Assembly (NCBI GenBank): GCA_009602725.1
Contig: WELB01000039.1
Coordinates: forward strand, 130,112-153,642
DNA length: 23,531 nucleotides
Direction: 5' to 3'
Origin: Spirogloea muscicola
Taxonomy: Eukaryota; Streptophyta; Zygnematophyceae; Spirogloeales; Spirogloeaceae
Shown here: one piece after another, positions 1 to 23,531 of the stretch
Numbering within the stretch: the first letter of the stretch is position 1
Layout: each line of letters begins with the position of its first letter
The notes under the pieces: model-generated
What the model saw: only the letters and a program-made list of their open reading frames with translations
Database searches by the model: none
What the model was told of the DNA's origin: nothing
Program-made: the position numbers and the translations under genes

Positions 1-8110
<8,110 letters not shown>

Positions 8111-8122
8111 GCTGCAGCCCAT

Positions 8123-8127
8123 TGTAA
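8123..8127 (+). terminator. Candidate poly(A) signal TGTAA (coiled-coil gene)
   Basis: TGTAA, the usual poly(A) signal of chlorophyte nuclear genes, lies 13 nt after the TAA stop. That would make an unusually short 3' UTR, but no other TGTAA is seen before the next gene. Confidence 0.4.
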
Positions 8128-8761
8128 GAGTGCCTGACAGAACCTCAGAGTATTAGCCCTCTTCCCAGCTTGGGAAGGACACTCGATGACTTCTGAAAAA
8201 GCTCTGAAGACTGGCTTAGGCGAACATGTAGAGCCGGTCAGCACTTCTTAAGGCCGCCCATCCTTTACATTGGGACGGTCTAGCACGCTGTCGCCCACGA
8301 GAGTTGCAGACTCCTTTCACCTAGTGATCTGAAAGATGAGGCCCAGTGCAAAGTCAAAGCACCAGCTGAGATCTCCGCACACATGAATCATTCGCTCATC
8401 GGGCTGGCCTTGCACAGCCACCGCCTTCGTCTCGAGGAGCTTGTTTCCTTGGCTCTCTCTTTTCTCTGGGCTGGCCAATACCACAGACATCGCCTTTTAC
8501 TGAGAGTCCCCTTGCTGTTGACTTAGTATATAGAACTCCGGCTTCTTCCGACCTTGTCCATCCCTTTGGGCTGGCCTCTCCCAGCCACCAGTCAATCTGG
8601 CCGCGCTTCCTTCTACTGGAAGAGCCTTTCTCTTTCGCTTCCACCACGAGCTTCTCTTTCCTTGCTCTCGTTTCTCGTCAACAAGGCGGCCACATCCCCC
8701 GCTCGACACAGTCACAGCCGCTAATTCAAACATCAGCAGCCGCAAGTCCCCCCCCTCCTTT

Positions 8762-8798
8762 TTGGCGGGAAGAAAAGCGCGCCCAAAATTGGCGGGAA
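8762..8798 (+). promoter_or_regulatory. Paired E2F-type sites
   Basis: TTGGCGGGAA occurs twice in the same orientation, at 8762-8771 and 8789-8798, 27 bp apart. GCGCGCCCAAAA between them resembles a third, degenerate site on the other strand. TTGGCGGGAA is the canonical plant E2F/DP element of S-phase genes. The pair sits immediately upstream of the transporter's open frame. Confidence 0.6.
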
Positions 8799-8802
8799 GG
8801 GC

Positions 8803-11610
8803 TTGCAGCCACGCCTGAACCCTAAATCCCGCCCCAACACGAGCCGCCATCGCCAGCCGCGTGCGGCGGCGGCGGCGGCGGCGGCGCGTGAGAGGCAGCG
8901 CCGCCGCCGCNCCCTGCTGGTGGCTCTAGACGACGACGACGGCAACGCGGCGCTGACCCCCACGGCGCTGCCGCTGCCCGGCGGCACCCCGCTGCTGGCG
9001 CGCGCGTCCGCGAGCTTCCAGGACCTGCTGCGCCTGCGCCGCCGCCCGCAGTCGCCGCGCCTCCGCCGCCTCGGCGTCGCGGCCATCCTCATGGTCTTCA
9101 CCAGCTCTCAGGTTGTGCGCGGCACCATCACTTATGGCCTTGTCATTCTGTTGTGGTCTAAGGTTCAAGTGTCAATGTACAGGTCAAGTGTTCAATTCGA
9201 ACAGGCGAAGGTGTCCGAGGTTTCGGCTTTGGCCTGGTCTGCGGGTACTGTGTTCAATTACAATGTGGCAATATTTACGATAATTCAAGCCCATGCGAAC
9301 GAGCAATGCCTTGCTCACGAAGCCCTTGCGCTGGCGTCGAGCACAGGGCCTGCTGACAGCCCTGTCGCGCGGGGAGCGCGGCTATGCGTACGACTACGCG
9401 ACGCTGCCGCTGTTCATTGAGCTCCTCAAGGTGCGAAGTCTATTCCTGTCGTGCATTGATTCGCGCTTTTACTTTTGCCTTGTGGGCGTTCGAGCTCTGT
9501 ACACCCACAGTGGCATGTCAGCTGACTGCAGCAATCGCTCATGCTGTGTCGTCACCCCAGATCATGATCTGCTCCATCATGCTGTGGCGCGAGGCCCGGG
9601 GCCCGCGGCGGCCACAGATCACCGCGACCTGGCGCCAGTTCTGCCTCTTCCCGGCGCTCGCAGCCGTGTACCTCGTCAACAACAACCTGCAGTTCCCGGC
9701 GATCCACCTGCTTGGGCCCGTCACGTACCAGATTCTCAGCAACCTCAAGATCCTCACCACAGGCGTCCTCTTCCGGTGCGTGCGCGGCCGTGCCCGCCTT
9801 CCTGCACTTGGGCTTGGCACCCGCTTTAGCCAGGACGGCGCCTGACGCAGGAGCTCCCCCCTGCTCTGCTGCTCACTGTGACGGCAGGATTGTGTTGCGG
9901 AAGAAGCTCACGATGCTGCAGTGGATGGCGCTGGTCCTCCTCATGGTCGGCACTGCAACGAGCCAGGTCAGTGGCCCCTGCTGCTCAACTGCCTGACCTC
10001 CTTAGCTGTGTACTCCCCTTATTACAGGAGCATTCAGTAGCGTCACATCTTGGGCGGTCACTACAGGGTACAGCCCAGGGTCCAGGGCACCAGTTAGTCT
10101 ACTGGAAGTCGAATTTCGACTTTAGTGGAAGTCGAAATTCCTTCAGAGTGCTTGCCAAACTGCTGGCAAATGTAATGTTTGAGCTCAGTCCGGAGAGGCC
10201 AGAAGCTCTGGTTGCCCCAGCCTGCAGCCCGCCAAGTGCTGCCAGCTCGGAGTCAGTGCAGTACTCGCCAACAAGCCCTGTCGCTGTATGTGCAGCTACT
10301 GTGGTCCCAATCCTGCTCTCATCAAGCCATTTCTGCCTCTTGCGCAGCTTCCTGGCGCAGGCATGGAGGGCGCAGTCTTTCAGGCGCCAGTGGAAGGCTA
10401 CGCTCTAGCTGTGCTCATGGCCTGTCTGTCGGCGGCAGCGGGCGTGTACGCTGAGTACCTGATGAAGAGTAGCAGTGATTCGATCTACTGGCAGAACCTG
10501 CAGCTGTACAGGTCAGCATCACACAGCATCAGCTGCCCTTATTTGCAGCTGCCCAGCATTTCAGTTGCCGGGCTTCATAGCAGTCTTGGTACCAGATCAC
10601 CTCATGGCACCTCAAGCCATAAGGTCATCAAATTTTAGAAGGATTCAGTTGCAGACACTGTCTGATTTGATTGGATCATCAAGACATTCCAGCTGCACTG
10701 GCTGAGGCTGCTGCCGTGCATGCAAGCCTCTGCTCAGCTGTGGCGTCCTCTTCAACGTCCTGATATTGACGGCGCGCGACGTTGGGTACCGTGGCGGCGA
10801 GACAATCTGGTGGCAACGCTTGGGCGCCGGCTTCAATACTGCCACGTGGCTTGTTGTGCTCAACGCCGCCCTCACTGGGCTGCTCGTTTCGTGGATCATC
10901 AAGTACGCTGACAATATCGTCAAGGTTTGCTTTGCAATGCACTTGAGCCAGACCACTCTAAGTCGCATTGTCTGGTCAGATTGATCAAAGAAAGCCTCAA
11001 TTTAGTCCTGGTTTCCTCGACCAAGCACTGCTCAAAACACATGATAGCAAACTTGAGGCATTGGGTGGTAATGTGATTGCGAGTTGTACTTGCAAGTAGA
11101 GCTGATTGTGAACATCACCTCTTAGGTCTACGCAACTTCCACCGCCATGCTGCTGACAACAATCATCTCAGCGGCGCTGTTCGAGTTCAGCGTCACACCT
11201 CAGGTGCTCTTAAGTGATACAATGGTGCTGCTCCTCACATCAACATTACTGCTATCCTGTCACCTGCGTATCGCAATCAACCTCCAGCCCAGTATTATGA
11301 GTACTATACTCAAAGCACTAAGGCCCTTGATTGCTGTTAGTGTCCTACTTCACAGATCCTGTCACTAATTCGTCTGAAGCTGCCCTGGAAAGAGAGCTGT
11401 CAGGGTTGCTTGGATCGTGTGAGCCGCAAGCCCGCTGATGGTGGCAGCGTTGTGGCGCAGGTCTTGCTGGGCATTGTGACCTGCGGGCTGTCCTTGCAGA
11501 TGTACTTCACGCCTGCGCACATCCTTCTCAGCGTGCAGGCATCTGCGGACACCTTTGACGCTGGGGGCCAATCCCTTACTTCTGTGCGCGTGTCCAAGCA
11601 GAGCGACTGA
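8803..11610 (+). CDS. Nucleotide-sugar transporter, CMP-Sia/UDP-Gal transporter type
   Basis: Exons 8803-9111, 9347-9430, 9561-9775, 9888-9966, 10348-10511, 10738-10924, 11126-11203, 11461-11610, all phase-consistent and ending in TGA. The protein is a multi-span Golgi antiporter that would import a nucleotide sugar in exchange for the nucleoside monophosphate (SLC35A, Nuc_sug_transp family). Family landmarks appear in order: VFTSSQ-GLLTALS, YDYATLPLFIELLK, AVYLVNNNLQF, TYQILSNLKILTTGVLFR, LQWMALVLLMVGTATSQ, GVYAEYLMK, SIYWQNLQLY, WWQRL, GLLVSWIIKYADNIVKVYAT and GLSLQMYF. From the first membrane span to the stop it is about 330 aa, the usual family length. The start is unresolved: upstream of that span is about 80 residues of Arg/Ala-rich frame broken by an N at 8911, with no in-frame ATG. 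8803 marks only the open-frame limit. Plants lack sialic acid, so UDP-galactose or a related sugar is the likelier substrate. Confidence 0.88.
8911..8911. other. Ambiguous base N after a GCC run
   Basis: A single N follows GCCGCCGCCGC, inside the unresolved first exon of the transporter. The same local context surrounds the only other N, at 16267. It may hide a collapsed repeat or a gap of unknown length. Confidence 0.9.
10111..10140. repeat. 12-bp perfect hairpin inside a transporter intron
   Basis: GAATTTCGACTT (10111-10122) and AAGTCGAAATTC (10129-10140) are exact reverse complements around a 6-nt loop, in intron 9967-10347. TGGAAGTCGAA is also directly repeated at 10103 and 10126 (period 23). 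The AT-rich stem stands out in a GC-rich gene and could be the remnant of a small inverted-repeat element. Confidence 0.7.
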
Positions 11611-11701
11611 GTTTCTTGACATCCAGCGTCATGCTGCTTACAGTAGCATGAGTGCTCCATGTGCATTATCTCGTGTCAATAAGCTGCAATATAAATTTAC
11701 A

Positions 11702-11706
11702 TGTAA
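11702..11706 (+). terminator. Candidate poly(A) signal TGTAA (transporter)
   Basis: TGTAA about 90 nt after the transporter stop, a typical distance for a chlorophyte 3' UTR. Confidence 0.5.
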
Positions 11707-12480
11707 TTTACGCTGCTGAACAGTGTCCCTGTTTTGGGTTCTGTAAGGACTTTTCTATGGAGTTTTACCGTGAATCAGTCATCCTTCAGTACAGAACCTG
11801 CATCAGAAGCTATGCCGTCAGCCTGCTGAATGGTCTGAGGAGATGGTGATGCTTTTGCCCTGTCTGATGTCAGCATCTATGTAGGTATTCAATTTGATAG
11901 AATAGTTGTGGAAGGTGAGCAAATATTGAGGGGTGGAGGTGTGCCTGGCACAGCAGCAGTCAAGATGCAGTTGGGCTTGGTTATGTCATGGGCTTGCAAA
12001 GCCAGGCTGGTGCATATGAAGTGCTACTGCAGCGCACCAAGCAGTAGTTGAGGAAATGGCTGTCAGAGGCGCCTATAGATGAGAGTACATCTAGTGTTGG
12101 TGATGCAGTCTGAGGGCTCTGCAAGTGTGAGGTCATGGAGGGGGAGGATGTAGAGATGTGTGAGGTCAAGTAGGGTGAGAATGTACGGAGCTAAGGAGCT
12201 GCATCGTGGGCTCAATATTCAGCTCGATGATGCTGCAGCGGCACTAAGATTTATTCATTAAGACCAGCAATACATTCTACATGATGGTGGAAGCCATGCT
12301 ATATGTAAAGCTGCATTCCAGAGTCAAAGAGCAGATCTGTAAACAGCAATCACAGATTGGGTTCTGGTATCAATAGCATGGCCCTTGCCCTTTACATGAG
12401 CTGCTTTGTGACATAGTAAAACTTAAGTTGCCGGCGGCTTTAACTCTGAAACGTCAAGTATATTGATATATCTGTAAGCT

Positions 12481-12582
12481 ACATGGCGTAGGGGTCGTTT
12501 ATGCACGCGTCTGGGGCCAATTTCCTTCTCCTTACATGGCGTAGGGGTCGTTTCGCACGCATCTGGGGCCAATTTCCTTCTC
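12481..12582. repeat. 53-bp tandem duplication downstream of msrA
   Basis: Units 12481-12533 and 12534-12582 are adjacent direct copies. Both start ACATGGCGTAGGGGTCGTTT and end GGGGCCAATTTCCTTCTC. They differ by a one-base deletion and a couple of substitutions in the middle (ATGCACGCGT versus CGCACGCAT). Confidence 0.9.
12532..12536 (-). terminator. Candidate poly(A) signal TGTAA (msrA)
   Basis: TTACA on the top strand, so TGTAA on the msrA strand, about 170 nt past the stop and at the junction of the 53-bp tandem units. Another lies at 12392-12396. Confidence 0.4.
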
Positions 12583-12705
12583 GTAATGCTTGGCTTAAAG
12601 ATCAAATGTACAACCAACAGGACAGAATATTGGAAAACAATCTGATAATTAAAGGTCAATTGTGTTTGTGTCTTGAAAAAACTGTATTAGGTCTCACACA
12701 GCAGC

Positions 12706-14546
12706 TCAGCCATAACACCGAATAGGGTCCGAGCAGCCCTTTGCTGCTGATTGACCGCGACCAATGCGGCCACCCTTTTCAAGGTACTGCTGATGATACG
12801 ACTCCGCAGGGTAGAACTTAGGTGCTGGCTTCACCTCTGTGACAATCTTGCGTCCAATACGTGCCTCCTCCTTGGCAATTGACTCATGCAAAATCTTCTC
12901 CTGCTCTGGCGAGTAGAAGTAAACTGCTGACCGATACTGTGTGCCAACATCGTTACCCTGCATGCATCACACACGTTTATAAATGCTGCATGAGACATTG
13001 CAACAAGTAAGTCATGTCATTCAGAATCAAACAGATGATTGGCTATCTCTTGTGTTTTCCCCCACCCAATACTTATTTTGATAGAATGTGCCAGAGTAGC
13101 TGCATACCTGGCGGTTGAGCTGTGTCGGGTCGTGGCGCTTCCACAGAACTGATAGCAGCTGGTCATAACCAAGCTCCTGCGGGTTGTACTGCACCCTCAC
13201 AACCTCAGCGTGACCCGTGCGACCGCCGCAGACCTCCTCATAGCGCGGCTGGTCAGTCTTGCCGCCTGCGTATCCAACCTCCGTCTTCACCACGCCAGGC
13301 ACACGCTGGAAAGCCAGCTCCACGCCCCAGAAGCACCCGGCACCAAAGGTTGCGAATTCCGTGCCCTGTTGTGCAGGGCCAAGCCAGCTTAGTCAACCAC
13401 AGTCTCCGGTACCTTAGACACCTACTTTTATGGCCTATGTAGACCTCGAGCTGGTCGGTGTGAGCATATCCCCTCTGCCTGCCGCTGCTGCAGCTGCAGA
13501 ACGAATTTCAAGTGCCAATGCTCCCAGCAGAACTGATGTGTTATGCAGATAGTAACCTTCCCTCCTGTTGGCTTGCATGAGACAATAAAAGGGGTTTGCC
13601 ACCAAGCACAAGTCAGGGCAGTGGACATTCTAATACTTGAGGATTTTATCAAAATACCTTGAGCGGCACGTCGTCATCAGGCCCGAGCGCAACGCTGTTC
13701 GACTCGGTCGACATGGCAGCCCGGCTGTTCCCGAAGGGGCCTCCAAACAACCCCTTCATCCGCAGGCTCGCCGGTGCGCTCTGCTCAGCTTCTGCAAAGG
13801 AAACCCCACAAGTCACAGATCAGTCACACTAAAGTGAGGAACACCATTGAGACCGACAAATCAGGTGTGGGCAACGTACTCATGAACCGAAGCATCAGGA
13901 CTGGGGTGGTGGCTGACTGCAACTTGCAGACCTAAGAGGTCTCTGCCTCCCCTGGTGCAACCTCTGCAGAGCGGGACAGAGCTTGCCCTATCGACGAAAA
14001 CACTGGGGAGGAACAAAGGGGACTGACAACCCCAGCCGCAGTAGTCAGGCGGTCACTAAGGCCTGCCCTGGTGGCTTGGCGGGGATGCCGAGCATGCTCG
14101 GACAATCGCCAGACGCACATGCGATCACGACCGCCGAGACGGCGAGGACTCCTCAAACAGACAGCAGCTTGACGAGCTGGAAGGGCGATTGGACCAACAG
14201 CCGGCTCGCTGGACCACTTCAGCTCAGCTTGCTTCATGATAGCCAGCAGCAGAGTGGGGTGCGGATGCATACGGAGAACGCAGCAGCACAGAGAGCAGAC
14301 CGCCAGAGTGGACCACAGAAAGGCGGCGGCGGCAAGGGTCCTCAGAGCGGAGGAGCGCGGGAGCTCACGGGGCCTGGTGCGGCGGAGCAAGCGGGCGGCG
14401 CCGGAGCCGAGGAACGGGGCGCGGAGCGGCGGCGCGGCGGGCGAGGCGCGGGAGGCGGAGGCGAGGGCGGAGGAGCAGCGGCGGGCGAGGGCGGCGGCGG
14501 CGAGCGGGGAGGAGGCTGTGGCGGCAGCGGCGGCCGCGGCGGTCAT
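12706..14546 (-). CDS. msrA: Peptide-methionine (S)-S-oxide reductase, plastid type
   Basis: Exons in transcript order: 14546-14273, 13791-13658, 13365-13108, 12957-12706. They total 918 nt (305 aa plus TGA) and all phases close. MsrA reduces methionine-S-sulfoxide in oxidised proteins using thioredoxin. The catalytic motif GAGCFWG places the active Cys at about residue 147. Further family blocks are [43 protein letters not shown] and YHQQYL. The C-terminus [11 protein letters not shown] carries the two recycling Cys (about 297 and 303) as in plant MsrA. Exon 1 encodes about 90 residues rich in Ala, Ser and Arg and almost free of acidic residues, as in a chloroplast or mitochondrial transit peptide, which explains the excess over the ~260 aa plant form. 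The start is the first ATG in frame. Its exon 1 donor (GTATGC, phase 1) was chosen because it alone fits the next exon. Confidence 0.94.
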
Positions 14547-14659
14547 CTTCAAGGGGACGCGAGCTCGGGGTCTGCTGGCGATGGCGGCACGGAGGAAGGC
14601 GCTGGCGCAAGTACCCGCGCCGGGGCCTGGGCAGTAGCCGACAGGCCGGGGCAGCCCGC

Positions 14660-14666
14660 TATATAT
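14660..14666 (-). promoter_or_regulatory. Candidate TATA box for msrA
   Basis: The msrA strand reads ACATATATAG in otherwise GC-rich sequence, about 115 nt upstream of the msrA ATG. That would leave a 5' UTR of roughly 80-90 nt. Confidence 0.45.
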
Positions 14667-14970
14667 GTACGTTAAAAGCTCGGTAAGTTAGATGAGAGAG
14701 CGTAGTGGCGCCATGTACGAGTTACCAGGGGAGGCGTATTTCAATTCTGCCCCATATTCGGTGACGGTTTTGGCGAGGCCCACCCCCAAATGGGGAAGGT
14801 CCGGGAAAGGGCGAGCGGCGCTTCGTGGGCAGCCGTCAGCGGTGACGGCGTGCTAGCTACCGGGCTGGCCCCCGAGGGGGTGCAGACGCGGAACAAGCGA
14901 GAAGATGTCGGCGACGCAAGCTCCGCCGTTTGGTAGCACCGCCCGCCGGCCTCCTGGGGCCGTCGGCCGC

Positions 14971-15543
14971 CACGTGGCGCCTGCTCCCGTCCGACGTGGA
15001 CAGGCGATGGGCCCTCTTATTGGCTGCCGCCGACGGCCGGGCTACGTGGCGGCCTGGCGCGCCAGATGTTGATACAGCCGGCCGCCGGTGGAGCTCCCCG
15101 ACACCGGCGGGCCCGATTCGTCGGGCGCTCCCCGACGGCGCGCAGGCGGGCGGGCCCCTCGGACTTTCCGCCCCCGGCGCGGGCAGCGGGAAAGGCCTGC
15201 CCGAAGGCGGAGACTTTCCCTTCGCGGGCAGCCACCCGGCAGAGAGCCGGATATTTTGGGCGGGCGGCCCGGGCTGCCCGACACGTCGCGGCACAGGAGG
15301 GGGGCAGGCCCACGTGCTTCCCCGCGCGGCGGCCAATGAGGCGCCCCGGGAGTCGCCGCCGATTGGCCGGGGCTGCGCGCCGAGCTGCCGGGGGCCGCCC
15401 GTGCCGGGGCCGGGCATTGGGCGCCGGGGGGGGGGGGCCACTGGAGAAGGGTTTGGTGGGGGGCAACTGTTTGGGCTTGTTGGGGCGCGGGCAGGCGAGG
15501 GGGCCAGCGGCGCGCCCCCGGCAGCAGGATCGCGCCGCCCAAT
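14971..15543. promoter_or_regulatory. Cluster of CCAAT and ACGTG motifs
   Basis: Inverted or direct CCAAT boxes occur at 15019, 15333, 15362, 15416 and 15539. ACGTG-core elements occur at 14971 (CACGTGG), 14993 (GACGTGG), 15043 (TACGTGG) and 15311 (CACGTG). These are NF-Y and bZIP/bHLH site types. Their density fits an upstream regulatory region for msrA or a divergent neighbour, though high GC content raises the chance count of ACGTG. Confidence 0.4.
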
Positions 15544-15896
15544 GGCGCGGCCGCGCCCCTTTGCCGACCGCCCAACCGGCAGGGGGCGCGCCCCGGCGGC
15601 AAACCCCTCCCGGGGGGCCCCCCCACCTGGGGGGGCTGGGCACCCCCCCCCTCTACAGTTCTTTCCCGACTTGCGGCTTACGAAATGATCATCCTACATG
15701 CTCCTTGCTTACGACTGCGTCATCAGCAATTGTCCAGACTTTTCGGCCTGGCTGTTCACAGGCCCTCGCACCCTTTTAGGGAGAGCCAATTTCTCCTCTG
15801 CCCCTTCGAAGGGCTCGCCCAGAGAGAAGGCGCGCGGGGCGCATGAATTGAAAGGGAGGCCAATTCAAGCCAATACATTCAAGCCAGAGAGAAGAG

Positions 15897-15915
15897 GGGC
15901 TGGCAAAGCCAGCCC
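15897..15915. repeat. 8-bp hairpin GGGCTGGC-AAA-GCCAGCCC
   Basis: Perfect 8-bp arms with a 3-nt loop. Weaker forms of the same motif occur at 8402-8419 and 8569-8586 upstream of the transporter, also in pyrimidine/purine-biased intergenic DNA. Confidence 0.6.
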
Positions 15916-16096
15916 AAAAAGAATGGACCACTTCTCTATCTTTCAAGCTGGTTTTTCGCAAGCTGGCCATGTGACGGGGACAGCGGCAAATTGCTCCCCA
16001 CCACCCCCCCGTCGGCGCAGGGCCGCCCGCAAAGATCTGGCACCCCCCTGGGCCCCCCCGAATCTCCGAGGTGCCGGGAGGCGCCGGGAGCGCGCC

Positions 16097-16184
16097 CGTC
16101 AGCCGACGCTGACGCGTCGGGTCGCCCGACGGGCCCCCCGCGGCCGGGCAGCCCTGCGAAGGTTTCCGCGGGCTGCCCGGCCGC
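16097..16184. repeat. Three consecutive perfect hairpins
   Basis: Arms 16097-16103/16108-16114 (CGTCAGC/GCTGACG), 16115-16121/16125-16131 (CGTCGGG/CCCGACG) and 16140-16154/16170-16184 (15 bp, beginning GCGGCCGGGCAGCCC, loop 15 nt). They are almost contiguous. The second hairpin's arms recur at 15119-15125/15131-15137. Confidence 0.75.
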
Positions 16185-16266
16185 CCTCGCCACCCAGCAG
16201 CTTCTTCCGCCACCGTTCCCTCACCGCCAGTCCCCCGTCGGCGACCGAGCGCCATGGCCGCCGCCG

Positions 16267-16267
16267 C
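16267..16267. other. Ambiguous base N after a GCC run
   Basis: A single N follows ATGGCCGCCGCCGC. On its right is Gln-rich sequence coding on the minus strand; on its left is GC-island sequence. Continuity across this base is doubtful. Confidence 0.9.
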
Positions 16268-16366
16268 NGGCGCAGTGGTTGCCTTGGCACGCTGCTGCTG
16301 CTGCTGCTGGTGCATGGCAAGGTGCCGCACCTGCATTTGCTGCTGGAGCTTGCGCTGTTGCAGCAC

Positions 16367-16397
<31 letters not shown>

Positions 16398-16657
16398 GTG
16401 TGCGAGGGCTGCGCCTGTTGCGCCTGGCTGGCCACTGTGCTCTGTGATGGCATGCTGGGAGCAGCAGCGAGGCCCTTATTGGCCTGCTGCTGGCCACCTG
16501 CTCCGCCAGCCCTCTGCTGCTGCAGCAGATGCGTGGCGGCGCCAGCGGAAGTCGGCCCTTGCTGCGGCAGGCTCATGGGCGCTGACATGCCCATGAGCGC
16601 AGCGGACTGTGCCATGAGGCTCCCTTGGCCACTGGCAATGGCTGAAGAGGGCGGCAT
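16268..16657 (-). CDS. Gln-rich protein fragment (probable, 3' end unresolved)
   Basis: The minus strand reads a Gln/Ser/Ala/Met-rich polypeptide of about 130 residues before the N at 16267. It includes a run of nine Gln, a run of six Gln and QQRKLQQQMQ. The composition resembles low-complexity arms of transcription co-regulators; no domain is visible. The same DNA on the plus strand gives Cys- or Leu-runs with stops, so minus coding is the better reading. 16657 is the first ATG that does not overlap the TPR gene; the frame is open further upstream. Past the N a GTGAGG donor ends a possible exon at 16225. I could not find a next exon. It would be divergent from the TPR gene, 150 bp apart. Confidence 0.45.
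16292..16396. repeat. CTG/CAG trinucleotide runs
   Basis: Six CTG units at 16292-16309 and nine at 16370-16396. They encode Gln runs on the minus strand and are prone to length variation. Confidence 0.85.
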
Positions 16658-16807
16658 GGCGCCCAGGCGCACACTGCCGCCGCCGCCGCCGCCGCCACCG
16701 CCGCTGCTCCGGGCGCCGGCGCCGCGCGCTGGCTTCAGCGGCTCCACAGCTTCCCCGCCCAGAGCTTCGGCGCCGCTCCTCCCGCCTGGCACGACCGCCC
16801 ATCTGTC

Positions 16808-18323
16808 ATGCCCATCGTGCCGGCAGCGAGCGTCGCCGAGGAGATGGCCATGGCTGCCGCCGGAGAAAGCGGCGTCGGCGAGCACGAGCGCCCGGTGGCC
16901 GCCCCGCTGCCGCAGAGCGCCGCATCGGCCAGCGACTACTTTGCCGCCAATCACTACGGCAGCTATGGTTTCCAGATGCGCGCATCGGCCTGCCGGACGG
17001 TCAGCCTCCCCGGGTACTGCGACCACTGGACGCACGCGCCGGAGGGCGGCGTCTCACACGAGGACGTCCTCGGCCCCATGTTCATCGCCGGCGGATTGGG
17101 CATCGGCGGCGGCGGCGGCGGCGGAGGAGGCCACGTGGGCGGAGGCGGGCATGGCAGGAGAGGGGGCGGCCAAGGCGGGTACAATGGCGGCGGCAGCAAC
17201 AATGGCGGCAACGGCGGGAGCGGCGGCGGCGGCGGCAGCATGGACTCGTCCGGCCGAGATCTGTACTACCGGCAGGCGCTCCGCGCGGATCCCGGCAACC
17301 CGCTGCTCCTGCGCAACTACGCCCGCTTCCTCTTCGAGGTACACCTGTCCCCAACTGGCAATGGCCGCTCTTCCCAGCTGTCATCGGGAATCTGGGGTTG
17401 CAGCTATGACAGCTCTGTCGACAGCTGTACGCTGGCGGCTGCAGGGGTCGTGGAAGGTCTGCTATGGCAGCCATGTCAGTGTCACTGGCATTGTTGAGCA
17501 ACTGGCACCCTCACTGCTAGGCCGCCAGCTGGTCCAGTGGCGAGTCTTACTGTCATAAGTTCGGTGATTGCGTGAAGCAGTTGTCTCTGACAAGGTCCGG
17601 GTCAATCTGCAGCTGCAGTGCTTTTCCCTCTGGCATTGGGTTACTTGCCAGACGTGGTTGGCGTCTGATGCTATCTTGGCCTGCGGCTGCTCCACTCTTG
17701 CAGATTCAGCAGGACCACGTCCGTGCGGAGGAGTACTACGAGCGCGCAATCCTGGCCAATCCGGGGGATGGGGAAATCCTTGCGCAGTATGCAAAGCTGG
17801 TCTGGGATGCACACCACGACACGGAGCGCGCCAGCAGCTACTTTGAGCAGGCCATCCGAGCTGCTCCCGAGGATTGGTAAGCCCTTAATGACGTAGCGCA
17901 TCCTGCTGCCCTGGCTGTGTGTGTCTGCAGCTTGCTGTCACTCTGCCAACAAGTTGATCCGCCACCCACCATGGCAGATGGACTCGTATCTTCCCTGGGC
18001 TGCTTGTGGGCCATCTGAGCTTCGCTACTTGCAATGTAGATAAATGTAGACCCTGAAGTTTACGAGGGTGTTAGCATACTCAGCAGGCCACATGAGATGC
18101 GTTGCCAGTGGTCAACTCCCTTTGCTGACAGCCGGATCTGGCATTATCATGTTGCAGCTATGTGCTCGCAGCACATGCCTCGTTCTTGTGGAACTCAGAG
18201 AATGGAGATGAGAGCCAAGCTGCGGGCGGCAGTGATGAGACAGTGCCGCTGACCTGCCCTGCGCTCGTTGCACACGGGTCAGCGCTCCTTGGACGCGGTC
18301 CCGCTGCCACCGCGTCCACCTAA
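16808..18323 (+). CDS. TPR protein of the plant Gly-rich/TPR family
   Basis: Exons 16808-17338, 17704-17876 and 18158-18323 total 870 nt (289 aa, TAA stop). The phase 2 junction restores the Cys of EDCYVLA. Residues 1-97 are non-repetitive and include PMFIAGGLGIGG. Residues about 98-143 are almost all Gly with Asn/Ser/His. From residue 150 come TPR-like helical pairs with the family signatures YYRQAL-x-ADPGNPLLLRNYARFL, AEEYYERAILANPGDGEILAQYAKLVW, RASSYFEQAIRAAPEDCYVLA and ASFLWN. This order (GLGIG, poly-Gly, three TPR-like units) is that of a land-plant family of unknown function, typified by Arabidopsis AT1G04530 and AT5G20190. A protein-binding scaffold is inferred. 16808 is the first ATG in this frame; an upstream exon cannot be excluded. 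The last ~45 residues are not family-like. Confidence 0.87.
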
Positions 18324-19075
18324 AGGAGCGGTTCCTACTGCACTTTCTCAACTCCTCCACGAAGAGGCTGACATACACAGCCCACTACTTTCCTCCTTCC
18401 CACCATTACAATGACCACCTTCCTCCCCTTTCTGGCCTCCCTTGGCCCCACCCCTTGGCAGCAGTTTGTGTGGAGTTGCTGTACCGGGGCTGTCACATTG
18501 TGCTGGCAGCGATGCCAGTAGTTGGTACTGTGCTGGGACGAGTCAAGTGCAGTTGCCTGTTGGCCCTTAGAAAGAGCCTAGCTAGGAGTTTCTTTTCCTG
18601 TGGTAGAATTTACGCGGCTTGCTGGCTGCTGCTGCTACCGCAAGGCAATTGCTGCGTGGGGCCGTCTATGCTGCAAGCCCCAGTGCCCCCCAATCTGTGT
18701 ACATTTGTGTGGCCCCCTGTGGGATTCGCGCGTTGGCTGAGCATGAGGTAGCCCGGTTGCACTATCTGCTTACTGCTACTTGTGTGTGGTGTAGTACTTG
18801 CAAGCCTTGCCCGCTCTCCAGATTGCAGTCCATATCCCTCTGTGGTGTGTCAGCTTTGCATTTCTTCGAAGTTGCCAGTGTCAAGCAAGTTACAGCCTTG
18901 TGCTTGGTCACCATCTCACAGGCTTGCCCAACTACATACCGCAATGATGCCAGCGTGCAGTCAGTGCAGTTGATCAATTTGCATGTGCTTACAATTTCCT
19001 TGTGGAGCTATAGTGATACAAGGCTGTGGCGCAGGGGGTCTGCTCTGGTGTTCAGTCAAATAACAGTGTCCTTGC
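18324..19075. other. Convergent intergenic region, TPR and PC-esterase genes
   Basis: About 750 bp holding both 3' UTRs. I see no convincing ORF or RNA gene. No TGTAA is present on the TPR strand, so its poly(A) site is not predicted. Bottom-strand TGTAA occurs at 18989-18993 and 18890-18894. Confidence 0.55.
18989..18993 (-). terminator. Candidate poly(A) signal TGTAA (PC-esterase gene)
   Basis: TGTAA on the bottom strand, about 85 nt after the stop. The stop codon itself also lies inside a TGTAA (19076-19080), which is too close to serve. A second downstream copy is at 18890-18894. Confidence 0.4.
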
Positions 19076-22000
19076 TTACACTAGTCCTCCAAGTGCTGCG
19101 CAGACAACATGTGCCATGATATTGGTGTGTGCCCGCACAACATTCATGTCATAGTGTAGTCCGTCCCCCAGCACCTGGTCTGGCCGTGATTGGGTTGTCT
19201 GCCAGTAAACGAAAGGGAACTCATCTCAACAGCTTGACAATATACCTACATGCATTCGATCCCAACTCAGCAGCCCTACATGTGCCTGGCTTGAAGACAT
19301 GGTTATCCTCCACACTGTACTACTCATGACAACACAACCTGACAAGAAGCACTGAAGCAATCTGCCAGCAGGAGACCAAGCCAAAGTCCACAACGCACCT
19401 GATAAAAGTCAACAAGAGTGTAGCCCTCCTCGTGGAATCGGGTGTAAGCCCAGTCCTGGTAGAGCTCATGCCTCTCACGTGCCCGCCAGTAATCCACCTT
19501 CTTGACTTTGCCAACCCACAGGAATGGCGACTTGACCCATACCAGCCGCGTCGTTGGCAACAGCGATGCCTTCAGCGTGCCCAAGAGGTCCTCCATGTCG
19601 CGCTTGAATTCTGCAAAGTCCTCCAAGAGACTGCCACCCTTGCGGCCAGCCTGCTCCTGGACCTCAGCAGTTCCCGCATTGAGGACAATGAAGTCGGGGG
19701 CACGTACTGACCCGGACTTTATCAACCTCAGGAAATGGTTGCTGAGCTCCAGCTCATCCGGCCCGCCGGGCTACAAGACGCATACCAAAAGGCATCAAGG
19801 AGCAGCCGTGAGCGACGGACGGGAGAGCAAGCACTTGCCCTATGCGCTAGGATAGTGCGGATGGCCTAACACGCACCAGCAGTGGAGGAGCCTTGGCCGC
19901 TATCTTTCATTCTCATGTCAGTGTCAGCAGTGGTCAACAAAACTTAATTGCAGGTACAACATGCACCTGCTTATGCGGCTGACGGGAAACCCAGTTGCGG
20001 GCCATGTAGCCAACGCGCGGAACTTCCTCGAGGAGCACTGCCTCCAGCAGAGCACGAGCCCCTCCCTCTCGCTTCGTTGCCCTGCAAACAGTAACTTATT
20101 CCCTCAGCAGAGTCATTAATATGCTGATAGTAGCAAGTGACTGTAGCACACACGCACGGTCCAACGCTTGGATTGCTGCATTGGCTGTCACAAACTGCAC
20201 AGTCAACGGTCGAAGCCCTGGCCAGGGTGTACTAATGTTCGATAGAGACCGTCTGTCTGGCAGCTCCGACATACCGGGAGGTGTCCTTTGCCAACAGAGG
20301 AGAAGCAGTTGCCTTGGAGGTGACAGGGCTCTTGCTCGCCGGGCTCTTGGGCAGCTCCCAGTCCCGCCTCATGACTGCCATCTGACACGGAACAAACACG
20401 CATGCCCTTACGCATTGTGGATGAGCCAAGCTGAATATGACGCACCTCTCGCACCACTGTGTCCCGCTTACTGTTGGTAAGGCAACTCTCCTTCTCCCAA
20501 TTGCTGATGCTTTGCGAAGAGAAGATGCCAGCTGAGTGAAAGAGCTGGCCGAGGCTGCGGGCTTCCCACCAGCTTGGCGAGCTCGTTCGTGACCATGCGG
20601 GCATTCATGTCGCCGATGAATTGCACCCAAGTGCCATGCAGGCACCGCCGGAGCTCGTCCCCTATGACAGATCTGGCATAACATGCAGCATGGGCTTTCA
20701 GGAGCAAGAGGCTGTGGCAGCTCAAGATGTCTTCTCCAGCCTTGGCGGACGTTCCATGGCTGCCAGAGCTCCAGCACACAGACTTTGAGGGTTGTAGACT
20801 TACCTGTACTTGCAGTTGTCAGCCTCCCAGGTATCACTGCTTGTCCACCTCCCCGGGCTGTCACCGTCCCGGCACGGCGGCTTCGCCACTTCAGCGCCCG
20901 ACTCGGGCAGCAAGCTAGAGGCCGATGGACAACAAAGTCCTGGTCAGCCTGGAGCTCGTCAGTTGCTGACAGAGGATCAAGCAGAGGCTTCCACCGAAGT
21001 CACACAATCCATCATCTCTCCCTGTGACGAGCTGCAACGTCAGCGGCCTGCTGACTCAAAGCAGGTGCATTGCTCAAGAATCCCGCTGGTGCATGATGGC
21101 AGTGGCTCTTGGGGCAGAATGGAGGAGCTTGCGGTGGCAGGCACCTGCTTCGTGTGCCCATGGCATCGCCTGCCCTGACGCGCTGCGGGGCAAGGACCAT
21201 GGGGCATGGCTTCGCTGCACCCACATTTACAGGCGTATTAGCAGGCCAAGAGAGGTCAATCAAGTGGCCCTACACGTTGTTGCTCATCCAGAATGTCAGT
21301 GTAGAATGCCATCACTATCAGCTTCCACTATCCAAACACCTAAGCCATGAATCTAGAGTGAGGTGATAGTGGAGGGTCATCAGTTCTTACTGGGCGGACA
21401 CGTGGGGCACGGGGGGGGGGGCTTGGGGCAGGTCTTCTGCGGGGGGCAGGTCTTCTGCGGCGGGCAGGGCTGTGCAGGCGGACAGAGCACCGCAGGATTG
21501 CAAGCGACTGGCAGCGCCAGCGGCGGGCAAGCTGGGGGCGGCGGCGGGCAGGCTTTCTCCACAGGCCGCACGCTCTCGATCAGCGACCGCAGATGCGAGT
21601 TACCCTGCAATGGCCACGACAGAATTTCCAGCGAGCTTACTTGTTTGTTGGGTGCTGCTGTATGACTCATATGGCCACTGCTAAATGCAGCCAATACCAT
21701 AGATAGCTCGCGGTGAGGCTCCAATTGAGCTGATGGCTTGGTCGACCGCTGCAATTGAGCTCATCTCAACATCCTCAAGCCAGGGAGAAGGCAGAAGATG
21801 CAACCTGCACACTGAGGGCATTGCGCAGCTCCTCTTTTGTGGACTCCGACACTGTGGAGGCAACCAAGGCAGCCACCTTCTCGCGCTCCTCCTGCTTGTC
21901 CTCCACACTTGTCGTTGGCAGCTGCTTCGCAGACTCTGAGACCCTGAAGGCAACCAATGCGGCCACCTTCTCGCGATCTTCCTGCTTCTCCTCCTCGGTT

Positions 22001-23424
22001 GCCGTAGTGGGCGGCTGCACGTGCGTGCGCTCCTTCTGCAGCACGTGCCACGTTGCTAGGCCAGCTGTGATAGATGAAGACTTGGCAGCAACCAATATGT
22101 GCCGGATTAGCTTTGGAAAAGCGGCAAGAATAGAGTATCTGGGGTTTAAGGAATGAAGCGGCGCTCACGCGGACATGCTCGACTGCCGCCTGCAGCCGCG
22201 TGCTCAAGTCCGTGTTGAGGGAAATCTGCAAGCGAGCCTGGCATTAGTCCAACTCTGAGAACTGTGGATCGGACTGTCCCATAGCTTACATGTAGACACC
22301 CCATACAAGCTGAGATTGCTCCCTCGCTTGTGACTCTTTGAGCAAGAAGCTAAGTGGCCACCAGAGCACCTTCTGCCGTTTGCTTCTTTGCATGTTGGGT
22401 ACAAAGTCAATGAGTGTAAGCATCCGCCTAAATTCCAGCTTCCTGACTTGTCAAGCACGCCCGTACCTGTGACCCAAGCGTAGCAATCTGGACTCTCAGA
22501 GTCTCCTCCTGCAGCACAGATTCACCAAAGGGGATGCTCGTCAGCAAAAGCAGCTCAGCTGCATGCGTGCTTGATGTCACCTGGGCATTACAGGTGATTG
22601 CACTTACGATTTAGGCAGGAAATTGATCACAAGTGTGTTGCTCTGTAAGCGTTACTCTGTCAACTGGCGCGGCTCTGCTGGCCGGAAAATATGCTAGTCA
22701 ACAGCAGACAAGAGAGGAAGTTCTGAACACGGCCACACTGACCTGAGAGGTGTCGCGTGGGGGGCAGGCTGGCGGCCGAGGGGCTGGAAGGAGAAGGAGG
22801 GCAGCGCAGACGGTGGCGCACAGCACGATGGCAACCAGCGGCAGGGAGCAGTGCGTCGAGATGGCGACGGGCAGCCGCGCCGCGACCTTCTTCAGGAACA
22901 CCTTGGGCGGGTCCCAGTCGGGGCTCCAGTCTGCCGCCACTGCGCAGCCGCGTGCATCTGTCCCGCACGCACGAGGTGCCCAATACGGTCTTCAGCGGCC
23001 GAGACCAGATGGTGCTCCTAGCATTGGCTTGACAAATATAATTGCTCATATAATTATCATGTGCCACTGTGCTAGGCTGTGCCAGCTCGGTTCAAGCTGC
23101 AATAGTGCTGGGCTTGCAGACACGGCGACTGGCGTCGAGCCGGCCAGCTGCCAGCAGAATTGGTAGGTGGGGTTGGCGGCTCTGGACATGGATGAGGGAG
23201 ACGCTTGGGGGAAGAAGGTGCAGATGAAGGTTCGAACTCCCGACGTATGAGTTGTGAATTCGTCGCGATGAGAGGAGGGAGGGCAGAGAGGAGGAAGGGA
23301 TCAGCAGCGGGCAGCGGCAGCGACCTGCAGAGCGCTCGCGGCGGGCCTTGGAGGGCGAGCGCTCGCCAGGGCCACCATTGGCCTCCCAGTTGGCGGCCTC
23401 GCGGGGGGCTCGCGAGCGCTCCAT
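19076..23424 (-). CDS. Type II membrane PC-esterase/SGNH-like protein
   Basis: Twelve exons in transcript order: 23424-23325, 22939-22743, 22580-22467, 22225-22169, 22035-21805, 21604-21391, 20939-20804, 20672-20570, 20381-20275, 20081-19967, 19770-19399, 19198-19076. They total 1,869 nt (622 aa) with all phases closing. Layout: a short basic cytosolic N-terminus; one membrane span (about 66-84); a coiled stalk (about 100-230) with two 30-residue repeats sharing REKVAALVA; a Pro/Cys hinge (252-304, nine Cys); then a PC-esterase domain (the Pmr5/TBL and Cas1p group). Domain landmarks: CRDGDSPGRW (327-336), WEADNCKYR, FIGDMNAR (368-375), VLNAG (487-491) and DGLHY (594-598), the DxxH Asp-His pair. 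Known relatives O-acetylate wall or surface glycans in the Golgi. The usual nucleophile in GDS is Met372 here, so activity is doubtful. The exon 8 to exon 9 junction (donor GTGGGA) is the weakest; a stronger donor nearby does not keep the frame. Confidence 0.8.
21391..21604 (-). repeat. Pro/Cys-rich hinge exon with CPPQKT repeat
   Basis: This exon of the PC-esterase gene encodes nine Cys among runs of Pro, with CPPQKT twice in tandem. An 11-base G run on the top strand (21411-21421) encodes consecutive Pro, which makes it a frameshift-prone site for sequencing or replication. Confidence 0.7.
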
Positions 23425-23531
23425 CGCCGCGCGTCAGCCGCCACCTGACGCGCCGAGGGCTGACGGCGGGCCTCCTCGGCGGCGGCGTCACGGCAGCGGG
23501 CCGGCGGGCGGTGGCGTCACGGGAGCGGGCC

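Follow-up and report, generated by a model that had tools for sequence, protein, structure and literature searches.

The stretch of Spirogloea muscicola DNA analyzed here (assembly GCA_009602725.1, contig WELB01000039.1, positions 130,112 to 153,642 of the forward strand; 23,531 nt, hereafter the window) contains a minus-strand gene in which methionine occupies the position of the catalytic serine of an NXPE/PC-esterase-like domain. The methionine is fixed in three copies of the gene, the domain is under purifying selection, and its block I is related in sequence to that of a gene in the same genome that carries the usual GDS motif. Judged from these sequences, the product is probably a type II membrane-anchored NXPE/PC-esterase-like pseudoenzyme, which would bind glycans or act as a regulator in O-acetylation.

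Gene model and predicted protein layout

Three copies of the gene were found in the genome, on contigs C39 (the window), C42, and C8. Reading of the window together with alignment to the two other copies gave a 12-exon model running from 23424 to about 19076 (Table 1). The exons are predicted, and their splice sites were deduced from GT/AG signals, the phase of the reading frame, and conservation in the three copies. The predicted protein is 598 amino acids long. Its single hydrophobic segment, with a Kyte-Doolittle maximum of 2.82 in the 19-residue stretch from residue 66, is consistent with the secreted or membrane-anchored character of PC-esterases, with a topology predicted from sequence. 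The charged repeat in exon 5 is possibly a coiled stalk, the coiled coil being a prediction. The SGNH-like domain runs from CRDGDSPGRW to AHVVC, and the cysteines at its two ends are invariant in the three copies (CRDGDS or CQDGDS at the start, AHVVC at the end); the disulfide itself is predicted. In the hinge encoded by exon 6 (21391-21604, minus strand), which is of equal length in the three copies, a CPPQKT unit is duplicated, and the hinge resembles a wall protein.

Table 1. Predicted features of the minus-strand gene, in window coordinates
Feature	Position	Strand	Description
Exon 1	23325..23424	-	Predicted start MERSRAPREA; open and gap-free in three copies
Exon 2	22743..22939	-	Basic stretch, then single hydrophobic segment, the predicted membrane anchor (residues about 64-84)
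Exon 3	22467..22508	-	Stalk; three-copy alignment
Exon 4	22169..22225	-	Stalk; three-copy alignment
Exon 5	21805..22035	-	Charged repeat REKVAALVA..VSES; three-copy alignment
Exon 6	21391..21604	-	Cys/Pro-rich hinge, CPPPPPACPP...CPPQKTCPPQKTCPKPPPPCPTCPP; three-copy alignment
Exon 7	20804..20939	-	Start of SGNH-like domain, CRDGDSPGRWTSSDTWEADNCKYR; NXPE4_C match starts at Trp of DTW
Exon 8	20570..20672	-	Block I with FIGDMNAR; exon reads SVIGDELRRCLHGTWVQFIGDMNARMVTNELAKL
Met348 codon (ATG)	20606..20608	-	At catalytic Ser position; plus strand reads CAT
Exon 9	20275..20381	-	MAVMRRDWELPK...DTS; three-copy alignment
Exon 10	19967..20081	-	ATKREGGARALLEAVLLEEVPRVGYMARNW...; three-copy alignment
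Exon 11	19399..19770	-	Block III region PDFIVLNAGTAEV; W/H/N position is Ala; Lipase_GDSL_2 match, E 0.0012, sub-threshold
Exon 12	19076 (about)..19198	-	DGLHY (Asp570, His573); C-terminal Cys; stop TAA

A longer block I exon, read past the donor after 20570 (KLVGSPQP...), was considered and rejected. This reading is open in C39 and C42 and meets a TAA in C8, and the intron at 20569-20382 was therefore kept, a judgement made from sequence. The first 70 nt of this intron (window 20569-20500) are conserved in 62 of 70 columns among the three copies, compared with 88 of 118 in the remainder, and are possibly a splicing signal or an alternative exon.

Methionine at the serine position of block I

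The initial annotation had read block I as FIGDMNAR, with the methionine codon at 20606-20608. This was confirmed on the minus strand, within one exon that covers exactly 20672-20570. The residues of interest are Met348, Asp570, and His573 in the present model; the numbers given previously (372, 594, and 597) differ from these by a constant offset of 24, indicating that both models agree from the methionine to the histidine and differ only upstream.

The proposal that the methionine sits where GDS has its serine was likewise borne out by comparison with an NXPE-like gene from elsewhere in this genome (contigs C5, C54, and C179), to which block I aligns with methionine opposite serine. The NXPE-like gene reads W(x4)CKYR(x9)CL(x8)GDSVAMQ and the window gene reads W(x4)CKYR(x9)CL(x8)GDMNARM, with the same spacing and the same cysteine pattern. 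Alignment of the three copies to the NXPE-like gene (VVGDSVAMQ) with hhalign gave 46 gap-free columns at 37% identity, with a probability of 50% and an E value of 1.6e-4, compared with 0.25 in the reversed control. Block I was all that the window gene and this sister gene had in common in the hhalign comparison, their C-terminal halves being left unaligned. When four GDS PC-esterase loci were used instead as a group, GDM was again paired with GDS, weakly (E 0.055; reversed, 0.54), and one of those four loci used alone gave no block I match. The proteins compared with hhalign were joined by hand from exons and are approximate sequences. Furthermore, the window domain and the sister gene both match position 1 of the NXPE4_C profile at a tryptophan exactly 30 residues before the methionine or serine. 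A shifted serine within block I was ruled out by the gap-free spacing.

Three copies under purifying selection

In DNA, the two other copies share 88% and 86% identity with the window copy over 6.5 and 7 kb, introns included. All three encode FIGDMNARMVTNELAKL by identical nucleotides (51/51). The identical run at block I measures 57 nt and is one of eight identical runs of at least 40 nt, three of which are longer, all outside the domain; it is notable, not unique. Over the coding sequence up to the last conserved cysteine (591 codons, 1773 nt), there are no gaps among the three copies, while the introns contain 79 to 120 gap columns. Ratios of dN/dS (Nei-Gojobori) for the three pairs, all drawn from one genome, were 0.16, 0.21, and 0.22 for the domain, 0.20 to 0.27 for the whole, and 0.17 to 0.34 for the N-terminal part.

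The window copy taken alone could have been read as a pseudogene or an assembly artefact, that is, as a copy in decay or a miscalled base. The same methionine in two further copies indicates that it is not a base error, and the ratios of 0.16 to 0.22 indicate that the nucleophile-less domain is under purifying selection and is not decaying. With the methionine agreed by three copies, 1773 nt free of gaps, and dN/dS between 0.16 and 0.34 across the whole, the N-terminal part, and the domain, such a reading is barely credible, and an error of sequencing or assembly was rejected, as was decay into a pseudogene, on the agreement of the copies and on dN/dS.

Exon queries detected no closer paralogues within the genome, matches beyond the three copies appearing only at E > 2. 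On contigs C39/C42/C8 and C5/C54/C179, genes are present in two or three similar copies, as though the assembly combined diverged haplotypes, or the subgenomes of a hybrid or polyploid.

Block III and the retained Asp-His pair

In line with the initial annotation, the partner aspartate and histidine are kept in DGLHY of the last exon, a motif that is invariant in the three copies. The surrounding fold signatures had also been described as intact. This holds for the strand and turn, but the active-site residue after VLNAG appears to be absent. Block III reads VLNAGTAEV in the window and ILNVGTGEV and ILNAGTGEV in the other copies, and the position after VLNAG, which is W or H in PC-esterases and N in SGNH proteins, is A, G, and G in the three copies. 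The register was taken from a weak GDSL alignment, in which GvNDV lies over GtgEV (E 0.89), and by eye from VVLSVGLHDG (VGLHD) of the sister gene. On this weak register, the second active-site position appears to have been lost as well, which we consider likely.

Of the residues that characterize SGNH proteins (Ser, Gly, Asn, and His of blocks I, II, III, and V), the window gene would thus have lost those at the Ser and Asn positions and kept the His, in an assignment that covers these three positions, the block II Gly not having been located. In the published definition, PC-esterases have GDS, DxxH, and, in place of the SGNH Asn, an almost invariant W/H (PMC2824669). Here, DxxH is present as DGLHY, the catalytic Ser of GDS is replaced in all three copies (GDM), and NAGTA, NVGTG, and NAGTG appear to stand in place of a W/H at the Asn position.

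The invariance of DGLHY, together with the many serines and threonines that are invariant in the domain, could also indicate an active enzyme with a relocated nucleophile, in which a different conserved Ser, Thr, or Cys is activated by Asp570-His573, or in which this pair serves as a base without a covalent intermediate. However, the block III position is apparently lost too and differs among the copies (A, G, G), block I has kept its spacing with no shifted serine, and the other block I motifs in the genome are GDS in 34 of 35 cases, with GDR as the exception. We therefore regard a relocated nucleophile as quite improbable.

Relation to NXPE and PC-esterase families

The label of PC-esterase domain in the initial annotation proved too strong. 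The PC-esterase profile PF13839 did not match the window domain at E <= 10, and the only relevant Pfam matches were sub-threshold ones to NXPE4_C (PF24536; 16.5 bits against a cut-off of 27; E 0.0067; profile positions 1-44 of 220) and, in the C-terminal part, to Lipase_GDSL_2 (19.8 bits against a cut-off of 32.9). Each of the three copies shows both matches, in the expected order. The sister NXPE-like gene has the same two weak matches, also below the cut-offs, plus a weak PC-Esterase match. The window gene was absent from the matches in exon-level searches of the genome with PF13839, NXPE4_C, and Lipase_GDSL_2, and among the 91 exon-level PF13839 matches there was no row for C39, C42, or C8:856k; this absence is weak evidence either way, because introns split the motifs of the gene. 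Comparison with solved structures gave two matches, neither of them significant (E 0.71 and 0.89). A structure prediction, made for a single 124-aa exon, had a mean pLDDT of 44.6 and a pTM of 0.41, values too low to inform on the active site.

It is conceivable that the domain is only distantly SGNH-like and was never an NXPE/PC-esterase enzyme, the GDM resemblance being that of a structural turn. The lack of a PF13839 match, the scores below cut-off for the two other profiles, the absence of the gene from the exon-level searches with all three families, and the lack of a significant structural match would all fit such a domain. On the other hand, two independent sub-threshold matches in the correct order in three copies, the recurrence of both in the sister gene together with the weak PC-Esterase match, and a block I homology at E 1.6e-4 (0.25 when reversed) argue for a closer relationship, and we consider a merely distant one unlikely.

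No relatives outside the genome were found in viral_contigs, phages, PHROGs, or genome_contigs. The lone genome_contigs match (L096) was taken as chance; it lies on the strand opposite a 196-aa open reading frame, which looks like an aromatic amino acid hydroxylase.

PC-esterase-like loci elsewhere in the genome

The assembly comprises 153,112,186 bases in 471 contigs, and its genes for chlorophyll a/b-binding proteins (39 exon-level matches at E <= 1e-10) indicate a photosynthetic eukaryote. The 91 exon-level PF13839 matches were grouped by eye into 37 loci, of which 36 were examined; the locus not included, on C329, seems to be cut off by the contig edge ahead of its block I. Block I was found in 35 of the 36 loci (the exception being L082), as GDS in 34 and as GDR in one. 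A small profile made from 11 block I peptides, that of the window among them, located 33 of these, and two (L083 and L084) were found by eye. Several of these 35 loci score under the Pfam cut-off. Nor can the loci be counted as independent, as many represent two or three copies of one gene.

The GDR locus (L052; G000:C7:226300-228300, minus strand) reads FVGDRVVGN, with arginine for the catalytic serine, and keeps DCTHWCLPG. Like the window gene, it lacks the serine and retains DxxH. Unlike the window gene, it is a clear PF13839 member (E 4.8e-29), has arginine instead of methionine, and is without a close copy in the rest of the genome, where the next best match shows 28% identity. A Cas1/RWA-type acyltransferase (Cas1_AcylT) was also detected in the genome, over its cut-off.

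A probable pseudoenzyme

The residues in question are essential in characterized relatives. In NXPE1, S355A abolishes activity and D526A reduces it (PMC12216134), and in TBL29 the Ser, Asp, and His are all required (PMC6110886). Of the possibilities raised in the initial annotation, that of a pseudoenzyme is supported by the fixation of the methionine in three copies, the apparent loss at block III, and purifying selection on the domain. A catalytically dead, selected protein would be the simplest reading of methionine for serine combined with the block III change. Lacking the serine, the protein could form no acyl-serine intermediate and hence most likely neither transfers nor hydrolyzes acetyl groups.

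Under this reading, a basic N-terminal tail, one membrane segment, and a charged and Cys/Pro-rich stalk would carry, at the C terminus, an SGNH-like domain of the NXPE/PC-esterase type, in a predicted type II layout and with a predicted fold, and this domain should face the Golgi lumen or the cell surface. The catalytic serine is fixed as methionine, the equivalent of the block III W/H (or N) would now be small (Ala/Gly), and Asp-x-x-His is kept. The protein may have been retained for binding or for a partner role, either holding a glycan acceptor or docking on active O-acetyltransferases, of which this genome has many candidates. The membrane-anchored appearance, the GDS TBL-type genes, and the Cas1-type acyltransferase in the genome make a glycan-binding or partner role in O-acetylation our best guess. 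The main point against a dead enzyme is that Asp-x-x-His is fully conserved among the three copies, although a protein without catalysis need not retain it; the pair may bind a ligand or stabilize the fold, or it may mark other chemistry. More speculatively, a green-algal lineage may have turned an NXPE-like acetyltransferase into a dedicated, membrane-anchored, noncatalytic Golgi subunit for O-acetylation, with Asp-His as a ligand-binding pair, and GDM and GDR would then stand for two or more separate origins of such proteins in this genome. We hold this extension to be possible and somewhat doubtful.

Among known systems, the window gene resembles the NXPE family (NXPE1, a sialic acid O-acetyltransferase; PF24536) in its predicted N-terminal membrane anchor and C-terminal domain, in the block I spacing (by a sub-threshold match), and in a DxxH as in NXPE1 (PMC12216134). 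It differs in having methionine for the essential serine, in the absence of a neurexophilin domain from its Pfam matches, and in its score below the cut-off. With PF13839 proteins (TBL/PMR5, Cas1p, and CASD1) it shares DxxH, a cysteine at both domain ends, and a predicted membrane-anchored layout, but it has no PF13839 match at E <= 10, no GDS, and no W/H at the block III position, as that family is defined in PMC2824669.

Proteins that are retained despite having lost the serine or their activity are already known in the wider SGNH group; what is new here is an NXPE-like, membrane-anchored algal version. The known examples, At1g54030, Oskar, and the insect PAF-AH homologues, belong to other SGNH subfamilies, and none is an NXPE-like membrane-anchored algal protein. 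At1g54030 of Arabidopsis has Ser changed to Gly and is without lipase activity (PMC4757993), and Oskar and the insect PAF-AH homologues are SGNH relatives described as inactive and kept for another function (PMC3905857). The window gene is like these in being a retained, active-site-deficient relative, its own inactivity being predicted. Our literature searches found no GDM-type PC-esterase, which is no proof of absence.

Little is understood about the O-acetylation of walls and glycans in green algae; the Spirogloea genome has 91 exon-level PF13839 matches. A 2018 review states that algae seem to be without TBL29- or AXY9-like proteins (PMC6110886), and a 2010 analysis reports an expansion of the PMR5 subfamily in chlorophytes (PMC2824669). 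A nucleophile-less member under selection would show that the fold can act as a binding or regulatory part, and the window gene offers a natural "Ser to X" case for comparison with the NXPE1 S355A mutant.

Other features of the window

On the plus strand, an exon at about 9500-9800 resembles a nucleotide-sugar transporter (PF04142, E 6.7e-6, slightly below the cut-off), and a second peptide upstream of it (about 9000-9300) has no Pfam match. A peptide methionine sulfoxide reductase exon lies at 13027-13392 on the minus strand (PF01625, E 1.9e-35). A gene for a TPR-repeat protein with a Gly-rich N-terminal part, its peptide joined over exons, occupies about 16640-18210 on the plus strand. At positions 1-120 there is a simple repeat, equivalent to about 40 Phe codons when read on the plus strand and to Lys when read on the minus strand.
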